DNA of 64,000 bases from the NCBI RefSeq assembly GCF_000718785.1, contig NZ_JOCA01000023.1, positions 200,758 to 264,757 on the forward strand. Reading direction: 5' to 3'. This DNA comes from Streptomyces sp. NRRL WC-3626 (GTDB lineage: Bacteria; Actinomycetota; Actinomycetes; Streptomycetales; Streptomycetaceae). Position 1 is the first letter of the stretch, and each line of letters begins with the position of its first letter. The translations under genes were made by a program, and so were the position numbers. Below, piece by piece: positions 1-64,000 of the stretch. The notes beneath the pieces are model-generated. The model was not told where the DNA came from and searched no databases. It was given only the letters and a program-made list of their open reading frames with translations.

Positions 1-75
1 GGCCACTGCCCGGCGACGGGTGGGAAGGCCGGGACGAGCATCGACCCGGGAGCCAGGAGACTCACGCGGTCGCCT
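1..75 (+). promoter_or_regulatory. Cobalamin riboswitch, 3' half (cut by window start)
   Basis: The first bases carry the conserved 3' half of a cobalamin aptamer. A GCCACTG segment starts at 2, GGGAAGG lies at about 22-28, and a B12-box-like AGCCAGGAGAC lies at 51-61. The 5' core is outside the window. The first start codon follows at 126, so the element most likely controls the ferredoxin/FhuF genes. The B12-box match and the spacing are what I see. The control is inferred. Confidence 0.72.
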
Positions 76-125
76 CCTCAACAAACCACCGGGGCGGATC
101 TCCCCGGAGAGAGGGACGGCACCGC

Positions 126-530
126 ATGCCCGCAACGCCGACCGGACCAACGACTGACGACGAGAGGCCCGCGAGGGTCACCGGCCCCGTGCCGTGCCGC
201 ATCGTCGTGTGCCGCGACTGCTGCTGCGGCACCCCGAAGGTGACCGGCGTCGACCACGCGGACCAGACCGAACGCCTGCGTGCCGCAGCACCGGTACGCG
301 TCTCCGACTGCCTCGACGTCTGCGAACACGCCAACGTCATCGTCGTACAGCCCTCCGCGGAGGGCCGGGCAGCAGGTGCCCGGCCAGTCTGGCTGGGGCT
401 GGTCAACGACCCGGACGCGACCGAGGACATCGTCGCGTGGATCCGCACAGGCGGTCCTGGGGTGGCGCCCCGGCCGGACATTCTCGACCTGTACGCCATC
501 ACGCCGTCGCGACGGCGTACGGCCTCCTGA
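126..530 (+). CDS. Thioredoxin-like (2Fe-2S) ferredoxin domain protein
   Basis: A 134-aa protein with cysteines at 24, 29, 32, 33 and 34 (VCRDCCCG) and at 62 and 66 (DCLDVCEH). This arrangement is typical of thioredoxin-fold [2Fe-2S] ferredoxins, which act as soluble one-electron carriers. Members of this family often sit beside cobalamin or metallophore genes. The ATG at 126 has a purine-rich GGAGAGAGGG upstream. It follows the truncated B12 riboswitch and lies 35 bp before the FhuF-like gene, so the two are probably one transcript. The ferredoxin may pass electrons to the FhuF-like cluster, which is an inference. There is no membrane segment or signal peptide. Confidence 0.72.
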   Translation: MPATPTGPTTDDERPARVTGPVPCRIVVCRDCCCGTPKVTGVDHADQTERLRAAAPVRVSDCLDVCEHANVIVVQPSAEGRAAGARPVWLGLVNDPDATEDIVAWIRTGGPGVAPRPDILDLYAITPSRRRTAS

Positions 531-565
531 GCGTGTGGCCGGAGAGCCGGAAGGAGGACAGGACC

Positions 566-1264
566 GTGCACCACGCCCGTGCCTCGGCCGCCTCCGTTGC
601 CGCCGCCCTGCGTGACGTGGCGGGACTCGGCGGCTTCTTCGCCCTGCACGTCGGCGGACGGGACGACGGCTGGCATCCGGTCGCCCGCTCCTACAGGGCG
701 GGTTTCGCCGATCTCGCCGAGGCCGTCGCACGCCGCCACCACACTTCGGAGCCGCGCGTCGACGTCTCCATCGCCCAGCTCGGGCACGCCGCCCGCCTCT
801 GGTCGCCGGCCCTGGCCTGCGTCGTCCTGCACGGAATCGTCCCCGCCCTGGAAGGGCTGGAGCGGGCCGACGACGGGCCGGCCCTCCGGGTGCCCCGCCC
901 GGCCGGCTGGTACGCCGACCGGCTCGACGACGGCACTGCCCGCGCCCTGTACCAGCAGGTGACCCGTCACCTGTCGGCACTGGCCGACGGACTGCGCGTC
1001 AAGGTCGCCCCGCGTCTGCTGGACGGCAACTCGGCGTCGGCGCTCGCCGGGGCGGCCCACGCCCTGCTCGCGCTCCGTCCCGCCGTACGCGGGCCGCTCA
1101 CCGACCTCACGACCGCGCTGCTGGACACCGGACGCCTGGTGGGCACCGGAGTGCTCACCGGCCCTGACCTCGCGTTCCGCCGCCGAAGCTGCTGCCTCTA
1201 CTACCGCGCGCCGAACGGCTCGAAGTGCGGTGACTGCGGGCTGGCCGAGGGTGTGCCCCGCTGA
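566..1264 (+). CDS. FhuF-like (2Fe-2S) ferric-siderophore reductase family protein
   Basis: A 232-aa protein whose C-terminus carries C209-C210-x10-C221-x2-C224. This is the FhuF cluster-binding pattern, preceded by RRRS and followed by a short tail. FhuF proteins are cytoplasmic reductases that release iron from hydroxamate siderophores. The GTG at 566 is preferred because AAGGAGG lies 8 bases upstream, although an in-frame GTG at 533 also exists. It follows the ferredoxin gene and is followed by a strong hairpin at 1301-1339. Control by a B12 riboswitch would be unusual for an iron enzyme, so a cobalt or corrinoid substrate is worth considering. A paralogue lies at 31245. Confidence 0.78.
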   Translation: MHHARASAASVAAALRDVAGLGGFFALHVGGRDDGWHPVARSYRAGFADLAEAVARRHHTSEPRVDVSIAQLGHAARLWSPALACVVLHGIVPALEGLERADDGPALRVPRPAGWYADRLDDGTARALYQQVTRHLSALADGLRVKVAPRLLDGNSASALAGAAHALLALRPAVRGPLTDLTTALLDTGRLVGTGVLTGPDLAFRRRSCCLYYRAPNGSKCGDCGLAEGVPR

Positions 1265-1300
1265 GCCCTGCGATGAGGTACTTCCGTTTCGGGCTGTGCC

Positions 1301-1339
1301 GCTCACCGGGCCGGAAGCCGTGCGCCCGGCCCGGTGAGC
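1301..1339 (+). terminator. 13-bp GC-rich hairpin
   Basis: GCTCACCGGGCCG at 1301-1313 pairs perfectly with 1327-1339 across a 13-nt loop. It sits 36 bp after the FhuF-like stop and before the MFS gene. It probably ends or attenuates the first operon, so the MFS gene may depend on read-through or its own promoter. Confidence 0.65.
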
Positions 1340-1451
1340 CGGGAGTCAGGAGCGGGACAGCTCGTCACGGATGGTGCGGGCGGCGGCCACGGGCCGCCTC
1401 GAAGCCGGTACGGCCCCGACCAGGCCCACGAAACGACAGGAGCGCCACGAC

Positions 1452-2753
1452 GTGCCGACCCCACCCGTACCGACCACAGCATCCGAGAGTCTTCCCGGAA
1501 AGCAACGGCCCATCCTGCTCGACGCCGCCTTCCTGCGACTGTGGACGGGCGCCACAGCATCGGGTCTGGCGACCTGGGCCCTGCCGTTCGTGCTGGGGTT
1601 CGCGGTGCTCGACCGCACGCTCACCGCCACCGACCTCGGCCTGCTGCTCGCGGCACGCACCGCGGGATTCCTCGCCGCGGTGCCCGTCGCCGGGGTACTG
1701 GCCGACCGGCACTCCCGCCGGGGCGTCGTGCTGTGGGCGGGACTGGCGGCGGGGGCCGCGGCACCGCTGATCGTCGCCGGACTCGGCCGCTCGGTCCTGC
1801 TGATGGCGGCGGCCGCAGCCCTGGCCGGCGCGGGTCAGGGCGCCTGCCGGCCTGCCTTCCAGGCCCTGACCGCCGAGGTCGTCGACGCCGGCCGCAGGCA
1901 GCAGGCCAACGCCGCCATGACCCTCTCGGTCCGGGTCACCACCCTCACGGGCCCTTCGCTGACCGCCCTGCTCGCCGTGTTCCTCGACACCCGGGCCCTG
2001 CTGCTGGGCATCGGGCTGCTGTGGCTCGTCGCCGCCCTCGTACCCGGACCGGGCGCCCGTGCCGAGACCGAGGAGACTGCCTCCGCCGAACGACCCGAAC
2101 GGGTGTCGTTCCTGGCCGAGTTCGCCGACGGCGTCCGTGAAGCCCGCAGGCACCCGTGGTTCCTCGCCGGGCTGGCGGCCCTGACGGCCGTCATAGCCAC
2201 CGGCTACTCCGCGACCGGCGTCGCCCTGCCCCTGGTCAGCCGCGATGAGTACGGCACCGAGGTCGTGCTCGCGGGTGCGATGACCGCCTACACCGCCGGG
2301 GCGCTGGCCGCGGCCCTCCTGATCGCCCGCTGGCGCCCGCGGTCGGCGGGCTGGACCGCTCTGGCGGGCCTCGCCGCCTACGGCTTCGCCCCGCTGAGTC
2401 TGATGGTCCCTGTACACCCCGTGGTGGTGATGGCCGCCTACGCCGTCGCCGGCATCGGCATCGAACTGTTCAACGTGCCGTGGTTCACCGCGACCCAACG
2501 CGAGGTCGCACCGGACAAGCTCGCCCGGGTCTCCTCGTTGGACTTCCTGCTCTCCTACGGTCTCGCCCCGGTCGGACTGGTCCTCATCGCGCCGGCCATC
2601 GACACCTTCGGCACCCGCGCCGTCCTCGCAGTCTGCGCCCTGACCTGCTTTGCCGCACCGGCCGTCGCCGCCCTGGTGCCCAGCGCCCGCCACTTCTCCC
2701 ACAGGTCCGAAACGCCGTCCGGAGCCGAGCGAGAAGCCAGGAGGGCCGCCTGA
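1452..2753 (+). CDS. MFS transporter, metallophore-exporter type
   Basis: A 433-aa protein with about 12 hydrophobic segments. It has the MFS loop 2-3 signature (LADRHSRRGVVL near residue 80) and a charged central loop around residues 205-230. The GTG at 1452 has GGAG about 9 bases upstream, and an upstream in-frame GTG at 1371 lacks a site. This branch of the superfamily often exports siderophores. It is followed closely by the dioxygenase gene, and a 32-codon ORF (2753-2851) overlaps its stop as TGATG. The position between two B12 riboswitches and beside a FhuF-like gene suggests transport of a cofactor or metal chelator. The substrate cannot be read from sequence. Confidence 0.78.
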   Translation: MPTPPVPTTASESLPGKQRPILLDAAFLRLWTGATASGLATWALPFVLGFAVLDRTLTATDLGLLLAARTAGFLAAVPVAGVLADRHSRRGVVLWAGLAAGAAAPLIVAGLGRSVLLMAAAAALAGAGQGACRPAFQALTAEVVDAGRRQQANAAMTLSVRVTTLTGPSLTALLAVFLDTRALLLGIGLLWLVAALVPGPGARAETEETASAERPERVSFLAEFADGVREARRHPWFLAGLAALTAVIATGYSATGVALPLVSRDEYGTEVVLAGAMTAYTAGALAAALLIARWRPRSAGWTALAGLAAYGFAPLSLMVPVHPVVVMAAYAVAGIGIELFNVPWFTATQREVAPDKLARVSSLDFLLSYGLAPVGLVLIAPAIDTFGTRAVLAVCALTCFAAPAVAALVPSARHFSHRSETPSGAEREARRAA

Positions 2754-2868
2754 TGGGGCAGTCTCGGGTCATGCACTCACTCAGCAGCAGCACCCAGCCG
2801 CCTGCTCCCCCCCGCGCTTCCGTGCGTCGTCCCCGACCGGGTGTCCGGTGAACGGGAGCAGGAGGCCC

Positions 2869-3564
2869 GTGCCCCTCCTGGCACGGGACGGAGCCGTCGT
2901 CCTCACCGGCTACGAGAACACCGCCGACGCCCTCGTGGTCGCCGCGGCCCGCGTCCTCGGCAGCCGCCTGCGTGAGCTGTACCCGCATCGCGTGCGCACC
3001 TCGCAGGACGCCGGTCCCGTCCACCTGCACGCCGACAGCTTCGACCTCGTCGTCGACGTCGGCGGCGTGCCCAGCAGGCGGCGCCACCCGGATGAGGACC
3101 ACGTCCTGATCCAGTACGTCCGGCCCGCTCGCTCCGGGGGCGACTCCTGCGCGCTCGACGCGTACGGCTTCGTCGACGGCCTCGCGTCGACCGACCCCAC
3201 CCTCCTGGACTTCCTCACCGGCACCGACGTCGACCTGTACGGCAAGTGGGCGGGACTGCGCGGACTTCCCTCCACCCCACGCGTCGCCCGGCACGTCGAG
3301 TACACCCGCACCGGCCGCCGCATCGTCCGCCGCACCGACGGGGCCGTCCCCCTGCACCGTGATCCGGACACCGACCGGGTGCGCGCCATGCTGACCCGCT
3401 TCGACGAGACCGTGCACGCCCTCGAACCGACCCTCCCGCGCTTCCGGCTTGCCGAGGGCGACATCCTCGTCCTCGACAACTACCGCTGCCGGCACGGCCG
3501 CGACGCGCACACCGGTGAGCGCACCGTCCGCATCCTCACCCTGCGCACGGCCGACGCCCGCTGA
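2869..3564 (+). CDS. TauD/TfdA-family Fe(II)/2-oxoglutarate dioxygenase
   Basis: A 231-aa protein beginning with the usual dioxygenase N-terminus (RDGAVVLTGY). It has an HxD iron motif (HLHAD) near residue 50 and the distal His within YRCRHGRDAH near the C-terminus. The spacing to the HxD motif fits a compact TauD-like hydroxylase. The GTG at 2869 lies behind GGGAGCAGGAGG, and the in-frame GTG at 2848 is the alternative. Such enzymes hydroxylate amino-acid precursors of metallophores, but no NRPS or NIS synthetase is visible here. It ends 64 bp before the second B12 riboswitch. It is probably co-transcribed with the MFS gene. Confidence 0.7.
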   Translation: MPLLARDGAVVLTGYENTADALVVAAARVLGSRLRELYPHRVRTSQDAGPVHLHADSFDLVVDVGGVPSRRRHPDEDHVLIQYVRPARSGGDSCALDAYGFVDGLASTDPTLLDFLTGTDVDLYGKWAGLRGLPSTPRVARHVEYTRTGRRIVRRTDGAVPLHRDPDTDRVRAMLTRFDETVHALEPTLPRFRLAEGDILVLDNYRCRHGRDAHTGERTVRILTLRTADAR

Positions 3565-3627
3565 GTGAGCCTCCACTGCGGTGGCGCGAACCAGCGCCTC
3601 CGCAGGGAGAGAAGGCGTGGGAACACG

Positions 3628-3738
3628 CACTAGGCTGCAAGTGCCTCGTGGGGGAAGTCCGGTCGAAGTCCGGCGCTGTCCCGCAACGGTAGGCGGAGTC
3701 CCGTACGGGGTTCCGTGAGCCCGATTACCCGCGGTGGT
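3628..3738 (+). promoter_or_regulatory. Cobalamin riboswitch (complete core)
   Basis: This contains the aptamer core: GTGCCTCGTGGGGGAAGTCC at about 3641-3660, a GGTCGAAGTCCGG loop, and CGCTGTCCCGCAACGGTAGG at about 3673-3692. It ends in a B12 box, GAGCCCGATTACCCGC, near 3717-3732. The start of the importer permease lies about 115 bp downstream, enough room for a translational or terminator expression platform. A B12 riboswitch ahead of a FecCD/BtuC permease is a textbook arrangement. Confidence 0.92.
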
Positions 3739-3852
3739 GAAGCTCCTGTCAATCGCCGTGGACTGCGAGAGGGCGCTGCGCGGGGCGCCCGGCGCCCGGA
3801 GCTGCTCCTTCGATCACGTAGGTGCACGGCCCGAGGCGAAAGCGATCCGCCT

Positions 3853-4956
3853 GTGGCCACGCTCCGCGACCGCACACCCGCCGTACCGCACCGCACCACG
3901 AGCGGCGGGCCCCCACCGCCCCGGCGCGTCCCGTTGCCCCTGCTCGTGACCGGCCTGTGCGTCGCGCTCCCCGTCTCCCTGGCCTGCGGGGCGGGCATCG
4001 GGGCGTCGGGACTCTCGTGGGGCGAGGCGCTGCACTACCTCTGGGCGGGGCTGACCGGTGGGTCCATAGCTCCGGACGAGGTCTCCTCCTACGTCATCGT
4101 GTGGGAACTGCGCTTCCCGCGGGCCGTGTTGGCGGCGGTCGTCGGCGCCGGTCTGGCGGCCGTGGGCGTCGCTGTCCAGGCCATGGTCCGCAACGCGCTC
4201 GCGGACCCGTTCGTCCTCGGCATCTCCTCCGGCGCGGGCGTGGGAGCCAACGCCGTGCTCATCTTCGGCGCCTTCGGCGCACTCGGTGTCTGGGCGCTGT
4301 CCATGGCGGCGTTCCTCTCCGCGCTCGCCGCCATGGCACTGGTGTACGCGGTCGCCCGGACCCCGCGGGGCCTGACACCGCTCCGCCTCCTGCTGACCGG
4401 TACCGCGATGTACTACGGCTTCTCCGCCGTGACCACGTTCATGGTCTTCGCCGCCGAGCACGGTGAAGCGGCCCGCTCCGCCATGATGTGGCTGCTCGGC
4501 AGTCTGGGCGGCGCGAACTGGTCCTCCGTACCGATCGCCGCGGGCGCGGTGCTCGGCGGCCTCGTCCACCTCGGATGGTCGGCCCGGCGCCTGAACGCCC
4601 TGGCGATGGGCGACGAGACCGCTGCCGCACTGGGAGTGGACCCCGGGCGGCTGCGCAGGGAACTCTTCCTCACGACCGCCGCCGTCACCGGGGCGGTGGT
4701 CGCGGTCAGCGGGGCGATCGGCTTCGTGGGCCTGATGGTTCCGCACGCCGCCCGGATGCTGGTCGGGGCGGACCACCGCCGGCTGCTGGCCGTCGCGCCC
4801 CTGGCCGGCGCCGTGCTGCTGGTCTGGGTCGACATCCTGTCGCGCGTGGTGCTCGCCCCCGCCGAACTGCCGCTGGGCGTATTGACGGCAGCGATCGGCG
4901 TGCCCTGCTTCGTCCTGCTCATGCGCCGCCGCACCTGCACCTTCGGAGGCGCGTGA
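3853..4956 (+). CDS. FecCD/BtuC-family ABC transporter permease (corrinoid-type)
   Basis: A 367-aa, roughly ten-TM permease with FecCD hallmarks: LRFPRAVLAAVVGAGLAAVG, QAMVRNALADPFVLG, and a C-terminal coupling region ending GFVGLMVPHAARMLVGADHR. It imports B12, haem or ferric siderophores with the ATPase and binding lipoprotein that follow. The B12 riboswitch just upstream points to corrinoid import. This gene set is also sometimes annotated as a putative F420-0 transporter, an older prediction that the riboswitch argues against. The GTG at 3853 is chosen because it gives a family-length N-terminus. The longer ORF would translate the riboswitch. The stop overlaps the ATPase start as TGATG. 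Confidence 0.85.
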   Translation: MATLRDRTPAVPHRTTSGGPPPPRRVPLPLLVTGLCVALPVSLACGAGIGASGLSWGEALHYLWAGLTGGSIAPDEVSSYVIVWELRFPRAVLAAVVGAGLAAVGVAVQAMVRNALADPFVLGISSGAGVGANAVLIFGAFGALGVWALSMAAFLSALAAMALVYAVARTPRGLTPLRLLLTGTAMYYGFSAVTTFMVFAAEHGEAARSAMMWLLGSLGGANWSSVPIAAGAVLGGLVHLGWSARRLNALAMGDETAAALGVDPGRLRRELFLTTAAVTGAVVAVSGAIGFVGLMVPHAARMLVGADHRRLLAVAPLAGAVLLVWVDILSRVVLAPAELPLGVLTAAIGVPCFVLLMRRRTCTFGGA

Positions 4957-5729
4957 TGCAGGTCGACATCGACACGGTCACCGTGGAGATCTCCGGCACG
5001 CGGCTGGTGGAGGACGTTTCGCTGCGGGCGGGCAGCGGTCAGGTCGTGGGACTCGTCGGGCCCAACGGCAGTGGTAAGTCGACCCTGTTGCGATGCGTCT
5101 ACCGGGCCCTGCGTCCCACGGCCGGTGCGGTACGTCTGGACGGCGACGACCTGCTGGCCATGAACACGCGCGAGAGCGCACGCCGGCTCGCCGCCCTTCC
5201 CCAGGAAGCGGTCGCGGAGTTCGACTTCACGGTGGCCGAGGTCGTGGCCATGGGCAGGCTGCCGCACCAGGGGGCGGTGGCCCGGGACACCGACGAGGAC
5301 CGGCGCACGTGTGCCGCCGCGCTGGAAGGAGCCGGCGCCGGCCACCTGGCCCACCGGGGCTTCCTCACGCTCTCCGGCGGCGAGAAGCAACGGGTCCTGA
5401 TCGCCCGCGCACTCGCCCAGCAGCCACAGGTCCTGGTGCTGGACGAGCCCACCAACCACCTCGACATCGCCCAGCAGCTGGAGGTCCTGTCCCTGGTCCG
5501 GGCCAGCGGGCTGACCGTGCTCACCGCGCTGCACGACCTCAACCTCGCCGCGCTCCACTGCGACCTCCTCCACGTCATCGACGGCGGACGGATCGTCACC
5601 TCCGGCGCCCCCCACGACGTCCTCACGCCCGTCCTGCTGGCCGACGTCTTCGGCGTCCGGGCGCACCGCGTCCCCCACCCCGAAACAGGCGCGGTCCAAC
5701 TGCTCTTCGACCGTCTCCCCACCCAGTAG
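4956..5729 (+). CDS. ABC transporter ATP-binding protein, FecE/BtuD type
   Basis: A 257-aa ATPase with Walker A GPNGSGKST (35-43), Q-loop PQEAVAEFDF, signature LSGGE, Walker B VLVLDEP, D-loop TNHLD and H-loop ALHD. All catalytic elements are intact. It energises the FecCD permease at 3853. The ATG overlaps the permease stop (TGATG), and GGAGG lies 7 bases upstream, showing tight coupling. It belongs to the B12-riboswitch operon and is followed 36 bp later by the binding lipoprotein. Confidence 0.9.
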   Translation: MQVDIDTVTVEISGTRLVEDVSLRAGSGQVVGLVGPNGSGKSTLLRCVYRALRPTAGAVRLDGDDLLAMNTRESARRLAALPQEAVAEFDFTVAEVVAMGRLPHQGAVARDTDEDRRTCAAALEGAGAGHLAHRGFLTLSGGEKQRVLIARALAQQPQVLVLDEPTNHLDIAQQLEVLSLVRASGLTVLTALHDLNLAALHCDLLHVIDGGRIVTSGAPHDVLTPVLLADVFGVRAHRVPHPETGAVQLLFDRLPTQ

Positions 5730-5765
5730 CCCTCTCCCCGGTCCCCTCGAAGGAGTCACCGTCCC

Positions 5766-6788
5766 ATGCCCAACCTCATACGCCCCGCCGCCCTCGCCCT
5801 CGTCCTGGCCCTCACCGTCACCGGCTGCGGAGCGGACGTCTCGTCGGAGGAGGGAAAGCGAGACGGCGCCCGGGCCTCCGGCAGCCACTATCCGGTCACG
5901 GTCGAGAACTGCGGTGAGAAGAGGACGTTCGAGAGGGCTCCGCAGCGCGTGGTCACCAACGACGTCGGCATCACCGAGATCATGTTCGCCCTCCGCCTGG
6001 AGGACCACATGGCCGGATACGTCATGCCCGACGACAAGGGCGACCTCACCACGGTGCCGTGGAAGGACGGTTACCGGAAGACCGAGTGGCTCTCGAAGGA
6101 TCGCATCAACAAGGAGCTGGTCTTGGACGCCCGTGCCGACCTGGTCTTCGCGGGCTGGAACTACGGCTTCAACGAGGGCGAAGGCTTCACGCCCGCCGCG
6201 CTGCGTCGCCTGGGCATCGACTCGTACCTGCTCAGCGAGTCGTGCCGCAACGGACAGGGCAAGGCCCGCGGCGTGATGCCACCGCTCGACGCGCTGTACA
6301 CGGACCTGCGGAATCTGGGCAAGGTGTTCGACGTCGAGGAGAGGGCCGAGACCCTGATCACCGAGTTTCGCGAGCAGGTGGCCGAAGCACAGGCGGAGGC
6401 ACCGAAGGGCGCCGACCGGCCGCGTGTGTTCCTCTACGACAGCGGGGAGGACAAGCCGTTCACGTCCGGTGCCTTCGCGGGGCCCCACGACATCATCACC
6501 AAGGCCGGCGGCGACCACATCATGAAGGACCTCCAGGACAGCTGGACCACCGTGGGCTGGGAGACGGTCGTCGCCCGCGACCCCGAGGTCATCGTGATCA
6601 ACGACTACGGGGACATCACCGCGGAACAGAAGCGGAAGTTCCTCACGTCCTACAAGCCGCTCGCGAACGTCTCCGCCGTCAAGAACGACCGGATAGTCAC
6701 CCTCGACTACGTCGACCTCGTCGAGAGTCCGCGCAACCCCGCGGCCATCAGCTCACTCGCGGCGGACCTGAGGAACCTCCGCTCCTGA
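5766..6788 (+). CDS. FecB/BtuF-family substrate-binding lipoprotein
   Basis: A 340-aa protein with a signal peptide ending in a lipobox (TVTGC, Cys about residue 22). A FecB/TroA-type fold follows: an N-lobe with RVVTNDVGITEIMFAL, a DLVFAGWNY stretch, a long linking helix near residues 195-215, and a C-lobe with VIVINDYGD. It captures the ligand outside the membrane for the permease and ATPase just upstream. The domain carries two extra cysteines (VENCGE and SESCRN) that could form a disulfide. The B12 riboswitch makes cobalamin or a cobinamide-like corrinoid the best ligand guess. The F420-0 label used for similar proteins is an alternative I consider weaker. Confidence 0.82.
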   Translation: MPNLIRPAALALVLALTVTGCGADVSSEEGKRDGARASGSHYPVTVENCGEKRTFERAPQRVVTNDVGITEIMFALRLEDHMAGYVMPDDKGDLTTVPWKDGYRKTEWLSKDRINKELVLDARADLVFAGWNYGFNEGEGFTPAALRRLGIDSYLLSESCRNGQGKARGVMPPLDALYTDLRNLGKVFDVEERAETLITEFREQVAEAQAEAPKGADRPRVFLYDSGEDKPFTSGAFAGPHDIITKAGGDHIMKDLQDSWTTVGWETVVARDPEVIVINDYGDITAEQKRKFLTSYKPLANVSAVKNDRIVTLDYVDLVESPRNPAAISSLAADLRNLRS

Positions 6789-6860
6789 GCCCCGGGCCGT
6801 CTCGGCCGACCGTCCGAAGTCCGGGAGAGCCGACCCTCCGCCGTCACGCGGCAGGGAGGC

Positions 6861-6883
6861 GAAGCCGGCACCTTCCCGGCTTC
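6861..6883 (+). terminator. 8-bp hairpin after the corrinoid-type importer
   Basis: GAAGCCGG (6861-6868) pairs with CCGGCTTC (6876-6883), followed by a short pyrimidine run. It lies 72 bp after the binding-protein stop and probably separates that operon from the next ABC system. Confidence 0.5.
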
Positions 6884-6947
6884 TTCGTCCCCTCCGGGAA
6901 CCGAGCGCCTCTTCCGTCCGACTGCTGTGAGGAGGCGGGGAGGTGGC

Positions 6948-7583
6948 ATGGAAGGGCTGGATGTCCGGATGTCGGGCGTCGTGTGCCGGCACGGCCGGGT
7001 CGAGGCCGTGCGCGACGTCGATCTCGACATCGTGCGCGGGCAGCGAGTGGCGCTGACCGGTACCAACGGGTCGGGCAAGACCACGTTGCTGCGTGCCGTT
7101 CTGGGGCTGCACCGGCATGGCGCGGGCCGGATCCTGGTGGGTGGCCGGGACACCGGGAGCGCCACGGAGTGGGCGTGGCGGCGACAGGCGTGCGCGTGGA
7201 TCCCGCAGAAACCGGCGACCGGCCGTTTTCCCTTGCTGGCAGGCGAGTTGCTGGCCAGCGGCGGTGCGCGTGCCGAGGCGGCGGAGGCGGCCGACAAGCT
7301 CGGGGTCGGGCATCTCGCCGACCGGCCGTTGCATACATTGTCCGGTGGTCAGCTCCAGCGCATGTACCTGGCGCGGGCGGTCGGCTGTGTGGCGGCGGGG
7401 GCGGGCGTCCTGCTCGCCGACGAGCCGACCGCCGCCCTCGACTTCTCCGGTCAGGAGGAGGCGGCCGACGTACTGCTCTCCCTGCCGGTGACCGTCGTGG
7501 TCGTCACGCACGACCGGGCTCTGGCCGAGCGCTGCGACCGGGTGCTGGAGATGGCCGCGGGACGTCTGCGGGAGGTCCGGTGA
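6948..7583 (+). CDS. Metal ABC transporter ATP-binding protein (ZnuC/AztA-like)
   Basis: A 211-aa ATPase with Walker A GTNGSGKTT, a Q-loop in WIPQKPATG, signature LSGGQ, Walker B VLLADEP and H-loop VVVTHD. It is short for the ZnuC group and ends right after the H-loop region. The ATG at 6948 follows GAGGCGGGGAGG. It overlaps the permease gene by a GTGA junction and forms a three-gene importer. No zinc-uptake-regulator box is evident in the 160 bp upstream, so the controlling metal is open. The neighbouring B12-controlled genes suggest cobalt as well as zinc. Confidence 0.85.
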   Translation: MEGLDVRMSGVVCRHGRVEAVRDVDLDIVRGQRVALTGTNGSGKTTLLRAVLGLHRHGAGRILVGGRDTGSATEWAWRRQACAWIPQKPATGRFPLLAGELLASGGARAEAAEAADKLGVGHLADRPLHTLSGGQLQRMYLARAVGCVAAGAGVLLADEPTAALDFSGQEEAADVLLSLPVTVVVVTHDRALAERCDRVLEMAAGRLREVR

Positions 7584-8449
7584 GCGCCCTGGCCGCGGCC
7601 GACGTCGGTCAGCTCCTGCAACTCGTGCCCGTCCAACGGGCCGGTATCGCCCTGCTGGTGGCCGCGGTCGGGCTGCCGGTGATCGGGGTCGTGATCGTCG
7701 GCCTCGACATCATGCCGGTGCGGTTCGCGATGATGCATGTCGCACTCCTGGGCATCGCCGTCGCTCTGCTGACCGGGCTCGATCCCATGCTGTGCGCGCT
7801 GGTGGCCTGCGCGCTCGCCGGCGCCGGAGTCGCTCCGCTGGCCCGTACCCCGGACGGTCTGTCAGGTGCCATGGGTCTGCTGATGAGTCTGGCGATCGCC
7901 GCCGCCCTGCTCGTGCTGGCCGTCTCCGGCGTCAACGCGGCGGGCGCCTTCTCCCTGCTCTGGGGATCCATCCTCTCGGTCGGTATTGCCGACCTGTGGC
8001 TGCTCGTCGTGTTGGCCGTCGTCGTACCGGCTCTTTTCTGGTGGCGTCGCAGAGACATCGCGCTCCTCCTCTACGACCGTGAACTCGCCCTGGCCTCGGG
8101 CGTGCGGGTCGACCGGCTCACCCTCGTGCTGCTGGTCCTGGTCGCGGTGTCCGTCGCCGGAGCCATCAAGCTCACCGGTGCTCTCCTCGTCGACGCGCTG
8201 ACGCTTCTTCCGGCCCTCGCCGCCCGGCGGCTGGGCCGCTCCCTGCTGTCCATCACCGTGTGGGCGGTCGGCATCGGCGTGGTCGTGAACCTGACCGGGT
8301 TCCTGGTCGCGCTCCGGTTCGACTGGCCGCCCGGGCCCGTCCTCGTCCTTACGGCCGGCGTGGTCGTCCTCGCCGTCCATCTCGTACCCGAACGGAGAAT
8401 CAGCTCATGGCGCGCACCCGCGTCCGCATCACTCCCCTCCTCGCACTGA
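7580..8449 (+). CDS. Metal ABC transporter permease (ABC-3/ZnuB family)
   Basis: A 289-aa protein with about eight hydrophobic segments and the ABC-3 signature region. It has an ALASGVRVDRL cytoplasmic loop and an IKLTGALLVDALTLLPALAA helix near residue 200. It forms the membrane channel for divalent metal uptake with the ATPase before it and the lipoprotein after it. The GTG start overlaps the ATPase stop. Its 3' end overlaps the binding-protein start by 43 nt in another frame, an unusually long overlap for this operon type. Confidence 0.85.
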   Translation: MSALAAADVGQLLQLVPVQRAGIALLVAAVGLPVIGVVIVGLDIMPVRFAMMHVALLGIAVALLTGLDPMLCALVACALAGAGVAPLARTPDGLSGAMGLLMSLAIAAALLVLAVSGVNAAGAFSLLWGSILSVGIADLWLLVVLAVVVPALFWWRRRDIALLLYDRELALASGVRVDRLTLVLLVLVAVSVAGAIKLTGALLVDALTLLPALAARRLGRSLLSITVWAVGIGVVVNLTGFLVALRFDWPPGPVLVLTAGVVVLAVHLVPERRISSWRAPASASLPSSH

Positions 8450-9228
8450 GTTTCAGCGCGGCCCTCCTGCTGACGGCCACCGGCTGTGGTGGGGAAAGCG
8501 ACACGTCGTCCTCCTCATCCGACGCGGACGCGGCGGGGAAGGGCACCGGCCCGGTCGTGGTCGCCACGACCAGCTGGGAAGGGGCGTTCGCCAAGGCCGC
8601 CGGCGCCGAGGACGTCAAGGTCATCGTGCCGGAGTCGGTGCAGCACGCCCCCGACTACGACCCGAAACCCTCCGATCTCGCGGCCGTGGCGGACGCCGAC
8701 TTCGTGTTGTACGCGCCCTTCGAGCCGTACGCGGAGAAGTTCAAGGAAGCCGCCGGAGGAGACGCCGAACTGGTCGAGGTCGATCTCGACAACGACGCGG
8801 ACAAGGCCAAGGCCGAGGTGACCCGGCTGGGCAAGATGTTCGGCACCGAGGACACCGCCGCCGAGTGGATCGCCTCGTTCGACACCGAGTACGGCAAGCT
8901 GCAGAAGGACCTCAAGAGCGCCTGGCCGGACGCCAAGGCGCCCACCGTCGTGGCCCAGGTCTTCTCCGCCTGGTCGGCGAAGCTGGCCGGGGCCGAGGTG
9001 GTCGGCACGTACGGCCCCGAGGCCGTGACGGCCAAGCAGTTGTCCGACCTGTCCAAGAAGAGGCCCCAACTGGTGCTCGACAACGTGCACATGACGACCG
9101 GCACCGTGCTGCCCGACTCGGGCGCGCGTCAGGTGGGGATCGTCAACTACCCGGACAAGGGCATGGATCTGCTGACCGTCTACAAGAACGCGGCGACGAC
9201 GCTGGAGAAGGCGATGAACGCCTCCTGA
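8407..9228 (+). CDS. Metal ABC transporter substrate-binding lipoprotein (ZnuA/AztC-like)
   Basis: A 273-aa protein with lipobox TATGC (Cys about 27). It has a serine/aspartate-rich linker and then a cluster A-I fold, with QHAPDYDPKPSDLAAVADAD giving the family core. The whole sequence has only two histidines (QHAPD and NVHM), and the His-rich loop of many zinc-binding proteins is missing. Metal coordination therefore probably uses acidic side chains as well. It is the last gene of the importer and ends at the bidirectional terminator 9238-9289. Zinc is the default ligand for the family. Manganese or cobalt are possible. Confidence 0.8.
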   Translation: MARTRVRITPLLALSFSAALLLTATGCGGESDTSSSSSDADAAGKGTGPVVVATTSWEGAFAKAAGAEDVKVIVPESVQHAPDYDPKPSDLAAVADADFVLYAPFEPYAEKFKEAAGGDAELVEVDLDNDADKAKAEVTRLGKMFGTEDTAAEWIASFDTEYGKLQKDLKSAWPDAKAPTVVAQVFSAWSAKLAGAEVVGTYGPEAVTAKQLSDLSKKRPQLVLDNVHMTTGTVLPDSGARQVGIVNYPDKGMDLLTVYKNAATTLEKAMNAS

Positions 9229-9237
9229 GCCGTGGCA

Positions 9238-9289
9238 CCGGACGACAAGGGCCGCTCGGGGAACACTCCGAGCGGCCCTTGTCGTCCGG
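9238..9289. terminator. Bidirectional terminator between convergent operons
   Basis: CCGGACGACAAGGGCCGCTC and its exact complement form a stem of about 22 bp (9238-9289) with a small AC-rich loop. It lies between the metal importer (+) and the acyl-CoA ligase (-), so it can stop transcription from both sides. Confidence 0.85.
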
Positions 9290-9308
9290 CGGGTCAGCCG
9301 GCCGAAGC

Positions 9309-10979
9309 CTAAGGCTGCTGCTGTCGCTCCGCTTCGGGCGTGCACCGTTCCCGCAGTACCGCCCGGTCCGGCTTGCCGGCCGGCGTCAGGGGCAGCTCAC
9401 TCAGCACCAGCAGGCGCTCGGGGTGTTTGCGTCGTTCCAGACCTCGCGTGTCCAGGTGGGCGCACAGTTCCTCCAACGTGGGCGCCGCCTCGTCCCTGGG
9501 CACGACGCAGGCCGCGAGCCGCTCGCCCATCAGCGGGTCGGGCACGCCGACGCAGACCACGTCCCGGACCGCCGGGTGCGCGGCCAGTTCGACCTCGACC
9601 TCGGCGGGGCTGATGTTCGCACCACCGCGGATCACCACGTCCTTCAGCCGTCCGACGACCCGGAGCGTGCCATCGTCGTCGATGAGACCGAGGTCCCCGG
9701 TGCGCACCCAGCCGTCCTCGGTGCGGTAGCGGGTGTCGAGGTCGGGGGCGGCGACGTAGCACAGCGGTGTCATCGGGCCACGGGCGACGATCTCACCGAC
9801 CGTGCCCTCGCCGACCTCCCGCAGCTCACGGGTGCCGGGGACGGCGATCCGTATGTCGGCGACCCGGGGGTCGGGTTGTCCCGCGGCGATGCCGGGCCGT
9901 TCGTCGCCATCGGGGGAGCCGTGCGTCAGCCCGGTGTGGCAGTTGACGCCGTCGGCGGAGCCGTAGAGATTGACGACCGGGCAGCCGAAGGCCAGGCGGG
10001 CCTCGGCCGCGGTGGCCTCGTCCAGGGGCGAGCCGCCGACGACCACGGCCGTCGGCGGGGCGAACGGCCGGTGTCCGCCCTCCGCGATCCGGTCGAGCAT
10101 CATGCGGATCATGGTCGGTACGCCCAGGACGTGGGTCGGTTCGTGTTCGGCGAGCGCCTCCAGGGCGGCCTCGGGGGTGAAGTGGTCGAGCAGGACCAGG
10201 GTTCCGCCGTGCCGGGCGAGGGTGACCGGGGTGCCGTTGCTGCCGAAGGCGGAGGCCAGCGGGACCAGGAAGAGGCAGCGCGGCGGGCGCCCGTCGGGTA
10301 TGAGGGAGCCGAGGAAGTTGCCCCGGCCGCCGGCCAGGGCGTTGTGCGAGTAGGCCACCATCTTCGGCTCGGACTCCGACCCGGAGGACACGAGGATGCG
10401 GGCGGCGGTGTCGGGATCGGGACGGGCCGGCAGGAACGTCTTCGGGTCGGTGCGCATCAGGGCCGACAGCGGGACGGCTCCCTCCGGTGCGGCGCCCGCC
10501 GGCCCCGCGGCGACGACCGTCCGCAGGGCGGGCAGTTCACCCGTCAGCTTCAGTAGGTCGGACGCATGGTGGTTGCCCCGGTGTTCGGCTGCCGCGATCA
10601 CCGCGACCGCCTCCGATCTGCGCAGCAGTGAGGCCGCCTCGCGCCCGCCCCGCCCGACCGGGAAGGGCAGTGCCACCGCGCCCAGGGCGGCGAGCGCGAG
10701 GTCCGCGACGACGGCGTCGCGGCCGCCCGGCAGCTGGACGCCGACGATGTCACCGGCGTGTATCCCGAGGCCGGAGAGCCCGGCGGCCAGACATCGGGCC
10801 TTGCGGTCCAGCGCGGTGTAACAGAGTTTCCCCTTGCCGTCGAGGACCGCCGTACGGTGCGGGTCGGCGATCTGACGGGCGCGGTAGAGGCTGTAGAGGT
10901 CCAGGTCGGGGCAGGTTCCCTCCACGGCCCAGGTACGGCGCAGCGTGGCGGGCAGCAGGTCGTGCAGGGCGACGGTCAT
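9309..10979 (-). CDS. AMP-dependent acyl-CoA ligase (ANL superfamily, CaiC-like)
   Basis: A 556-aa adenylate-forming enzyme. The P-loop is SSGSESEPK (motif [ST]SG[ST]xxxPK). The A5-like motif is NLYGSADG, the core hinge region is RTGDLGLIDDDG, GRLKDVVIRGG follows, and the C-terminal catalytic lysine lies in LTPAGKPDR. It should activate a carboxylic acid to an acyl-adenylate and then a CoA thioester. No carrier domain is attached. Its start overlaps the stop of the CoA-transferase gene upstream by ATGA, so the two are translationally coupled. With the acyl-CoA dehydrogenase at 12829 the set mirrors caiC/caiB/caiA of carnitine metabolism, but the substrate is unknown. Confidence 0.85.
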   Translation of the reverse strand: MTVALHDLLPATLRRTWAVEGTCPDLDLYSLYRARQIADPHRTAVLDGKGKLCYTALDRKARCLAAGLSGLGIHAGDIVGVQLPGGRDAVVADLALAALGAVALPFPVGRGGREAASLLRRSEAVAVIAAAEHRGNHHASDLLKLTGELPALRTVVAAGPAGAAPEGAVPLSALMRTDPKTFLPARPDPDTAARILVSSGSESEPKMVAYSHNALAGGRGNFLGSLIPDGRPPRCLFLVPLASAFGSNGTPVTLARHGGTLVLLDHFTPEAALEALAEHEPTHVLGVPTMIRMMLDRIAEGGHRPFAPPTAVVVGGSPLDEATAAEARLAFGCPVVNLYGSADGVNCHTGLTHGSPDGDERPGIAAGQPDPRVADIRIAVPGTRELREVGEGTVGEIVARGPMTPLCYVAAPDLDTRYRTEDGWVRTGDLGLIDDDGTLRVVGRLKDVVIRGGANISPAEVEVELAAHPAVRDVVCVGVPDPLMGERLAACVVPRDEAAPTLEELCAHLDTRGLERRKHPERLLVLSELPLTPAGKPDRAVLRERCTPEAERQQQP

Positions 10980-12718
10980 GCGAACCTCCAGGGGGCGGGG
11001 ACGGCGGGGGAACCGTGGGCGTCGCGGCTGACCGGGCCGGAGGAGAGCAGGTCGGCGAGGTCGGTGACGACCGGGACGGCGGCCGTGCCGCGCTCGTGCA
11101 GCCGCTCCAGCGCACGGGCCGTGGAAAGGTGGTGCGCGTCGTGCGGGAGGGCGGCGTGGGCGGGCAGGGCGATCCAGCCGTCGGCCGTGGGCACGGGCCG
11201 ACGGAATCCGGCCGGCCGGCGCGGGTCGAGGCCCTGGGCCGCGCGGATCCGGGCCGGCATGGTCAGTACGTCGGCCGCCCCCAGCAGCGACGAGTCCACC
11301 CGCACACCGGCTCCCGTGCGCTGACGCAGCAGCAGCCCCGCGAGGACGGCCTCGGCCCCGAGGAGTCCTCCGAGCACGTCGAGCAGTGTCATCAGGGACG
11401 GTACGGGCGGTTCGTCCGCGGGCCGCACCGCCTCGCCCACTCCGGTGCGGGCCTGCACCATGAAGTCGGTGCCCATCGGCGCCCCGGGCAGCCGGTCGGC
11501 CCAGCCGCTGGTGTACGCGTAGACGAGCGCGGGGTTGTCGGCGGACAGGTCCTCGTGGTCCAGGCCGAGTGCGGCGGCCTTGCCCGGCGCCCAGTTGTGC
11601 AGGAACACATCGGCGTCCGCCGCCATCGCGCGCAGCCGCTCGCGGTCCGCGGCGGACTTGATGTCCACCTCGACGGCCTTCTTGCCCCGGTTGAGGGCGA
11701 GCCAGCGGGCCGAGACACCCGAGCAGGCCGGCGGCATACCGCGCAGCGGATCACCGCCCGGCGGCTCGATCCGCACCACTTCGGCGCCGAGCAGCCCCAG
11801 CAGATGCGCCGTGAGCGGTGCTTGGATGCGGCGGCCGGCCTCCAGGACGGTCATGCCGGCCAGCGGGGCGTCGACGGGCGGTGGTGCGCCGGAGCCCGAG
11901 TACGACGCCTCGTGCGCCGTCAGCTCCCAGGGTGGGGCCCCGTCGTGCTCGGCGGCCCGTTCGGTGAGCGTGTGCAGGGCGCACACCTCGGCTCCGGAGG
12001 CCCTGGCCGCTTCCCGGACGCGCTCCCAGCGGTGGCCGCGGGCCGCACCGTGCAGCTCTCGCGGGAAGGGCGCGCAGGCCGTGGCGTACCGGAACTGGAA
12101 GGGACGCCAGCCGCGCCGCACCGCGTCCGCCGGTGCGTCGAGGGCACGCCAGAAAGCGGCCCACGCACCAGGATCGAGCGTCTCCAGCTCGAAGACGATT
12201 CCGTCGGCGGAGGTGAACGGCGGGCCGCCCGGTGCGATCTCCGCGGCCTCAGCCTCTTCCGCTCCGGCCGCGGCGAGGTACTGCGAGACGGCGAGCAGTC
12301 CGGCCCGCTCGACGCTCACCTCGATGCTTGCCACCTGTGAGCCGCGGGCCTGGGCGAGGAGCCCGGCCAGCAGGCCCTGCACGGTCAGAACACCGGCGGC
12401 GGTGGCGGCGTAGTCGGCAGCGAGCCCGCGGGGCGACCCGTCCCGGCGGCCGTGCACGGCCATGATGCCCGTCGCCGCCTGCGCGGTCGCCTCGTCGACG
12501 GCGCGGTCGCCCCACGTCACGTGGGCGGTGATGCCGCCGCACTCCGGTCCGACGAGTGTCATGCGTTCGCCGGAGCGTCCGGTCTCCTCCGCGCCGAGCA
12601 GCCGTAGGTGCTCCGCGACGAGTCCGTCCGCCGGCCCCGGGGGGCCCGAAGCTTCCAGACGCAGTCCGTCGAGGGGCCGGGACGTCTGCGCGACGGCCGG
12701 TGTGGCTGGTGGTGCCAT
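10976..12718 (-). CDS. Fused two-domain CaiB/BaiF family CoA-transferase
   Basis: A 580-aa type III CoA-transferase made of two CaiB-like halves. The C-terminal half (about 290-570) is complete, with LEAGRRIQAPLTAHLLGLLGA, RGKKAVEVDI, and GTDFMVQARTG carrying the probable catalytic Asp. The N-terminal half (about 1-285) lacks a clear first Rossmann segment. At the equivalent site it reads DEATAQAATG, where the residue spaced like the catalytic Asp is Glu. The start at 12718 has AAGGAGAG upstream on the minus strand. It is coupled to the ligase and divergent from the acyl-CoA dehydrogenase. One active site is the simplest reading. The pseudo-symmetric half may complete the interlocked fold within one chain. 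Confidence 0.8.
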   Translation of the reverse strand: MAPPATPAVAQTSRPLDGLRLEASGPPGPADGLVAEHLRLLGAEETGRSGERMTLVGPECGGITAHVTWGDRAVDEATAQAATGIMAVHGRRDGSPRGLAADYAATAAGVLTVQGLLAGLLAQARGSQVASIEVSVERAGLLAVSQYLAAAGAEEAEAAEIAPGGPPFTSADGIVFELETLDPGAWAAFWRALDAPADAVRRGWRPFQFRYATACAPFPRELHGAARGHRWERVREAARASGAEVCALHTLTERAAEHDGAPPWELTAHEASYSGSGAPPPVDAPLAGMTVLEAGRRIQAPLTAHLLGLLGAEVVRIEPPGGDPLRGMPPACSGVSARWLALNRGKKAVEVDIKSAADRERLRAMAADADVFLHNWAPGKAAALGLDHEDLSADNPALVYAYTSGWADRLPGAPMGTDFMVQARTGVGEAVRPADEPPVPSLMTLLDVLGGLLGAEAVLAGLLLRQRTGAGVRVDSSLLGAADVLTMPARIRAAQGLDPRRPAGFRRPVPTADGWIALPAHAALPHDAHHLSTARALERLHERGTAAVPVVTDLADLLSSGPVSRDAHGSPAVPAPWRFA

Positions 12719-12828
12719 GCCTCTCCTTTCCTGACGCGCGGGAACCCGGGGGCGATCACCCCCGACCGGTTCCACGAACAGACAGTCGGACCGGCGAGAG
12801 CCGGAGTTCCCTGAAAGGTGGGGGAGAC

Positions 12829-14007
12829 ATGCTGGACGAGACGCTCGGCGACCCGCAGTGTCCGCCGGAGGTGCGGGAGTTGAAGGAGCGGGTGGCGGAC
12901 TTCGTCCGCTCCCGGGTGGTGCCGTGCGAAGGCATTCTGGACAGTGGTGGCTCCGACGCGGCCCGGACGCTGCACCGGCTGCGCCGGGAGGCGAAGGACG
13001 AAGGGCTGTGGGCACTGCCCCTTCCGGTCGAACTGGGCGGTCAGGGGCTTGGATTGCGGTCGTACGCGCATGTCGCGGAGGCGGAGGGCGCCAGTGATCA
13101 CGGACCGGCGGTCCTCGGGTCGGCTTCCCTGCTGGACGCGCTCATGCTGCGGCGGCACGGCAGCCCGCGTGTGCGCGAAAGCTACCTCGCGCCGCTGGTC
13201 GCCGGAGAGCTGCGGGCCGGCTACGCGATGACCGAGCAGGACGTGCCCGGCACCGACCCGTTCCTCACCGCCACCCGCGCCGTCGACACCGAGGACGGCT
13301 GGCGGCTGACGGGACGCAAGTGGTTCGTCAGCGGAGGCGACACCGCCGACCTCGTCACCGTCCTCGCGCGCACGGACGGGCGGCCCCCGGAGCGCGACGG
13401 TCTGTCCCTGCTGTTGCTCCCGACCACCTCTCCCGGCTTCCGGGTGGTGCGCGAGCTGCCCGTGCTCGGTGCCGCCGGACAGGCGGAGATCGCACTCGAC
13501 GGTGTCGCGGTGGACACTGACCACCTGATCGGTGAACGCGGCCAGGCCCTCGCCGTCGCCGCCGAACGGCTCCAGCTCGGCCGGACCCTGCGCTGCCTGC
13601 GCTGGCTCGGCCAGGCGGGCCGTGCATTCGACCTCATGCGGGAACGCGCCGTCACCCGCTCCCGCTCCCGCGGCCCGCTCGGCGACCTGCAACTCGTCCA
13701 GCGCCACGTCTTCGAGTCACTGCTCGCCCTCCGCACGACCCGGCCGTTGGTCCACCAGGCCGTGTCCCGGCTCGACGCGGGCGTCGACGCCCATGTCGAA
13801 GTAGGGCTGGCCAAGGTCGCGGCGGCCCGCACGCTCCAACTGGTGGCCGACGCGGCGATACAGGTCCACGGCGCGGCGGGGCTCGGCCCGGACACCGCGC
13901 TCCCCGCCCTGTTCCGCACGGGGCGCGCGGCTCGCATCCTCGACGGCCCCGACGAACTGCACATCACCTCCGTGGCACGGCATGTGCTGCGTGCGGAGCG
14001 GGCCTAG
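12829..14007 (+). CDS. Acyl-CoA dehydrogenase (CaiA-like)
   Basis: A 392-aa flavoprotein with the acyl-CoA dehydrogenase layout. It has an N-terminal helical domain and a middle beta domain with YAMTEQDVPGTDPFL and KWFVSGGDTADLVTV. In the C-terminal domain, GRTLRCLRWLGQAGRAFD is followed by QVHGAAGLGPDTALPALFRTGRAARILDG. It should oxidise or reduce an acyl-CoA alpha-beta bond using FAD. The ATG at 12829 follows GGTGGGGGAG. It diverges from the CoA-transferase/ligase operon across 110 bp, a usual sign of a shared pathway. Its stop shares bases with the opposing GH88-like gene stop (CTAG at 14004-14007). Confidence 0.85.
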   Translation: MLDETLGDPQCPPEVRELKERVADFVRSRVVPCEGILDSGGSDAARTLHRLRREAKDEGLWALPLPVELGGQGLGLRSYAHVAEAEGASDHGPAVLGSASLLDALMLRRHGSPRVRESYLAPLVAGELRAGYAMTEQDVPGTDPFLTATRAVDTEDGWRLTGRKWFVSGGDTADLVTVLARTDGRPPERDGLSLLLLPTTSPGFRVVRELPVLGAAGQAEIALDGVAVDTDHLIGERGQALAVAAERLQLGRTLRCLRWLGQAGRAFDLMRERAVTRSRSRGPLGDLQLVQRHVFESLLALRTTRPLVHQAVSRLDAGVDAHVEVGLAKVAAARTLQLVADAAIQVHGAAGLGPDTALPALFRTGRAARILDGPDELHITSVARHVLRAERA

Positions 14008-15050
14008 CCGGTGCCACCGGCCACCCGGCCGGTGAGTTCCGCGAGGGCGTACGCCAGGAAGAAGTCGCCCCAGATCAACTCGTGCCGGACGGCTGTTCCG
14101 GCCGTGAGGTCGTAACAGCCTTCCAGGAGGCGGCCGTCGGTGGTCAGGTGCCGGTCGACCAGCGTTTCGAGGAGGCCGACGGCCCGGTCCCGGCGTCCCA
14201 GTCGCAGCAGAGCCAGCGCGGTGATGGCGGCGGCGGAGGTGTCGAGGGGGCTGCCGGGGTGAGCGGTGTCGGCGAGCGGTACGGAAGAGGCCGGCGTCAA
14301 CGTGTCGAAGAGCGCGGCGAACGAGTCGCCGTCCGGCAGACAGGCGCCTTCGGCCAGGGCGAGCAGCAGCCACGCCGGACCACGGCTCCAGCCCGGTGGG
14401 GGATCGGCGCAGGCGGTCCAGCCGGTCGCCTCGGTGTGCAGCCACGACCACGAGGACGGTTGGCTCCCGAGGCACAGGTCGAGATGCCGACGCAGATGGG
14501 AGCGGGCGGCCTCCGCGTCCACCGTGGCCAGCAGCGGCACCATGCCGGGTACGCCGTCCACGCGGGCCATCAGACGCGGCCCGCCGAACGCCGACCCCCA
14601 CGGCACGAGGCCCAGTTCCGGATCGAAGGCGTCCCGGCAGGCCCGCGCGCCCCGGTTCCGGATCCGGTCTCCGTCATCGGCGAAGACGGTGCCGTACCAG
14701 AAGATCAGTCCCCGGGCGGAGGTGTCCGCCCCGGCCCAGTCGGCCAGGCGGGCCGTGCACGCCCGTGCGGCCTCCCGGTCCGAGGGGTCGCCGGTGTGCC
14801 GGGCGCGCAGCCACAGCAGTCCCGCCCAGAAGCCGCCGGTCCAGGAGCCGCGCGCCGTCGTCCTCCACGTGCCGGTGTCCGGATCCGCGTAGAGGGGGAA
14901 CCGGTCGCCGACCTCGATACGGGTGATGGCGACCCTGGCGAGGACGGAGTCGAGCGCCGGGGCGGCCCAGTCGGGTAGCGGGTCCGGTTCCACGCGGCCC
15001 GCCCGCCGGTCCTCGGACGGGGAAGCGTCCCCGTCCGGGCGTGCCTTCAT
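14004..15050 (-). CDS. Glycoside hydrolase family 88/105-like protein
   Basis: A 348-aa (alpha/alpha)6-barrel-type protein. WTGGFWAGLLWLRARHTGDP, PGMVPLLATVDAEAARSHL and especially WSRGPAWLLLALAEG are landmarks of unsaturated uronyl and rhamnogalacturonyl hydrolases. LIWGDFFLAYALAEL closes the barrel. Such enzymes cleave delta-4,5-unsaturated uronic acids from oligosaccharides made by polysaccharide lyases. No signal peptide is present, so it would act in the cytoplasm on imported oligosaccharides. The ATG overlaps the MFS stop by ATGA. The co-transcribed MFS protein is the obvious candidate for importing the substrate. Confidence 0.75.
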   Translation of the reverse strand: MKARPDGDASPSEDRRAGRVEPDPLPDWAAPALDSVLARVAITRIEVGDRFPLYADPDTGTWRTTARGSWTGGFWAGLLWLRARHTGDPSDREAARACTARLADWAGADTSARGLIFWYGTVFADDGDRIRNRGARACRDAFDPELGLVPWGSAFGGPRLMARVDGVPGMVPLLATVDAEAARSHLRRHLDLCLGSQPSSWSWLHTEATGWTACADPPPGWSRGPAWLLLALAEGACLPDGDSFAALFDTLTPASSVPLADTAHPGSPLDTSAAAITALALLRLGRRDRAVGLLETLVDRHLTTDGRLLEGCYDLTAGTAVRHELIWGDFFLAYALAELTGRVAGGTG

Positions 15051-16264
15051 GACCGCACGTCCGACCGGCGTTCCCGCACGGACCACAGCAACGCCACCAC
15101 ACCGGCGCCCGCGAACTCGGCCGCCACGAGAAGCCACCCGCTTCCGTACCGGCCCGCCTCGGCCAGCACCCCGAACATTGGCGGACCGACCGCGAACCCG
15201 GCGAAGAAGCCCGCGGAGACCAGCGCGGAGTCCTGGCCGGCCCGGCCCGGCGCGGCGCGCTGCATGACGAGGACCATCGACACCGCGTTCGCTGCCACGG
15301 CGAACACCCCGACGGCCACGGCCGCCACCCACACCAGCGGGCGAGCGGACAACGAGCCCGCCAACAGCAGGGCCGCCGCCACCGCTCCGACGGCGAGCGA
15401 GCCTGGCAGCCAGACCGCCCGGCCGGGATGCCCCGCCACCTTCGACCAGCCCAGCCGGCCCGCGATCCCGGAGACACCGAGCACGGCCACCAGCGCCCCC
15501 GCCGCCGTGGGACCGAGCCCCAGACGTTCGGTGCCGTACAGCGACAGGTAGGTGTTGACCGAGGCGATGCCGCAGCCGAGCAGCAGCGAGAACACCATCA
15601 GCCACGCGGTCATCCCGCGCGGCACCCAGATGGCCGGAGTGGACTTCGCGGGCGGGTCGGCGGGCAGGGCGCGTGCCGCCCACACGGCGGCCACCGCCGC
15701 GGCGCCGGCGGCGGTCCAGACGGCGCCCCGCCACCCGGTCAGACCGGCCAGTGCCGCGAGCGGCAGCCCGGCCGCGAACGCCCCCAGCTGTACCCCCGAC
15801 TGCTTCATGCCGGTCACCGAGCCGCGCCGGGCAGGCGGTACGGCGGCGAGGATCGCCTTGTTCGTGGCGGGGTTGGCCAGCGCCTGCGGCAATCCGCCGA
15901 GCGCGACGGCGGCCAGCAGGAACCCGGAGCCGGGAGCCGTTCCGATCAATGCCAGCGCGACCGCGGCCACGGCGAGCAGGGCCACCAGGCAGCGCCGGGG
16001 CCCCACCCGGTCCACCACCCGGCCGCCGGCCGGGGAGAGCACGGCTGCCGTGGCGAACCCGACGGTGGTCGTCAGCCCGAGCACCGTCGGCGAGACGCCG
16101 AGGTCCGCCACGAGCCGCGGGCCGAGCGCCCCGAGCAGGAACAGCTGCATCATCGAGAAGGCCATGGCACACGTCAGCAGCGTGGTCAGAGCCCTTGTCG
16201 CTCCTTCCCCGATCGCCGAACCCGCCTCGTTCCGCCCGGCCTGCGCTGTCCGTCCCGTCGTCAC
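15047..16264 (-). CDS. MFS transporter, paired with GH88-like hydrolase
   Basis: A 405-aa, 12-TM MFS protein with the loop 2-3 signature GGRVVDRVGPRR. There is a strongly conserved helix-5 region (ALANPATNKAILAAVPPARRGSV, read in segments) typical of the NarK/OxlT/sugar-acid group. The GTG at 16264 has AAGGAGGT six bases upstream on the minus strand. It is translationally coupled to the GH88-like gene. Uptake of an oligouronide or sugar acid is a reasonable guess, but the transport direction is not readable. It diverges from the copper locus at 16330. Confidence 0.75.
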   Translation of the reverse strand: MTTGRTAQAGRNEAGSAIGEGATRALTTLLTCAMAFSMMQLFLLGALGPRLVADLGVSPTVLGLTTTVGFATAAVLSPAGGRVVDRVGPRRCLVALLAVAAVALALIGTAPGSGFLLAAVALGGLPQALANPATNKAILAAVPPARRGSVTGMKQSGVQLGAFAAGLPLAALAGLTGWRGAVWTAAGAAAVAAVWAARALPADPPAKSTPAIWVPRGMTAWLMVFSLLLGCGIASVNTYLSLYGTERLGLGPTAAGALVAVLGVSGIAGRLGWSKVAGHPGRAVWLPGSLAVGAVAAALLLAGSLSARPLVWVAAVAVGVFAVAANAVSMVLVMQRAAPGRAGQDSALVSAGFFAGFAVGPPMFGVLAEAGRYGSGWLLVAAEFAGAGVVALLWSVRERRSDVRS

Positions 16265-16329
16265 AGACGCACCTCCTTGGGGAGGCAGTCGAGGGCAACT
16301 CTCCTGGAGTTCCCGGGGGTTGGCGTGAC

Positions 16330-16413
16330 ATGAATCACCGGGAGCGCATTGAGGCGCGGGCCCGGGAACTTCTCGTACTCGCGCAAGACGATGCGCCGGA
16401 AATGCAAGGATGA
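16330..16413 (+). CDS. Possible 27-aa leader peptide
   Basis: An ATG-started ORF of 27 codons whose product is charged and helical (MNHRERIEARAREL and onward) ends with TGA at 16411-16413. That is 7 bases before the start of the first copper-type membrane protein. The Shine-Dalgarno support is weak (a GGGGGTTGG run). It could be a translated leader coupling to the next gene, or chance. Confidence 0.3.
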   Translation: MNHRERIEARARELLVLAQDDAPEMQG

Positions 16414-16419
16414 GCCGCC

Positions 16420-17124
16420 ATGGGCGCTGGGTGGTGTCTCCGCACGACACGGGCCGCGGTGTTCGCGGCCGTCTGCGTGCTGCTCGCCGCCCTGGGGCAC
16501 GTCATGATGTCGGGCTCCTCCGTGCCCTGGTGGGCCCTCGCGGTCGCGGTGGCGGCGTGCGGCGGGACGGCGTGGTGCCTGGCCGGCCGGGAACGCGGGC
16601 TCCTCCTCGTCTCCTCCGTCGTGGTGGCCGCCCAGTCGGCACTGCACGAGTGGTTCTCCTACGCGCAGGAACTGTCGACGTCGTCGATGTCCGTGGGCGG
16701 CACGGCTCACGGCACGCCCTCCACGCACCACATGGCCTCCATGGCTCACACCGGTCACGCCATGCACTCCATGACCCATGACGGATCCGCCGTGGTGCCG
16801 ACGGGTGCCATGGACCCGGTGACGGGAATCGGCCACCTCATGGGCGGCGAGATGTCCTCCCCGGGCATGCTCGCCGCCCACTTGCTGGCCGCGCTGCTGA
16901 GCGGCCTGTGGCTCGCGCACGGCGAACGCGCGGCCTTCCGCATCCTGCGGGCCGTCGCCGGACGGCTGGCCGCCCCGCTGCGACTGCTCCTCGCCCTCCC
17001 GGCACCTCCGCGCCGCCCAGGCGTCGTCCTGCGCCGTGGCCGCACGGACCGCAGTCCACGCCGGCTGCTCCTGGTGTACGCGATCACTTCTCGGGGTCCA
17101 CCCGCGGGAACCGCTGTCCTCTGA
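16420..17124 (+). CDS. His/Met-rich membrane protein, copy 1 of duplicated module
   Basis: A 234-aa protein with two N-terminal TM helices (RAAVFAAVCVLLAALGHVMM), a third near residue 65, a periplasmic loop and a last TM near residue 155. The loop (about 85-140) is loaded with His and Met, for example THHMASMAHTGHAMHSMTHDG, which is what copper(I)-binding proteins look like. The C-terminus is a basic tail ending RGPPAGTAVL. AAGGA lies 10 bases before the ATG. Copy 2 (18096) has nearly the same first 30 residues and the same tail. An ECF sigma gene follows each copy, so this may be the membrane sensor or anti-sigma partner, with copper binding inferred. Confidence 0.72.
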   Translation: MGAGWCLRTTRAAVFAAVCVLLAALGHVMMSGSSVPWWALAVAVAACGGTAWCLAGRERGLLLVSSVVVAAQSALHEWFSYAQELSTSSMSVGGTAHGTPSTHHMASMAHTGHAMHSMTHDGSAVVPTGAMDPVTGIGHLMGGEMSSPGMLAAHLLAALLSGLWLAHGERAAFRILRAVAGRLAAPLRLLLALPAPPRRPGVVLRRGRTDRSPRRLLLVYAITSRGPPAGTAVL

Positions 17125-17138
17125 GACAGCCGGTTCCC
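17106..17138 (+). terminator. Hairpin spanning the stop codon of copy 1
   Basis: GGGAACCGCTGTC (17106-17118) pairs with GACAG-C-CGGTTCCC (17125-17138) with one bulged C. The stop codon lies in the loop side. A shorter version with the same CCGCTGTC/GACAGC core occurs at the end of copy 2. It may act as a terminator or attenuator before the sigma gene. Confidence 0.55.
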
Positions 17139-17314
17139 CGACACCGTCCCGGGCCTCTCACGCCCGAACGGCTTCGGGCACCAGGGGTGCGCCGCAGTAG
17201 AGGCGTACTCCTGCCACCCCCTGCCCACACCGGATCCGCCGTGTGCCCCGAGCCGCCCGGTCCGGTCTCCGGATGTCCGCGTGCCGGCCCTCCGGACCCC
17301 GAAAAGGACACCTG

Positions 17315-17956
17315 GTGATCAGTCCCGCTCCTCCTGCTGCATGCGACAGGACTTCGCACCCCACGAGAACACCTGAGGAACGCAAGTCGGCCGACGAGCT
17401 GATAACGGCCTGGGCGCTCACCGCCCGCAGCGGTGACCCGGAAGCCGTCGAGAAGTTCGTTCGCGCCCTCCAAAGAGACGTCCGGCACTTCGTCGGGTAC
17501 CTCGGCGCCGACCCCCAAGCCGCCGACGACCTGGCTCAGGACACCTTCCTGCGGGCCCTGGGCAGCCTGCACCGTTTCGAGGGTCGCTCCTCCGCCCGCG
17601 TCTGGCTGCTGTCCATCGCCCGCCGGGCGGTGATCGACAGTTACCGGTACGCGTCCGCCCGGCCGCGTCTCGCCGACACCGAGGACTGGCAGTCCGCCGC
17701 CGAACGCGCCCAGGAGCGCGGTCTGCCCGGCTTCGACGACGGCGTCGCTCTCACCGAACTGCTGGACGCGCTGCCCGCCGAACGCCGTGAGGCGTTCGTC
17801 CTCACCCAACTCCTCGGCCTTCCCTACGCGGAGGCGGCCGAGCTCAGCGGCTGCCCGGTCGGTACGGTCCGCTCCCGGGTCGCCCGGGCCCGTGCCACGC
17901 TGACGCGGTTACTGCACGAGGCGGAACGAGCCGACCCGGTGAGGGCTCCGGACTGA
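17315..17956 (+). CDS. SigC-like ECF sigma factor, copy 1 (contains a TTA codon)
   Basis: A 213-aa ECF sigma factor. Region 2 is DLAQDTFLRALGSLHRFEGR (core DDLAQDTF) with SARVWLLSIARRAVID, and region 4 is REAFVLTQLLGLPYAEAAEL followed by GCPVGTVRSRVARAR. It closely resembles Mycobacterium tuberculosis SigC, which I recall being linked to copper acquisition. The GTG at 17315 has AAAAGGA seven bases upstream. Codon 199 is TTA (17909-17911), so translation should depend on the developmental bldA tRNA, unlike copy 2. No classic zinc anti-sigma gene is adjacent. The membrane protein before it is the likely partner. Confidence 0.88.
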   Translation: MISPAPPAACDRTSHPTRTPEERKSADELITAWALTARSGDPEAVEKFVRALQRDVRHFVGYLGADPQAADDLAQDTFLRALGSLHRFEGRSSARVWLLSIARRAVIDSYRYASARPRLADTEDWQSAAERAQERGLPGFDDGVALTELLDALPAERREAFVLTQLLGLPYAEAAELSGCPVGTVRSRVARARATLTRLLHEAERADPVRAPD

Positions 17957-18095
17957 CCGGGTGTCCTGAGCGGCCCGGGCCGACCGCTGGGGGCCTCGCA
18001 ACCGGGCCGTGCGGGACTCGCTCCCGGCCGCGGTCCGGTCGGGTGGGTATCCCTGGTGTCAGCGGTTCGTCCGCAGGGTGCCAGGATGGGGCGCC

Positions 18096-18836
18096 ATGTT
18101 CGCCGGTGGGTTTCTGCGTGTGCTGCGGGCCGCGGTGTTCGCGGCCGTCTGCGTGGTGCTCGCCGCCCTCGGCCACGTGCTGATGTCGGGGGAGGGGCTG
18201 CCCTGGTGGGTGCTCCTCTCCGGCGCCGCCGTGGTCGGTGCCGTCGGCTGGGCCTTCGGGGCCCACGAGCGTCGCCGCCGTACGGTGGCCGGCCTGACGG
18301 TTGTCGTCCAGACCTGCCTGCATATCGCCTTCACGCTCGCGCAGTCCGGCAACCGGCCGGCCATGGCGGCGGCACCGGGGGATGCGCAGTCCCTTCGGCA
18401 ATGGGCCGACCGCTTTCTCTGCGGTGCGGCCCCCACGCCCGAGCGGGTTGCCCGGGCCTATGACATCGCCGTGGCGGCGGGACTGCACCCCACGGATCAC
18501 CTGGCCTCTCACGGCGCCCACAACATGGCGCCGACGGGCCACGACATGACGCACCTGGCCGGTTCGTCCTCCTGGGGCATGCTGGCCGCCCACGTGCTGG
18601 CCGCCGTCCTGTGCGGACTTTGGCTGGCCCAGGGCGAAACCGCGGTCTTCAAGATGCTCCGTGCCTGCGCGGACCGCGCGTTCGTACCGTTGCGGCTGGT
18701 CCTGGCGGTACTCTGCCCACCCTCCACTCCGCCCTCCTTCCGCCCGGCTCCGCGGCCGAGGCGGCGCCTGCGGCAGCTCCTGCTCGTCCACGCCCTCACC
18801 ACCCGGGGGCCTCCCGGGGAGACCGCTGTCGTCTGA
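18096..18836 (+). CDS. Membrane protein, copy 2 of duplicated module
   Basis: A 246-aa paralogue of the 16420 protein. It has the same N-terminal hairpin (RAAVFAAVCVVLAALGHVLM, GLPWWVLL), a His/Met loop (HLASHGAHNMAPTGHDMTHL near residue 145), the helix SWGMLAAHVLAAVLCGLWLAQGE, and the tail TTRGPPGETAVV. The loop is longer but less rich in His and Met than copy 1, and it contains an inserted segment around residues 85-130. The N-terminal DNA is almost identical to copy 1, suggesting recent duplication or gene conversion. The ATG at 18096 follows GGATGGGG. It is paired with the sigma gene at 18989. Metal binding is inferred. Confidence 0.7.
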   Translation: MFAGGFLRVLRAAVFAAVCVVLAALGHVLMSGEGLPWWVLLSGAAVVGAVGWAFGAHERRRRTVAGLTVVVQTCLHIAFTLAQSGNRPAMAAAPGDAQSLRQWADRFLCGAAPTPERVARAYDIAVAAGLHPTDHLASHGAHNMAPTGHDMTHLAGSSSWGMLAAHVLAAVLCGLWLAQGETAVFKMLRACADRAFVPLRLVLAVLCPPSTPPSFRPAPRPRRRLRQLLLVHALTTRGPPGETAVV

Positions 18837-18843
18837 CAGCCGG
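18823..18843 (+). terminator. Short hairpin at the stop of copy 2
   Basis: CCGCTGTC and GACAGCCGG pair around a 4-nt loop that includes part of the TGA stop. It matches the hairpin at the end of copy 1 in sequence and position. Confidence 0.45.
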
Positions 18844-18988
18844 ATCACCGCCACCGCCTTCCACACGGCGGCGGTCTCCCGCCCGCGCTTCCTCGCGGCC
18901 GGATCTCCCCATCACCCGTGCGACCGCCGACGGCACCTGTGCCGTGCCCGGCCCGTCCGCGCGGGACTGAAGGAAGGACCACAGGACC

Positions 18989-19585
18989 ATGACCCCTGCC
19001 CTGCCCACCGTGACCGACGAGACGGTCACCTCCTGGGCGCTCGCCGCCGCCGACGGCGACAGCGAAGCGGTCGACCGTTTCGTCCGGGCACTGCAACGCG
19101 ACGTACGCCGCTACGTGACGTACCTCGCCGACGACGCACAGGCGGCGGACGACCTGACCCAGGACACGTTCCTGCGCGCCCTGACGGCACTGCCCCGGTT
19201 CGAGGGGCGTTCCTCGGCGCGGACCTGGCTGCTGTCGATCGCCCGGCGGACCGTCATCGACAGCCTGCGCCACGCCGCCTGCCGTCCCCGTACGGCATGG
19301 ACCGACGACTGGCAGACCGCGGCCGAACGCGCCCAGCCGACGGGACTGCCGGGCTTCGACGAAGGCGTCGCCCTCATGGAGCTGGTCGACTCCCTGCCCG
19401 GCGACCGCCGCGAGGCGTTCGTGCTGACCCAGCTCCTCGGGCTGCCGTACGCCGAGGCCGCCGAGCTGAGCCGGTGCCCGGTCGGCACGGTGCGCTCCCG
19501 GGTGTCCCGCGCCCGGACCGCCCTGGCCGAGTGGGCGGCGGACGGGTCCGTCACCCGCCACCTGGCGGAACCCGCCGTGGCCTGA
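18989..19585 (+). CDS. SigC-like ECF sigma factor, copy 2
   Basis: A 198-aa ECF sigma factor, a close paralogue of the 17315 product. Region 2 is DDLTQDTFLRALTALPRFEG with SARTWLLSIARRTVID. Region 4 is REAFVLTQLLGLPYAEAAEL with RCPVGTVRSRVSRAR. The ATG at 18989 has GAAGGA upstream. No TTA codon was seen. Region 4 of both copies is nearly the same, so they may recognise overlapping promoters. It is the last regulator before the small His/Met protein, the CopA-type ATPase and the copper chaperone, which are its natural target genes. That link is inferred from position and from the known SigC connection to copper. Confidence 0.88.
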   Translation: MTPALPTVTDETVTSWALAAADGDSEAVDRFVRALQRDVRRYVTYLADDAQAADDLTQDTFLRALTALPRFEGRSSARTWLLSIARRTVIDSLRHAACRPRTAWTDDWQTAAERAQPTGLPGFDEGVALMELVDSLPGDRREAFVLTQLLGLPYAEAAELSRCPVGTVRSRVSRARTALAEWAADGSVTRHLAEPAVA

Positions 19586-19608
19586 CGACACGACCGGGCG
19601 CCGTTCCG

Positions 19609-19644
19609 GCCGTCGGCCGCCGCTCCAGGGCAGCGGCCGACGGC
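19609..19644 (+). terminator. 12-bp perfect hairpin
   Basis: GCCGTCGGCCGC at 19609-19620 pairs exactly with 19633-19644 across a 12-nt loop, 23 bp after the second sigma stop. It separates the sigma modules from the copper ATPase operon. Confidence 0.7.
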
Positions 19645-19797
19645 TGCCGACCTTCCTGAAGCCCCTCGGACCTCTCCGGTGACGGGCGTCACACTTGCCC
19701 TGAGGAACTGGAGAGCCTGCGGCCCCGACTCCTGTACCGGTGCGGCTCGGTCCAGCGGAGGCCGTGCGGCGTGCGACGCGATCGGGAGAGCCGACAG

Positions 19798-20052
19798 ATG
19801 GCCCAGACACGGCAACCCGCTTCCGGTACGCCCGCCGGCCTGCTGCGCCGTGTCCTGCCCCCTCCCGCCCTGTGCGGGTTCCTCGTGCTGCTGGTGCTGG
19901 TGTTCGCCGTCTCCTACGCCGTCGGCCGGGGCGTCGGCCCCGTCGCGCCCGGGATGCACGGCCCCGGGATCACTCAGGACGGCCATGAGGGCGGCGGCAC
20001 GGACGTGGAGGACGACGACATGGGCGGCATGAACCACGGGAGCGGACACTGA
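19798..20052 (+). CDS. Small membrane-anchored Met/His-rich protein
   Basis: An 84-aa protein with one TM segment (about residues 23-43, ALCGFLVLLVLVFAVSYAVG). It has a short extracytoplasmic tail ending DDDMGGMNHGSGH, and another Met/His pair (PGMHGPG) sits just outside the membrane. The design fits a surface copper-binding or delivery peptide. The ATG at 19798 follows GGGAGAG, and the stop overlaps the CopA-type ATPase start as TGATG, so the two are translationally coupled. Copper binding is inferred from composition and context. Confidence 0.72.
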   Translation: MAQTRQPASGTPAGLLRRVLPPPALCGFLVLLVLVFAVSYAVGRGVGPVAPGMHGPGITQDGHEGGGTDVEDDDMGGMNHGSGH

Positions 20053-22340
20053 TGGCCGGCGAACCGGTGTCCGTGCAGGAGGTGACCGACCTGGCGGTCG
20101 GCGGCATGACCTGCGCGGCCTGCGTGAAGCGGGTGGAGAAGAAGCTGGCCAAGCTGGACGGCGTCACCGCGAGCGTGAACCTGGCCACCGGGAGGGCCCG
20201 CGTACACCATCCGCCCGAGGTGCTCCCGGAACAGCTCGTCGCCGCCGTCGAGCAGGCCGGATACACCGCCGCGCTGCCCGAACCGCCCGAAGCGCGGCGC
20301 CGAGAGGACGGTGACGACGAGGATACGGAGACGGAGCAGGAACGCCACCGGCTGACGGTCACCATCCTGCTCGCCGTCCCCGTGCTCGTTCTGTCGATGG
20401 TGCCCGCCTGGCAGTTCCGCAACTGGCAGTGGCTGTGCTTCGTGCTCGCCTCGCCCGTCGTGGTCTGGGGCGCCTGGCCCTTCCACCAGCGGGCGGCACG
20501 GGCATTGCGGCACTCGGCGTCGACCATGGACACCCTGGTGTCGCTGGGCGTCGTGGCCTCCTTCGCCTGGTCCTCCTACGCCCTGTTCCTCGGTGGCGCC
20601 GGCGATCCGGGCATGCGGATGCCCTTCAGCCTGGTGCCGACGGCGTCGGACGGGGTCGCCCACATCTACCTGGAGGCCGCCGTCGGCGTCCCCCTGTTCG
20701 TCCTGGCGGGCCGGTACCTGGAGGCACACGCCCGGCGCGGCACCGGAGCGGCCCTGCGCTCACTGGCGGAACTGGCCGCCAAGGAGGTCGCCGTACGCGA
20801 CGACACGGGCGAGCGCCGCATCGCCATGGAGGACCTCCGGGTGGGCCAGGTCTTCGTCGTACGGCCCGGGGAACGCGTGGCCACCGACGGCACCGTCGCC
20901 GAAGGCAGTTCGGCCGTCGACCTCTCCCTGGTCACCGGGGAGAGCGAACCGGCCGAGGTCGGCCCCGGCACGGCCGTGATCGGCGGCTCCGTGAACGTCG
21001 GCGGCCTGCTGGCGGTGCGGGCCACCGCGGTCGGCGCCGACACCCGACTGGCCCGCATCACCCACCTGGTCACCGAGGCACAGGCAGGCAAGGCGCGGGC
21101 ACAGCGCCTCGCCGACAAGGCCGCCGGAGTCTTCGTACCGGTCGTGCTCACCCTGGCCGCCACCGTCCTCGGCTTCTGGCTCGGCGCGGGCGCCGACCCG
21201 CAGGCCGCGATCACCGCCTCCGTGGCCGTCCTGGTCGTCGCCTGCCCCTGCGCCCTGGGCCTCGCCACCCCGACCGCCCTGATGGCCGCCACCGGCCGTG
21301 GCGCCCAACTGGGCGTCCTGGTCAGCGGCCCACAGGCCCTGGAGGGACTGCAGCACATCGACGCCGTGGTCCTCGACAAGACCGGCACCCTGACCTCCGG
21401 GCACATGAGCGTCGCCCGGGTCACGGCCGCACCCGGCGGCATCGGCGAGGAACGGGCGATCAGGCTGGCGGGCGCGGTCGAGCAGGGCTCCGAGCACCCG
21501 CTGGGTCAGGCCGTCACGGCCTACGCCCGACGCACCGCACCGGACGGCACGCTGTCGGACGTGACCGGCTTCGCGGCACTGCCGGGACGCGGCGTGCGCG
21601 GGAACGTCGAGGGACGGCTGGTGGAGGTGCTGGCCCCGGACGACGAGCTGCCCGCCCCCTTGGACGAGGCGCTGTCCGCCGCCGAGACGGCCGCCCACAC
21701 GCCCGTCGTGGTCCGCGTCGACGGTGTGGCCGAAGCGCTCGTCGAGGTCGGAGACGTACTGCGGCCCGGCAGCTACCGGGCCGTGGACCGGCTGCGGCGC
21801 CTGGGCGTACGGCCGGTGCTGGCCACCGGGGACCGTGAGGCACCCGCCCGTGCCGTCGCCACCGCCCTGCGCATCGACGACGTACACGCCCGCTGCACCC
21901 CCGAGGACAAGGACCGGCTCGTCCGCGAACTACGGGAAGAGGGCCACCGGGTCGCCGTCGTCGGCGACGGAGTCAACGACGCCGCCGCCCTGGCCGGGGC
22001 CGACCTCGGCATCGCCATGGGCACCGGCACCGACGTGGCGATCGGAGCCGCCGACGTCACCCTGGTCCGCGGAGACATCGACGCCCTCGCGGACGCCGTC
22101 CGCCTTTCCCGCAGCACGCTGGCCACGATCCGCGTCAACCTTCTGTGGGCCTTCGGCTACAACGCCGTGACCGTGCCCCTGGCCATGGTCGGCCTGCTCA
22201 ACCCGATGCTGGCCGCCGCCGCGATGTCCGTCAGCTCACTGCTCGTGGTCGCCAACAGCCTGCGGCTGCGCGCCTGGCGGCCGTCACCGGCCCGCAGCCG
22301 TCCGTCCACGTCGCCCGCCCGTGGGAGCAGCCTTCGATGA
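20052..22340 (+). CDS. Copper-translocating P1B-type ATPase
   Basis: A 762-aa ATPase. An N-terminal heavy-metal domain has GMTCAAC (C21, C24). An acidic linker (about 80-95) leads into the membrane domain, whose ion-binding CPC is at 398-400. The phosphorylation motif DKTGT starts at D442, the HP motif is in SEHPLG, and GDGVND starts at 638. The last helices carry YN and MSVSS as in Cu(I)-ATPases. It pumps Cu(I) across the cytoplasmic membrane. It is coupled to the small Met/His protein upstream and to the PCu(A)C-like chaperone downstream (ATGA overlap). No CsoR gene is nearby, which makes the two ECF sigma factors candidate regulators. Confidence 0.92.
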   Translation: MAGEPVSVQEVTDLAVGGMTCAACVKRVEKKLAKLDGVTASVNLATGRARVHHPPEVLPEQLVAAVEQAGYTAALPEPPEARRREDGDDEDTETEQERHRLTVTILLAVPVLVLSMVPAWQFRNWQWLCFVLASPVVVWGAWPFHQRAARALRHSASTMDTLVSLGVVASFAWSSYALFLGGAGDPGMRMPFSLVPTASDGVAHIYLEAAVGVPLFVLAGRYLEAHARRGTGAALRSLAELAAKEVAVRDDTGERRIAMEDLRVGQVFVVRPGERVATDGTVAEGSSAVDLSLVTGESEPAEVGPGTAVIGGSVNVGGLLAVRATAVGADTRLARITHLVTEAQAGKARAQRLADKAAGVFVPVVLTLAATVLGFWLGAGADPQAAITASVAVLVVACPCALGLATPTALMAATGRGAQLGVLVSGPQALEGLQHIDAVVLDKTGTLTSGHMSVARVTAAPGGIGEERAIRLAGAVEQGSEHPLGQAVTAYARRTAPDGTLSDVTGFAALPGRGVRGNVEGRLVEVLAPDDELPAPLDEALSAAETAAHTPVVVRVDGVAEALVEVGDVLRPGSYRAVDRLRRLGVRPVLATGDREAPARAVATALRIDDVHARCTPEDKDRLVRELREEGHRVAVVGDGVNDAAALAGADLGIAMGTGTDVAIGAADVTLVRGDIDALADAVRLSRSTLATIRVNLLWAFGYNAVTVPLAMVGLLNPMLAAAAMSVSSLLVVANSLRLRAWRPSPARSRPSTSPARGSSLR

Positions 22341-22846
22341 CACCCTCCGTCTGGACGCCCACCCGGCGACGACTCGCGGACACCGCCCTGGCCGCTCTGG
22401 CACCGGTCTGCGCCTGTGTGCTGGCCCTGGGCGGTCTCGCAGTCTGGACCGCCACGGGCAACGCCGGTACACCCGCACGCATCGGTGTCACCGACGCGCG
22501 GCTCTTCCTCCCGTCGCGGGGAGTGCCGGAGACAGCAGCATTCTTCAAGATCATTAACGCCGGTGGCGCCCAGGACCGGCTGGTGGGGGTGACTTCGCCC
22601 GACGTCACCGAGGGCATCTCCCTCAGCAGCCACCGGATGACCGCCGGCGGAGCCGCATACCGCTGGCCCACGGAGTCACTGTCCATCCCCGCCGGGGGCA
22701 CCCTCGACATGTCTCCGCACAGCAGCGATGTGACCGTCCCGGCCGCGGAACGCTGGGCGGAGGGCGACCTGGTGTCCTTCACCCTTCACTTCGAGCACAG
22801 CGGGCGAATGGAGGTCCTGGCGGTGGTCGTCCGGCCCGGGTCCTGA
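22337..22846 (+). CDS. PCu(A)C-family copper chaperone, atypical site
   Basis: A 169-aa exported protein with an N-terminal TM or signal anchor (about 18-42). A DUF461/PCu(A)C cupredoxin-like domain follows. Family elements seen are AAFFKIINAGGAQDRLVGVTS, SSHRM, and IPAGGTLDM. The usual last copper ligands, an HLM-type H-x-M after the IPAGG strand, are replaced by SPHSSDVTV. The ligand set is therefore partly lost or shifted. PCu(A)C proteins load Cu(I) into cytochrome oxidase or other cuproproteins outside the membrane. The start overlaps the ATPase stop (ATGA), and a strong terminator follows at 22857. Confidence 0.78.
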   Translation: MTPSVWTPTRRRLADTALAALAPVCACVLALGGLAVWTATGNAGTPARIGVTDARLFLPSRGVPETAAFFKIINAGGAQDRLVGVTSPDVTEGISLSSHRMTAGGAAYRWPTESLSIPAGGTLDMSPHSSDVTVPAAERWAEGDLVSFTLHFEHSGRMEVLAVVVRPGS

Positions 22847-22856
22847 TGACGCCGCT

Positions 22857-22897
22857 GCGTGGCGGAGCACCGTGGGGCGTACGATGCTCCGCCACGC
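22857..22897. terminator. 13-bp perfect hairpin ending the copper operon
   Basis: GCGTGGCGGAGCA (22857-22869) and its exact complement (22885-22897) flank a 15-nt loop. It lies 10 bp after the chaperone stop and just before a convergent small ORF. Confidence 0.8.
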
Positions 22898-22901
22898 GCT
22901 G

Positions 22902-23063
22902 TCAGGCGGTGACCGCATCGGCCACCTCGTACCCGGCTTCGGTGATGGTCGCGCGGACCAGGGCGTCGCGGGCCTGGCGCATCGTCGGGTCAGTCAGCAT
23001 CTGGTCAGCATGAGTCCGCACGCATTCCGGGACAGGGGTTCGGGTCGGTGCTTGGTCGGCCAT
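22902..23063 (-). CDS. Hypothetical 53-aa protein
   Basis: A short ORF (MADQAPTRTPVPECVRTHAD and onward, ending EVADAVTA) with ordinary Streptomyces codon use and a helical predicted interior (MRQARDALVRATITEAG). The ribosome binding site is weak. It lies tail-to-tail with the copper operon across a terminator and is divergent from panD. I do not recognise it. It may be a remnant or a genuine small gene. Confidence 0.35.
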   Translation of the reverse strand: MADQAPTRTPVPECVRTHADQMLTDPTMRQARDALVRATITEAGYEVADAVTA

Positions 23064-23226
23064 GGTGCGACAGCCTGGATCGGACGGAAGCGCAGGCGAG
23101 GAGCCTTCTTGCCCGAGTGGAGTCGATGTTCTCCGGAATCCTCGAGGGCGACGAGTGCCGGTGTAGAGTGAAGAACGCCCTTGACCTGCACAAAGCAGGC
23201 AGGGAGCCGACTTCCAGGAGTCCAAC

Positions 23227-23649
23227 GTGCTGCGCACCATGTTCAAGTCCAAGATCCACCGTGCCACCGTCACCCACGCCGACCTGCACTACGTGGGATC
23301 CGTGACGATCGACGCCGAGCTGCTCGACGCCGCCGATCTGCTGCCGGGGGAGCTGGTGCACATCGTCGACATCACCAATGGGGCGCGGCTCGAGACGTAT
23401 GTCATCGAGGGGGAGCGCGGGTCCGGGGTGATCGGGATCAACGGGGCCGCCGCTCATCTCGTCCGGCCCGGTGATCTGGTGATCATCATCAGTTACGCTC
23501 AGGTGACCGACGCCGAGGCGCGGGCGCTGGAGCCCCGGGTCGTGCACGTGGACGGCGACAATCGCGTCGTGGCCCTGGGTGCGGACCCGTCCGAGCCGGT
23601 GCCGGGGTCGGACCAGGAGCGCAGCCCGGGGGCCGTCGCCACGGCCTGA
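23227..23649 (+). CDS. panD: Aspartate 1-decarboxylase
   Basis: A 140-aa pyruvoyl enzyme precursor that makes beta-alanine for pantothenate and CoA. The family N-terminus [16 protein letters not shown] is followed by YVGSVTID. Self-cleavage occurs between G24 and S25, making the pyruvoyl group. [20 protein letters not shown] is the conserved C-terminal half. The GTG at 23227 follows CCAGGAG. The last 25 residues are a loose extension usual in actinomycetes. It is not next to panB or panC here. It is followed by a GNAT gene 28 bp downstream. Confidence 0.95.
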
Positions 23650-23677
23650 CCGGTACCGACCGAGGCAGGAGTGTGAC

Positions 23678-24028
23678 GTGGCCATGGGTGACATCGAGAT
23701 CCGGGACGACCGGGCGGCCGGCCGGCTCGAGGCGGTGGCGGACGGGGAGGTCGTCGGGCGGATCGAGTACTTCCCGCTCGACGCCCCCGAGCGCGCGCTC
23801 GTGCCGGTCCACACCATCGTGGAGCCCGCGCACGAGGGCAAGGGCATCGCGGGCTCCCTCGCCCGCGAGCTGTACGCCGTCGCCGCCCGCGAGAGCAGCG
23901 TCGTCGCCCCGCTCTGCCCGTACGTCGTCAAGTGGGCCGAGCGCCACCCCGACGAGGCCCCGGCGGCCGGGCCGGAGCTGATCCGGGCGGCCGAGGAGTG
24001 GCTCGCGGCGCACCCCGAGCGGTTCTGA
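23678..24028 (+). CDS. GNAT-family N-acetyltransferase (YjdJ-like)
   Basis: A 116-aa single-domain acetyltransferase of the short YjdJ/GNAT type. VHTIVEPAHEGKGIAGSLAR contains the acetyl-CoA pyrophosphate loop, and VAPLCPYVVKWAERHPD is the conserved C-terminal strand-helix. The GTG at 23678 is favoured because AGGAG lies 6 bases upstream. The ATG at 23684 is the alternative. It is probably co-transcribed with panD before it and the racemase-like gene 6 bp after it. The substrate is unknown. Confidence 0.82.
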   Translation: MAMGDIEIRDDRAAGRLEAVADGEVVGRIEYFPLDAPERALVPVHTIVEPAHEGKGIAGSLARELYAVAARESSVVAPLCPYVVKWAERHPDEAPAAGPELIRAAEEWLAAHPERF

Positions 24029-24034
24029 CGTCCC

Positions 24035-24685
24035 GTGCTCGCACTGCTGCACACCTCGCCCGTCCACGTGCCCGTCTTCGACGCGCTGCGCGACGAGCTC
24101 CGTCCCGGGCTGGAGCTGCGGCACTTCGTCGACGCGGAGTTGCTGGAGCGCGCCCGCGCCGACGGGCCCGCGGCGGTGGCCGACGACGTACGGGCGAGAG
24201 TGGGCGAAGCCGTCGGCGGAGGTGCCGGGGCCGTGCTGTGCACCTGCTCGACCATCGGCGGGGTGGCGGAGGCCGCGGCCGTCCGGTCCGGTGTTCCGGT
24301 GCTGCGTGTCGACCGGCCGATGGCCGCCGAGGCGGTGGCGGCCGGATCGCGGGTCGTCGTCCTCGCCGCCCTGGAGAGCACGCTCGCACCGACGGCGGCT
24401 CTGGTCGAGGAGGAGGCGGATCGTGCCGGGCGGCCCGTCGATGTGCGGACCGTGCTGGTCGAGGGCGCGTGGGCCCGCTTCGAGGCAGACGACCCGGCAG
24501 GGTACGTACGCCGGGTCGCGGACGCCGCCGACGCGGTCACCGGCGCCGATGTGATCGTCCTCGCCCAGGCATCCATGGCTCAGGCCGGGCGGCTCACCAC
24601 CGCCCGCGTACCCGTCCTTTCCAGTCCCCGCCCGGGACTCCTGGCGGCGGCCCGCCTGTGCGGGGAGGGTCCCGGCGAGGCGTAG
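24035..24685 (+). CDS. Aspartate/glutamate racemase family protein
   Basis: A 216-aa protein resembling the Asp/Glu/hydantoin racemase superfamily. An N-terminal LALLHTSPVHVPVFDAL strand-loop is followed by VLCTCSTIGGVAEAA, where the first catalytic-type Cys lies in CTCST. The second half contains VIVLAQASMAQAG, where the usual second Cys is replaced by Ala. With one cysteine missing, a true two-base racemase mechanism is doubtful. A decarboxylase- or isomerase-like role is possible. It starts 6 bp after the GNAT gene, so they form one unit. Confidence 0.72.
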   Translation: MLALLHTSPVHVPVFDALRDELRPGLELRHFVDAELLERARADGPAAVADDVRARVGEAVGGGAGAVLCTCSTIGGVAEAAAVRSGVPVLRVDRPMAAEAVAAGSRVVVLAALESTLAPTAALVEEEADRAGRPVDVRTVLVEGAWARFEADDPAGYVRRVADAADAVTGADVIVLAQASMAQAGRLTTARVPVLSSPRPGLLAAARLCGEGPGEA

Positions 24686-24739
24686 GGCGGCCGGGACGTC
24701 TTCTCGGCATCGGCCATGCGGACAACCGCAACCCTTGGG

Positions 24740-24780
24740 TTGCACACCCCCTCCGAGATGTGCAATCTTTGAGTTGCACA
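24740..24780 (+). promoter_or_regulatory. Triple TTGCACA operator/promoter region
   Basis: TTGCACA at 24740-24746 and TGTGCAA at 24759-24765 form an inverted repeat with a 12-bp spacer, and a third TTGCACA lies at 24774-24780. It sits 22 bp before the SRPBCC gene, whose operon encodes an ArsR-type repressor, so autoregulation there is the simplest reading. The left half also overlaps CAACCC-TT-GGGTTG (24729-24742). Confidence 0.6.
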
Positions 24781-24802
24781 TGGACCGGCGACGGAGGTTC
24801 TC

Positions 24803-25300
24803 ATGAACGACACCACCTACACCGACACGGAACTGGCCGAGCTCGACCGGATCGCCCGGCAGATCGACATCGACGCCCCCGCCGAGCGGGTGTGGGAGCT
24901 GATCGCACGGCCCGGCTGGTACATCAACGACGGCGAGGTCGAGGCCGAGCCGGACCTGCGACGGGAGGGCGACGTGACCGTGGTGCGCCACCCGTCCCTG
25001 GGCGAGTTCCGGTTCCGCACGGTGGAGCTGGACAAGCCCCGCTACGCGGCCTTCCGCTGGATCGGCACCCCGTACCGCGACGACTCGGCGCCCTCGACCC
25101 TGGTCGAGTTCTGGATCGACGAGCGGGACGGCGGCGGGGTGACCCTGCGCGTCGTGGAGAGCGGATTCTCCACTCTCGCCGACGACCCGGCGGCCTGGCT
25201 GAAGGAGCGCGAGGGCAACGACAAGGGCTGGCTCACCGAGCTGGCCGCCGCGAAGACGTTCGTCGAGACGAACCCGTCCGCCACGGCGGGGAGCCGATGA
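24803..25300 (+). CDS. SRPBCC/AHSA1-like ligand-binding protein
   Basis: A 165-aa START-like domain protein. It has the opening RQIDIDAPAERVWELIARPGW, the middle strand region FRFRTVELDKPRYAAFRW, and the long C-terminal helix KGWLTELAAAKTFVE typical of the AHSA1 branch. These proteins bind hydrophobic ligands. They are often paired with ArsR regulators in actinomycetes, as here, where its stop overlaps the regulator start (ATGA). GGAGG lies 8 bases before the ATG. The ligand is unknown. Confidence 0.82.
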   Translation: MNDTTYTDTELAELDRIARQIDIDAPAERVWELIARPGWYINDGEVEAEPDLRREGDVTVVRHPSLGEFRFRTVELDKPRYAAFRWIGTPYRDDSAPSTLVEFWIDERDGGGVTLRVVESGFSTLADDPAAWLKEREGNDKGWLTELAAAKTFVETNPSATAGSR

Positions 25301-25632
25301 CCGCTCCGGCCCTCCCCGTCATGTGCGCCGCACTCGGCGACGCCACGCGCTGGGAGATACTCACCCGGCTCGGCGAGGGCCCCATGTCGGCGTCCGCGCT
25401 GGCCAGGGTCCTTCCGGTGAGCCGGCAGGCGATCGGCAAACACCTGGACGTACTGCGCGAGGTCGGGCTGGTCGAGTCCGAGCAGCGCGGACGCGAGGTC
25501 GTCCATCTCGCCGTCGGCGCCCGGCTCGGCGCCCTGGCCCGCGAACTCGACCGCATCGGCCGCTCCTGGGAGACGCGTCTGCTGCGAGTCAAGGAACTGG
25601 CGGAGCGCCCCGAACCCGACGCGGTCCCCTGA
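25297..25632 (+). CDS. ArsR-family winged-helix regulator
   Basis: A 111-aa winged helix-turn-helix protein. ALGDATRWEILTRLGEGPMS and LPVSRQAIGKHLDVLREVGLV give the ArsR DNA-binding core, with RGREVVHLAV as the wing. No CxC metal site is present, so it is one of the non-metal ArsR members usually paired with SRPBCC proteins. It is translationally coupled to the SRPBCC gene. The TTGCACA repeats at 24740-24780 are its likely operator. Confidence 0.85.
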   Translation: MTAPALPVMCAALGDATRWEILTRLGEGPMSASALARVLPVSRQAIGKHLDVLREVGLVESEQRGREVVHLAVGARLGALARELDRIGRSWETRLLRVKELAERPEPDAVP

Positions 25633-25695
25633 CGGACCGCGGCCCACGAGGACGCGACCTGCGACGACGCGACCCACGACGATGGGAGCAGAGCC

Positions 25696-26475
25696 ATGAC
25701 CGATCACGACGACAGGCCCGCGGACCGCGCGCCGGCGCTGCCGCCGACCGCCGATCGTGCCGCCTACCAGGCCGAACTGGACCGCCTGCGGACCAGGGAG
25801 AAGGCGCACACCCGGGAAGGCGACGCGATCGCCGCCGCCCGGCGCCGCCTGCCCATGGTCGAGGTGGCCGCCGGCCTCGAACTGACCGGGCCCGACGGGC
25901 CGCTCACCCTGCTCGACGCCTTCGAAGGCCGCCGGCAGCTCGTCGCCTACTACTTCATGTGGTACCCCGGCCACGACGCGGCCGGGCAGTGCGAGGGCTG
26001 CACCTGGGTCACCACCCAGGTCCAGGAGCTGTCGTACCTGCACTCCCGGGACATCACCTACGCGGTGTTCTGCCAGGGCCCGTACGCGGAGAGCCGCCGC
26101 TACCGCGACTTCATGGGCTGGGAGGTGCCGTGGTACTCGGCCCTCCCCTCGCAGGACGAACTGCTGGTCGGGCGGCACGTCGGCATGATGCACATCGTGT
26201 GCTACCTGCGGGACGGCGACCGCGTCTTCGAGACGTACTGGACAACCCGGCGCGGTGTGGAGGCCATGGACTACAGCTACGCGCTCATGGACCTCACCGT
26301 GTACGGACGGCAGGAGCGGTGGGAGGACTCTCCCCCCGGCTGGCCCAGGGTCCAGGGCACGCCCGTCGACGAGGTGCGGCTGCGGAGCGACGGACGCCCC
26401 ATCCCCCAGTGGTCGCGCGTCGCGGCCGGCCGCTCCGACGCGCTCGGCCCGGGCGCTGATCCACCGGCCGGGTGA
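25696..26475 (+). CDS. DUF899 family (thioredoxin-fold) protein
   Basis: A 259-aa protein with DUF899 landmarks: the helical N-terminus ELDRLRTREKAHTREGDAIA, RRRLPMVEV, YYFMWYPGHDAAGQCEGCTW and HIVCYLRDGDRVFETYWTT. The CEGC pair sits where a thioredoxin-like active site would be. It may be an oxidoreductase, but the function is not established. It lies 63 bp after the ArsR gene in the same direction and may share its transcript. Confidence 0.82.
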   Translation: MTDHDDRPADRAPALPPTADRAAYQAELDRLRTREKAHTREGDAIAAARRRLPMVEVAAGLELTGPDGPLTLLDAFEGRRQLVAYYFMWYPGHDAAGQCEGCTWVTTQVQELSYLHSRDITYAVFCQGPYAESRRYRDFMGWEVPWYSALPSQDELLVGRHVGMMHIVCYLRDGDRVFETYWTTRRGVEAMDYSYALMDLTVYGRQERWEDSPPGWPRVQGTPVDEVRLRSDGRPIPQWSRVAAGRSDALGPGADPPAG

Positions 26476-26551
26476 CTGGAGAGACGGCCGTCGGGTAGGC
26501 GGGGGAGAAGTCCAGAGCCGACGTCGACCGACAGGCCGGAGGACACGCGCC

Positions 26552-26824
26552 ATGACGAACCCCTACCCGGACCCGGTCCCGCCGGGCCCCACCCCGGGAC
26601 CCACCCCGGGCCCGGACCCCACCCACCCCGACCCGGTGCCGCCGCCCGGCCCGGAGCCCGCCCCTCCGCCTCCGCCGCCGGGGCCCGGCCCCGAGCCCAC
26701 CCCGCAGCCCCCGGGACCGGGGCCGCGGCCACCCCAGCCGGGCCCGCCCGACCCGTCACCCTCCCCGATCCCGCCCGGCCCCGACCCGGTGCCCAGCCCC
26801 GAACCCGGCCCACCCCTCAGCTGA
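26552..26824 (+). CDS. Extremely proline-rich 90-aa protein
   Basis: A 90-aa ORF starting MTNPYPDPVPPGPTPGP. About half of the residues are proline, with Gly, Asp, Glu, Ser and Thr filling in and almost no hydrophobic residues. GGAGG lies 11 bases before the ATG, and the stop is followed by a good terminator, both arguing for a real gene. No signal peptide is present, so the product would be a cytoplasmic extended polyproline chain. I do not recognise it. Its composition recalls the secreted proline-rich protein at 63681. Confidence 0.6.
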   Translation: MTNPYPDPVPPGPTPGPTPGPDPTHPDPVPPPGPEPAPPPPPPGPGPEPTPQPPGPGPRPPQPGPPDPSPSPIPPGPDPVPSPEPGPPLS

Positions 26825-26861
26825 CCCCGAGGCAGACCCGAGGCCGACCCGAGGCAGAGAA

Positions 26862-26904
26862 GAAGGGGCGGTGGAGGACCGTCCGGCCCGTCCACCGCCC
26901 CTTC
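26862..26904. terminator. 14-bp perfect hairpin between convergent genes
   Basis: GAAGGGGCGGTGGA (26862-26875) and its exact complement (26891-26904) flank a 15-nt loop. It lies between the proline-rich ORF (+) and gnd (-) and can serve both. Confidence 0.82.
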
Positions 26905-26917
26905 CCTCATGCGGCCG

Positions 26918-28357
26918 CTACGCCGTCACCTCCGAGCGGTCCCCGCCCCACAGCGTGTGGAACGAGCCGTCGCGGTCCGTACGGCGGTACGTGTGCGCGC
27001 CGAAGAAGTCCCGCTGCCCCTGGGTGAGCGCGGCCGGCAGACGCTCCGCGCGCAGGGCGTCGTAGTAGGCGAGGGCCGCGGCGAAGCCGGGAGTCGGCAC
27101 ACCCTGGCGGGTCGCTGCGATCAGCACCTCGCGCCAGTCGTCCTGGGCGTCGGCGATCTCCTGCGCGAACGTGTCGTCCGACAGCAGGCTCGGCAGGTCG
27201 GCGCGGGCGTCGTACGCGGCGCGGATCCGGTCCAGGAAGGCCGCGCGGATGATGCAGCCGCCCCGCCAGATCGCGGAGACCGCGCCGAGGTCGATGTCCC
27301 AGCCGTACTCCTCGCTGCCGGCCGCGACCTCGTGGAAGCCCTGCGTGTACGACACGATCTTCGACGCGTACAGCGCCTGCTCCACCCGGTCGGCGAACGC
27401 GGCCGCCTCCGCCTCGCCCATCGGGGCCGCCTTCGGACCGGCCAGCCCGCGCGACGCCTCGCGCAGCGCCGCGTGACCCGACAGGGAGCGTGCGAAGACG
27501 GCCTCGGCGATCCCGGACACCGGCACACCCAGGTCGAGCGCGATCTGCACGGTCCAGCGGCCCGTGCCCTTCTGCTCCGCCTGGTCCACCACCACGTCCA
27601 CGAACGGCTTGCCCGTGGCCGCGTCCACGTGCGACAGCACCTCGGCCGTGATCTCGATCAGATACGAGTCCAGCCGGCCCGTGTTCCAGGTGCGGAAGAT
27701 CTCCGCGATCTGCGCGGGGGAGTACCCGGCGACATCGCGCAGCAGCTGGTACGCCTCACCGATCAGCTGCATGTCGGCGTACTCGATGCCGTTGTGCACC
27801 ATCTTCACGAAGTGACCGGCGCCGTCCGGACCCACGTGCGTGACGCACGGGGAGCCGTCCTTCGCCTTCGCGGAGATCTTCTCCAGCATCGGACCCAGCG
27901 AGTCGTACGACTCCTTCGGGCCGCCCGGCATGATGCTCGGCCCGTTCAGCGCGCCCTCCTCGCCGCCGGAGACGCCCATGCCGACGAAGTGGATGCCCTG
28001 CTCGCGCAGCGCCTTCTCCCGGCGCCGGGTGTCCGCGAAGTGCGCGTTGCCACCGTCGATGATCATGTCGCCGGGCTCGAGCAGCGGCGCGAACTCCTCG
28101 ATCACGGCGTCCGTCGGCTCACCCGCCTTCACCATGACGACCAGCCGCCGCGGCCGCTCCAGCGCCGCGACGAACTCCTTGGCCGTCTCGGCCGCCACGA
28201 AGCTGCCCTCGCCGCCGAACTCCTCCACCAGCGCGTGCGTGCGGGCCGCCGTCCGGTTGTGCACCGCGACCGTGTAGCCGTTGCGGGCGAAGTTTCGGGC
28301 GAGGTTGCGGCCCATGACCGCGAGCCCCGTGACGCCGATCTGCGCTGAACTGCTCAT
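26918..28357 (-). CDS. gnd: 6-phosphogluconate dehydrogenase, decarboxylating
   Basis: A 479-aa enzyme of the pentose phosphate pathway. It converts 6-phosphogluconate to ribulose 5-phosphate, CO2 and NADPH. The Rossmann start GVTGLAVMGRNLARNFARNG is followed by VHNRT. The substrate signature is GVSGGEEGALNGPSIMPGG, and KMVHNGIEYADMQ contains the catalytic Lys region. The length matches the long dimeric class. AGGAGCC precedes the ATG at 28357. From memory, this gene lies next to rpfD in S. coelicolor (SCO0975/SCO0974), as here. Confidence 0.95.
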   Translation of the reverse strand: MSSSAQIGVTGLAVMGRNLARNFARNGYTVAVHNRTAARTHALVEEFGGEGSFVAAETAKEFVAALERPRRLVVMVKAGEPTDAVIEEFAPLLEPGDMIIDGGNAHFADTRRREKALREQGIHFVGMGVSGGEEGALNGPSIMPGGPKESYDSLGPMLEKISAKAKDGSPCVTHVGPDGAGHFVKMVHNGIEYADMQLIGEAYQLLRDVAGYSPAQIAEIFRTWNTGRLDSYLIEITAEVLSHVDAATGKPFVDVVVDQAEQKGTGRWTVQIALDLGVPVSGIAEAVFARSLSGHAALREASRGLAGPKAAPMGEAEAAAFADRVEQALYASKIVSYTQGFHEVAAGSEEYGWDIDLGAVSAIWRGGCIIRAAFLDRIRAAYDARADLPSLLSDDTFAQEIADAQDDWREVLIAATRQGVPTPGFAAALAYYDALRAERLPAALTQGQRDFFGAHTYRRTDRDGSFHTLWGGDRSEVTA

Positions 28358-31070
<2,713 letters not shown>

Positions 31071-31244
31071 CGGCTGCTCCTCTGCGTAAGGCCGGGGCGG
31101 TACCCTCGGCGCGGCGAACGGTCGGCTCTCATAACCAACACGATGCCTTGCCGAAGTGTTCCCGTCGTCGTCCCTGAGCACTCAATGAGTCCTACTGCCG
31201 ATGGAGTACGACGACGACCCCGTCATCCCCAGGGTGGGTGCCGC

Positions 31245-32036
31245 ATGGCGCGACTCCCCGACGACCACCCCCTAGGGGCCCTGGTACTACTGCACCTCGT
31301 GGACCTCGACCCGTCGCTCACCGCCCTTCACCGTCTCGGTGGATTCTTCGTACTGCGTACGGCAGGAGGCGCCGACCGTCGTCTGCCCACGCTCGCCCGG
31401 ACATACGGGCCCGGACGCCCGGATGTTCACGGAGATCCCCTGATCACCCGGGTCCGCCGGGTCGCCCGGGCGCTGGGCACCCCGGAGGAGCGGGTCGCCG
31501 CCTCGGTGGCCCAGCAGGGGCTCGCCGCCCGCCTGTGGTCCGTCGCCCTCGGCTGCGCCGCCCTGCACGGCGCCGTCCCCGACCTCGCCCCGCCGCTGCT
31601 GCGCTGGGACCCCGAGGCCGGCGCCCCCGACGACCTCTGGCTGACCGAGGTGCGACCGCTGCCCGGCGACGCCGGGACCATCGCCCGGCTGGTGCTGCAC
31701 GGTCACCTCGAACCCCTCGCCGGGGCCCTGCGCGCCCGCCACCGTCTCGCCCCCGGCCTGCTGCGCGGCAACGCCGCCTCCGCGCTCGCCGGCGCCGCCC
31801 GGGAACTGGACCGCTGGGGGCGCCGCCACGGCCGTACGGACGTCCGTGCCCGCGCCTCGTCCCTCGCGGCCGAACTCCTCGCGCACCCCCTCCTCGCCGG
31901 GACCGGAACCCTTACGGGGACCGCCTTCCGGCGGCGCAGCTGCTGCCTCTACTACCGCGTCCCCGGCGGAGGAGTCTGCGGCGACTGCTGCTTCGCCCGG
32001 CCGCCCCGCTCTTCCCCACGCGCCCCGTCTGGGTGA
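31245..32036 (+). CDS. FhuF-like (2Fe-2S) reductase family protein, paralogue
   Basis: A 263-aa paralogue of the 566 product. It shares GGFFxL near the start, the block AARLWSVALGCAALHGAVPDL, and a C-terminal cluster site C233-C234-x10-C245-x2-C248, again preceded by RRRS and LYYR. Cys249 directly follows the last ligand and is extra. FhuF proteins reduce ferric siderophores. This copy is not beside a transporter. It lies 38 bp before the glycogen synthase gene and divergent from the EamA gene. The ATG at 31245 has AGGGTGGG upstream. Longer in-frame starts (31143, 31185) are possible. Confidence 0.75.
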   Translation: MARLPDDHPLGALVLLHLVDLDPSLTALHRLGGFFVLRTAGGADRRLPTLARTYGPGRPDVHGDPLITRVRRVARALGTPEERVAASVAQQGLAARLWSVALGCAALHGAVPDLAPPLLRWDPEAGAPDDLWLTEVRPLPGDAGTIARLVLHGHLEPLAGALRARHRLAPGLLRGNAASALAGAARELDRWGRRHGRTDVRARASSLAAELLAHPLLAGTGTLTGTAFRRRSCCLYYRVPGGGVCGDCCFARPPRSSPRAPSG

Positions 32037-32074
32037 CCATGAGAACAACGTCCGCTCAGACAGGGGGTTCACGG

Positions 32075-33226
32075 GTGCGAGTGGGACTGCTGACCCGGGA
32101 GTACCCCCCGGACGTGTACGGCGGCGCCGGAGTCCATGTGGAGTTCCTCGCCCGGGAGCTGCGGCCCCTGGTGGACCTGGAGGTCCACTGCTGGGGCGAG
32201 GGCGGCACGGACGGCGTGCTGCGCCACCGCCCCTGGTCCGCGCTCGACGGCGCCAACGACGCGCTGCGCACCTTCTCCGTGGACCTCGCCATGGCCGCCG
32301 CCCTCCAGGGACGCGAACTGGTCCACTCCCACACCTGGTACGCCAACCTCGGCGGCCACCTCGCCAAGATGCTGCACGGCATCCCGCACGTGATGACCGC
32401 CCACTCCCTGGAGCCCCTGCGCCCCTGGAAGGCCGAGCAGCTCGGCGGCGGCTACGCCCTGTCCGGCTGGGCCGAGCGCACCGCCGTCGAGGCCGCCGAC
32501 GGTGTGATCGCCGTCTCCGCCGCCATGCGCGACGACATCCTCGCCGCCTACCCGGCCCTCGACCCCGCCCGGGTGCACGTCGTGCACAACGGCATCGACA
32601 CGAACCTCTACCGCCCCGACCCCGGCACCGACGCCCTGGACCGCATCGGCCTCGACCGCTCCCGCCCGTACGTCCTGTTCGTCGGCCGGATCACCCGGCA
32701 GAAGGGCGTGCCCCAGCTGCTGCGGGCGGTGCGCGGCATCGACCCCGCCGCCCAGGTCGTGCTGTGCGCGGGCGCCCCGGACACGCCCGAGATCGACCGG
32801 GAGTTCCGTGAGCTGTACGAGGAGCTGAGCCGGGCCCGGGAGGGCGTGCACTGGATTCCGCGGATGCTGCCGCGGCCCGAGGTGATCCAGCTGCTGACGC
32901 ACGCGGCCGTGTTCGTCTGCCCCTCGGTGTACGAGCCGCTCGGCATCGTCAACCTGGAGGCCATGGCGTGCGGCACCGCCGTGGTCGCCTCCCGGGTCGG
33001 TGGGATCCCCGAGGTCGTGGCGGACGGCTCGACCGGGGTACTCGTGGAGGCGGACGACGGCTTCGAGGCGGGTCTCGCGCGGGCCCTCGACTCCGTCCTC
33101 GGCGATCCGGCGGCGGCACGGCGGATGGGCGAGGCGGGCCGGGAGCGCGCGGTCTCGGAGTTCGGCTGGGGCGCGGTGGCCCGCCGTACGGCCGCGCTGT
33201 ACACGGAGATCCTCGAACAGGCTTAG
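32075..33226 (+). CDS. glgA: GT4 alpha-glucan synthase (GlgA/GlgM type)
   Basis: A 383-aa retaining glycosyltransferase of family 4. REYPPDVYGGAGVHVEFLAREL is the donor-side glycine loop, HSHTWY and VMTAHSLEPLRPWK follow, and FVGRITRQKG starts the C-terminal Rossmann fold. EPLGIVNLE is the E-x7-E catalytic signature. Actinobacterial proteins of this type use ADP-glucose, and I recall the mycobacterial member forming maltose 1-phosphate (GlgM) rather than true glycogen chains. The GTG at 32075 follows AGGGGG. The next gene, glgC, makes the ADP-glucose. Confidence 0.88.
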   Translation: MRVGLLTREYPPDVYGGAGVHVEFLARELRPLVDLEVHCWGEGGTDGVLRHRPWSALDGANDALRTFSVDLAMAAALQGRELVHSHTWYANLGGHLAKMLHGIPHVMTAHSLEPLRPWKAEQLGGGYALSGWAERTAVEAADGVIAVSAAMRDDILAAYPALDPARVHVVHNGIDTNLYRPDPGTDALDRIGLDRSRPYVLFVGRITRQKGVPQLLRAVRGIDPAAQVVLCAGAPDTPEIDREFRELYEELSRAREGVHWIPRMLPRPEVIQLLTHAAVFVCPSVYEPLGIVNLEAMACGTAVVASRVGGIPEVVADGSTGVLVEADDGFEAGLARALDSVLGDPAAARRMGEAGRERAVSEFGWGAVARRTAALYTEILEQA

Positions 33227-33277
33227 TACGGTCCCTCCGGGGCAGTCTTGGGAAAATTCGGCGTGAGGGGAGCGGCC

Positions 33278-34498
33278 ATGCGTCGTGGTGGTCCTTCGGT
33301 CCTGGGAATCGTGCTCGCGGGCGGCGAGGGCAAGCGCCTGATGCCCCTCACGGCGGACCGCGCCAAACCGGCGGTCACCTTCGGCGGGACGTACCGCCTG
33401 GTCGACTTCGTGCTGTCCAACCTGGTGAACGGCGACATCCTGCGCATCTGCGTGCTCACGCAGTACAAGTCGCACTCGCTGGACCGGCACATCACCACCA
33501 CCTGGCGGATGTCCAGCCTGCTCGGCAACTACGTCACCCCGGTCCCCGCCCAGCAGCGCCTCGGCCCGCGCTGGTACCTGGGCAGCGCCGACGCGATCCT
33601 GCAGTCGCTGAACCTGATCTACGACGAACGGCCCGAGTACGTGGCGGTGTTCGGAGCCGACCACGTGTACCGCATGGACCCGCGCCAGATGCTCGCCCAG
33701 CACATCGACAGCGGCGCCGGGGTCACCGTGGCGGGGATACGGGTGCCGCGCTCGGAGTCCGCCTCCTTCGGTGTGATCACGCCGGGCTCGGACGGCCAGA
33801 CCGTGGAGGGCTTCCTGGAGAAGCCCGCCGACCCGCCCGGGCTCGCCGACGACCCCGAGCGGGTCTTCGCCTCGATGGGCAACTACGTCTTCACCACCAA
33901 GGCGCTCATCGAGGCCCTGCACCGGGACGCCGAGGACGAGAACTCGGTGCACGACATGGGCGGCTCGATCCTGCCCCAGCTCACCGAGCGGGGCGAGGCC
34001 GCGCTGTACGACTTCAGCACGAATCACGTGCCCGGCGAGACCAGCCGCGACCAGGGCTACTGGCGGGACGTGGGCACCCTGGACGCGTACTACGACGCGC
34101 ACATGGACCTGATCGCCGAGCGCCCCGCGTTCAACCTCTACAACCGGCAGTGGCCGGTCTACACCCACTCCGGCCAGCTCTCCCCGGCCCGTTTCAACGC
34201 GGGCGGCATGGCGAGCGAGTCGATCATCAGCGCCGGCTGCCTGATCCGGGGCCAGGTCACCCGGTCCGTGCTGTCGCCGGGCGTGGTGGTCGACCCGGGC
34301 GCGGTCGTGCAGGGGTCGGTGCTGCACGACAACGTGCACATCGGGCGGGGCGCGGTGGTGCGCGGCGCCGTGCTGGACAAGAACGTGGAGGTGCCGCCGG
34401 GCGCCACCATCGGCGTCAATCCGGAGCGGGACACCGAGCTGTACACGGTGTCCAAGAACGGGGTGATCGCGCTCGGCAAGGGACAGCTCGTGCCGTAG
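33278..34498 (+). CDS. glgC: Glucose-1-phosphate adenylyltransferase
   Basis: A 406-aa ADP-glucose pyrophosphorylase. [20 protein letters not shown] is the nucleotide-binding start, KPAVTFGG and RLVDFVLSN follow, and [14 protein letters not shown] is the catalytic Asp region. GFLEKP and [13 protein letters not shown] bind the sugar phosphate. The C-terminal third is a left-handed beta-helix ([25 protein letters not shown]). The ATG at 33278 follows AGGGGAG. It forms a unit with the glucan synthase 51 bp upstream. Allosteric control by sugar phosphates is typical. Confidence 0.95.
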
Positions 34499-34512
34499 TG
34501 ACACGAGGGACG

Positions 34513-34540
34513 GGCCCCGGTCGGAGTGACCACCGGGGCC
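34513..34540 (+). terminator. Terminator after glgC
   Basis: GGCCCCGGT (34513-34521) pairs with ACCGGGGCC (34532-34540) across a 10-nt loop, followed by TTTG. It sits 14 bp after the stop codon. Confidence 0.85.
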
Positions 34541-34581
34541 TTTGTCATGTCCCTGGACGGATGGAGGAATCCGTGCTGTTA

Positions 34582-34620
34582 TGCCAAGTACTGTTCTTTG
34601 ACAACGTTGTACTGCCAAGT
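34582..34620 (+). promoter_or_regulatory. LacI-type palindrome flanked by TGCCAAGT repeats
   Basis: ACAACGTTGT (34601-34610) is a perfect palindrome of the kind bound by LacI/GalR regulators. It overlaps a TTGACA box (34598-34603). Two direct TGCCAAGT copies at 34582-34589 and 34613-34620 lie about three helical turns apart. The site is about 90 bp before the GH2 gene. A regulator gene is not in the window. Confidence 0.55.
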
Positions 34621-34701
34621 GCGGCGCACAGAACAGAACACGCAGAGCCAGAACCACGTACTGAGCAGCGAGCCGTCACCTTCCTCACCGACGGAGGTTC
34701 C

Positions 34702-37332
34702 GTGCGCACCAGACGACTCAGAAACCGATTCGCGCTTCTGCTGGCCGCCGCGCTGGGAGTCACCGGACTCACCGCCATCGGCCCGGCCGCGACCGCCGCG
34801 GAGGACGACCCGGCCCAGATCCACGGCCTGAAGGGCGAGTACTACACCCAGTCCGCCCCCGGCGCCTTCGACTTCCACGAGCTCAAGGCCACCGCCTTCG
34901 ACGCCGCCCTCGACTTCGACAACCTGGAGCCGAGGCTGAGCCTCACCGCCGGCCGGTCGGACGACGTCAGCGTCCGCTGGACCGGGAAGATCGTGCCGGA
35001 GCGGACCGGCGCCCACACCTTCTCGGTCAGCGCCGACAACGGCTTCCGCCTGTGGATCGACGGCGAGATCGCCATCGACCACTGGATCGACGACTGGGAC
35101 CGCGAACAGACCGCCCAGCCCGTCGAACTGACCGCCGGCCGGGCCCACGACATCAAGGTCGAGTACTTCGAGCACTACGGCGGCTCCAACTTCCACCTCC
35201 GCTGGACCGAGCCCGGCGGCGCCAAGGAGCCCGTACCGCAGTCCGCCTTCCGCCTCCCCGACGGCTTCGACTACGACGGCGCCCTCGCCGCCACGGTCCT
35301 CGCCTCCGGCCGCACCCTCAAGCTGGACTTCCCCCAGCCGCTCGCCGCGCCCCCGGCCGGCTTCACCGACCACTTCGACGCGGTGATCGGCGGCGCCGAC
35401 TGGCCCGTGAAGTCGGCGGACCCCGACCCGGCCGACCCCCGGGCGCTGCTCGTCACGCTCGCCGAGCCCGTCGTCGGCAACAGGACCGGCACCGCACGCG
35501 GCAGCGCCGACATCCGCTACGACGGACAGGGCGGACTGACCGCCGCCGACGGCGACCCCGTGGACGCCTTCCTGAGCAGCGGCCCCAATCGCTCCACCCA
35601 CGAACTGAGCACCAGGTGGGCCGACGAGGTGGGCCCGGACAACGCCCTGCCCGAATACCCGCGCCCGCAGCTCACCCGTGAGCAGTGGCGCAATCTCAAC
35701 GGCCGCTGGCAGTTCGCCGCCGCCGAGGAGGGCGAGCAGCCGCCCGTCGGGAAGACCCTCGAGGAGCGCGTCCTCGTCCCGTACCCGGTGGAGTCCCGGC
35801 TCTCCGGCCTCCAGCGGCACGAGGACCGCATGTGGTACCGCCGCACCTTCACCGTGCCCCGCGACTGGCACATCGGCACCGCCAAGCGGCTGCGGCTCAA
35901 CTTCGGCGCCGTCGACTGGCGCTCCGAGGTGTACGTCAACGGCGTCAAGGTCGCCGACCACGAGGGCGGCTACGACAAGTTCGGCGCCGACGTCACCGAC
36001 GCGCTGAAGCCCGGCCGCACCCAGGAACTCATCGTCGGCGTGTACGACCCGACCGACGCCGCCGACGGGGAGAACCCGCCGCTCGGCAAGCAGCGCCTGG
36101 ACCCCAGCGGCATCTGGTACACGCCCAGCTCGGGTATCTGGCAGACCGTCTGGATGGAGCCCGTCGCCCGCGACCACGTCGACTCGCTCAAACTGATCCC
36201 GGACGTGCCCGGCGAGCGGCTCACCGTGGAGGCGAAGGGCGTCCGCGACGGCGTCCCGGTCAGGGCGACCGCGTACGAAGGACGGCGCAAGGTCGCCACG
36301 GCGACCGGCCGCACCGGCGGGCCGCTCACGCTGAGGATCCACGACCCGCGCCTGTGGTCGCCCGACGACCCCTTCCTGTACCGGCTCGAGGTCACCGTCG
36401 GCGCCGACCGCGTCGGCAGCTACTTCGGCATGCGCTCCATCGCCGTCGAGAACGTCGACGGGGTGCCGCGCACGGTCCTCAACGGGGAGCCCGTCTTCCT
36501 GATGGCCACCCTCGACCAGGGCTTCTGGCCCGACGGCCTGCACACCGCGCCCACCGACGAGGCCCTGGCCTACGACCTGAAGGCGCACAAGGAGCTCGGC
36601 TTCAACTCGGTGCGCAAACACATCAAGGTCGAACCCGACCGCTGGTTCTACTGGGCCGACCGGCTCGGACTGCTGGTCTGGCAGGACATGCCCGCCATGA
36701 CGGCCGGGAAGAACCCGAGCGCCGAGGCCCGCGCCCGCTACGAGCGCGAGATGAAGCGGATGATCGACGAGCACATCAGCAGCCCGTCGATCGTGATGTG
36801 GGTGACCTTCAACGAGGGATGGGGCCAGTACGACATCGGCCGCGTCGCCGAACAGGCCAAGGCCTGGGACCCCAGCCGGCTGGTCAACAACCAGTCCGGG
36901 CTCAACCTGGGCGCCGACGGCAACGCCGGCGACATCATGGACGAGCACGGCTACCCCAGCCCCGCCCTCCCGCCCCGCCCGGACGGGAAACGCGCCCTGG
37001 TCAGCGGCGAGTACGGCGGACTCGGTCTCGCGGTGCCCGGCCACGCCTGGCCGGTGCAGCAGTCGTACGTCGACGTCGACCCGGCGACCTACACCGACGA
37101 CTACCTCGCCAAGCTCGACGAGGTGCGCGCACTGGTGTGCCGGGGGAGCAACGGCGCCGTCTACACCCAGATCACGGACGTCGAAGGCGAGCTCAACGGT
37201 CTGCTCACCTACGACCGGCGGGTGCTGAAGCCGGACGTGGCCCGGGTGAAGGCCGCCCACGAGGCCCTGATCCGGGACGCCTCCCGGCCACAGCCGGCCG
37301 GCTGCCCGGCGGGGGAGGACGCCACGCGATGA
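34702..37332 (+). CDS. Secreted PA14-GH2 glycoside hydrolase
   Basis: An 876-aa exported enzyme. An N-terminal signal peptide (RRLRNRFALLLAAALGVTG) ends near residue 35, followed by a PA14 carbohydrate-binding domain (about 40-180, GLKGEYYTQ, DNGFRLWIDGE). A GH2 sugar-binding domain (WRNLNGRWQFA, GAVDWRSEVYVNG), an immunoglobulin-like domain and the TIM barrel follow. The acid/base Glu is E705 in FNEGWGQYD, and the nucleophile is E770 in GEYGG. The family includes beta-galactosidases, beta-mannosidases and beta-glucuronidases, and the exact substrate is not readable. The GTG at 34702 follows GGAGG. A LacI-like operator lies upstream. It is a single-gene unit ended by the terminator at 37398. 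Confidence 0.88.
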   Translation: MRTRRLRNRFALLLAAALGVTGLTAIGPAATAAEDDPAQIHGLKGEYYTQSAPGAFDFHELKATAFDAALDFDNLEPRLSLTAGRSDDVSVRWTGKIVPERTGAHTFSVSADNGFRLWIDGEIAIDHWIDDWDREQTAQPVELTAGRAHDIKVEYFEHYGGSNFHLRWTEPGGAKEPVPQSAFRLPDGFDYDGALAATVLASGRTLKLDFPQPLAAPPAGFTDHFDAVIGGADWPVKSADPDPADPRALLVTLAEPVVGNRTGTARGSADIRYDGQGGLTAADGDPVDAFLSSGPNRSTHELSTRWADEVGPDNALPEYPRPQLTREQWRNLNGRWQFAAAEEGEQPPVGKTLEERVLVPYPVESRLSGLQRHEDRMWYRRTFTVPRDWHIGTAKRLRLNFGAVDWRSEVYVNGVKVADHEGGYDKFGADVTDALKPGRTQELIVGVYDPTDAADGENPPLGKQRLDPSGIWYTPSSGIWQTVWMEPVARDHVDSLKLIPDVPGERLTVEAKGVRDGVPVRATAYEGRRKVATATGRTGGPLTLRIHDPRLWSPDDPFLYRLEVTVGADRVGSYFGMRSIAVENVDGVPRTVLNGEPVFLMATLDQGFWPDGLHTAPTDEALAYDLKAHKELGFNSVRKHIKVEPDRWFYWADRLGLLVWQDMPAMTAGKNPSAEARARYEREMKRMIDEHISSPSIVMWVTFNEGWGQYDIGRVAEQAKAWDPSRLVNNQSGLNLGADGNAGDIMDEHGYPSPALPPRPDGKRALVSGEYGGLGLAVPGHAWPVQQSYVDVDPATYTDDYLAKLDEVRALVCRGSNGAVYTQITDVEGELNGLLTYDRRVLKPDVARVKAAHEALIRDASRPQPAGCPAGEDATR

Positions 37333-37397
37333 ACCGTTCCTCCGGCGGGCCGCGCCCGTCCGGGTGGTCTCCGGCGCGTTAGCCCGGCGGATCACTC

Positions 37398-37440
37398 CGT
37401 CTCTGCCCCTTCCGCCGTACCGGCGGAAGGGGCAGAGACG
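37398..37440. terminator. Perfect 20-bp terminator hairpin
   Basis: The 20 bases at 37398-37417 pair exactly with 37421-37440 around a TAC loop. It lies 65 bp after the GH2 stop and 100 bp before the acyltransferase gene. Confidence 0.9.
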
Positions 37441-37477
37441 TCACATGATGTTAACTGGGTGTAGCTGGATCGTACTT

Positions 37478-37491
37478 GACCGTAATCGGTC
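37478..37491 (+). promoter_or_regulatory. GACCG-TAAT-CGGTC palindrome
   Basis: A perfect inverted repeat within TTGACCGTAATCGGTC, an AT-enriched stretch 52 bp before the wax-ester synthase gene. It overlaps a TTGACC -35-like box, so it could be a repressor operator. No cognate regulator gene is adjacent. Confidence 0.4.
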
Positions 37492-37542
37492 GGGAGCGAT
37501 TGACTACTGATCCGTTCCCGTCGTCGACGCGAGGCCCCGCCC

Positions 37543-38952
37543 ATGACCGCAGACCCGCTCGCCCCTCTCGATCTGGCGTTCTGGAACATCGAGTCCGCCG
37601 GTCATCCGATGCACCTCGCCGCCCTCGGCGTCTTCTCCGCCGGATCGCCCTCCGCGGCGGCCCACGCGGCCGATCTGCTCTCCGCGCGCGCCGCCGCCGT
37701 ACCGGGGCTGCGCATGCGGATCCGCGACACCTGGCAGCCGCTCGCGGCGCTGCGCCGCACCTGGCCGGCCCCCGGCACCCCGCTGACGGCCGTGCTGCGG
37801 AGGCCGCTCGCCGCCGCCGTGCGCGGATCGCTCGCCTTCGGCGGCGCCACCCGCGAGCCCGACCCCGGCTTCGACCCCCTCGACCACGTACGGCTGCACC
37901 CTCCGGCCGCCGACTTCCACACCGCCGCCGGACGGCTGATGGGGCGTCCGCTGCAGCGCACCCGGCCGCCCTGGGAGGCCCATGTGCTGCCGGGGGAGGA
38001 CGGCACGTCCTTCGCCGTCCTGTTCAAGTTCCACCACGCCCTCGCCGACGGGCTGCGCGCCCTCACCCTCGCCGCCGCCCTGATGGACCCGATGGACCTC
38101 CCCGCGCCCCGGCCCCGCCCCGCCGAGCCCCCGCGCGGGCTGTTGCCGGACGTGCGCGAGGTGCCCGGCCTGGTGCGCGACGCCCTGTCCGACGCCGGCC
38201 GGGCGCTGGACATCGGCGCCGCCGTCGCCCGCTCCACCCTCGACATGCGCTCCTCGCCCGCGCTGGCCTGCGCGCCCAGCGGCACCCGCCGCACCGCGGG
38301 CGTGGTCGTCGACCTCGACGACGTGCACCGCATCCGCAAGAGCGCCGGCGGCACCGTGAACGACGTACTCATCGCGGTCGTGGCCGGCGCGCTGCGCCGC
38401 TGGCTCGACGAACGCGGCGACGGCAGCGAAGGCGTCGCACCCCGCGCCCTCGTCCCCGTCTCCAGGCGCCGCCCGCGCACCGCCCACCCACAGGGCAACC
38501 GGCTCTCCGGGTACCTGATACAGCTTCCCGTCGACGAGCGGGACCCGCTGGCCCGCCTCGCCCGGGTGCGTACCGCCATGGACCGCAACAAGGACGCCGG
38601 CCCGCACCGGGGCGCGGGCGCCGTCGCGCTGCTCGCCGAGCATGTGCCGCCGCTCGGGCACCGGCTCGGCGGACCGCTGCTCGGCCAGGCGGCCCGGCTC
38701 TGGTTCGACGTCCTGGTCACCAGCGTCCCGCTGCCCGGTTTCGGGCTGCGGCTGGGCGGTGACCCGCTCGGCGCCGTCTTCCCGCTGGCGCCGCTCGCCC
38801 CCGGGCACTCCCTCGCGGTCGCGGTCTCCACCTACCGGGGGAGCGTCCACTACGGGCTTGTCGCCGACGGCGCGGCCGTCCCCGACCTCGACCTGCTGGC
38901 CCGCGCGGTGACCGAGGAGGTGACGACACTCACGGCCGCCTGCGATCACTGA
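37543..38952 (+). CDS. Wax ester synthase/diacylglycerol acyltransferase family protein
   Basis: A 469-aa WS/DGAT-like enzyme that joins acyl-CoA to alcohols or diacylglycerol to make storage lipids. The active-site motif is HHALADG (H164, H165, D169, G170), matching HHxxxDG. Family anchors are FWNIESAGHPMHLAALGVF, GTVNDVLIAVVAGALRRWL, and the C-terminal NRLSGYLIQLPV and VTSVPLP. Streptomycetes store triacylglycerol with such enzymes. The ATG at 37543 is the only sensible start. The next gene, an SDR, lies about 105 bp downstream. Confidence 0.88.
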   Translation: MTADPLAPLDLAFWNIESAGHPMHLAALGVFSAGSPSAAAHAADLLSARAAAVPGLRMRIRDTWQPLAALRRTWPAPGTPLTAVLRRPLAAAVRGSLAFGGATREPDPGFDPLDHVRLHPPAADFHTAAGRLMGRPLQRTRPPWEAHVLPGEDGTSFAVLFKFHHALADGLRALTLAAALMDPMDLPAPRPRPAEPPRGLLPDVREVPGLVRDALSDAGRALDIGAAVARSTLDMRSSPALACAPSGTRRTAGVVVDLDDVHRIRKSAGGTVNDVLIAVVAGALRRWLDERGDGSEGVAPRALVPVSRRRPRTAHPQGNRLSGYLIQLPVDERDPLARLARVRTAMDRNKDAGPHRGAGAVALLAEHVPPLGHRLGGPLLGQAARLWFDVLVTSVPLPGFGLRLGGDPLGAVFPLAPLAPGHSLAVAVSTYRGSVHYGLVADGAAVPDLDLLARAVTEEVTTLTAACDH

Positions 38953-39057
38953 CATATCCGGTTTGGTGCCGGGGCCCCACGCTCAAGTAAAATCCGCCGT
39001 TCGAACAGCGTGCGCGAACGGAGCGCCGCGAGAAGCAGAGCGGGAACGGCAGCGGCG

Positions 39058-40551
39058 ATGACGGTGACACAGGACGGCCCCGGGGCCATGGACGCGGTGG
39101 CGTACGGGCCCGGCATCGACCCGGAGCGGCTCGCCGTCTGCCTCGACGTGCTGCGGGAACTCGACGAACTCGACGTCGACCACCCCGACGCGATCCTGGT
39201 CCGCCGGGCCACCTCGCACATCTACCGCACGGTCAAGCAGCGCCGCCGCCAGGAGCGACGGGCCGCCAAGACCGCCCACGACAAGGCCGTCACCGAGGCC
39301 ACCGCCACCGGCTCCGCCGAGCGCATCGACGACGAGACCGAGGGCATCCTGCCCTCCTCCCAGGTCGAGGCCGGCAAGATCGCGGGGATACTCCAGCGCC
39401 CCCGCTCCTGCTACACCTGCAAGACCCGCTACACCGAGGTCGACTACTTCTACCACCAGCTCTGCCAGAACTGCGCCGCCGAGAACCACGCCCGGCGCGA
39501 CGCCCGCGCCGACCTCACCGGCAAGCGCGCGCTGCTCACCGGCGGACGCGCCAAGATCGGCATGTACATCGCGCTGCGGCTGCTGCGCGACGGCGCCCAC
39601 ACCACGATCACCACCCGCTTCCCCAAGGACGCCATCCGCCGCTTCAAGGCCATGGACGACTCCGCGGAGTGGATGCACCGCCTGGAGGTCGTCGGCATCG
39701 ACCTGCGCGACCCCGCCCAGGCCGTCGCGCTGGCCGACCGGGTCGCCGAGCAGGGCCCGCTCGACATCCTGATCAACAACGCCACACAGACCGTACGCCG
39801 GCTGCCGTCCGCGTACGCGGCCCTCGTGGACGGCGAGGGCGCGCCCCTGCCGGCCGGCGAGCTGCCCGCCCACCACGTCATCGGCGCCTTCAACTCCGGC
39901 GCGGTCGACGCACTGGCCGCGCTGCCCGTAGGCGTCAGCGGACTCGAGGCACAGAAGGTGGCCGACCTCGCCCTGGTCGCGGGCAACGCCAGCGTGGTCC
40001 GGCACCGTGAGGGCACCGCCATCGACGCGGGCGGCCTGCTGCCCGACGTCGTCGACTCCAACACCTGGGTCCAGACCATCGAGCAGATCTCCCCGGTGGA
40101 GCTGCTGGAGACCCAGCTGTGCAACTACACGGCGCCGTTCATCCTGATCAGCAAGCTGCGTCCGGCGATGGCCGAGGCCGCGCGCCGGGCGACGGCAGGG
40201 CGCGCCTACGTCGTCAACGTCTCCGCGATGGAAGGGGTGTTCGACCGCGGCTACAAGGGCGCCGGGCACCCCAACACCAACGCGGCCAAGGCGGCGATGA
40301 ACATGGTGACGCGGACCAGCGCGCAGGAGATGTTCGACGCCGACCGCATCCTGATGACCTCGGTCGACACCGGCTGGATCACCGACGAGCGGCCGCACTT
40401 CGACAAGCTGCGCCTCGCCGACGCCGGTTTCCACGCCCCGCTCGACCTGGTGGACGGCGCGGCCCGTGTCTACGACCCGATCGTGCGCGGCGAGGCGGGC
40501 GAGGACCTGTACGGCGTCTTCATGAAGGACTACGCGCCCGGACGCTGGTGA
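39058..40551 (+). CDS. SDR-fold oxidoreductase with N-terminal CxxC zinc-ribbon-like domain
   Basis: A 497-aa protein. The N-terminal 100 residues are helical and charged (VKQRRRQERRAAKTAHD). A CYTCKTRY and CQNC pair at about 120-145 forms a four-cysteine, zinc-ribbon-like element. The SDR domain follows with TGGRAKIGMYIALRLLRDG, DILINNATQTVRR, and YKGAGHPNTNAAKAAM in place of the usual YxxxK region. The last part keeps MTSVDTGWITDE as in SDR C-termini. The fusion is far longer than a normal 250-aa SDR. The ATG at 39058 is chosen, and the GTG at 39010 is an alternative. The substrate is unknown. Confidence 0.75.
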   Translation: MTVTQDGPGAMDAVAYGPGIDPERLAVCLDVLRELDELDVDHPDAILVRRATSHIYRTVKQRRRQERRAAKTAHDKAVTEATATGSAERIDDETEGILPSSQVEAGKIAGILQRPRSCYTCKTRYTEVDYFYHQLCQNCAAENHARRDARADLTGKRALLTGGRAKIGMYIALRLLRDGAHTTITTRFPKDAIRRFKAMDDSAEWMHRLEVVGIDLRDPAQAVALADRVAEQGPLDILINNATQTVRRLPSAYAALVDGEGAPLPAGELPAHHVIGAFNSGAVDALAALPVGVSGLEAQKVADLALVAGNASVVRHREGTAIDAGGLLPDVVDSNTWVQTIEQISPVELLETQLCNYTAPFILISKLRPAMAEAARRATAGRAYVVNVSAMEGVFDRGYKGAGHPNTNAAKAAMNMVTRTSAQEMFDADRILMTSVDTGWITDERPHFDKLRLADAGFHAPLDLVDGAARVYDPIVRGEAGEDLYGVFMKDYAPGRW

Positions 40552-40558
40552 CCGGGGC

Positions 40559-41008
40559 TCAGTCGACCATGCCCAGCCGGGAGTTGCGTGCCGCCAGCAG
40601 CTCCAGGACGGTCCGCCAGTCCTCCAGGACACCGGCGTCGAACCAGGCGGCGCGGGCCTCCTCGTCCGCCGCGCGCAGGGCGAGGAGGCCGTCGTCGGAC
40701 GGCGCGTCGGGCCGGGGGTGGCAGCGGACCAGACCGGCCACCCGCTCGCCGAGCAGTACCCGTATCGCGTCCGCCGTGCGGTCGGCGCGCAGCGCGGGTT
40801 CGCCCGGCCACAGCAGCCGACCGACGGGCCGTACCAGGCCCGCCACCTGAAGCTCCTTGTCCGCGGGCCGTCCGCGGCGCAGCAGCGCGGCGGTGCGCAG
40901 GGCGTGGTCGTGCGCGTCGACCGGGACGCCGCCACGGCCCCGGACGTCCCGCGTGCCCCGGCACGCGTACAGCAGGTCCATCAGCTCCTCGACGGTGCGC
41001 AGTTGCAT
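40559..41008 (-). CDS. HD-domain-like protein with degenerate metal site
   Basis: A 149-aa protein resembling the small HD-fold oxygenase/phosphohydrolase group. LRTVEELMDLLYACRG, VDAHDHALRTAALLRRGRPADKELQ and VAGLVRPVGRLLWPGEP align with the family's DHALQTA and HDVGH segments. The key HD pair appears as RP (VRPVGR in place of HDVGH), so the di-metal site is probably lost. The start at 41008 has GGGAGGA upstream on the minus strand. A longer form to 41104 has no site. It lies tail-to-tail with the SDR gene. A binding or regulatory role is more likely than catalysis. Confidence 0.55.
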   Translation of the reverse strand: MQLRTVEELMDLLYACRGTRDVRGRGGVPVDAHDHALRTAALLRRGRPADKELQVAGLVRPVGRLLWPGEPALRADRTADAIRVLLGERVAGLVRCHPRPDAPSDDGLLALRAADEEARAAWFDAGVLEDWRTVLELLAARNSRLGMVD

Positions 41009-41479
41009 GCGCCGGTCCTCCCGGGAGACAGCCGTTGCCGTGCGGCAGCAGACCATGACGAGCTTGCGGGCCGGCCAACGGGACCTGAACGGGGCCATGA
41101 CCACACGGCGCTGTCGAAAGCGTCGACGCCCATGTAGTCCGAACGAGTGATGCGACTAGGTGGCGCGGAGGATGAGATAGGCCCATATCTACGTTGATTG
41201 CATACCGCCCGACGTGTGATTGTTACGGTCGGTTTCGGGCCCCATCGAGCGGGGGGCCGCTCATTTGGTTACTCTGATCCGGACGGACAGCACGAAGGGT
41301 TCCATCCGCACCCACAGTCCGTCATGGGACCAGCCGGTTCACCACGGCCTGCTCTCCCGCGAATTGCAGGCGCCACCGCGTCCGAACGGTTTTTCCCACA
41401 GACCCGAGCGGACGTCGGACGCCAGGCGCACGGCCGACGCAGTACGTCCCGAGGGTGACCGACACATAAGGAGTGCGCG
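41009..41479. other. 471-bp spacer between divergent small genes
   Basis: This is more AT-rich than its surroundings, with TTGATT near 41192 and GATTGTTACGGTCGG near 41218. It should hold promoters for the HD-like gene (-) and the 57-aa peptide gene (+). Several overlapping ORFs in it lack ribosome sites and codon bias. I see no RNA gene. Confidence 0.5.
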
Positions 41480-41653
41480 GTGACACCGGAGCAGACGAAA
41501 AGCGATGAGGGCCCCAAGGAACGTCCGGAGCGGGCCGGCCGCCGGCCGGGGGAACTCGGCAGCCTCGATGTGTGGGCCCGTTCGGCCCCGATCCGGCTGG
41601 CCGGCTACGAGGACGACCTCGCCGAGCCCCACATCCTGCCCAGCGTCGACTGA
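41480..41653 (+). CDS. 57-aa peptide, acidic C-terminus, unrecognised
   Basis: The GTG at 41480 has AAGGAG six bases upstream, one of the better ribosome sites in the window. The product starts VTPEQTKSDEGPKERPERAG and ends in an acidic, conserved-looking tail, LAGYEDDLAEPHILPSVD, with VWARSAPIR between. It has a charged, flexible leader-like N-terminus and a distinct C-terminal core, like a ribosomal peptide precursor or a short interaction peptide. There is no cysteine and no signal peptide. No radical SAM, ATP-grasp or lanthionine enzyme lies nearby, so a RiPP role is only a hypothesis. A strong hairpin follows at 41721. Confidence 0.62.
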   Translation: MTPEQTKSDEGPKERPERAGRRPGELGSLDVWARSAPIRLAGYEDDLAEPHILPSVD

Positions 41654-41720
41654 TACGCGTCACTCCACCCACTCCCGGCGCGACGGCATCCCGTGAGCGC
41701 CGGGCTGCGCGAACCCCTCC

Positions 41721-41753
41721 GCCCCGCACCGACACCGTCGACCGGTGCGGGGC
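41721..41753. terminator. Hairpin between peptide gene and glyoxalase
   Basis: GCCCCGCACCG (41721-41731) and CGGTGCGGGGC (41743-41753) pair exactly with an 11-nt loop, between convergent genes. Confidence 0.8.
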
Positions 41754-41801
41754 CGGACGCACGGCGGGTCGTCGAGACCGGCCCGGCCGTACGCCCCGTG
41801 C

Positions 41802-42197
41802 CTACGGCCGCGCGTACGGCCGGGTGATGATCTCCATGTTGTGGCCGTCGGGGTCGTCGAAGTACGCGCCGCGGCCGCCGAACAGGTCGTTGACCCTGCC
41901 CGGCTCCCGGTGGCTCGGGTCCGCGTAATAGGTGACCCCGGCCGCCTCCAGGCGCGCGATCATGCCGTCGAACCGCTCCTCGGGCACCAGGAACGCGTAG
42001 TGCTGGGCCTGGACCGGTTCGTCCCGCTTCTCGTAGTAGTCGAGGGTCACGCCGTTGCCCAGGTCGACCGGCAGGAACGGGCCGAACGGGGCGCCGACCT
42101 CCAGCCCGAGGATCCCGGCGAGGAACTCGGCCGAGAAGCGGCGGTTGCTCGCGTAGACGGCGGTGTGGTTCAACTGGACGTGCTGTGCTGCGGACAT
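41802..42197 (-). CDS. VOC-family (glyoxalase/dioxygenase fold) protein
   Basis: A 131-aa single VOC domain protein. LNHTAVYASNRRFSAEFLAG opens the first betaalphabetabetabeta unit, and GRGAYFDDPDGHNMEIITRP closes the second with the family's DPDGxxxE pattern. A metal site could come from H of LNHT, H of QHYAF and E of MEII. Its reaction is unknown. Such proteins often detoxify methylglyoxal or antibiotics. The start at 42197 gives the natural N-terminus MSAAQHVQ. It has no close operon partner. Confidence 0.8.
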   Translation of the reverse strand: MSAAQHVQLNHTAVYASNRRFSAEFLAGILGLEVGAPFGPFLPVDLGNGVTLDYYEKRDEPVQAQHYAFLVPEERFDGMIARLEAAGVTYYADPSHREPGRVNDLFGGRGAYFDDPDGHNMEIITRPYARP

Positions 42198-42368
42198 GGC
42201 TGGAATCAACTCCGGTGTCTGGTTTCCACGAAGGGACACGAACAACTCGGAGAGGAACGGCGGGGCACGCGCCCGCCCCGCGCTCAAGCGGAGGCCGGAA
42301 GCGCCTCACATGAATGGCCCACGGCCGACCCGGCAGTCACCCGGCCGACCTTAGGGGTGCCCGGCCGA

Positions 42369-42731
42369 TCATGGCAACGTGCCGGTCCCCGGCCGGGCGG
42401 GGGCGTCGTCGTCCCCGACGTGGCGGGCGGTCGACTCGTTCTCCTGCGCGAGCCGGCGCAGGGCCATCAGCGCCGGTTCCAGGAGGAAGGTCAGGAACAC
42501 CGCGTGCTCGGCCTTCTCCAGGGGGTCGGTGACCCTCTCCAGGCGGTCGAGATCGTGCCGGGCCGTCCGTTCCGCGAGTTCCGCGAAGGGCAGGAGCGCC
42601 TCCCAGTCGTAATCGATGTCCAGTGAACGCAGGGTCCGCAGGGTCTGGTCGATCATCTGCCGGGCGGGGTTCCGTTCGGAGACCGACCAGCCCATCGCGT
42701 CGGCACCCCGGCCGGGCACGGCACCGGCCAC
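42369..42731 (-). CDS. Hypothetical helical 120-aa protein
   Basis: The region RQMIDQTLRTLRSLDIDYDWEA and onward is a string of amphipathic helices rich in Leu, Glu and Arg, with no Cys or signal peptide. The start is uncertain. GTG at 42731 or ATG at 42695 are both in frame and neither has a strong ribosome site. It is divergent from the alpha-mannosidase gene 86 bp away. I do not recognise the family. Confidence 0.5.
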   Translation of the reverse strand: MAGAVPGRGADAMGWSVSERNPARQMIDQTLRTLRSLDIDYDWEALLPFAELAERTARHDLDRLERVTDPLEKAEHAVFLTFLLEPALMALRRLAQENESTARHVGDDDAPARPGTGTLP

Positions 42732-42817
42732 TGAACCGGGGCCGGGTTCGAAGGGGTTCGTGGTGGGGGAGTTGTACCCCTGGTGACCACCCGCCCCCCG
42801 ACCCTGGAGCGCCCCGC

Positions 42818-45800
42818 ATGCATGACGACCGCACCCTGGTCGAAGCCCGCCTCAGGCGCGTCCTCGACGAGCGCGTCCGTCCCGCCGTGTACCCCGAGTC
42901 CGTACCGCTCGAGGTCGCGGTGTGGCACGCCCCCGGGGAGCCCGTCCCCGTCGCCGAGGGCCTCGCGGCCGAACCCGAACCCGTCCGGGTCGGCGCGCGC
43001 TGGGGCGCCCCCTGGGGCACCAGCTGGTTCCGGGTCACCGGGACCGTCCCCGAGGAGTGGGCCGGACGGACCGTGGAGGCGATCCTCGACCTCGGCTTCG
43101 ACGAGAACATGCCCGGCTTCCAGTGCGAGGGCCTGGTCTACCGGCCCGACGGCACCCCCGTGAAAGGCCTCAACCCGCGCAACCAGTGGGTCCGCGTCGG
43201 CGCGCCCGCCGAGGGCGGGGAGGAGGTGCGCCTGCACATCGAGGCCGCCTCGAATCCGGTCATCATGGACTACCGCCCGTTCCGGCCGACACGGCTCGGC
43301 GACAAGGAGACCGCGGGCAGCGCACCGCAGTACACCCTCGCCCGCATGGACCTCGCCGTCCTCGACGAGACGGTGTGGGAGCTGGTGATCGACCTCGAGG
43401 TGCTCGGCGAGCTGATGGCCGAACTCCCCGCCGACGCGCCCCGCCGCTGGGACATCCTGCGGGCGGTGGAGCGGGCGCTGGACGCCCTCGACCTCCAGGA
43501 CGTGGGCGGCACGGCGGAGCAGGCCCGTTCACACCTCACCGGGGTGCTGTCCGCTCCCGCCGTTCCCTCCGCTCACCGCGTCAGCGCCGTCGGCCACGCG
43601 CACATCGACTCGGCATGGCTGTGGCCGCTGCGCGAGACCGTGCGCAAGGTCGCCCGTACGACGGCCAATATGACGGCCCTGCTGGACGACGAACCCGAGT
43701 TCGTCTTCGCCATGTCACAGGCCCAGCAATGGGCGTGGGTGAAGGAGCACCGGCCCGAGGTGTGGGCGCGGGTGAAGAAGGCGGTGGCCGACGGACGGTT
43801 CGTGCCGGCCGGCGGCATGTGGGTGGAGTCGGACACCAACATGCCCGGATCGGAGGCGATGGCCCGGCAGTTCGTGCACGGCAGACGGTTCTTCCTCGAC
43901 GAGTTCGGCATCGAGAACGACGAGGCGTGGCTGCCGGACACCTTCGGCTTCGCCGCCGGACTGCCCCAGATCATCAAGGCCGCCGGCGCCAAGTACCTGC
44001 TGACGCAGAAGATCTCCTGGTCACGGACGAACAAGTTCCCCCACCACACCTTCCGCTGGGAGGGCGTCGACGGCACCCGGATCTTCACCCACTTCCCGCC
44101 CGTCGACACCTACAACTGCTCGATGAAGGGCGCCGAGATCGCCCACGCGGTCCGCAACTTCAAGGACAAGGGGGCGGCCCGGCACTCCCTCGCGCCCACC
44201 GGCTGGGGCGACGGCGGCGGTGGCACCACCCGCGAGATGGTCGCCAAGGCGGCCCGGCTGCGGGACCTGGAGGGTTCGGCGACGGTGACCTGGGAGACGC
44301 CGTCCGCGTTCTTCGCGAAGGCCGAGGCCGACTACCCCGAACCGCCCGTCTGGGTCGGCGAGCTCTACCTCGAACTGCACCGTGCCACCCTCACCAGCCA
44401 GGCCGGCACCAAACAGGGCAACCGGCGCAGCGAACATCTACTGCGCGAGGCCGAACTGTGGGCGGCCACAGCCGCCGTACGCACCGGATTCCCCTACCCC
44501 TACGAGGAGTTGGACCGGATCTGGAAGACGGTGCTGCTGCACCAGTTCCACGACATCCTGCCCGGCTCCTCCATCGCCTGGGTGCACCGTGAGGCATGCG
44601 CCACCTACGCGCGGATCGCCGCGGAACTGACCGGCGTCATCGACTCCGCCCAGCGCGCCCTGGCAGGCGAGGGCACGCTCCCGCTGGTCTTCAACGCCGC
44701 CCCGCACACCCGCGCGGGCGTCGCGGCGGGCGGCGCGGGACCGGCGTCCCCCGAGGGACGCACGACACTCACCGCGCGCCCCGGCGGCGGTCACGTCCTC
44801 GACAACGGCCTGCTCCGCATCGAGATCGACGCCCGGGGCCTGCTCGTCTCCGCCCTCGACATCGAGGCCGGCCGCGAGACCCTCGCCCCCGGCCGGGCCG
44901 GCAACCTGCTGCAACTCCACCCGGACCTGCCGAACATGTGGGACGCCTGGGACGTCGACGAGTTCTACCGCAACACGGTCACCGACCTCACCGACACGGA
45001 CGAGGTGACGCCCGGCCACGACGGTGCCTCGGTGCGGGTCGTGCGCTCCTTCGGCGGCTCCCGGGTCACCCAGCTGCTGACACTGCCGCCGGGGGAGCGG
45101 CGGCTCGTGGTGGACACCGAGGTCGACTGGCACGAGACGGAGAAGTTCCTCAAACTCGCCTTCCCGCTCGACCTGCACGCCGAACGGTACGCCTCCGAAA
45201 CGCAGTTCGGGCACTTCTTCCGGCCCACCCACACCAACACCTCCTGGGAGGCCGCCAAGTTCGAGGCGTGCAACCACCGCTTCGTCCACCTCCAGGAACC
45301 CGACTGGGGCGTCGCCGTCGTCAACGACTCGACGTACGGCCACGATGTGAGCCGCACGGTCCGCACCGACGGCGACGGCGGTACGACCACCACGGTCCGG
45401 GCCTCCCTGCTGCGCGCCCCGCGCTTCCCCGACCCGGAGACCGATCAGGGCGTGCACCGCTTCCGGCACGCGCTGGTGCCGGGCGCGTCCATCGCCGACG
45501 CGGTGCGCGAGGGCTGGCGGATCAATCTGCCCGAGCGGCGGCTCACCGGGGCCGCCGAGGTCGCCCCGCTGGTGACGGCCGACCGGGACGCGGTCGTCGT
45601 CACGGCGGTCAAACTGGCCGACGACGGCAGCGGTGACGTCGTCGTCCGCTTCCACGAGGCCCACGGCGGCCGGGTCCGCGCCACCCTCACCACCGGTTTC
45701 CCCGCCACCGGCGTCGAGGTGACCGACCTGCTGGAACGCCCGCTCGCGGACACGGAGGCACCCCCGCTCGACGGCGACCGGATCACCGTACGGCTGCGTC

Positions 45801-45838
45801 CCTTCCAGCTGATGACGCTCCGGCTGAAGCGGGCCTGA
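42818..45838 (+). CDS. Alpha-mannosidase (GH38)
   Basis: A 1006-aa cytoplasmic glycosidase. An N-terminal beta domain precedes the (beta/alpha)7 catalytic barrel. The zinc-binding motif is HAHID (H262, D264). WLPDTFGF contains the likely nucleophile D374, and FHDILPGSSI adds a further zinc His and Asp. The C-terminal beta domains end with RLRPFQLMTLRLKR. The length fits the cytosolic ER-type/class III GH38 group. It would trim alpha-mannosides taken up from glycans. The first ATG of CATGCATG (42818) is in frame. It is convergent with the FadR-type regulator of the fucose-type operon. Confidence 0.92.
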   Translation: MHDDRTLVEARLRRVLDERVRPAVYPESVPLEVAVWHAPGEPVPVAEGLAAEPEPVRVGARWGAPWGTSWFRVTGTVPEEWAGRTVEAILDLGFDENMPGFQCEGLVYRPDGTPVKGLNPRNQWVRVGAPAEGGEEVRLHIEAASNPVIMDYRPFRPTRLGDKETAGSAPQYTLARMDLAVLDETVWELVIDLEVLGELMAELPADAPRRWDILRAVERALDALDLQDVGGTAEQARSHLTGVLSAPAVPSAHRVSAVGHAHIDSAWLWPLRETVRKVARTTANMTALLDDEPEFVFAMSQAQQWAWVKEHRPEVWARVKKAVADGRFVPAGGMWVESDTNMPGSEAMARQFVHGRRFFLDEFGIENDEAWLPDTFGFAAGLPQIIKAAGAKYLLTQKISWSRTNKFPHHTFRWEGVDGTRIFTHFPPVDTYNCSMKGAEIAHAVRNFKDKGAARHSLAPTGWGDGGGGTTREMVAKAARLRDLEGSATVTWETPSAFFAKAEADYPEPPVWVGELYLELHRATLTSQAGTKQGNRRSEHLLREAELWAATAAVRTGFPYPYEELDRIWKTVLLHQFHDILPGSSIAWVHREACATYARIAAELTGVIDSAQRALAGEGTLPLVFNAAPHTRAGVAAGGAGPASPEGRTTLTARPGGGHVLDNGLLRIEIDARGLLVSALDIEAGRETLAPGRAGNLLQLHPDLPNMWDAWDVDEFYRNTVTDLTDTDEVTPGHDGASVRVVRSFGGSRVTQLLTLPPGERRLVVDTEVDWHETEKFLKLAFPLDLHAERYASETQFGHFFRPTHTNTSWEAAKFEACNHRFVHLQEPDWGVAVVNDSTYGHDVSRTVRTDGDGGTTTTVRASLLRAPRFPDPETDQGVHRFRHALVPGASIADAVREGWRINLPERRLTGAAEVAPLVTADRDAVVVTAVKLADDGSGDVVVRFHEAHGGRVRATLTTGFPATGVEVTDLLERPLADTEAPPLDGDRITVRLRPFQLMTLRLKRA

Positions 45839-45891
45839 CCGCTCGGCCCCTGGTCCTGTCGCCGCGCGGCAGGCGGGAAGTCGACGACCCT

Positions 45892-46590
45892 CTAGAGCTG
45901 CGCGCGCAGCCACTCCTCCACCGCGCCCACATGCGCGGCCGCCGCCGCCCGCGCTGCCTCCGGGTCGCGGGCGGCCAGGGCGCGGTGGATCGCGGCGTGC
46001 TCGCGCCGGGTGCGGGCGAACGCGCCCTCCTCCTGGTAGCCGCGCCAGACCCGGGCGCGGAAGGTGCGCGAGGACAGGCCCTCCAGGATCGCGGCCATCG
46101 TCTCGTTGCCGGCGGCCGCCGCGATCTCGCGGTGGAAGGCCAGATCATGGGCGAGGATGTGCTCCGGGTCGTCGCCGGCGTTCATCGCCGCGAGATGCCG
46201 CTCGACCTCGGCCAGCCGCTCCGGGGTGATCCGGGCCGCGGCCAGCGCGGTCGCCGTCGACTCCAGGACGCGGCGCACCTCGAGGAGTTCGACCAGGCTC
46301 CGTCCCCGGGACAGATCGGCCACCACCCCGAACGTCTCCAGCAGGTCCCCGGCCTCCAGCCGGGTCACATAGATGCCCGAACCGTGCCGGGCCTCCACCA
46401 CGCCCAGCACCGTGAGCGCGCGGATGGCCTCCCGCATCGAACTGCGGGAGATGCCCAGCCGGGCGGCGAGATCCCGTTCGGTGGGCAGCCGCTCGCCGGG
46501 CTCCAGCTCGCCCTCCCGGATCATCGCCGTGATCCGCTCGATGGCGCGCTGTGTCACCGTGCCCTTCTGCGGGGCCGCAGTCTCCTCCAC
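45892..46590 (-). CDS. GntR/FadR-family transcription regulator
   Basis: A 232-aa regulator. An N-terminal winged helix has [20 protein letters not shown] followed by [15 protein letters not shown] and GSGIYV. A C-terminal FCD ligand domain has [33 protein letters not shown] and [20 protein letters not shown]. The Asp and His residues of the FCD domain can bind a metal plus a sugar-acid effector. The GTG at 46590 has GGAGGAG upstream. It is divergent from the fuconate dehydratase operon, and a palindrome at 46634-46648 lies between them. The effector is probably a sugar acid of that pathway. Confidence 0.88.
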
Positions 46591-46633
46591 GCCACTCCTC
46601 CACTCGCCAGGTCCGCCGCAGTCTAGCCACGGG

Positions 46634-46712
46634 AGTGGTCCGACCACTACGGACCAAAAGTCACTCCATGTGCGCCCGGGGACTGTTCCGCCGCCCAAGT
46701 GGTCTGATAAGT
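46634..46712. promoter_or_regulatory. FadR-type operator palindrome and second half-like site
   Basis: AGTGGTC-C-GACCACT (46634-46648) is a perfect 15-bp palindrome with the TGGTnnGACCA-like core of FadR-group regulators. A second, weaker copy (AGTGGTCTGATAAGT) lies at 46698-46712. The pair sits between the divergent regulator and catabolic operon. Confidence 0.72.
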
Positions 46713-46762
46713 ATCCGAGGACTGCCGCCGTACCGTGTCCGCCGCCCACCGAAAGGCCCTCC

Positions 46763-48109
46763 GTGCCCCCGCAGCCCGCCCGCATCACCGCCGTCGACAC
46801 CTACGACGTCCGCTTCCCCACCTCGCGCGAACTCGACGGCTCCGACGCGATGAACCCCGACCCCGACTACTCGGCGGCCTATGTCGTCCTGCGCACCGAC
46901 GCCGCCGACGGACACGAGGGGCACGGGTTCGCGTTCACCATCGGGCGGGGCAACGACGTGCAGGTCGCCGCGATCCGGGCGCTGCGCGGCCATCTCCTCG
47001 GCCGGTCCGCCGACGAGCTCTGCGCCGACCCCTCCCTCCTGAACCGCGACCTGATCGGCGACAGCCAGCTGCGCTGGCTCGGACCCGAGAAGGGCGTGAT
47101 GCACATGGCCGTCGGAGCCGTCGTCAACGCACTGTGGGACCTGGCCGCCAAACGGGCCGGCAAGCCGCTGTGGCGGCTGCTCACCGAGGCCGACCCGGAC
47201 TGGCTGGTCCGCCAGATCGACTTCCGCTACCTCACCGACGCCCTCACCCCCGAGGAGGCCCTGACCCTCCTGCGGCGCGGCCGGGAGGGCGCCGGGGAAC
47301 GCACCGCCCTGCTCCTGGCACGCGGCTACCCCGCCTACACCACCTCGCCCGGCTGGCTCGGCTACGACGACGGGAAACTCACCCGGCTCGCCGCACAAGC
47401 GGTCGCCGACGGCTTCCGCCAGATCAAACTGAAGGTCGGCGCCGACCTCGACGACGACCTGCGGCGCTGCCGCGTCGCCCGCGCGGCCGTCGGACCGGAC
47501 GTACGCATCGCCGTCGACGCCAACCAGCGCTGGGACGTGGACGAGGCGATCCGCTGGACCAAGGCCCTCGCCGGCTTCGACCCGTACTGGATCGAGGAAC
47601 CCACCAGCCCCGACGACATCCTCGGCCACGCCGCCGTCCGCCGGGCCGTCGCCCCGGTCAAGGTGGCCACCGGCGAACACGGGCAGAACAGGGTCGTCTT
47701 CAAGCAGCTCCTCCAGGCCGGCGCCCTCGACATCGTCCAGATCGACGCCGCCCGGGTCGGCGGCGTCCCCGAGAACCTGGCGGTGCTGCTGCTCGCCGCC
47801 AAGTACGGTGTCCCCGTCTGCCCGCACGCCGGCGGGGTCGGCCTGTGCGAACTCGTCCAGCACCTGTCGATGTTCGACTACGTGGCGCTGACCGGCACCA
47901 CCGAGGACCGCGTCATCGAGTACGTCGACCATCTGCACGACCACTTCACCGACCCGGTGGTGATCCGCGACGGCCACTACACGGCACCGCTCGCACCGGG
48001 TTTCTCCGCCGCCCTGCGGCCGGAGTCCCTGGCGCGCTACACCTATCCCGACGGCGGCTTCTGGGCCGCCGACCCGATGACCCAGAAGGACAAGGAGCAG
48101 ACCGCATGA
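46763..48109 (+). CDS. L-fuconate dehydratase-like enolase superfamily enzyme
   Basis: A 448-aa enolase-superfamily enzyme of the fuconate dehydratase branch. [20 protein letters not shown] is the N-terminal capping loop, QIKLKVGAD contributes the catalytic Lys pair, and [20 protein letters not shown] and ATGEHGQN provide the three metal ligands. [11 protein letters not shown] carries the catalytic His. It dehydrates L-fuconate to 2-keto-3-deoxy-L-fuconate. The GTG at 46763 has AAAGG upstream. It overlaps the following SDR gene by ATGA. The next genes are dehydrogenases, fitting non-phosphorylated L-fucose catabolism. Confidence 0.85.
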
Positions 48110-48861
48110 GCGACTTCGAGGGCCTGACGGCCCTGGTGACCGGCGGCGCCTCCGGCATCGGCCGGGCCACCGCGGACCTCCTCGCGGACCGTGGCGCCAC
48201 GGTGGCCGTCCTCGACCTCGACCCGTCGACGGTCGACAAGCCGCTCACCGGACACCGCGCCGACGTCACCGACGACGCCTCCGTGCGCGCGGCGGTGACC
48301 GCGGCCGTCCACGACCTGGGCGGCCTCGACATCCTGGTCAACAACGCCGGCATCGGCGCCCGGGGCACCGTGGAGACCAACTCCGACGAGGAATGGCACC
48401 ACGTCTTCGACGTCAACGTCCTCGGCATGGTCCGCACCGCCCGCGCCTGCCTGCCCCATCTGCGGGCCTCCGCGCACGCCGCGATCGTCAACACCTGCTC
48501 GATCGCCGCCACCGCCGGCCTGCCGCAGCGTGCCCTCTACAGCGCCACCAAGGGCGCCGTGTACTCCCTCACCCTCGCCATGGCCGCCGACCACGTCCGC
48601 GAGGGCATCCGCGTCAACTGCGTCAACCCCGGCACCGTCGACACCCCCTGGATCGGCCGACTGCTGGCCGCCGCCGACGACCCGGCCGCCGAACGCGCCG
48701 CGCTGGAGGCCCGCCAGCCCGTGGGCCGCCTGGTCTCGGCCGCCGAGGTCGCGGCCGCGATAGCCCACTTGGCGAGTCCGCTGTCCGGCGCCACCACCGG
48801 CACCGCCCTCGCCGTCGACGGCGGCATGCAGGGGCTGCGACCGCGCCCCGCGAACCGGTGA
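48106..48861 (+). CDS. Short-chain dehydrogenase of the fucose-type pathway
   Basis: A 251-aa classical [11 protein letters not shown] binds NAD(P), DVTDDASV and LVNNAGIG follow, and the catalytic Ser and YSATK motifs are in [10 protein letters not shown] and ALYSATKGA. In non-phosphorylated fucose pathways an SDR oxidises 2-keto-3-deoxy-L-fuconate or L-fucose. The overlap with the dehydratase upstream (ATGA) and the aldo-keto reductase downstream (GTGA) shows tight coupling. Which of the two oxidations it performs is not decided by sequence. Confidence 0.88.
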
Positions 48862-49835
48862 ACCGGCGCCGGCTCGGCCGCGGCCGCGTGGAGGTCACCG
48901 CCCTGGCCTTCGGCACCTCCGGCATCGGCAACCTCTACACCGAGGTCGACGAGGAGACGGCGTACGACGCGGTGCGGGCCGCCTGGCAGCGCGGCATCCG
49001 CACCTTCGACACCGCCCCGCACTACGGCCTCGGCCTCGCCGAACGCCGCCTCGGCGCCGCCCTGCGCGAGCACCCGCGCGACCGGTACACGGTGTCCACC
49101 AAGGTGGGCCGCCGCCTCGAACCGGACGGCAGCGGCGGCGACGACCTCGCCAACGGCTTCGCCGTCCCCGCCACCCACCGCCGCGTCTGGGACTTCAGCG
49201 CCGACGGCGTGCGCCGCACCCTGGAGGCGAGCCTGGACCGCCTCGGCCTGGACCGTGTCGACGTCGTCTACCTCCACGATCCGGACGACCACGCCGAACA
49301 GGCCTTCCGCGAGGGCTATCCGGCCCTGGAGCGGCTCCGCGCGGAGGGCGTCGTCGGGGCGATCGGCGCCGGCATGAACCAGACCGCGATGCTCACCCGC
49401 TTCATCCGCGACACGGATGTGGACGTCGTCCTGTGCGCGGGCCGCCACACCCTTCTCGACGGGAGCGCCCGCACCGAGCTGCTGCCCGCCGCCCTCGCAC
49501 ACGGCACGTCCGTCGTCGTCGGCGGCGCCTTCAACTCCGGTCTGCTCGCCGACCCGAGACCCGGATCGACGTACAACTACGTACCCGCCCCCGCCGCGTT
49601 GCTGGAGCGTGCCCTGCGGCTGAAGGAGGCCGCCGAGCGCCACGGCGCCACCCTGCGCGCCGCCGCCCTGGCGCACTGCGCCGCCCACCCGGCGGTCGCG
49701 AGCGTCCTGGTCGGCGCCCGCTCGGCAACCGAAGTCCACGACTGCGCCGACCAGTTCACGGCCGACGTCCCCGACTCCCTCTGGCGGGAACTGCGCGCCA
49801 CCGGGCTGCTGCCACCCGACGAGAACCGGCCATGA
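48858..49835 (+). CDS. Aldo/keto reductase (L-fucose/D-threo-aldose dehydrogenase type)
   Basis: A 325-aa TIM-barrel aldo-keto reductase. GIRTFDTAPHYGLGLAERRLG holds the catalytic Asp and Tyr, VSTKVGR the Lys, and VYLHDPDD the His. NADP-binding contacts are in LVGARSATEV near the C-terminus. Enzymes of this branch (D-threo-aldose 1-dehydrogenase) oxidise L-fucose to L-fucono-lactone, the first step of the pathway whose dehydratase opens this operon. The GTG overlaps the SDR stop. A lactonase and an aldolase are not in the window. Confidence 0.85.
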   Translation: MNRRRLGRGRVEVTALAFGTSGIGNLYTEVDEETAYDAVRAAWQRGIRTFDTAPHYGLGLAERRLGAALREHPRDRYTVSTKVGRRLEPDGSGGDDLANGFAVPATHRRVWDFSADGVRRTLEASLDRLGLDRVDVVYLHDPDDHAEQAFREGYPALERLRAEGVVGAIGAGMNQTAMLTRFIRDTDVDVVLCAGRHTLLDGSARTELLPAALAHGTSVVVGGAFNSGLLADPRPGSTYNYVPAPAALLERALRLKEAAERHGATLRAAALAHCAAHPAVASVLVGARSATEVHDCADQFTADVPDSLWRELRATGLLPPDENRP

Positions 49836-49862
49836 CCGTCGGCAGGCACCACGCCGCCGGGC

Positions 49863-51266
49863 CTACGGCTTCCGGGTCGGCGGCAGGAACTCCCGTACAT
49901 ACGTCCGCTCCCAGCAGGCGCCCGTCTCCCGCAGCTCCCGCCACGTCGTGTAGCGGTAGCGGAAGAGACGGGCGCGGATGTACCGGGGCGGCGCGTCCGC
50001 CGGGAACGGGGAACCGCGCAGCAGTCCCAGGGTTTCCCGGTCGCCCTCCAGCAGCCGCTCCACCAGCGCCCCGAACCACGGACCCGCGTAACCCGGCGAC
50101 AGCGCGGCGAACCACATCATCCAGTCGAGCCGCAGATGGTATGGCGCGAACTGGCGGGGCCAGCGCCGCGGATCGCCCGGCTTGCCCTTGAACTCGTACT
50201 CCCGCCAGCCCGAATCCCTACGCGGCACCTCGTCGGCCGTCCCCTCCACGACCACCTCGTACCGGATCCGGCTGACGCTGCCGAACGCCCCGTAGGTGTT
50301 GACCAGATGCAGCGGGTCGAAGGAGCGGTTCATCACCTGACGGCGGGAGAGCATGTTGCGCACCGGCCGATGACTCAGCGCGAGCACAAGCGCGGACACC
50401 GCGAGCACGACCACCACGTACCACAGCGGCGGACCCGGAACCGCCGGCGGATCGGCGGGGAACGCCACCGCCGACAGGGCCAGGACGATCGTGATCCAGT
50501 TCAGCCACGCGAAGTTGCCGGACAGCACCAGCCACAGCTGGGTGACGATCATCAGCGAGGCCGCGGCCGTGGCGACCGGCCGCGGGGCGAACAGCAGGAA
50601 CGGCACGACGAGCTGGGTGACATGGTTCGCCGCCACCTCCGCCCGGTGCAGCGGCTTCGGCAGACGGTGGAAGAACCAGCTCAGCGGCCCCGGCATCGGC
50701 TGCGTCTCGTGATGGTGGTCCAGACAGGTCAGCTTGCGCCAGCACTCGTCTCCGCGCATCTTGATCAGCCCCGCGCCGAACTCCACCCGGAACAGGATCC
50801 AGCGCAGCAGGAACAGCACCAGCACCGGCGGCGCCACCTCGTCGTTGCCGAGGAACACGGCCAGGAAACCGACCTCGAGGAGCAGCGACTCCCAGCCGAA
50901 CGCGTACCAGGTCTGCCCCACGTTGACGATCGACAGATACAGCGCCCACGGCACCAGCCACAACAGCATCCCGCCCCACAGCGGCAGCAGTGAGTCCGCC
51001 CCCGCCAGCAGCGCCACCGCGACCGCGCAACCCGACCAGGCGCACACCGCGAAGAACCGGTCCGAGTAGTACCGGTGGAACAGGCTCGGCGACCGGCGAA
51101 ACGGCACCCGCCGCACGAACTCCGGCACCGGCAGCATGCCGCGCTCCCCGATCAGCGCACGGAACTGCAGCGCCGCCGTCAGGAACGCGACCAGATACAG
51201 CCCCGCCAGTCCGCGCTGGAACACCAGCCGGCTCAGCCAGTAGCCGGACGCGCTGAACCACTCCAC
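49863..51266 (-). CDS. Lipase maturation factor-family membrane protein
   Basis: A 467-aa polytopic protein with about nine TM segments in its first 310 residues and a soluble C-terminal domain. LMF1-like landmarks are RFFAVCAWSG, NVGQTWYAFGWESLLLE, RWILFRVEFGAGLIKMRGD, and HHHETQPMPGPLSW, followed by FGSVSRIRYEVVVEG and YHLRLDWMMWFAALSP. In animals LMF1 helps fold secreted lipases. The bacterial role is unknown but may be similar for exported proteins. The GTG at 51266 has GAGGGAG upstream. It is convergent with the AKR gene and divergent from the PP2C gene. Confidence 0.85.
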   Translation of the reverse strand: MEWFSASGYWLSRLVFQRGLAGLYLVAFLTAALQFRALIGERGMLPVPEFVRRVPFRRSPSLFHRYYSDRFFAVCAWSGCAVAVALLAGADSLLPLWGGMLLWLVPWALYLSIVNVGQTWYAFGWESLLLEVGFLAVFLGNDEVAPPVLVLFLLRWILFRVEFGAGLIKMRGDECWRKLTCLDHHHETQPMPGPLSWFFHRLPKPLHRAEVAANHVTQLVVPFLLFAPRPVATAAASLMIVTQLWLVLSGNFAWLNWITIVLALSAVAFPADPPAVPGPPLWYVVVVLAVSALVLALSHRPVRNMLSRRQVMNRSFDPLHLVNTYGAFGSVSRIRYEVVVEGTADEVPRRDSGWREYEFKGKPGDPRRWPRQFAPYHLRLDWMMWFAALSPGYAGPWFGALVERLLEGDRETLGLLRGSPFPADAPPRYIRARLFRYRYTTWRELRETGACWERTYVREFLPPTRKP

Positions 51267-51391
51267 GGCCGTACGCTCCCTCCCGCCCGAACCTCTGTGA
51301 CTCTCCGTATACCACCGGGCGGGCGGCGCGACCCGTGCGCGGACGCCACCCAGCGGTCGAAGAATCGCCCGAATCCTGACAAGGTGGCCCC

Positions 51392-53482
51392 ATGGCTGAT
51401 CGGGGAGCGAGCCCCCTGTCTCTCCCGGACGACTGGCCGGACCACCCGGATCCGATCCTCGCGCTCAACCACATGGGCGGTTTCGACTGGGACCTGGACG
51501 CCGGGGTGATGCAGATGGACGCCCAGGCGCACGAGATCTTCGACGTGCGCCCCGACGAATACGACGACCGCCCGGGAACCCTGGGCGCCCGCCTGCCGCC
51601 CGGTGAGGCCCGGCGCCTGGACACGATGGTGACGGAGGCACTGAAGGACGGCAGCGAGAACTACGGCGCCTACTTCCGCGTCCGCCGCCGCGACGGCTCC
51701 CTGCGCTGGACCCACACCCAGGGCTACATCCGCCGGGACGAGACCGGCCGGCCCCGCCGCATCATCGGGATCGTCCGGGACGCCACCCAGGAACTCCGCG
51801 ACGGCGAGGCCCGGCGTGAGCAGGCCGCACAGGAGGACCTCCGTCGCCGGCAGACCAACGTCGTCCAGCTCACCACCGCCGCCCTCGCCCACGCCCGCAC
51901 CGTGCAGGACGTCATCGACGTCCTCAAGGACACCCACGGCCTCACCCATCTGGGCGCGACCAGTCTCGTCATGGGCCTGCTCGAGGCGGGCCGCATCCGG
52001 CTCATCGCCGAGGGTCCCGCCGGCAGCTTCGTACCGGGGACCGAGGTCACCCGGATCGACGAGCCGTACCCGATGAGCGAGGCGGTGCGCACACTCAGCC
52101 CCTGCTTCATCGAGTCCCCCGAGGAGTTCGCCACCCGCTTCCCCGGGCTGTGGCAGGGCATCACCGGCCTGAGGATCACCTCGGCGGCCTACCTTCCGCT
52201 GATCGTCCAGGCCCGCCCCATCGGCGCGATGGGCCTGCTCTACAGCGACCGGCGCGGCTTCTCCACCGACGAGCGCAACATCCTCGTCGCCCTGGGCAGC
52301 AGCATCGCCCAGAGCCTCCAGCGCGCCATGTTCTACGAGCAGGAGATGGACCTCGCCCAGGGGCTGCAGCAGGCCATGCTGCCGCGCACCATCCCCAGCG
52401 TGCCCGGCGCCGACCTCGCGGTGCGCTACCGCGCGGCCACCCTCGGCGGCTCCCTCGGCCGCGACATCGGCGGCGACTGGTACGACCTCATCCCGCTGCC
52501 CGGAGGCCGGGTCGGAGCCGTCATCGGGGACGTCCAGGGCCACGACACACACGCGGCCGCCGTCATGGGCCAGCTGCGCATCGTGCTGCGCGCGTACGCC
52601 GCCGAGGGGCATCCACCGGCCACCGTGATGGCCCGCGCCTCTGTCTTCCTCGACGAGCTGGACACCGACCGCTCCGCGACCTGCCTCTACGCCGAAGTGG
52701 ACCTGTCGACCGGTGTCACCCAGGTGGTCCGGGCGGGTCACCTCGACCCGCTGGTGCGCGGCTCCGACGGCACCTGCCGCCGGGTCGGCGTGCCCGGCGG
52801 GCTTCCGCTCGGCCTGTCCGCGGAGTTCGGGCGGCTCGACTACCCGGTGGGCACGGTGGAGATCGACCCCGGCGACACCCTGCTGCTGTGCACCGACGGG
52901 CTGGTCGAGCAGCCCGGTGCCGACCTGGACGACGGGATGGACACCCTCTGCGCGCTGATCGCCACCGGCCCCGACGACGTACGCGACCTCGCCGACCGGC
53001 TCATCGACGTGGCGGAGGAACGGCGGGGCGACGACGACGTGGCGCTGCTTCTGCTGCGGCGCCGGGTCCCGGACGGGGCGCGGACCGGGGGGCGGCTGAA
53101 GCAGCGGGTGGCGCCCGGGGATCCCGGGGCGCTCGCCGAGGTGCGGCGCATGATCCGTACGGCGGTGGAGGGATGGGGGGCGGGGGAGCGGGCCGATGAG
53201 ATCGAGCTGGTCGCCGACGAGATGATCACGAATGTGCTGATGCACACGGAGGGGGCGGCGGTGGTGAATGTGCGGATGCTGGACGGGGGCGGGGGGTGGC
53301 GGGTGCGGGTGGAGGTGGAGGACTCGTCCAGTGCGTTGCCGCGGCGGCGGGAAGCGGGGGAGTCGGGGGTTTCCGGGCGGGGGCTGTTGCTGATCGAGAC
53401 GCTCACGGATGTGTGGGGGGTGGAGGCTCGGGGCGGGGGGAAGTGCGTGTGGAGCGAGTTCGCGGTGGGAGGCACCGCGTGA
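51392..53482 (+). CDS. PAS-GAF-PP2C phosphatase with C-terminal ATPase domain
   Basis: A 696-aa signalling protein. A PAS/PAC domain (about 20-140, GGFDWDLDAGVMQMD, FRVRRRDGSLRW) is followed by a GAF domain (about 155-310). A PPM/SpoIIE-like phosphatase domain (about 325-555) has GGDWYDLIPLPG, AVIGDVQGHD and LLLCTDGLVEQ metal motifs. A C-terminal HATPase_c domain (about 570-690) has ELVADEMITNVLMHTEG and SGRGLLLIETL-type motifs. Such proteins dephosphorylate anti-sigma antagonists and also act as anti-sigma kinases in the Streptomyces partner-switch network. Its 3' quarter shifts to G-ending codons. It is divergent from the LMF-like gene. Confidence 0.92.
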   Translation: MADRGASPLSLPDDWPDHPDPILALNHMGGFDWDLDAGVMQMDAQAHEIFDVRPDEYDDRPGTLGARLPPGEARRLDTMVTEALKDGSENYGAYFRVRRRDGSLRWTHTQGYIRRDETGRPRRIIGIVRDATQELRDGEARREQAAQEDLRRRQTNVVQLTTAALAHARTVQDVIDVLKDTHGLTHLGATSLVMGLLEAGRIRLIAEGPAGSFVPGTEVTRIDEPYPMSEAVRTLSPCFIESPEEFATRFPGLWQGITGLRITSAAYLPLIVQARPIGAMGLLYSDRRGFSTDERNILVALGSSIAQSLQRAMFYEQEMDLAQGLQQAMLPRTIPSVPGADLAVRYRAATLGGSLGRDIGGDWYDLIPLPGGRVGAVIGDVQGHDTHAAAVMGQLRIVLRAYAAEGHPPATVMARASVFLDELDTDRSATCLYAEVDLSTGVTQVVRAGHLDPLVRGSDGTCRRVGVPGGLPLGLSAEFGRLDYPVGTVEIDPGDTLLLCTDGLVEQPGADLDDGMDTLCALIATGPDDVRDLADRLIDVAEERRGDDDVALLLLRRRVPDGARTGGRLKQRVAPGDPGALAEVRRMIRTAVEGWGAGERADEIELVADEMITNVLMHTEGAAVVNVRMLDGGGGWRVRVEVEDSSSALPRRREAGESGVSGRGLLLIETLTDVWGVEARGGGKCVWSEFAVGGTA

Positions 53483-53587
53483 GCGGGGCCTGTTCTTTCC
53501 CGCCCCCGCCGCCCCTTCCCCTCCCGACCCGCGGGTCCGGGGTCGGAGGGCAGCCCCTTTCCCGGCGCCGGGTGGCACTCTGGTGGC

Positions 53588-54451
53588 ATGCCGGAACTTC
53601 CTGAGGTCGAGGCTCTGCGGGGGTTTCTCTCGGAGCAGGTCGTGGGGCTCGAGGTCGTGCGGGTGCTGCCCGTGGCGGTCAGTGTGCTGAAGACGTTCGA
53701 GCCGCCCCTGTCGGCTGTGGAGGGCCGGGCCGTCGTGGGGGTGCGGCGGTACGGGAAGTTCCTGGGGCTCGAGATGGAGGGCGGGCCCTTTCTCGTCACC
53801 CATCTGGCTCGCGCGGGGTGGGTGCAGTGGAAGGACACGCTGCCCAGTGGGGTGCCCCGGCCGGGGAAGGGGCCGCTTGCCCTGAGGGTGGCGCTGGAGA
53901 ACGGGGCGGGGTTCGATCTGACCGAGGCCGGGACGCAGAAGCGCCTCGCCGTGTACACCGTGGGGGATCCGGCGGACGTGCCGGGGATCGCCCGGCTCGG
54001 GCCGGATCCGCTCGCCGACGACTTCGACGAGCGGCGCCTGGCCGGACTGCTCTCCGGCGAGCGCCGCCGGCTCAAGGGCGCGCTGCGGGACCAGAGCCTG
54101 ATCGCGGGCGTCGGCAACGCCTACAGCGACGAGATCCTGCACGCGGCCCGCATGTCCCCCTTCAAGATCGCCGGCTCCCTCACCCCGGAGGAGACCACGC
54201 GGCTCCACGAGGCTCTGCGCAGCACGCTCACCGAGGCGGTGGAACGGTCCCGCGGGGTCGCGGCCGGACGGCTGAAGGCGGAGAAGAAGAGCGGGCTGAG
54301 GGTCCACGGCCGTACCGGCGAGGCCTGTCCGGTGTGCGGTGACACCGTCCGCGAGGTCTCCTTCAGCGACTCCTCGCTCCAGTACTGCCCCACCTGCCAG
54401 ACCGGCGGTAGACCATTGGCCGACCGGAGGCTCTCCCGGCTGCTGAAATGA
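53588..54451 (+). CDS. Fpg/Nei-family DNA glycosylase
   Basis: A 287-aa base-excision repair glycosylase. The mature N-terminus PELPEVE gives the catalytic Pro and Glu, and RRYGKFLGLEM carries the conserved Lys. The helix-two-turn-helix is DQSLIAGVGNAYSDEILH, and the C-terminal zinc finger has CPVCG and CPTCQ pairs. It removes oxidised bases such as 8-oxoguanine or formamidopyrimidine and nicks the backbone. The N-terminal 120 codons favour G-ending codons, unlike the C-terminal half. It ends one base before the opposing anti-sigma gene. The substrate split between Fpg and Nei is not clear. Confidence 0.9.
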   Translation: MPELPEVEALRGFLSEQVVGLEVVRVLPVAVSVLKTFEPPLSAVEGRAVVGVRRYGKFLGLEMEGGPFLVTHLARAGWVQWKDTLPSGVPRPGKGPLALRVALENGAGFDLTEAGTQKRLAVYTVGDPADVPGIARLGPDPLADDFDERRLAGLLSGERRRLKGALRDQSLIAGVGNAYSDEILHAARMSPFKIAGSLTPEETTRLHEALRSTLTEAVERSRGVAAGRLKAEKKSGLRVHGRTGEACPVCGDTVREVSFSDSSLQYCPTCQTGGRPLADRRLSRLLK

Positions 54452-54452
54452 G

Positions 54453-55109
54453 TCAGCTCGGCTCCAGCGTCACCAGGTGCTCGCCGTCCGCCGAACGTAC
54501 CTCGTAGCGGGCGATCTCCTCGGGGTGCATCGCGGAGCCACCCGGCACCGTGTTGGGCCGGGCGTCGTGACGGGGCACGCTCCAGCTGGTCACCGTCTCC
54601 TCGGAGCCGTCCCGGCCGACCACCACCAGCCGGCAGGCGCGCGGGCCCGCGCCGTCCTTCACCCTCAGCTCCAGCAGACTGCCCCAGGCCATGTCCTCGG
54701 TGGTCACCTCCGCCCACACCCCGGAGCGTTCGTCGGTGGCCGCGACGCTCACGGAGCCGGGGCCGCCGTCGTCCCGCGCCAGCAGCGCGACCGCCGGCAC
54801 GGACACCGCGAACACCACCGACGCGGCCAGCGCCAGCAGCAGCCGGCGCCGCCCCGCCCGGTTGCGGGTGGCGACCTGCGACAGCAGCTGGTCCAGCATG
54901 CGCGGGCCGGGCTTGGCCAGCGGATGCACCAGCCGGGGGGTGGAGCTCCGGTACAGCATCAACTGGCGTGCCGCAGGCCCGAATTCGGTCACCTGAAGAG
55001 CGCACTGGGGGCACTCCATGAGGTGGTCCTCGAAGCGGAAGGCCTCCGCCTCGTCCAGCACACCGAGCGCGTAGGCGCCGACGTCGCGATGCCTCTCCAG
55101 GGACCTCAT
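54453..55109 (-). CDS. Zinc-finger anti-sigma factor (membrane)
   Basis: A 218-aa ZAS-type anti-sigma factor. The N-terminal zf-HC2 domain has H7 and H29-x3-C33-x2-C36 (EDHLMECPQC). One TM segment (about 100-122, LLLALAASVVFAVSVPAVALL) is followed by an extracytoplasmic domain of about 95 residues. It should bind and hold the ECF sigma factor encoded upstream (55905-56450), releasing it on an envelope or redox signal. The gene order sigma, unknown 169-aa protein, anti-sigma is on one strand, with 136-bp and 149-bp gaps. Confidence 0.88.
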   Translation of the reverse strand: MRSLERHRDVGAYALGVLDEAEAFRFEDHLMECPQCALQVTEFGPAARQLMLYRSSTPRLVHPLAKPGPRMLDQLLSQVATRNRAGRRRLLLALAASVVFAVSVPAVALLARDDGGPGSVSVAATDERSGVWAEVTTEDMAWGSLLELRVKDGAGPRACRLVVVGRDGSEETVTSWSVPRHDARPNTVPGGSAMHPEEIARYEVRSADGEHLVTLEPS

Positions 55110-55258
55110 GCCGAATCCTCGTGCCGTTGGGTGCGGGTGGGGTTACTCCTTGCTCCCACCGGTACGCACCAGGCAGCCGAATCACTCAGACACGTGCCGA
55201 ATCGTGACCAGAGGATTCGGAGCCGACCGGCCCGCGGATTGGTCGGCCGGCGAGAAAC

Positions 55259-55768
55259 CTAAAAAAGATGGATGGCGAGGTGTCCGAGGGGCAACCCGAG
55301 CTGCCACGCCGGCGTCCACACCTTGGGTCCCTCGTCCTCACCGGCCGCCGCGCCACCGCCCGGCACCGCGTTGAGATCGGGCGCCAGCAGTTCCGTCTCC
55401 CGCAGCCAGCGCCACGCTTCCCCGGCCAGTTCCAGATCCGGATCCCGCGCGTCCCGGCCGTCCTTGGCAAGGTCCCGCAGCCGCCCCTGCACCCACTCCT
55501 GCCACGGCTGGTCGTACGCGGTCAGCGACAGCCAGGTCTCCAGCTGGGTGACCACCCGGATGCCGGACAGCTCGCCGTCGGTGTCGGACAGGAAGACGGT
55601 GAGCGCCAGCGCGTCCCGGCCCGCGCGGAACTCGAAGGACGTCGGCGGCATCAGATCGCCGCTGCGCAGCAGTTCGTCGGCGATGTACTCGGCGTACAAC
55701 CACGCCATGGGGACGGTCAGTTCACCGTCGCCGGTGCCGTCCGTGTTCTCTCGACCTCTGTGCAGCAT
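55259..55768 (-). CDS. Hypothetical 169-aa protein between sigma and anti-sigma genes
   Basis: A soluble protein with VPMAWLYAEYIADELLRSGD near its start and FRAGRDALALTVFLSDTDGEL in the middle. The C-terminal half is charged and ends LGLPLGHLAIHLF. Two tryptophan pairs (PWQEWVQG, EAWRWL) may form a small hydrophobic core. There is no signal peptide or TM segment. I do not recognise the family. Its place between an ECF sigma gene and its anti-sigma gene suggests a third component of that switch, which is an inference. Confidence 0.65.
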   Translation of the reverse strand: MLHRGRENTDGTGDGELTVPMAWLYAEYIADELLRSGDLMPPTSFEFRAGRDALALTVFLSDTDGELSGIRVVTQLETWLSLTAYDQPWQEWVQGRLRDLAKDGRDARDPDLELAGEAWRWLRETELLAPDLNAVPGGGAAAGEDEGPKVWTPAWQLGLPLGHLAIHLF

Positions 55769-55904
55769 CCCTTCCTGCCTTCCTCCGGTGCGTGCGCGTC
55801 GCCCGAACCCGGGCTCCCGGTCCGGAACACGGATGAGGACAGCCGATTACTCAACAGGGGTCGACGGCAAGGCGCTTTACGAAGGCTTGACCATGCCTGC
55901 GGTT

Positions 55905-56450
55905 TCACCGCATGTCGGAGGCGTATCCGGGGAGCACCCGGCGCAGGGCGCGCAGCGCGTAGTACGCGCGGGACTTCACGGTACCGGGCGGAATCCCGAG
56001 GGCCGTCGCGGCTTCCGCCACACTCGCCCCCTGGAAGTACACGAGCACCAGGACTTCACGGTGCTCGGGAGTGAGAGTCTTCACAGCCTCGCGGACGTCG
56101 AGCGCGGCCGCGGCCCGCTCGGCGTGGTCGGAGATCACCCGGGCGTTCTCCAGTACGGCGTCCCCGACCTCGGCCGGGCGGGCCTGCCGGGCCCGTCGCG
56201 CGTCGATGGCGAGCCGCCGTCCCACGGTGAGCAGCCAGGGCCGTACGGAGTCGAAGTTCTCGGCGCGCAGGGCCTCGGGGTGCTGCCAGGCGCGTACCAG
56301 CGTCTCCTGGACCAGGTCCTCGGCGCGCTGCCGGTCTCCGTCGCAGAGCCGGAGCAGCAGCCCGAAGAGAGGCCGGCCGTGCTCGCGCTGCAGTGCGGCG
56401 AGCTCGTGCTCGGCGGTCGTCTCGTTCGTGAGTGTGATTCCGGCCGTCAT
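55905..56450 (-). CDS. ECF sigma factor
   Basis: A 181-aa ECF sigma factor. Region 2 is RAEDLVQETLVRAWQHPEAL with SVRPWLLTVGRRLAIDARRA, and region 4 is EHREVLVLVYFQGASVAEAA with GIPPGTVKSRAYYALRALRR. It differs from the SigC-like pair at 17315 and 18989 and is nearer to the SigL/SigK-like groups that pair with zinc anti-sigma factors. The ATG at 56450 is preferred. An upstream in-frame start would add about 39 residues. Its partner is encoded at 54453-55109. The region upstream should contain its own promoter for autoregulation. Confidence 0.86.
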   Translation of the reverse strand: MTAGITLTNETTAEHELAALQREHGRPLFGLLLRLCDGDRQRAEDLVQETLVRAWQHPEALRAENFDSVRPWLLTVGRRLAIDARRARQARPAEVGDAVLENARVISDHAERAAAALDVREAVKTLTPEHREVLVLVYFQGASVAEAATALGIPPGTVKSRAYYALRALRRVLPGYASDMR

Positions 56451-56661
56451 GGCCGTATGGCAGCGCACGGCGCCACTCGGGGACAGGGCGTGCGCAGGGG
56501 CGTGCGGCGGACGGTCGATCGCGTCGACGAACGGTTCGACGAACGGTCGGGACGGCCGTTCGCGCACGCCGGACGGCCTAAAGCGCGTGTCGGTACGACA
56601 CCGGGAGAGATGCGGCTTCTTACCTGTTTATCCATAAATACGACTACGGCAGGACGAAGTG

Positions 56662-57816
56662 ATGATCACACGCAGTCGGCAGGTGGCCCTCATCCTGACC
56701 GTCGTCCTCGCCGCGGGCGCCGCCTGCCAGGCCCGTGACCACCGGCCGCCGGAACCGGGGCATCCGGCCCCCACCGCGACGGGGTCCCGCGGTTTCACCC
56801 TGGTCGCCTCCGGCGACGTACTGCCCCACGACTCGGTCATCGAGCGCGCCCGCTTCGACGCGGGCGGCGCGGGATACGACTTCCGGCCGATGCTCGCCGG
56901 CATCCGTTCCGTCACCGACCCCGCCGATGTGGCGCTGTGCCACATGGAGACCGTGTACGGAGCGGGCCCCGACTACACCGGCTACCCGCTCTTCCGGTCG
57001 CCGCCCGAGGTGGCCGACGGTCTCGCCGCCACCGGTTACGACGGCTGCTCCACCGCCTCCAACCACTCCATGGACGACGGAGTCGAGGGCATCCGCCGCA
57101 CCCTGGACGCCCTCGACCGGGCGGGTGTACGCCATGCGGGCACCGCGCGCACCGAACGGGAGGCCCGCACCGCGACCGTGCTGCGCGCCGGCGCGGCACG
57201 GATCGCCCACCTCGCCTACACCTACGACACCAACGGCCTTCCGCTGCCGCCGGACCAGCCCTGGGCCGTCGGCCTGATCGACGAGGCGCGGATCGTCGAG
57301 GACGCGCGGGCCGCCCGGAAGGCCGGGGCCGATGTCGTCGTGGTCTCCCTGCACTGGGGCACCGAGTGGCAGGACGCCCCCGACGAACGGCAGCTCGCCC
57401 TCGCCCGCTCGCTCACCGCCTCCGCCACCGGCGGCCGCCCCGACATCGACCTGATCCTCGGCACCCACGCCCACGTCCCACAGGCCTACGAGAAGGTCAA
57501 CGGCACCTGGGTGATCTACGGCATGGGTGACCAGATCGCCGGCGAGATGACCAACCACGAGGGCGTGCACGACCCGCGCGGCAACCTGTCCACCCTGGGC
57601 CGCTTCACCTTCGCTCCGCCGAAGCGCCCCGGCGGGCGCTGGGAGGTGACCCGCGCGGAGTTCGTCCCGCAGCGCTTCGACGTGGACGCCGGACGGGTCG
57701 TCAACCTCAACCGGGCGCTCGCCACGGGCGCCGAGGTGCGGTCCGTGCGCGACCGGATCCGGGACGTGGTGCTGAGCCGGGGCGCCGCGCAGGACGGGCT
57801 CGTGATGGGGGAGTGA
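56662..57816 (+). CDS. CapA-family exported metallophosphatase-like protein
   Basis: A 384-aa protein. A signal sequence (VALILTVVLAAGAAC) ends in a Cys near residue 22 that could be lipidated, although the lipobox is weak. A proline-rich linker leads to a CapA fold with TLVASGDVLPHDS, CSTASNHSMDDG, SLHWGTEW and LILGTHAHVPQ, the metallophosphatase-like motifs. CapA proteins help poly-gamma-glutamate synthesis or export, but no capB or capC lies nearby. In actinomycetes many stand alone with unknown function. AGGA precedes the ATG at 56662. The GTG at 56659 is also possible. Confidence 0.85.
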   Translation: MITRSRQVALILTVVLAAGAACQARDHRPPEPGHPAPTATGSRGFTLVASGDVLPHDSVIERARFDAGGAGYDFRPMLAGIRSVTDPADVALCHMETVYGAGPDYTGYPLFRSPPEVADGLAATGYDGCSTASNHSMDDGVEGIRRTLDALDRAGVRHAGTARTEREARTATVLRAGAARIAHLAYTYDTNGLPLPPDQPWAVGLIDEARIVEDARAARKAGADVVVVSLHWGTEWQDAPDERQLALARSLTASATGGRPDIDLILGTHAHVPQAYEKVNGTWVIYGMGDQIAGEMTNHEGVHDPRGNLSTLGRFTFAPPKRPGGRWEVTRAEFVPQRFDVDAGRVVNLNRALATGAEVRSVRDRIRDVVLSRGAAQDGLVMGE

Positions 57817-57828
57817 GGCAGGCCGGCC

Positions 57829-58302
57829 TCAGCCGAGGTCGATGTGGTCAAGGGCCTTCACCATCTCGCCCAGCACCCGCAGACAGGCCGTCACATCCGC
57901 GTCCGTCAGATCGCCGCCGACCCCGCGCAGCAGCAGATGTTCACGCTCCAGTACGGCGGCGATCACCCCTGCTCCCTTCCCGGTCGTACGGATGAGTGAG
58001 GAGCGCCGGTGGGCGGGGTTGGGGATGCTCTCCACCAGGTCCTGCGCCGCCGCGTCGTTGACCATGCGCTGCACGAACTGCCGGCTGATCGACTGCGCCC
58101 TGCCCATCTGCGGCACGGTCATCGGCCCGTTGCGGTGCAGCAGCGTCAGTACGGCCCGTACGCCGACGGACAGGCCGTCGGCGGCCAGGCCCTGTTCCAC
58201 ACTGCGCTGGGCGCGCCGGTAGAGCGGGCCGACCAGGTCGTACACCTCCGTCAGGCGGCCGCCGAGCTCGTCCGGGGGGAGGGGGTTGCCGGTGTCCTTC
58301 AT
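57829..58302 (-). CDS. MarR-family transcription regulator
   Basis: A 157-aa winged-helix regulator. GLSVGVRAVLTLLHRNGPM and TVPQMGRAQSISRQFVQRMV form the recognition helix region, and IPNPAHRRSSLIRTTGKG the wing. It ends 12 bp after the convergent CapA gene and diverges from an alpha/beta hydrolase gene 57 bp away. Two near-palindromic sites in that gap (58312-58361) are the expected operators. Small hydrophobic or phenolic ligands usually release such regulators. Confidence 0.9.
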   Translation of the reverse strand: MKDTGNPLPPDELGGRLTEVYDLVGPLYRRAQRSVEQGLAADGLSVGVRAVLTLLHRNGPMTVPQMGRAQSISRQFVQRMVNDAAAQDLVESIPNPAHRRSSLIRTTGKGAGVIAAVLEREHLLLRGVGGDLTDADVTACLRVLGEMVKALDHIDLG

Positions 58303-58311
58303 CCCGCCATC

Positions 58312-58361
58312 ATGACACCTAGGTTGCCAAAATCCGACCTACATGACACCTTGGTTGTCAT
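58312..58361. promoter_or_regulatory. Two MarR-type operators, one over the start codon
   Basis: ATGACACCTAGGTTGCCAA (58312-58330) and ATGACACCTTGGTTGTCAT (58343-58361) are 19-bp near-palindromes spaced 31 bp, three helical turns. The second covers the hydrolase ATG (58360). Together they fill the regulator/hydrolase gap. Confidence 0.8.
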
Positions 58362-59175
58362 GACTGCTGCTTCGGATCTGCGCTTCTTCCCCTCCGCCGA
58401 CGGTGACCTCGCCTATCGCGACACCGGGACCGGCGACCCGGTGGTCCTGCTGCACTCCGGCTTCGCCGACCACCGGGTCTTCGACGCCCAGATCCCGGCC
58501 CTGGCCGCCGAGTACCGGGTGATCGCACCCGATGTCCGCGGCCACGGCGCCTCGGCCAACGCCACCCGCCCGTTCCGCTGGGCCGACGACCTCGCCGCGC
58601 TGCTCCGCCACCTGGACACCGGTCCGGCCGTACTCGTCGGGGTGTCGATGGGCGGCGCCATCGCCACCGACACGGTGCTGGAGTATCCGGAGCTGGTGCG
58701 TGCGGTGGTGGTCTGTGGCGCGGCCACCAGCGAGTTCGAGTACACCGATCCCTGGGTCCGGCGGGTGCAGGCCGAGCAGGCCGCCGCGCTGGGTGCGGGT
58801 GACGTGGAGGGGTGGATCGCCGCGTTCCTGGGGTATGTGCCCGGTGAGCACCGTACCGTCGCCGATGTCGACCCGGACGTTCTGAGCCGGCTGCGGGCGA
58901 TGGCCTTCGGGACGCTCGCCAAGCACAGTCCGGGCGAGGAGAACCACCATGTGCCGGTGACCGGTACGTGGGCGCGGGTTCCGGGGATCGGTGTGCCGGT
59001 GCTGACCGTCAACGGCGCTCTCGACGCCGGCGATCTGATCGCCGAGGCGGAACGGTTCGCCGGTGCCGTCCGTGACGGGCGGTCGGTTCTCGTCGACGGC
59101 GTCGCGCACTATCCCAATCTGGAGCGGCCCGAGGAGCTGAACAAGATCCTGCTGGACTTCCTCCGCTCCCTCTAG
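58360..59175 (+). CDS. Alpha/beta hydrolase controlled by the MarR gene
   Basis: A 271-aa serine hydrolase. VVLLHSGFADHRVFD gives the oxyanion hole, VLVGVSMGGAIATD the nucleophile Ser elbow, and VNGALDAGD and GVAHYPNLERP the Asp and His of the triad. It resembles 3-oxoadipate enol-lactonase-like hydrolases. The ATG at 58360 has no ribosome site because the operator occupies that space, so the mRNA may be leaderless. The divergent MarR gene and the two operators suggest induction by its substrate or a toxic compound. The substrate is unknown. Confidence 0.86.
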   Translation: MTAASDLRFFPSADGDLAYRDTGTGDPVVLLHSGFADHRVFDAQIPALAAEYRVIAPDVRGHGASANATRPFRWADDLAALLRHLDTGPAVLVGVSMGGAIATDTVLEYPELVRAVVVCGAATSEFEYTDPWVRRVQAEQAAALGAGDVEGWIAAFLGYVPGEHRTVADVDPDVLSRLRAMAFGTLAKHSPGEENHHVPVTGTWARVPGIGVPVLTVNGALDAGDLIAEAERFAGAVRDGRSVLVDGVAHYPNLERPEELNKILLDFLRSL

Positions 59176-59202
59176 GGCAGGGACCCCGTCGCGCCCACGC
59201 GG

Positions 59203-59270
59203 CGCTGCCGCATATCGGCACAGCCCCGCGCCCCCTCAGGGGCGCGGGGCTGTGCCGATATGCGGCAGCG
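59203..59270. repeat. 68-nt perfect palindrome (32-bp stem, 4-nt loop)
   Basis: The 32 bases at 59203-59234 pair without mismatch with 59239-59270 around CTCA. It contains the CAGCCCCGCGCCCC/GGGGCGCGGGGCTG core that I recall as very common between Streptomyces genes. It lies between convergent genes and can terminate both. It may also be one copy of a dispersed palindromic element. Confidence 0.85.
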
Positions 59271-59303
59271 GGCCCTTCCGGGCGCGGGCGCCCCTGGAAG
59301 GGG

Positions 59304-61448
59304 CTAGCCCGTCGCGTCCACCAGGGCCAGGTCGTGAAGGCGGTCCGGGGGGCCCGGGCGGGCGTAGTACCAGCCCTGGGCCGTGTCGCAGCCGAGGATG
59401 CGGAGTTGTTCGGCCTGGGCGCCCGTCTCGACGCCCTCCACCGTGACCGCCAGGTCCAGGCTGTGGGCCAGGGAGACGATCCCCTCGACGATCTTCAGAT
59501 CGACGGGGTCGGCCGGGAATCGCTGCATGCTCTGGGTGAACGAGCGGTCCAGCTTCAGTACGCTCACCGGCAGCCGGCGCAGGTTGGCCAGGTTGGAGTA
59601 GCCCGTGCCGAAGTCGTCCAGCGCGATGTCGACGCCCATCTCCGCCAGCCGGCGCAGCGGCTTCAGCAGATCGTCGTCCGCGCCGATGAGCGCCGACTCG
59701 GTGACCTCCAGGCACAGCGCGTCCGGCGACATCCCCGTACGCTCCAGGATCTCCACCGTGTCCTGGACCAGCCCGGGATGCGTGAGCTGGCACGGCGACA
59801 GGTTCACGTTGATGCGCAGCGGGCCCAGCGCCTCCGCGCCCCCGTGCAGATCCCGCCACGCGCGGGCCTGCAGCACCGACTGCTCCAGCACCCAGCGGCC
59901 CAGCGGAACGATCAGCCCCGTGTGCTCGGCGAGCGGGATGAACCGGTCCGGGGACAGCACCCCGTGCTGCGGGTGCAGCCAGCGCACCAGCGCCTCCGCG
60001 CCCCGCACACTGCCGTCGCCGAGGTGTACCAGCGGCTGGTACTCGATGAAGAACTCGCCCCGGTCCAGGGCCGTCGGCAGCGCCGTGGTGAGCCCGTGCC
60101 GGGTGATGGCGCGGGCGTCGGACTCCGGGTCGGCGAGCTCGAACCGGTTGCCGCCCGCCGACTTGGCCCGGTACATGGTGATGTCGGCGCTGCGCAGCAC
60201 CTCCGCCGCGCTGCGCTCCCCGGCCGGGCCCTCGACGATGCCGATGCTGCCGCGCACGGTCAGCTCCCGGCCGTCGACGCTGATCGGGGCGAGCAGCGCG
60301 TTCATGATGCGGGCGGCGAGCTCGTCGACCGTCCGCTCCGTGTCGGGGCCGGTGGTCAGCGCCACGAACTCGTCACCGCCGAGCCGGGCCACCATCTCCG
60401 TGGAGGCGGTGGCGCAGGCCTGCAGCCGGTCGGCGACCTCGACCAGCAGCCGGTCGCCGGCCGCGTGCCCGAGACTGTCGTTGACGGTCTTGAAGCCGTC
60501 CAGGTCGAGGTAGCACAGCCCGAACCGCTGGCCCTCCCCGGCGCCGAGCGCCTTCTCCAGCCGCTCGAAGAAGAACGTCCGGTTGGGCAGCCCGGTGAGC
60601 GCGTCGTGGGTGGCCTCGTAGCGCAGCCGCAGATTGAGCAGCCGCCGCTCGGTGGTGTCCTCCATGAGCGCGAGCTGGTACTGCGGGTCGCCGTCGGCGT
60701 CACGCAGCAGGGACACCGTCAGATTGGTCCACAGGACCGTCCCGTCCGGACGGTAGAACGCCTTTTCGAGGTGGTAGTGCTCGCGCTCGCCCAGCACCAG
60801 CTCGTCGTAGAGCCGCCAGGTCTGCGGGGCGTCGTCGGGGTGCACCCACTCCTTGACGTTACGGCCGCGCATGCTCTGCTCGGACAGCCCGAACATCCGC
60901 CGCAGCGCGCCGTTGACCTGCAGCACGTTGCCCTCCAGATCGGCGATGCCGATCCCTATCGCCGCGCCCTCGAACACCGCCCGGAACCGGGCCTCGGTGG
61001 CGTGCAGCGCCTGCGCCACCACGCCCTGGGCCTCCAGCGCGGCCCGTGCGACGGTCTCCTGCTCGGCCAGCGTCCGCATCCGCAGTGCCTGCGCGAACCC
61101 GGCGGCCATGGCGTGCTGGAGCCTGCCGGAGCGTGCCCGCAGATCCTCCCGGTCGCCGTCCTCGCCGCAGTACAGGACGAGATAGGCGTCCACGCAGTCC
61201 AGGGTCCGGCTGAGTGCCTCCGGATCGGTGCAGTGCGCCTCCACCAGCGCCGCCCCGACCGCCCGGCCCGCTTCCGCGTCGAACGACCGGGCGCGCAGCG
61301 CCCCGCTCAGCTGCCGGGCCAGCGGCAGCAGCAGCTCCTCGAACTCCGGGCGGGTCGACGACGTCGAGGTCACCGGGAAGACGGCCCGGCTCCAGATCGT
61401 CGCGAACCGGCGGAGTCTGTCCTCCGGCCCGTCCGGCTCCGCGCTCAC
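59304..61448 (-). CDS. rmdA: PAS-GGDEF-EAL cyclic di-GMP phosphodiesterase/cyclase
   Basis: A 714-aa c-di-GMP enzyme. An N-terminal helical region (about 1-165) is followed by a PAS/PAC domain (about 165-285, FEGAAIGIGIADLEGNVLQ). The GGDEF domain has an intact GGDEF at 357-361. The EAL domain has EAL at 485-487 plus DDFGTGYSNLANL and LKLDRSF catalytic parts. Both active sites look usable. I recall rmdA (SCO0928) as a PAS-GGDEF-EAL protein whose phosphodiesterase activity affects S. coelicolor development, next to a methyltransferase and a repeat lipoprotein, as here. The GTG overlaps the methyltransferase stop (GTGA). Confidence 0.85.
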   Translation of the reverse strand: MSAEPDGPEDRLRRFATIWSRAVFPVTSTSSTRPEFEELLLPLARQLSGALRARSFDAEAGRAVGAALVEAHCTDPEALSRTLDCVDAYLVLYCGEDGDREDLRARSGRLQHAMAAGFAQALRMRTLAEQETVARAALEAQGVVAQALHATEARFRAVFEGAAIGIGIADLEGNVLQVNGALRRMFGLSEQSMRGRNVKEWVHPDDAPQTWRLYDELVLGEREHYHLEKAFYRPDGTVLWTNLTVSLLRDADGDPQYQLALMEDTTERRLLNLRLRYEATHDALTGLPNRTFFFERLEKALGAGEGQRFGLCYLDLDGFKTVNDSLGHAAGDRLLVEVADRLQACATASTEMVARLGGDEFVALTTGPDTERTVDELAARIMNALLAPISVDGRELTVRGSIGIVEGPAGERSAAEVLRSADITMYRAKSAGGNRFELADPESDARAITRHGLTTALPTALDRGEFFIEYQPLVHLGDGSVRGAEALVRWLHPQHGVLSPDRFIPLAEHTGLIVPLGRWVLEQSVLQARAWRDLHGGAEALGPLRINVNLSPCQLTHPGLVQDTVEILERTGMSPDALCLEVTESALIGADDDLLKPLRRLAEMGVDIALDDFGTGYSNLANLRRLPVSVLKLDRSFTQSMQRFPADPVDLKIVEGIVSLAHSLDLAVTVEGVETGAQAEQLRILGCDTAQGWYYARPGPPDRLHDLALVDATG

Positions 61449-62257
61449 GCGGTACGCCCCACGCCCGCGAAACCGGAGGACGCGTACGGATCCTCGTCCT
61501 CCGGTGCGGTGTCCGGCCGCCACTGCGGCATCGGCACCAGTCCGGGTTCCACCATGTCGTACCCCTCGAAGAACCGCGCGATCTCGTCGCGCGTGCGCAT
61601 GATCAGCGGGTTGCGAATCCTCTGGTACACGTCCACCGCCCCCTCGGCCCGCTCCGCGGGCAGCGGGATTCCCTCGTACGCGGCATGGGTGAGTACGAGC
61701 ATGCTGCCGGGCGCGAGGGCCTGGCGCAGTTCCGCCACCGCCGCGTACGGGTCGTCCGCGTCTTCCACGAAGTGCAGTATGGCAACGAGAAGCAGCGCCA
61801 CTGGCCGATTCAGGTCGATCAGCCGCCGCACCTCGGGGCTCTCGAGGATCTCCCGCGGCTTGCGCAGGTCCGCGGCGAGGACGTCCGCGCCCTCGTTGCC
61901 CTCCAGCACGGCCTGGCTGTGCGCCACCGCCACCGGGTCGTGGTCCACGTACATCACGCGTGCGTCCGGTACGGCGGCCTGCGCCACCTCGTGGACGCTG
62001 CCGAACGTGGGGATGCCGGACCCGATGTCCAGGAACTGGGTGATGCCCTCCCCGGCCGCGAACCGCACCGCCCGGCGCATGAAGGCACGGTTCGCCTGCA
62101 TGACCTTGGGCAGTCCCGGCATGAACTCCATGGCCCTGCGGGCGGCCTCCCGGTCGACCTCGAAGTTGTGCGAACCGCCCAGGTAGTAGTCGTACATCCG
62201 GGAGACGCTGGGCACCGAGATGTCGATGCTGCGCGGAGCCCAGGCGGGACGCTCCAT
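61445..62257 (-). CDS. SAM-dependent methyltransferase (DUF574 family)
   Basis: A 270-aa actinomycete-type methyltransferase. IDISVPSVSRMYDYYLGGSH is the DUF574 start, and ITQFLDIGSGIPTFG binds SAM. VMYVDHDPVAVAHSQAVL and VALLLVAILHFVEDADDP follow. The substrate is unknown for the whole family. GGAGAG precedes the ATG at 62257, and a longer form to 62347 has no site. The stop overlaps the rmdA start, so the two are translationally coupled. A link between this enzyme and c-di-GMP signalling is inferred from the operon. Confidence 0.88.
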   Translation of the reverse strand: MERPAWAPRSIDISVPSVSRMYDYYLGGSHNFEVDREAARRAMEFMPGLPKVMQANRAFMRRAVRFAAGEGITQFLDIGSGIPTFGSVHEVAQAAVPDARVMYVDHDPVAVAHSQAVLEGNEGADVLAADLRKPREILESPEVRRLIDLNRPVALLLVAILHFVEDADDPYAAVAELRQALAPGSMLVLTHAAYEGIPLPAERAEGAVDVYQRIRNPLIMRTRDEIARFFEGYDMVEPGLVPMPQWRPDTAPEDEDPYASSGFAGVGRTA

Positions 62258-62504
62258 CTCACTCTCCAAGGCGTAGGCGATCCGGTGTTCGACCCGAAGG
62301 CTACTGATCGTCCGCCAAAGGGGCGAGCCCAAACGGAAATTGACCATCCGTTACCGGTCACTGCCTGTGGCACATGCCCTATTTGCGTCCCGCGAACGCG
62401 TGACGAAATGTGGCCACCGCATTCCGGAGAGTTCCGGCACGCCGCGAACTACGGGGCGAATGCCGACGATTGTTCCCTGGAGACCGGTGTATCACGGCAA
62501 AACG
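62258..62504. other. Promoter region of the methyltransferase-rmdA operon
   Basis: The 324-bp spacer to the lipoprotein gene contains a less GC-rich part (about 62335-62480) with scattered TTG and TAT elements on the minus strand. It must hold the operon promoter. I found no confident -35/-10 pair. The lipoprotein terminator occupies 62505-62537. Confidence 0.45.
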
Positions 62505-62537
62505 GTCCGCCCCTCCGCGAGCTGCGGAGGGGCGGAC
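62505..62537 (-). terminator. Terminator of the lipoprotein gene
   Basis: A 14-bp perfect stem (62505-62518 with 62524-62537) with a 5-nt loop. On the minus strand it is followed by CGTTTTGCC, giving a T-run. It lies 45 bp after the lipoprotein stop codon. Confidence 0.88.
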
Positions 62538-62581
62538 ACGGGGCCGGCGGCGTCCGGAGCGGACGACACCCTGGGAGGTTG

Positions 62582-63511
62582 TTATTTCTCCGGAGCGCCG
62601 ACCGGCTTTCCGTCGGGCCGTACGGCGTACCACGTACCGCCGACGCCCTGACCGTTGGTGTCGCCGGGAGCCTTGTCACCGGCGAAGGTGTAGATGGGCC
62701 AGCAGTTGATCGTCTGCTGCGCCGCGCCGTCCGGGCGCGTGAAGGTCATGTAGTTCTTCTTCTGGATGCCCTCGGTGTCGTTGATGTCGACCGGCGCCAC
62801 CACCGGCCACTTCTCCAGGCAGGCACCCGTGCAGGCGGAGACCGGCTTCGGCCACGCCTCGTCCTTGGTGAAGCGGTAGACCGTCATGCCGTTCTTGTCG
62901 ACGACGATCTCGCCCAGCTTCGGGTCCTGGCGCGTGGACAGACCGGGCAGCGCTGCCGACTGGGCCTTCTTGCCCTGGGGGTTCAGCGCGAACCACTTGC
63001 CGCCCACGCCCTGGCCCTTGACGTCACCGGCGTTGACGTCCTTGACGTAGCGGTAGGCCGGCCAGCCGGCCACGGTGAGCTGCTTGGTGCCGTCGGCCCG
63101 GGTGACCGATCCGAGCAGCGCCTTGTCGATGCCCTCGCCGGCCGAGGCGTCGTCCGCGGGCACCGGCGGCCAGGTCTTGGCGCAGTCGTCCTCACAGTTG
63201 GAAGCGGGCGGCTCGGCGGTGTCCTGGTCGAACCGGTACAGGGTCAGACCGAGACTGTCGGTCACCACCTTGCCCAGCTCGCCGTTGGTGGAGACGTTCA
63301 GCTCACCGGCCGTGTCCGAGGGAGCCGGCGACTCCTTCGCGCCGGTACCCGCCTGGCCGGTGCCGACGTTGCCGTAGTCCCCGGCCGCGGCCGTCGCACC
63401 CACGTTCTGACTGGAGGCGGCCGGCGGGGTCTCCTGCCCGCACGCCGTGGTCAGGGAGAGCACCGCCGCGGCGCTCGCCACCAGCGAGGCGGTCCGCCAG
63501 GAGGTCTTCAT
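62582..63511 (-). CDS. Secreted-repeat lipoprotein (SCO0930-like)
   Basis: A 309-aa lipoprotein. A signal peptide ends LTTAC (Cys about 24), followed by a Ser/Ala/Gly-rich linker to about residue 80. Copies of the secreted lipoprotein repeat follow. Recognisable units are LGLTLYRFDQDTAEPP with SNCEDDCAKTWPPV, and GMTVYRFTKDEAWPKP with SACTGACLEKWPVV. Each has a CxxxC pair and a following VGGKWFALNP or VGGTWYAVRP strand. The stop is TAA, rare for this genome. The family is linked to membrane electron transfer or differentiation, but function is not settled. TGGAG precedes the ATG at 63511. The neighbours match S. coelicolor SCO0928-SCO0931 as I recall. Confidence 0.85.
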   Translation of the reverse strand: MKTSWRTASLVASAAAVLSLTTACGQETPPAASSQNVGATAAAGDYGNVGTGQAGTGAKESPAPSDTAGELNVSTNGELGKVVTDSLGLTLYRFDQDTAEPPASNCEDDCAKTWPPVPADDASAGEGIDKALLGSVTRADGTKQLTVAGWPAYRYVKDVNAGDVKGQGVGGKWFALNPQGKKAQSAALPGLSTRQDPKLGEIVVDKNGMTVYRFTKDEAWPKPVSACTGACLEKWPVVAPVDINDTEGIQKKNYMTFTRPDGAAQQTINCWPIYTFAGDKAPGDTNGQGVGGTWYAVRPDGKPVGAPEK

Positions 63512-63680
63512 CGTCAACTCCAGATCATCGCAAGGGTGTTGCAGCGCCCTGCTGTGCCGCCGCTCGACGAGGAGTACGCATGAAGGCACGGGTTGTGTTC
63601 AACGGGGGCCCGGATTTCTTTTCTTAACTCCTTCGGGGCAATCCCGCCGCTCCCGGGAGTGACCCGGCGGTTCGCGACTC

Positions 63681-64000
63681 ATGATCCTCTTCGTGCAAGC
63701 ACTCGTATCGAGCCAATCCCGCGTCACCGCACGTGCGTTGGCGGTGACGGCGCTGATCTGGGCGCTCGTCGGCGCACCCGGCACGGCCGCGGCCGACGCC
63801 TGCGCGTACGCCTCGACGGGGCCGGACGGCACGGAGGCGGTGGCGATCGCGGGCCATGTCACCTGGACGGACCCCCCGTTCTGTTCACCCCCACCGCCCC
63901 CGACACCGACCCCGACCCCGACGCCCGCCCCCACCCCCACTCCGACGCCCCCGCCCCCGCCCGACCCCACACCGACGCCCCCGCCTTCGCCGCCCACACC
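63681..64000 (+). CDS. Secreted proline/threonine-rich protein, N-terminal part (cut by window end)
   Basis: The ATG at 63681 opens a frame that stays open to the window end (106 codons seen). A signal peptide (ALAVTALIWALVGAPGTAAA) ends near residue 37, followed by a short domain with two cysteines (DACAYAS and PPFCSPP). A Pro/Thr repeat follows (PPTPTPTPTPAPTPTPTPPP). The linker probably leads to a wall-anchored or further secreted domain outside the window. It is divergent from the lipoprotein gene. From memory, SCO0931 at this place is a secreted proline-rich protein. The GTG at 63693 is an alternative start. Confidence 0.65.
   Translation, partial: MILFVQALVSSQSRVTARALAVTALIWALVGAPGTAAADACAYASTGPDGTEAVAIAGHVTWTDPPFCSPPPPPTPTPTPTPAPTPTPTPPPPPDPTPTPPPSPPT

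Follow-up and report, generated by a model that had tools for sequence, protein, structure and literature searches.

A ferredoxin–FhuF cassette with two cobalamin riboswitches in Streptomyces: candidate uptake-and-release half of a siderophore-like cobalt-acquisition system

The locus and its cobalamin riboswitches

The window is a 64,000-nucleotide stretch of contig NZ_JOCA01000023.1 (C23) of Streptomyces sp. NRRL WC-3626, whose position 1 corresponds to C23:200758. Genes for a ferredoxin, an FhuF-fold protein, an MFS transporter, and a TauD-type oxygenase lie between two cobalamin riboswitches (RS1 and RS2), and RS2 is followed by an importer composed of a FecCD-type permease, an ATPase, and a binding protein (Table 1). 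Loci and genomes used for comparison are designated L and G, respectively.

Table 1. Features at the start of the window (window coordinates).
Feature	Position	Strand	Remarks
RS1, 3′ part of cobalamin riboswitch	1..83	+	whole = C23:200652-200840; B12 box 51-61
Candidate expression platform of RS1	71..116	+	anti-Shine-Dalgarno, hairpin, ribosome site
Probable thioredoxin-like [2Fe-2S] ferredoxin, 134 aa	126..530	+	
FhuF-fold protein, 232 aa	566..1264	+	CC-x10-C-x2-C [2Fe-2S] motif
MFS transporter	1452..2753	+	PF07690 118 bits
TauD/gamma-butyrobetaine-dioxygenase-like oxygenase	2848..3564	+	PF02668 48.9 bits; start uncertain
RS2, short cobalamin riboswitch	3629..3750	+	RF00174 31.1 bits; model R1 40.6 bits
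FecCD-type permease	3853..4956	+	PF01032 299 bits; GTG start at 3853 likely; tree
ABC ATPase	4956..5729	+	PF00005 117 bits
Importer substrate-binding protein	5766..6788	+	PF01497 77 bits; tree

The original prediction that two B12 riboswitches flank the four genes is confirmed. The start of the window cuts RS1 at its 5′ side to a fragment scoring 36.8 bits against RF00174 (cut-off 31.5). In the Rfam check proposed with the prediction, the aptamer with upstream sequence added is full-length (model positions 1-189) and reaches 92.6 bits; because a complete aptamer appears in this way, the sequence-based refutation fails. RS2 is a short form that scores just below the cut-off (E 4e-5), while its counterpart in the importer leader of L049 scores 36.7 bits, above it.

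The RS1 leader contains an anti-Shine-Dalgarno element (CGCCTCCTC, 71-79), a hairpin (CCGGGGCGGATCTCCCCGG, 89-107), and a ribosome site inside 106-116, which together probably form its expression platform. The first two elements are kept in all 37 riboswitch-ferredoxin leaders taken, a set without those of L145 and L185, and a Shine-Dalgarno-like site is present in 36 of them. The platform pairing occurs in the minimum-energy fold, with folding no better than that of shuffled sequences (z 0.68). A mir-250 match was discarded, as its score is far under the model's cut-off.

Iron and zinc control of the cassette were both considered and rejected: window positions 1-9300 contain neither an IdeR/DmdR iron box nor a Zur box with up to four mismatches. 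The expectation that FhuF is normally iron-controlled did not hold either, in that no iron box with up to six mismatches was found in any of 23 riboswitch-free FhuF loci. The same search was negative in 16 of 17 riboswitch FhuF loci, the other being L142, which has an iron box with two mismatches. The MFS and TauD genes had likewise been described as normally iron- or siderophore-controlled, which finds no support here: they fall within the box-free region, and close relatives of both adjoin DUF364-type metallophore clusters that are mostly Zur-boxed.

The ferredoxin–FhuF pair

Cysteines 24, 29, 32, 33, 34, 62, and 66 of the probable ferredoxin are invariant in an alignment of nine rows. The FhuF-fold protein shows both the FhuF fold and the C-terminal cysteine motif (C209, C210, C221, and C224). 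Foldseek alone returned no useful match for its model and a second aligner gave one; against the FhuF siderophore-iron reductase equivalog TIGR03951, the protein scores 21.8 of the 63.85 bits needed.

A same-strand cobalamin riboswitch lies upstream of 39 of 48 close ferredoxins versus 5 of 32 distant ones, among 80 selected loci. In the FhuF tree, from which loci duplicating another row and matches shorter than 150 aa were excluded, the window protein belongs to a clade (support 100/99) in which 14/14 rows adjoin a riboswitch; for rows L017-L040, the label “no riboswitch” means none within about 1.5 kb. The adjoining riboswitch of L043 is on the opposite strand and leads an importer, and the L038 FhuF stands behind an importer whose leader lies outside the sequence covered. 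The host genome also encodes an FhuF paralogue (window 31320-31997), with no riboswitch in the surrounding 9 kb.

Riboswitch-led importers adjoin the pair in several genomes. L049, from another Streptomyces, forms one operon in the order riboswitch-FecCD-ATPase-binding protein-ferredoxin-FhuF, with an importer 81-84% identical to that of the window. L147 and L148 read riboswitch-ferredoxin-binding protein-FecCD-ATPase-FhuF with a BtuFCD-like importer, and an importer of that type is also adjacent in L043, L051, and L132. A ferredoxin under a riboswitch without FhuF is common; by gene names assigned by eye, ferredoxins of this group stand beside a CbtA-like gene behind a riboswitch in L121 and L136 and beside a NiCoT-like gene in L134. 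The ferredoxin–FhuF pair is the conserved core of the cassette. Membership of the MFS and TauD genes in this core was ruled out, with no match above 60 bits in the other eight close FhuF loci. Since the link between pair and riboswitch recurs and riboswitch-led importers adjoin it, corrinoid or cobalt chemistry, as originally predicted, is the right field. A CbiW-like role for the ferredoxin is a possible lead; in the one paper found, cbiW is named only as the first gene of a B. megaterium operon. Frankia metal lists, in the part of the source available, treat FhuF as an iron reductase (PMC4531530).

The importer and SbnA-type metallophore clusters

The importer had been taken as simply BtuCD-type, an assignment that its trees do not sustain. 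Both the binding protein (support 100/99) and the permease (96/99) group with importers from metallophore clusters that carry Zur boxes. The other riboswitch-led importer of the same genome (L044) belongs to a separate, BtuFCD-like clade, which neighbours that of the window importer in the permease tree. A third clade, away from that of the window, comprises the DUF364-class importers L189, L247, L252, L253, L254, and L255. The NCBIfam cut-offs for BtuFCD are not reached (BtuC, 226.6/461 and 220.8/334; BtuF, 42/234; BtuD, 122.7/281 bits), nor are those of the F420-0 importer models TIGR03868/03869/03873 (161.5/392.4, 285.3/437.35, and 287.3/372.4 bits), which are the best-scoring NCBIfam models for this importer, with TIGR03873 the best for the ATPase. 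Resemblance to siderophore systems is by itself weak evidence, because a putative locus for B12 import and biosynthesis is reported to include siderophore-type transporter genes (PMC12971057).

The window importer and MFS transporter resemble parts of SbnA-type metallophore clusters, which split by gene content into an ATP-grasp class and a DUF364 class. The ATP-grasp class has a cobalamin riboswitch in 7/7 clusters and a Zur box in 0/7 versus 1/16 and 12/16, respectively, for the DUF364 class, a contrast drawn from 23 clusters out of about 50 places listed, most of them the best-scoring, with related genomes that are not independent. A weak match of L255 to model R1 (24.9 bits) was not confirmed by Rfam and is left uncounted. 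In six of the seven ATP-grasp clusters, the biosynthetic genes are led by the riboswitch; the exception is L248, whose riboswitch stands before the next importer only, with none found before the first importer. Redox genes (ferredoxin, FhuF, or ferric-reductase-like) adjoin 5/7 riboswitch-class versus 2/16 DUF364-class clusters (p 0.011). Zinc requires no reduction. Five riboswitch-class clusters are represented in the tree by an importer (L240, L241, L244, L246, and L248), and each has a riboswitch-led importer of the BtuFCD-like clade; therefore, the product of this class might act with corrinoids.

L244 unites importer, MFS, GHMP kinase, SbnA-like, and ATP-grasp genes in one same-strand riboswitch-led block, and its MFS protein is 81% identical to that of the window, which also shares 67-82% identity with the MFS of 11 of 17 DUF364-class clusters. 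The window MFS is a putative metallophore exporter (or importer). The TauD-type oxygenase has 182 homologous proteins; at 238 aa, it is shorter than most of those listed (about 245-270 aa). Relatives with 70-77% identity lie beside metallophore clusters in L189 and L190, and the gene was matched in 2 of 249 family genomes, its own included, as well as in G290, outside that sample. At a seemingly syntenic place, G290 (L190) carries a riboswitch-ferredoxin together with a DUF364-class cluster that has a Zur box and includes MFS, TauD, and importer genes.

Metallophore biosynthesis genes are present in related loci, with none among the genes of window positions 1-9228. In the host genome, a GHMP kinase query, for which there was no positive control, gave no match. 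The best-matching SbnA-like protein there (32%) lies beside a 41% DUF364 protein and an Opp/Nik-like ABC transporter. Riboswitches adjoin CbiM/CbiQ, CobN, and CbiB in the same genome.

Possible functions and relation to known systems

An importer of a metal complex and electron-delivering partners under B12 riboswitches suggest a siderophore-like system for cobalt (or B12) rather than iron. We tentatively favor, short of calling it probable, the reading that the window holds the uptake-and-release half of a B12-repressed, cobaltophore-type acquisition system. Under B12 scarcity, the two riboswitches would permit synthesis of the ferredoxin, FhuF, and importer, a direction that follows from the riboswitch class of the two observed aptamers. 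The binding protein and permease would import the cobalt complex of a small metallophore, and FhuF, with electrons from the ferredoxin, would reduce Co(III) to the labile Co(II) form for use by the cobalt chelatase and B12 pathway that the genome itself encodes. Transport of the free metallophore across the membrane would fall to the MFS protein, and its modification to the oxygenase. As the genome yielded no close biosynthetic genes, the metallophore might come from neighbours or from a divergent cluster on contig C22. An extended form of this proposal, which we hold with greater reserve, is a true Streptomyces cobaltophore: a small chelator made by SbnA, GHMP-kinase, and ATP-grasp enzymes, with B12 riboswitches governing how it is made, exported, taken back up, and unloaded by reduction (through FhuF, ferredoxin, and a ferric-reductase-like membrane protein). 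It would be a cobalt sibling of the Zur-controlled zincophore family, with the window as its uptake half.

Reduction of a cobalt chelate is ranked slightly above removal of a corrinoid upper ligand, and corrinoid import with such removal is a close rival. Here, the importer would take up B12-type corrinoids, FhuF and ferredoxin would reduce their cobalt so that the upper ligand (cyanide, methyl, or water) is stripped ahead of adenosylation, and the roles of the MFS and TauD proteins would be those of passengers. This is a serious possibility, if a doubtful one: cobalamin riboswitches commonly control B12 uptake, according to the passages available from a review (PMC7689651), the pair also joins BtuFCD-like importers, and the frequent riboswitch-ferredoxin without FhuF fits a general corrinoid reductant. 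The partial scores of the importer against the NCBIfam corrinoid ATPase (259 of 537 bits) and BtuC (226.6 of 461) can be read in the same way, but these scores are under the cut-offs, the importer lies outside the BtuFCD-like clade, a riboswitch-led importer is already available in L044, and the relatives of the MFS, TauD, and importer proteins indicate a tie to metallophore clusters. The frequent FhuF-free ferredoxin and the arrangement in G290 would also suit a mixed cassette, in which riboswitch-ferredoxin-FhuF generically aids the reduction of Co(II) to Co(I) that precedes adenosylation in B12 biosynthesis, and the remaining genes (MFS, TauD, and importer) are zincophore-locus leftovers between riboswitches. 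That account is improbable, however, given that the importer has its own RS2 and no Zur box with up to four mismatches in 1-9300 and that L049 joins importer and pair in one riboswitch operon. Ordinary iron-siderophore uptake wrongly tied to B12 would suit the FhuF fold and FecCD importer, both typical of siderophore systems, but is very improbable in view of the two aptamers, the recurrent riboswitch link, and the lack of an iron box with up to four mismatches in 1-9300.

Cobalt supply for B12 is usually explained by ion transporters. If the favored cobalt-chelate reading is true, a dedicated metallophore that carries cobalt and gives it up on reduction would constitute a new supply route, in a genus of early industrial B12 producers (PMC8123684). 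The weaker claim alone, an FhuF–ferredoxin pair behind B12 riboswitches, brings a reductase fold associated with “iron” into the field of B12 and cobalt and offers clear targets. In the open literature, outside which most subscription journals lie, no paper was found on a cobaltophore or on a metallophore with a cobalamin riboswitch in Streptomyces.

The closest known system for the window FhuF is the E. coli ferric-siderophore reductase FhuF (PDB 7qp5), from which it differs in its ferredoxin partner, riboswitch leader, and score below the equivalog cut-off. The importer shares transporter class and riboswitch leader with the vitamin B12 importer BtuFCD, unlike which it scores below the BtuC, BtuF, and BtuD cut-offs and groups apart from the L044 importer. 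Among Zur-controlled zincophores, [S,S]-EDDS of Amycolatopsis japonicum is likewise a small chelator whose synthesis involves no NRPS or NIS enzymes (PMC4993170, passages available), and the Zur motif tGaNNatSatNNtCa of known systems (S. coelicolor Zur regulon, PMC5472717, passages available) agrees with the DUF364-class boxes. In contrast, clusters of the ATP-grasp class carry B12 riboswitches instead of Zur boxes, frequently along with redox genes, in a comparison that covers clusters other than the EDDS genes themselves. In the known B12-riboswitch regulon, RF00174 leaders also precede importers and cobalt genes, with repression expected at high B12 (PMC7689651; S. lividans cbiM and cobD leaders, PMC8079986). 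The passages available from the former mention FhuF once, as a [2Fe-2S] ferrisiderophore reductase, and those from the latter name no FhuF or ferredoxin target. What sets the window apart from that regulon is riboswitch control over a redox pair and over an importer of metallophore type.

Cobalamin riboswitches of the cassette and of the genome

The window runs from base 200758 of contig 23 to the end of that contig, in a draft genome of 7.9 Mb, and contains two cobalamin aptamers (RF00174), as originally predicted: RS1 precedes a ferredoxin-FhuF pair, and RS2 precedes a FecCD/ATPase/binding-protein (PBP) importer. RS1 scores 36.8 bits as cut by the window edge, and the proposed Rfam check with upstream bases added recovers a complete aptamer (92.6 bits). 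RS2 is a short form whose 31.1 bits (E 4e-5) fall just short of the 31.5-bit Rfam cut-off; R1, a cobalamin riboswitch model built here, gives it 40.6 bits. All 37 riboswitch-ferredoxin leaders taken carry, 3′ of the aptamer, an anti-Shine–Dalgarno element, CGCC(T)CCTC, and a GGGGCGGA..TCCCC hairpin. The fold predicted for the window's own leader, which is no better than shuffles, pairs the ribosome site with the anti-Shine–Dalgarno element; RS1-type leaders may thus act by translational control.

Nine RF00174 matches, seven above cut-off, occur in the strain's own genome. CbiM/CbiQ cobalt-transporter genes (L045), a binding-protein/FecCD importer (L044), MetE, CbiB, class I NrdA, and CobN plus a gene that by eye looks CobG-like each adjoin a match, and from such neighbors the strain appears to be a B12 producer that requires cobalt. 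An SCO2321-family protein (L009), whose repeats by eye resemble intrinsic-factor-like ones, lies behind a weak aptamer (29.7 bits, below cut-off).

Coordinates of the cassette and of features in compared loci
Feature	Sequence	Position	Remark
RS1, 3′ part	Window	1-83	
Ferredoxin	Window	126-530	
FhuF	Window	566-1264	
MFS	Window	1452-2753	
TauD	Window	2848-3564	
RS2	Window	3629-3750	
Importer	Window	3853-6788	
AztABC/ZnuABC-like metal ABC transporter	Window	6948-9228	Directly behind cassette
Second FhuF-like gene	Window	31320-31997	45-49% identical; no riboswitch; before glycogen-synthase-like gene (named by eye)
Ferric-reductase-like membrane protein (PF01794)	L010 (window's locus with upstream contig)	7660-8637	Just upstream of window; ends right before RS1
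metE-like gene, apparently broken	L041	5236-7069	Adjoins fhuF
Lone cobalamin riboswitch	L042	7301-7515	Faces fhuF
Cobalamin riboswitch-FhuF-ferredoxin, then immediately ZTP riboswitch and folD-like gene	L167	3585-5309	
Divergent ATP-grasp-DUF364-SbnA-like-MFS cluster, then Opp/Nik-like ABC	Own genome G000 (L261)	C22:1-7000	No riboswitch listed

Recurrence of the riboswitch-ferredoxin-FhuF arrangement

FhuF has matches in 159 of 200 family genomes searched; among the matches listed, only the own genome, G160 and G164 (91%), and G005 (73%) exceed 55% identity. With five named relatives added (S. ardesiacus, S. prasinopilosus, Streptomyces sp. NWU339, S. hirsutus, and Streptomyces sp. ATexAB-D23), the arrangement recurs, a cobalamin riboswitch lying directly 5′ of ferredoxin-FhuF at L010, L041, L042, L047, L048, L050, and L051. 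At L049, a single riboswitch heads FecCD-ATPase-PBP-ferredoxin-FhuF, whose importer proteins share 81-84% identity with those of the window, and at L043 FhuF occurs without ferredoxin, divergent from a riboswitch-led importer. Relatives (73-95%) of the ferric-reductase-like protein accompany riboswitch loci; MFS and TauD have no match above 60 bits in the eight loci just named other than L010. The lone L042 riboswitch may once have led a metE that has since been lost, and the same locus holds a 94-97% copy of the AztABC/ZnuABC-like transporter behind ferredoxin-FhuF, with a sodF-like gene between.

In a 45-row FhuF tree, every row of the window's clade (14 rows, support 100/99) is labelled riboswitch, that of L043 lying on the opposite strand. 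Among 26 distant FhuF loci (L015-L040), four have a riboswitch nearby. The riboswitch/no-riboswitch label, the latter meaning none within ~1.5 kb for most rows, needs at least five changes on the tree (shuffled mean 15), so the association has arisen or disappeared repeatedly.

The ferredoxin profile matches 334 of 394 family and 72 of 394 class genomes. From the matches listed, 80 were sampled, most with ~4 kb on each side and non-randomly, mainly from the list top and other families. Within this sample, a same-strand riboswitch lies no more than 500 bp upstream of 35 of the 48 ferredoxins that reach 70% identity (39 at any distance, the four extra reaching it through a PBP-FecCD-ATPase operon) against two of the 32 below 70% (five at any distance), a contrast with a Fisher p of 8e-9 when relatedness of genomes is ignored. 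Nine close ferredoxins lack an upstream riboswitch; for four of these, R1 instead matches shortly downstream on that strand (Rfam confirms three), and a fifth has a weak 27-bit match in this position. The orders seen are riboswitch-ferredoxin alone, riboswitch-ferredoxin-FhuF, riboswitch-FhuF-ferredoxin (mostly other families), riboswitch-PBP-FecCD-ATPase-ferredoxin, and riboswitch-ferredoxin-PBP-FecCD-ATPase-FhuF.

SbnA-type metallophore clusters and importer kinship

TauD is uncommon among the family genomes sampled, with matches in 2 of 249, the strain's own being one; a large database holds 182 homologous proteins, and the named ones among 120 listed are actinobacterial. Relatives (70-77%) in G216 and G290 adjoin SbnA-like PLP enzyme, GHMP kinase, DUF364 (annotated "heavy-metal chelation"), and methyltransferase-like proteins. 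An FKBP-like gene (named by eye) upstream of the window also occurs in G290, so the two loci look syntenic.

The SbnA-like enzyme profile has matches in 37 of 249 genomes of the family and in 19 of 296 of the class. The 23 places examined of about 50 listed, mostly high-scoring (L041, L042, L189, and 20 more), split by gene content into an ATP-grasp class (L041, L042, L240, L241, L244, L246, and L248) and a DUF364 class. All seven ATP-grasp clusters have a riboswitch and none has a Zur box (at most 2 mismatches), whereas DUF364 clusters have a riboswitch in 1 of 16 (L252, heading a ferredoxin-importer operon; p 3e-5) and a Zur box in 12 of 16 (p 0.0013). Redox genes adjoin 5/7 versus 2/16 clusters, respectively (p 0.011). 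The riboswitch heads the biosynthetic genes in six ATP-grasp clusters, and that of L248 heads the neighboring importer only. The Zur motif searched agrees with the published tGaNNatSatNNtCa (PMC5472717). Across the 80 ferredoxin loci (709 kb), it occurs once at the same mismatch limit, at L120, the G290 cluster itself, and no Zur or iron box lies within 4 mismatches in window positions 1-9300.

Riboswitch-led GHMP kinase-SbnA-like-ATP-grasp clusters (L240, L241, L244, L246, L041, L042, L047, and L048; also L248) include an MFS gene in most cases, have S. ardesiacus (L047) and S. prasinopilosus (L048) as named carriers, and are candidates for cobaltophore biosynthesis. L244 has a single same-strand riboswitch-led block whose MFS shares 81% identity with that of the window. 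Methyltransferase-DUF364-GHMP-SbnA clusters with Zur boxes and an MFS gene (L249, L251, L257, L258, L259, L190 of G290, and others), most with a FecCD importer within the stretch seen, form a candidate zincophore family.

The window's importer is related to those of metallophore clusters. In the binding-protein tree (35 rows; program warning of long branches), it groups with L049, then with the first importer of L248 and those of seven Zur-boxed clusters (L190, L243, L245, L249, L251, L257, and L258; 100/99). The permease tree (46 rows) agrees on this group (96/99), yet places it beside a second, riboswitch-led clade that includes L044 and is labelled BtuFCD-like here, its riboswitches pointing to B12 transport. 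A third clade comprises riboswitch-led L181-L183 and L186 and, apart within it, importers of six DUF364-class clusters. The best NCBIfam models for the riboswitch-led importers of L044 and the window are those of a "putative F420-0" importer, below cut-off (208 of 392 bits for the L044 binding protein); the assumed substrate of that family may deserve a second look.

Cobalt chelates, corrinoids, and known systems

The corrinoid or cobalt chemistry anticipated by the original prediction is likely when two readings are taken together. Tentatively preferred is the uptake and reductive release of a cobalt metallophore complex: B12 would repress the cassette, cobalt would be the metal handled, Co(III) would be reduced, and MFS and TauD would serve the metallophore system. 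A redox release step is possible for cobalt and does not exist for zinc, and the redox genes accompanying the riboswitch class therefore fit cobalt. Cobalt-chelate uptake is slightly weakened because the L248 riboswitch does not head its biosynthetic genes and because the six DUF364-class importers sit elsewhere in the tree. Since ferredoxin and FhuF also accompany BtuFCD-like importers, and since that clade serves riboswitch-class clusters, corrinoid salvage, in which imported corrinoids would be reduced and lose their upper ligand, follows close behind as a possible but slightly more doubtful account.

In the open literature, with most subscription journals outside its scope, no description of a cobalamin-riboswitch FhuF/metallophore system was found, nor anything on cobaltophores or on a metallophore with a cobalamin riboswitch in Streptomyces. 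One genome-mining paper mentions, as a false positive, a putative locus for B12 import and biosynthesis that carries transporter genes of siderophore type (PMC12971057).
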